DNA from: Defluviicoccus sp.
GTDB lineage: Bacteria > Pseudomonadota > Alphaproteobacteria > MPNO01
Direction: 5' to 3'
Assembly (NCBI GenBank): GCA_028820945.1
Contig: JAPPHW010000269.1
Location: 1 to 6,443 of the forward strand
DNA: 6,443 bases
Positions 1-6,443 of this stretch are shown one piece after another (positions within the stretch are counted from its first letter, which is position 1; each line of letters starts with the position of its first letter). A model generated the notes under the pieces. That model made no database searches. It had not been told where the DNA came from and saw only the letters and a program-made list of their open reading frames with translations. The position numbers and the translations under genes were made by a program.

Positions 1-422
1 CGAGCGAATGCGTCATCGAGATCGACCGGCGCACGCTGGCGGAAGAGAAGGTGGCCGACGCCTTCGCCGAGATGGAGGCCGCGCTGGCCACGTCCGGCGA
101 GCCGGCGGACAGCTACGCGTTCGAGTTCCTGACCGGCACCAACGGGTTCGCCTCGGCCGCCGACGCGCCCTGCATCGCCGCCTTCCACCGCGCGATCGAG
201 CGGGTGACGGGCGAGCCGCCGCGCGAGCTCATCGCGGTCGGCGCGAGCGACGGGCGCTATTTCGCCGACGACGGGATCGAGATCCTGACCTTCGGCCCCG
301 GCGCGGCGCATGAGGGGCATGCGGCGAACGAATCGGTGCCGCTCGCCGATCTCGCGCTCGCGGCGGAAATCCAGCTCGCGGTGGTGGAGGAACTGCTGGG
401 GCTCGGTGGGTCCGGGCGGTAG
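1..422 (+). CDS. M20-family metallopeptidase/amidohydrolase, C-terminal part (5' end outside window)
   Basis: The reading frame is already open at the left edge (first full codon at position 3) and gives 139 residues before a TAG stop at 420-422. The first visible residues, VIEIDRRTLAEEK, fit the lid/dimerisation domain of M20 enzymes (usual pattern D-x-R-x-L-P-x-E). The end carries the family's C-terminal catalytic signature: GASDGRYF (family consensus G-T-S-D-A-R-F), then FGPG and HAANE, where the His (visible residue 106, codon 318-320) is the expected second-metal ligand. M20 enzymes are cytosolic Zn/Co hydrolases that cleave N-acyl or peptide bonds (ArgE, DapE, acylase-1 and carboxypeptidase G2 types). 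The visible part does not fix the substrate. The N-terminal metal-binding half lies upstream of the window. The gene converges on the minus-strand genes, with a REP-like inverted repeat just downstream that could serve as its terminator. Confidence 0.88.
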   Translation, partial: SECVIEIDRRTLAEEKVADAFAEMEAALATSGEPADSYAFEFLTGTNGFASAADAPCIAAFHRAIERVTGEPPRELIAVGASDGRYFADDGIEILTFGPGAAHEGHAANESVPLADLALAAEIQLAVVEELLGLGGSGR

Positions 423-432
423 CAGGCGCGCA

Positions 433-475
433 GTCCCTCGATACGGCGCTGGCGCGCCTACTCGGGATGAGGGAG
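433..475. repeat. REP-like palindromic repeat, copy 1
   Basis: This copy runs from GTCCCTCGATACGGCGCT (433-450) to CTACTCGGGATGAGGGA (459-475). It aligns with the reverse complement of 491-528 over about 35 bases with one indel and several mismatches. The two copies therefore face each other, like a bacterial interspersed mosaic element. Their position just past the M20 stop suits a bidirectional terminator or mRNA-stabilising hairpin. The first 18 bases recur exactly, inverted, at 3540-3557. Confidence 0.6.
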
Positions 476-490
476 TCGTTTGAACTTCTC

Positions 491-529
491 CTCACCCTGA
501 GTAGCCGCGTAGCGGCGTATCGAAGGGCG
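491..529. repeat. REP-like palindromic repeat, copy 2 (inverted relative to copy 1)
   Basis: The core is CTCACCCTGAGTAGCCGC, then GTAGCGGCGTATCGAAGGG, with a tight internal hairpin GCCGC-GTA-GCGGC. Its right half (511-527) resembles the half-site downstream of the intact amidohydrolase at 3540-3557 in the same orientation. It sits about 12 bases from the stop codon of the amidohydrolase fragment. I assign it to a REP/BIME-type family from its palindromic, inter-operonic nature; a genome search for many copies would settle it. Confidence 0.55.
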
Positions 530-539
530 GACTTCCCAA

Positions 540-889
540 TCAATCCGGCCGGTAGGCGGTAATCGCTTCGGTGGTCTTGTCGGTGTTGCGGGGCGCGGGC
601 GCCGCCATGTCCTGAACCACCGGACGGCCCCAGCCCGGCGTGCCCACAAGGTGGCCGTCGCGGACGACGATCTTGCCGCGCACCAGCGTGTGGACCACGC
701 GCCCCGTGGTCTCGAATCCGTGCCAGGGCGTCATGTGGCTGCGGGAATGGAGAGCGTCGCGGGAAATGCGCCCCTCCGCGCCGAGATCGACGATGGCGAT
801 GTCGGCGTCCGAGCCGGGCGCGATACTCGCACTCCCAGATGCTGTTCGACTCCTTCTCTTCCGGCAGATGCGGCGCGGGCGTCGTTGCG
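540..889 (-). pseudogene. Decayed 3' fragment of a dihydroorotase/allantoinase-family amidohydrolase
   Basis: This is a partial second copy of the intact gene at 3571-4986. Block A, 542-824, aligns without gaps to 3573-3855 (283 bp, about 11 mismatches). It encodes the same C-terminal tail from the SDADIAIVDLGAEG segment to YRPD, then stops with TGA instead of TAA. Block B, 825-877, aligns to 3996-4048 and encodes HLPEEKESNSIWECE (HLPEEKTSNSIWECE in the intact gene), but in another reading frame, because 140 bp between the blocks is missing. Block C, 872-889, matches 4366-4383 over 18 identical bases, implying a second internal deletion of roughly 320 bp. A weaker match at 892-908 to 4576-4591 could be a fourth block. 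No metal-binding residue is left in a continuous frame, so no functional enzyme is expected. Of the changed codons in blocks A and B, about ten are synonymous and three change the residue, so the source was a working gene until recently. Confidence 0.9.
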
Positions 890-970
890 CGCTCCAGAAC
901 ATGCGATACCGTCCCCGTGCTTACGCCGGTCGCGGCAGCGACCGTAGAGCTTACGCGCCAGTCCTCGACT

Positions 971-1612
971 CTACCCGTAGCCTCGTTCGGAGAGCCACCG
1001 GCGCGTGATGCTCGAATAGGGAGTTGTGCGCGAGGCAAAGTGCGCACGCAGTTCTTCCGATTCAGCCGTCATCTCGGTGGGCTCGTCGGGAATGGCTGCG
1101 GAGATAAGATGAAGCCACTGGAGTCTCTTCCGCAGATGATGCCATTCATTGAGACGCAGGTCGTCGATGGTATTTTGCGCCTTGCGGCGGCGTACGGGAC
1201 TTAGGCCTTCCTTCGGAAGTATTTCACCCGTCAGGATGTCGAAGGTGAAGAAATGTTCGGGGCGCGCTCCCCCGGACCTTGCACACGGATCCACATAGCC
1301 CCAAGGAGGCCATTTCTCCCCCTTGGCATGGTTACAGTCGTGACAGGCAAACAACCAGTTCGACCAGGAATAGACGAGGTCCGGGTATCGGGACTTGGGA
1401 CGAAAATGGTCCACTTCTCCCCGGCATGTCTCCTCGCAATACCCACAAAGGTCGTGAAAGACATCGGCAAGGTCGTCCGAGAAGTCGCGCCATCTGGAAT
1501 CGCTCGGCTTGTTGCCCTCGCCGGAACCGTAGTACCGGATCCAACGGGGTGTGTATCGAGCCCGGACTCTCTTCAACCCATCGGGCTCGGGGCCACGCTC
1601 TACCCAATGCAT
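971..1612 (-). CDS. ptuB: Septu-type HNH nuclease, PtuB-like (TIGR02646-type)
   Basis: This is the predicted DNA-cutting effector of a two-gene anti-phage system. From the ATG at 1612 it is 213 residues. An in-frame ATG at 1636 would add eight. I prefer 1612 because the protein then opens MHWVERGPEPDGL, like PtuB relatives (M-x-x-I/V-x-R-x-P-x-P-x-x-L), and a GGAG (1622-1625) lies nine bases upstream. The ATG at 1636 has a purine run directly abutting it. Counting from 1612, CGYC at 56-59 and CHDC at 90-93 form a likely Zn knuckle. VDHFRPKS at 67-74 holds the catalytic Asp-His, and the YPDLVYSWSNW and CNHAKG segments complete the betabeta-alpha-metal fold. The C-terminus (SSITRRWLSERGYG) looks intact. 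The ATPase gene ends 56 bases upstream, so both genes are probably on one mRNA. Base composition is less GC-rich than the flanking genes, consistent with acquisition. A related alternative is the nuclease of a retron-Septu system, but no reverse transcriptase is in the window. Confidence 0.85.
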   Translation of the reverse strand: MHWVERGPEPDGLKRVRARYTPRWIRYYGSGEGNKPSDSRWRDFSDDLADVFHDLCGYCEETCRGEVDHFRPKSRYPDLVYSWSNWLFACHDCNHAKGEKWPPWGYVDPCARSGGARPEHFFTFDILTGEILPKEGLSPVRRRKAQNTIDDLRLNEWHHLRKRLQWLHLISAAIPDEPTEMTAESEELRAHFASRTTPYSSITRRWLSERGYG

Positions 1613-1668
1613 GCTTCGCGACTCCGCCTCGACCATTCCCTGATTTCAGAGCCGGACGAGGCCTCGCA

Positions 1669-2985
1669 CTACCCGGCGGAGCGCTTGTTCCTTGCTCGCT
1701 TTAGTTCTTGGGCGAACTGCTCCACTTGGGTGGACATGGGACCGCGGAAAAGCTCGCTCCCCACCGCCCTGCGAAGCGCTTCCAGTTCTCTGGATTCGGC
1801 AGGTGTCAACGTTTCCTTGTGACGCAACTCCTCAAGGCGGGTGACATGCTCCGCAGTTTCAACGTCCGTGGGAGTGGGCACATCCATGAAGTTCCGCAGA
1901 ATCTCGTCTGCGCTCCACCCCACGATGTCCGATTCGTTCCTAGACACGGATATCCTTCCATCTTGGCCCCGTCTAAGCAACTGTACTTGGCCCGACTCGA
2001 GCCCCGCGAGCATCAGGGGAGAGTGGGTAGAGCAGAAAATCTGCAGCTTGGGGAGGTGCCGGATCAGTGTTGGAATGATGCGTCGCTGCCAAGATGGATG
2101 GAGATGAGCATCGATCTCGTCGATCAAGAGAACACCGGGCTTCTGTTCGAGGTCCGCAGAATACTCGTAGTACTCGCCGTATCCGATCATCAGGTGCGCG
2201 ACAGTCTGGATGAGCGATTGCGTTCCCTGGCTCAACACATCCAGTGGAAGGGTGCCAGCAGGTGTGGTAATCCGGGGGAAGAGTCCTCCCTCGTCTTCGC
2301 CTACTCCCGCAAAACTCACTGAATATCCTTCGGTAATCTCCGAAACCATCGAAATGATCTTGTCGATCACGTTTCTGACTTCCGGTCGATCCTGCCGATA
2401 GGCGGTGTAGTCGATGTCGATAATTTTTTGGACTATTTCCGTGTCGTCGACCCACGACGACGAATAGGCTAAGGCTAAGTCACCGCGCCGTTTTAATTCC
2501 GGATGTTCCTTACTCCTCATCTCCCGCGTGGCGTTGCGGAGTTCTTCGAAACCGTATTCTCTCAGCATCTTTGGACGTGCACGGGCAAGCATATTTGCTA
2601 ACTTTTCCGTGCGCGCTTCGACATCCTCCTTCGCAGAGGGTCCGGATGCACGAAAATCTGTCGCGGATCGCTGTGCGGGAACGAAACTGGTATGGCCAAT
2701 GACTTCGAAAATCGCTATGAACGATTCAGGGTCGCTTGGCAAGTATCCGCCAGCGGACTTCACCTGTGTTCCCGCGGAGTAGCGGAGCTTCCACTCTGGT
2801 CGGTCTGAACGATACAGCTTGTCAGGGGCTGTAAAGGGATAGACCAGTAGTTCCGCAAGCATCAGTAGCACCGAACTCTTGCCTGAATTGTTTGGCCCAG
2901 TGAAGACGTTCACCTGACGGTCAAACTCGAACTCGATCTCTTCGAACGGGCCGAAATCGGTCAAGTACAGGCTGGTTATCGGCAT
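1669..2985 (-). CDS. ptuA: Septu-type AAA ATPase, PtuA-like
   Basis: This is the ATPase partner of the HNH nuclease, of the SMC/ABC-like AAA class (AAA_15/AAA_21, as in OLD and RecF), without a TOPRIM domain. From the ATG at 2985 it has 438 residues. The longer frame to 3081 is rejected because the family begins right at MPITSLYLTDFGPF, and GGAGAC (2991-2996) is well placed upstream. Motifs: Walker A GPNNSGKSS at 30-38; ABC-type signature LSQGTQSL at 251-258; Walker B GVLLIDEIDAHLHP at 284-297; H-loop CSTHSP at 318-323; then GWSADEILRNFMDVPTPTD near 356-374, a tail seen in many HNH-paired ATPases. A helical, charged insertion (about 105-225) fits the coiled-coil part between the ABC half-motifs. 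In characterised Septu systems PtuA assembles with PtuB, and ATP restrains nuclease activity until infection; that role is inferred here. Codon use is visibly less G/C-biased than in the flanking catabolic genes. Confidence 0.87.
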   Translation of the reverse strand: MPITSLYLTDFGPFEEIEFEFDRQVNVFTGPNNSGKSSVLLMLAELLVYPFTAPDKLYRSDRPEWKLRYSAGTQVKSAGGYLPSDPESFIAIFEVIGHTSFVPAQRSATDFRASGPSAKEDVEARTEKLANMLARARPKMLREYGFEELRNATREMRSKEHPELKRRGDLALAYSSSWVDDTEIVQKIIDIDYTAYRQDRPEVRNVIDKIISMVSEITEGYSVSFAGVGEDEGGLFPRITTPAGTLPLDVLSQGTQSLIQTVAHLMIGYGEYYEYSADLEQKPGVLLIDEIDAHLHPSWQRRIIPTLIRHLPKLQIFCSTHSPLMLAGLESGQVQLLRRGQDGRISVSRNESDIVGWSADEILRNFMDVPTPTDVETAEHVTRLEELRHKETLTPAESRELEALRRAVGSELFRGPMSTQVEQFAQELKRARNKRSAG

Positions 2986-3539
2986 CGTAGGTCTCCGGGC
3001 GAGCACCGGGATCGGCCGTAATCGGTCGCCCGCGCAGTGCGCATATCCATGACTGCTATGGATTCCACTTGAGTTGTCCACATACCCACTCTCGTATCAC
3101 GAGCTTCGACACCACCGCGCACCGCTCTCCCGACCACGGCCTCCGCGAACGCGAACGCCACCGCCCGACCCACAACCTCGACGGGCCCAGCGGTGGCAGC
3201 GTCGGTTTGACCGCTCCAGACGACGCTTTACAAAGGAGTGTAGCACGGCACGAGCGAGATTGACCTGCCCATGGCGACCGGTTCGGTTCGAACGTTTCAG
3301 GTGAAACAAAGGTCAGCTTTGTTGATCTATTCAGTCTCTCAAGAACGCCTCGTAAGTGGCAAAAGACGGGTCCGCGCGCAGTAATGTTTCGCGTGGCGGT
3401 CCGATTCGCGTCCCCGGGGAGACGGGAGTCGCCGGATCCGGTCGCCACGCGGCGGGAAGGGGGCGCGGGCCGGTTTCCTGTTCGCTGTACAGTTTGCGAC
3501 GAATAGCGGAGAGCGCCCACCTGTCAGGTTATCCATATG
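2986..3539. other. Gene-free region upstream of the ptuA-like gene
   Basis: I find no convincing gene, tRNA or reverse transcriptase in these 554 bases; the frames here read as arginine-rich, low-complexity peptides. The ATPase ribosome binding site lies at the left edge (GGAGAC, minus strand, 2991-2996). Between 3286 and 3323 three palindromes cluster: GTTCGAAC (3286-3293), GTTTCA-GG-TGAAAC (3294-3307) and AACAAAG-GTCAG-CTTTGTT (3305-3323). Two more symmetrical sites are CGCGTGGCG/CGCCACGCG (3390-3398 and 3443-3451) and ACCTG-T-CAGGT (3519-3529). The promoter of the Septu-like pair must lie here or be supplied from further right, but no good -35/-10 pair is evident. A TACACT on the minus strand (3237-3242) lacks a matching -35. 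Confidence 0.5.
3286..3323. promoter_or_regulatory. Cluster of short palindromes, possible operator or small hairpin
   Basis: Three perfect inverted repeats adjoin or overlap within 38 bases: GTTCGAAC, GTTTCA-GG-TGAAAC and AACAAAG-GTCAG-CTTTGTT. The last two share bases 3305-3307, so as RNA they would be alternative hairpins. They lie about 300 bases upstream of the ATPase start in an A/T-richer patch. An operator for a regulator of the defence genes is possible, as is a small structured leader. No cognate regulator gene is visible. Confidence 0.3.
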
Positions 3540-3557
3540 AGCGCCGTATCGAGGGAC
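3540..3557. repeat. REP-like half-site downstream of the intact amidohydrolase
   Basis: AGCGCCGTATCGAGGGAC here is the exact reverse complement of 433-450. It is also close, in the same orientation, to the right half of the repeat at 511-529. It ends 13 bases from the stop codon of the intact amidohydrolase. The fragment copy has its half-site at almost the same distance, so this repeat half belongs to the duplicated segment. The opposite half of the palindrome is missing on the island side, which places a recombination junction close to 3540. Confidence 0.65.
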
Positions 3558-3570
3558 GGCCCCGATCCAC

Positions 3571-4986
3571 TTAATCCGGCCGGTAGGCGACGATCGCTTC
3601 CGTGGTCTTGTCGGTGTTGCGGGGCGCGGGCGCCGCCATGTCCTGAACCACCGGACGGCCCCAGCCCGGCGTGCCCACCAGAATGCCGTCGCGGACGACG
3701 ATCTTGCCCCGCACCAGCGTGTGGACCACGCGCCCCGTGGTCTCGAATCCGTGCCACGGCGTCATGTGGCTGCGGGAATGGAGAGCGTCGCGGGAAATCC
3801 GCCCCTCCGCGCCGAGATCGACGATGGCGATGTCGGCGTCCGAGCCGGGCGCGATCAGACCCTTCCGCGGGTAGCAGCCCCAGGCGCGCGCCGGCGCCGC
3901 CGCCGACCATTCGACATACTGGTTGAGCGTCAGCCGCCCCTCGGCCACCTGGGTCAGCATGATCGGCATCTGGGTCTCGACTCCGGGAAAGCCGCATTCG
4001 CACTCCCAGATGCTGTTCGACGTCTTTTCCTCCGGCAGGTGCGGCGCGTGGTCGGTGGCGATCATGTCGATCGTGCCGTCATGGAGCGCCGCCCACAGCG
4101 CCTCGGCGTGGTGCTTCTCGCGGATCGGCGGGTTGACGCGGAGCTGCCCGCCGAGCGCGTCCATGTCGTCGACCGAGAAGATCAAATATTGCGGGCAGGT
4201 CTCGACCGTCACGTCGACGCCGCGCGACTTGGCGCGACGCACGAGGTCGAGCCCGTCGGCCGACGATTTGTGTGCGATATGGAGCCGTGCCCCGGTCCAT
4301 TCGGCGAACGCGGTGGCGCGGCCGACCGCCTCGACGGCGCAGATCTCCGGGCGGGCGGCGAGGTGGGCGCGGGCGTCGTTGCGTCCGGCCTCCCTCATCT
4401 TCGTCTCGCGCCGCGCCATGATCGAAGCGTTCTCGGCATGGACGGTGCAGCGCATGCCGAGCCTCGCCAGGATCTCGAACCCCTCCAGCATCGCGCCGTC
4501 CGACGGCGCCGGCAGGTCGCCGAAGGTGTTTCCCATGAAGCACTTGAAGCCGCTGACCCCGGCCCGCGTCAGGTCCTCCAGAACGTCGATATTGTTCTCG
4601 TCGAGGAGTCCGTAGATGCCGTAATCGACATGCGCCTGCCGCTTCGCCCGCGCCTGCTTGTCGCGCAGCGCCTCCAGCGAGCCCGTCGGCGGGTGGGTGT
4701 TGGGCATCTCGAAGACGCTGGTGGTTCCGCCGCAGGCCGCCGCCGCGGTGCCGGTCTCCCAGTTCTCCTTGTAGTCGTAGCCCGGCTCGCGGAAATGGAC
4801 GTGGCTGTCCACCGCGCCGGGGAGGACGTGGAGTCCGCTCGCGTCGACGGTTTCGCGCGCCGGCGGCGACATCTCGCCCGCCGCGATGCCGACGATCCGT
4901 TCGCCGTCGATCGCGATGTCCGCCTCGATCGTGGCGGACGGCGAGACCACCGAACCGCCCTTGATCAGGAGATCGACCGTTTTCAT
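3571..4986 (-). CDS. Dihydroorotase/allantoinase-family cyclic amidohydrolase
   Basis: A 471-residue metal-dependent TIM-barrel amidohydrolase that opens cyclic amides (hydantoin, dihydroorotate or allantoin type rings). The N-terminal beta-sandwich (1-55) leads into DSHVHFREPG, with metal ligands His62 and His64. Further on are ETGTAAAACGGTTSVFEMPNT; GFKCFMG with Lys148, the expected carbamylated bridging lysine; TVHAEN with His183; LHIAHKSS with His239; and ATDHAPH with Asp312, the expected catalytic base. The barrel is complete and the length normal for the family. The final 60 residues are the part duplicated at 540-824. The ATG at 4986 has a strong GGAGG (4993-4997) six bases away, whose first G is the last base of the upstream SDR stop codon (TAGGAGG). 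The two genes thus form an operon with likely translational coupling. Automatic pipelines would probably say dihydroorotase, but the catabolic neighbours make a housekeeping pyrimidine role less likely. Substrate is not determined. Confidence 0.9.
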   Translation of the reverse strand: MKTVDLLIKGGSVVSPSATIEADIAIDGERIVGIAAGEMSPPARETVDASGLHVLPGAVDSHVHFREPGYDYKENWETGTAAAACGGTTSVFEMPNTHPPTGSLEALRDKQARAKRQAHVDYGIYGLLDENNIDVLEDLTRAGVSGFKCFMGNTFGDLPAPSDGAMLEGFEILARLGMRCTVHAENASIMARRETKMREAGRNDARAHLAARPEICAVEAVGRATAFAEWTGARLHIAHKSSADGLDLVRRAKSRGVDVTVETCPQYLIFSVDDMDALGGQLRVNPPIREKHHAEALWAALHDGTIDMIATDHAPHLPEEKTSNSIWECECGFPGVETQMPIMLTQVAEGRLTLNQYVEWSAAAPARAWGCYPRKGLIAPGSDADIAIVDLGAEGRISRDALHSRSHMTPWHGFETTGRVVHTLVRGKIVVRDGILVGTPGWGRPVVQDMAAPAPRNTDKTTEAIVAYRPD

Positions 4987-4992
4987 GGAAAG

Positions 4993-4999
4993 CCTCCTA
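4993..4999 (-). promoter_or_regulatory. Ribosome binding site overlapping the upstream stop codon (translational coupling)
   Basis: On the minus strand the bases read TAGGAGG: the TAG stop of the SDR shares its final G with a full GGAGG. Six bases later comes the ATG of the amidohydrolase. Ribosomes finishing the SDR would sit on the next start signal, so the two proteins are probably made in a linked ratio. Confidence 0.75.
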
Positions 5000-5779
5000 T
5001 ATCACCCAGCCGCCGTCGACGGCGAGGTCCTGGCCGGTGATGTTACGGGCCCGGTCGCTCGCGAAGAAGAGCACCGCCTCCGCGACGTCGGAATCGGTCG
5101 AGATCCGCTTCAGCGCGTATTCGTCCTCGTGCTGCCGCCGCGCCTCGTCCACCGAGATGCCGAGGCGTTCGGCGCGTTCGGCGCAGACCTTGCGGAAGCG
5201 CGGCCCGTCGACCATGCCGGGGCAGACGCAGTTGACGTTGATATTGTGCGGTCCGGCCTCGAGCGCGGTCGACTTGGTGATCCCGCGCAAGCCCCATTTG
5301 GACGCCGAATAGGCCATCCGTCCCTGGCGGCCGCGCAGCCCGAACGTGCCGCCGACATTGACGATCTTGCCGTAGCGCCGGTCGATCATGTGCGGCATCA
5401 CCGCGCGCATGGTGAGCCACGCCCCCTTCATGTTGAGCTCGACGATCCGGTCGAAATCCGCGGGCTCGATCTCCCACGACGAGCGGCCCAGCGGGCCGGT
5501 GCCGCCGGCGACGTTGACCAGCACGTCGATCTTGCCATAGGCGTCGAGCCCCGCCTGCACCGCCGCCTCGACGGCGTTTGCGTCGGTCACGTCGCAGGGC
5601 GCGACGATGGCGCCGCGTCCCATCGCCTTGGCCTCTTCGGCGACCGGCGCGATGGCCGCGGTGTCGCGCCCGGCGAGCACCAGATCCGCCCCTTCCTCGG
5701 CGAACTGCCTTGTGATCCGCGCTCCCATGCCCTTGGCAGGGCCGGTGATGAGCACCGCACGATCGTCGAATTCGGCCAC
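4997..5779 (-). CDS. Short-chain dehydrogenase/reductase (SDR) family oxidoreductase
   Basis: A 260-residue classical-type SDR, first gene of the SDR-amidohydrolase operon. I place the start at the GTG at 5779, because GGAGGGAG (5789-5796) lies nine bases before it and the protein then begins (M)AEFDDRAVLITG. A TTG at 5803 would only add eight unlike residues. Motifs in this numbering: TGPAKGMG at 12-19 (TGxxxGxG nucleotide-binding loop); AGR after beta-2, whose Arg hints at NADP(H); DVTD around 63; NVAGG (NNAG variant); Asn116 in ELNMKG; YSASK with Tyr157 and Lys161; and a typical C-terminal ITGQDLAVDGGW. The position 13 residues before the catalytic Tyr, normally Ser, is Gly144 (NVGGT), with Thr145 next to it, so the standard Ser-Tyr-Lys-Asn tetrad is incomplete. 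The substrate is unknown. The setting next to a Rieske oxygenase suggests oxidation or reduction of a catabolic alcohol, ketone or cis-diol, as an inference. Confidence 0.9.
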   Translation of the reverse strand: MAEFDDRAVLITGPAKGMGARITRQFAEEGADLVLAGRDTAAIAPVAEEAKAMGRGAIVAPCDVTDANAVEAAVQAGLDAYGKIDVLVNVAGGTGPLGRSSWEIEPADFDRIVELNMKGAWLTMRAVMPHMIDRRYGKIVNVGGTFGLRGRQGRMAYSASKWGLRGITKSTALEAGPHNINVNCVCPGMVDGPRFRKVCAERAERLGISVDEARRQHEDEYALKRISTDSDVAEAVLFFASDRARNITGQDLAVDGGWVI

Positions 5780-5880
5780 TGTTCCGTTCTCCCTCCGCTG
5801 CAACTTCCAATTCGCGTGAAAATGCTCTAGCCAATCCGCGGGCGAGTCGCAATGATCGGGCCGCCTGTGGGAGAGATGCG
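5780..5880. promoter_or_regulatory. Divergent intergenic region between SDR operon and Rieske oxygenase gene
   Basis: These 101 bases must hold the starts of both divergent units. Two ribosome binding sites are clear: GGAGGGAG on the minus strand (5789-5796) for the GTG start of the SDR, and GGGAG on the plus strand (5869-5873), seven bases before the Rieske ATG. The middle (5800-5835) is relatively A/T-rich, as expected for a promoter, but I see no hexamer pair good enough to name. A shared regulator binding between the two genes is plausible but not shown. Confidence 0.45.
5789..5796 (-). promoter_or_regulatory. Ribosome binding site that selects the GTG start of the SDR gene
   Basis: GGAGGGAG on the minus strand with a nine-base spacer to the GTG at 5779. 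This favours the GTG over the in-frame TTG at 5803, which lies upstream of this site. Confidence 0.7.
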
Positions 5881-6443
5881 ATGACCTGGTCTGAGAACGA
5901 AATCGCCGCCCTGGTCGAGCCCGACCGGGTGCACCGGAAGGCCTATGTGGATCCCGGGATCTTCGACCTGGAGATGGAACGGATCTTCGAGCGGCTGTGG
6001 ATCTATATCGGCCACGAGAGCCAGGTGAAGAACCCCGGCGACTACTACCTCGCCCGCGTCGGCCGCCAGCCGATGCTGATGACCCGCGATCTGAACGGCG
6101 AGATCAACGTGCTCTACAACCGCTGCCCGCATCGCGGCGCGCAGATCTGCTCGGCGCGCAAGGGCAACGCGGGCAAGCTGTTCCGCTGCTCCTACCACGC
6201 CTGGATGTTCGAGCTCGACGGAAGGCTGGACAGCGTGCCGGGCGCAAAGGGCTACGAGGGGACGCGGTTCGACCCGAACGACCCCGCCTTCCACCTGCGG
6301 AAGGCGCCGCGGGCCGAGAACTATCGCGGCTTCTGGTTCGCTTCGCTCGCCGGGGACGGTCCCGATCTCGAGACCCATCTGGGCCGGTCCAGGCTCGCGC
6401 TCGACCAGCTCGTCGACCGCTCGCCCGACGGCGAGATCGAGGT
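5881..6443 (+). CDS. Rieske aromatic-ring-hydroxylating oxygenase, alpha subunit (3' end outside window)
   Basis: The first 187 codons of an oxygenase large subunit begin at an ATG preceded by GGGAG with a seven-base spacer. The N-terminal block, with VHRKAYVDPGIFDLEMERIF then LWIYIGHESQV and NPGDYY, is typical of the benzoate, anthranilate, salicylate and terephthalate oxygenase group. The Rieske [2Fe-2S] ligands are Cys82 and His84 in RCPHRG and Cys103 and His106 in CSYHAW, 18 residues separating the two pairs, close to the family norm. The mononuclear-iron catalytic domain, which decides substrate, lies past the right edge; about 230 to 260 further residues would be expected. Such enzymes use electrons from a reductase to insert O2 into aromatic rings, often giving cis-dihydrodiols or phenols. 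The gene is divergent from the SDR, suggesting a shared catabolic cluster. Which aromatic compound is used cannot be read from this part. Confidence 0.92.
   Translation, partial: MTWSENEIAALVEPDRVHRKAYVDPGIFDLEMERIFERLWIYIGHESQVKNPGDYYLARVGRQPMLMTRDLNGEINVLYNRCPHRGAQICSARKGNAGKLFRCSYHAWMFELDGRLDSVPGAKGYEGTRFDPNDPAFHLRKAPRAENYRGFWFASLAGDGPDLETHLGRSRLALDQLVDRSPDGEIE

Follow-up and report, generated by a model that had tools for sequence, protein, structure and literature searches.

The two adjacent minus-strand genes described here very probably form an anti-phage operon of the Septu (PtuA-PtuB) type that stands alone and belongs to a divergent clade. It very probably lies on foreign DNA (about positions 890-3539 of the window, i.e. 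of the whole stretch of 6443 bases that was analysed) inserted into the genome of a Defluviicoccus-like alphaproteobacterium at the 3' end of an amidohydrolase gene. The gene pair itself is ordinary, and only its mode of insertion is a little unusual. The assignment is carried by the gene order, the intact catalytic motifs, the profile and fold matches of both proteins, the occurrence of empty sites in related genomes and the foreign base composition of the cassette.

Gene layout and catalytic motifs

The features of the locus are collected in table 1.

Table 1. Features of the cassette and its surroundings (positions in the window).
Feature	Position	Strand	Description
Dispersed palindromic repeat copy	423-535		flanked by the M20 gene and the left fragment of the amidohydrolase gene
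Second copy of the amidohydrolase gene 3' part, partly deleted	536-889	-	pieces 536-824, 827-877 and 872-889; left of the cassette
ptuB-like gene	971-1612	-	HNH nuclease, 213 aa counted from the conserved Met-His start
ptuA-like gene	1669-2985	-	ABC/SMC-type AAA ATPase, 438 aa, without TOPRIM and without N-terminal retron extension
Region upstream of ptuA	2986-3539		without recognized gene; presumed to contain the promoter
Truncated copy of the dispersed palindromic repeat	3540-3560		right border of the inserted DNA
Intact allantoinase/hydantoinase-like amidohydrolase gene	3571-4986	-	right flank of the cassette; named by NCBIfam

In the PtuA-like protein, the Walker A motif (GPNNSGKSS) occupies residues 30-38, the Walker B motif (LLIDEIDAHLHP) contains D289/E290 and the H-loop (STHSP) contains H321. 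K36, D289, E290 and H321 are invariant in all 43 aligned ATPase sequences, which also have the start methionine in common, and the Pfam matches (E up to 0.001) are to AAA_21, AAA_15 and SMC-type ATPase families, with none to a TOPRIM family. In the PtuB-like protein, C64/C67, H77, N93 and C98/C101 (numbering of the longest frame) are invariant in the 40 aligned HNH sequences, and D76 is nearly so; the aligned sets were drawn from 120 listed of 1173 ATPase matches and 120 listed of 419 HNH matches. Judged by motif and conservation, the catalytic residues of both proteins are present.

The longest ptuB-like frame spans 971-1636 (-). Since all 40 aligned sequences have the Met-His pair found at its residues 9-10, translation most likely starts at 1612, although a longer N-terminus is predicted in 6 of 39 HNH relatives, which counts against this start; with it, the gap between ptuA and ptuB is 56 bases. 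The preliminary description of the locus, which had read from the DNA an ATPase with these three motifs and without TOPRIM and, 56 bases further along that strand, an HNH nuclease gene, is thus borne out on both points.

A hidden RNA or gene upstream of ptuA was also considered and rejected: within 2986-3539, Pfam gave no match above a cut-off for the frames, Rfam none at E up to 1, the comparison with plasmids no match, and a promoter scan no signal above that of shuffled sequences. At the other end of the cassette, between the gene fragment and ptuB, a faint LacI-type helix-turn-helix remnant may be recognized at 889-942 (-), with an E value of 0.027 and 14.7 bits against a cut-off of 27, and is only suggestive.

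Family assignment: Septu or retron effector

The best PADLOC models are PtuA1 for the ATPase (E 4.4e-42) and PtuB1 for the HNH protein (E 1.5e-25), both far above chance, and the former, PDLC00278, aligns residues 1-407 of the 438 of the ATPase to positions 1-410 of 436. Among the best 25 of the 151 families matched by the ATPase, 23 are PtuA1 models, the other two being a retron I-A ATPase at rank 6 (116.3 vs 142.9 bits) and AriA at rank 23, so that the protein groups with a defence family. PtuA1 models also match 43 of 43 aligned ATPases and PtuB1 models 40 of 40 aligned HNH proteins, and TIGR02646 recognizes the HNH protein of the window with 64.1 bits, above its cut-off of 52.15. The best PtuA score (143 bits for 438 aa) is not high, which suggests a member of a divergent Septu clade rather than of a new system: on the sequence evidence, the system type is a known one.

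The predicted folds of both proteins match solved Septu and retron I-A PtuA and PtuB far above other families, at about 20% identity in the structure alignments. The solved Septu PtuAB of E. coli (8ee4, 8eea, 8sux) likewise consists of two genes, for an ATPase and an HNH nuclease, its PtuA being matched from residue 1 and its PtuB over nearly the whole length; it differs by that low identity and by an ATPase of 465 aa vs 438 in the window. An ABC/SMC-like ATPase head is, in addition, common to the window PtuA and to the ATPases AriA of PARIS and GajA of Gabija. Together with the gene order, the PADLOC assignments and the fold matches support the earlier suggestion that an ATPase gene followed by an HNH gene here represents the Septu architecture.

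The question is, then, whether the pair could be the effector portion of a retron of type I-A, the reverse transcriptase and msr-msd of which have been lost or lie outside the window. TIGR02646 is itself named for retron systems, and the closest PDB sequence to the HNH protein is the retron-Ec78 PtuB 9vh1_F (E 3.8e-10); all seven PDB sequences matched by this protein are retron or TIGR02646 entries, the Septu PtuB 8eea being absent among them at E up to 1. In the fold comparison, too, the Ec78 chains score slightly above those of Septu (27.9 vs 26.8 for PtuA and 19.7 vs 18.1 for PtuB). The closest PDB sequence to the ATPase, however, is the Septu PtuA 8ee4 (E 5.5e-19), PADLOC favours PtuA1 and PtuB1 over ATPase_I-A and HNH_I-A by 27 and 21 bits, respectively, and the retron-Ec78 PtuA and PtuB equivalog models NF041760 and NF041761 stay below their cut-offs (119.1 of 500 and 56.8 of 150 bits). 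Furthermore, the PtuA of retron I-A effectors (Ec78/Eco7, Ec83) carries 44-63 extra N-terminal residues that are absent from the window protein; because of this extension, retron chains match the window PtuA model only from residue 61-64 (45 in 9n69, 9n6b and 9n6c), whereas the window PtuA and the Septu PtuA chains are both matched from residue 1. Retron I-A effectors are, moreover, accompanied by a reverse transcriptase and msDNA. Neither was seen in the frames scanned: no reverse-transcriptase domain was found in 25 of the 47 listed frames of the 6443-base window, and no msr-msd was matched by Rfam within it. The retron reading was therefore rejected as the main one on PtuA architecture and profile ranking, though the fold and PDB sequence rankings lean slightly towards it, and is held to be improbable. 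With no reverse transcriptase in the scanned frames and no retron extension, stand-alone Septu is the best label for the pair.

Proposed mode of action

By analogy with studied systems, the Septu pair is likely to act through abortive infection, by ATPase-gated cleavage of nucleic acid. PtuA would form an ATP-bound oligomer that carries PtuB and holds it in check until infection; an infection cue would then lift this restraint, and the HNH centre of PtuB could cut nucleic acid, either tRNA-Tyr or DNA if the studied systems are a guide. Such cleavage would stop phage production, with the growth of the infected cell paid as the price.

According to PMC13096335, Septu Ec-B88 protects against phages, cleaves tRNA-Tyr in the variable loop on infection, and requires its Walker and H-N-H residues for immunity. 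By motif, the corresponding positions in the window would be K36, D289/E290, H77 and N93 (longest frame). Loss of tRNA-Tyr is likewise described for the PtuAB of retron-Eco7 in PMC11555353, where the Septu of E. coli ATCC 25922 is cited as acting on nicked DNA.

An ATPase-nuclease pair of this kind might also serve another role, for example the exclusion of plasmids or mobile elements and not of phages, given that the ATPase head is common to SMC, Rad50 and AriA. Against this, the matched solved PtuA-PtuB pairs are titled Septu or retron complexes, and the studied Septu is reported to protect against phages (PMC13096335), so that such a role appears very improbable.

Relatives, pairing and distribution

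In the one close relative examined with its DNA (locus L090, 4.3 kb), the ATPase frame has 48% identity and contains one internal TGA; an open HNH frame comes after it, on the same strand and in the same order as in the window. The two, at L090:1492-3561, lie between NifU-like and D-serine-dehydratase-like genes, again as a lone pair. Besides these frames, which stand side by side, 29 of 120 listed PtuA homologues share an identical longest-contig size with one of 120 listed PtuB homologues, a count made without chance control, which points to location on the same contig and not to adjacency. HNH relatives do, thus, occur together with PtuA-like ATPases, a point on which the preliminary description had made its reading depend. 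A full-length PtuA 97% identical to that of the window (P0001) is encoded on a 4.79-Mb contig, and each of the 120 homologue clusters listed has 53% or more identity to the window PtuA.

Few close relatives of this ATPase turned up in the whole genomes searched. None was found in 27 genomes of the order of G001 (E <= 1e-60); at E <= 1e-50, there was one in 385 genomes of its class (that of L090, 48%), none in 398 of its phylum, none in 369 of the class of G409 (the genome of L033), and one in 11 of the order of G330, which is the same genome again. In the three large draws at most four candidates were scored per genome, and empty answers carry little weight without a known matching genome. The six genomes containing L001-L005 and L022 (E <= 0.001) gave weak ATPase matches only, the best with an E value of 3.9e-20 and 34% identity over residues 240-408, and those of L012 and L033 gave none at E <= 1e-20.

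A phage-borne cassette was rejected: IMG/VR yielded no relative when searched with the PtuA sequence itself, and only distant ones when searched with the alignments (24 ATPases of 25-48% identity, mostly over partial stretches, and four HNH proteins of 27-33%), while the seven GenBank phage records are all below 60% identity. A plasmid-borne cassette was rejected as well, all 122 records being below 60% identity and at most 35% among the 20 rows listed.

Insertion site and probable horizontal gain

The cassette lies between the intact amidohydrolase gene and a partial second copy of the 3' end of the same gene. The left copy repeats 3567-3855 (96%), 3998-4048 (90%) and 4366-4383 (100%) in direct orientation and has two internal deletions, the second of which is at a six-base match. 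The preliminary description had placed the cassette inside a catabolic gene cluster; a metabolic gene does flank it, but the cluster is not undisturbed, because the 3' part of the amidohydrolase gene is present twice (536-889 vs 3567-4383), which had been overlooked.

The intact amidohydrolase is 93-97% identical in protein sequence to its best relatives, those of five Defluviicoccus MAGs (L001-L004 and L022), in which the same neighbours are found and the cassette is absent. In these five empty loci, the spacing of the M20 and amidohydrolase match ends ranges from an overlap of 11 bases to a gap of about 320, which leaves no room for a cassette; in the window, it is about 3150 bases. Six loci were compared; L004 contains just the last 128 bases of M20, and the sixth, L005, gave no M20 match.

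Similarity to the L001 empty site begins at 3540, and 3540-3560 forms an inverted-repeat pair with 430-450 (95%). With up to 40 candidates scored per genome, the palindromic repeat gave 50, 43, 15, 49 and 46 matches in the five Defluviicoccus genomes and none in the sixth, more distant one.

The GC content is 0.550 in ptuA and 0.586 in ptuB vs 0.67-0.72 in the flanking genes, as had been noticed from the sequence alone, and the GC3 values (0.633 and 0.664 vs 0.900-0.929 in the neighbours) diverge further. Because this foreign composition goes along with empty sites, the evidence points to horizontal acquisition of the cassette. Recombination at the locus of a carrier containing part of the amidohydrolase gene could have produced the duplicated-flank layout. 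In a comparison of 281 bases, each copy has 94.7% identity to L004 and the two have 96.1% to one another, so that the duplication would date from slightly after the split from L004, or else derive from a close relative. Decay of the left copy alone is not supported, in that the two copies differ at 11 sites, and both of them carry states that none of the relatives has.

That the operon is what remains of a defence island, decaying or silent, without present function and kept by chance, is hardly credible, for even if the cassette adjoins a gene fragment with deletions and the L090 relative has an in-frame stop in its ATPase, both window frames are full length and the 97% identical PtuA on the 4.79-Mb contig is full length as well.

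Implications

The window pair alone changes nothing in the understanding of the Septu mechanism. A bolder reading, which is rather unlikely as a whole, would have the pair belong to a large Septu clade that is not closely represented by current profiles and structures, with a nucleic-acid target of its own (e.g. another tRNA), and would have it enter the genome by homologous recombination of a carrier already holding a piece of the host amidohydrolase gene and the palindromic repeat. If this were true, carrier recombination would be a route for the spread of defence genes without integrase or transposase. The locus adds to the Defluviicoccus group a Septu operon with clear empty sites and points to a populous Septu clade at about 20% identity from the solved members. 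Its duplicated gene end and truncated host repeat make it easy to follow how such an operon may enter a chromosome with no integrase in sight.
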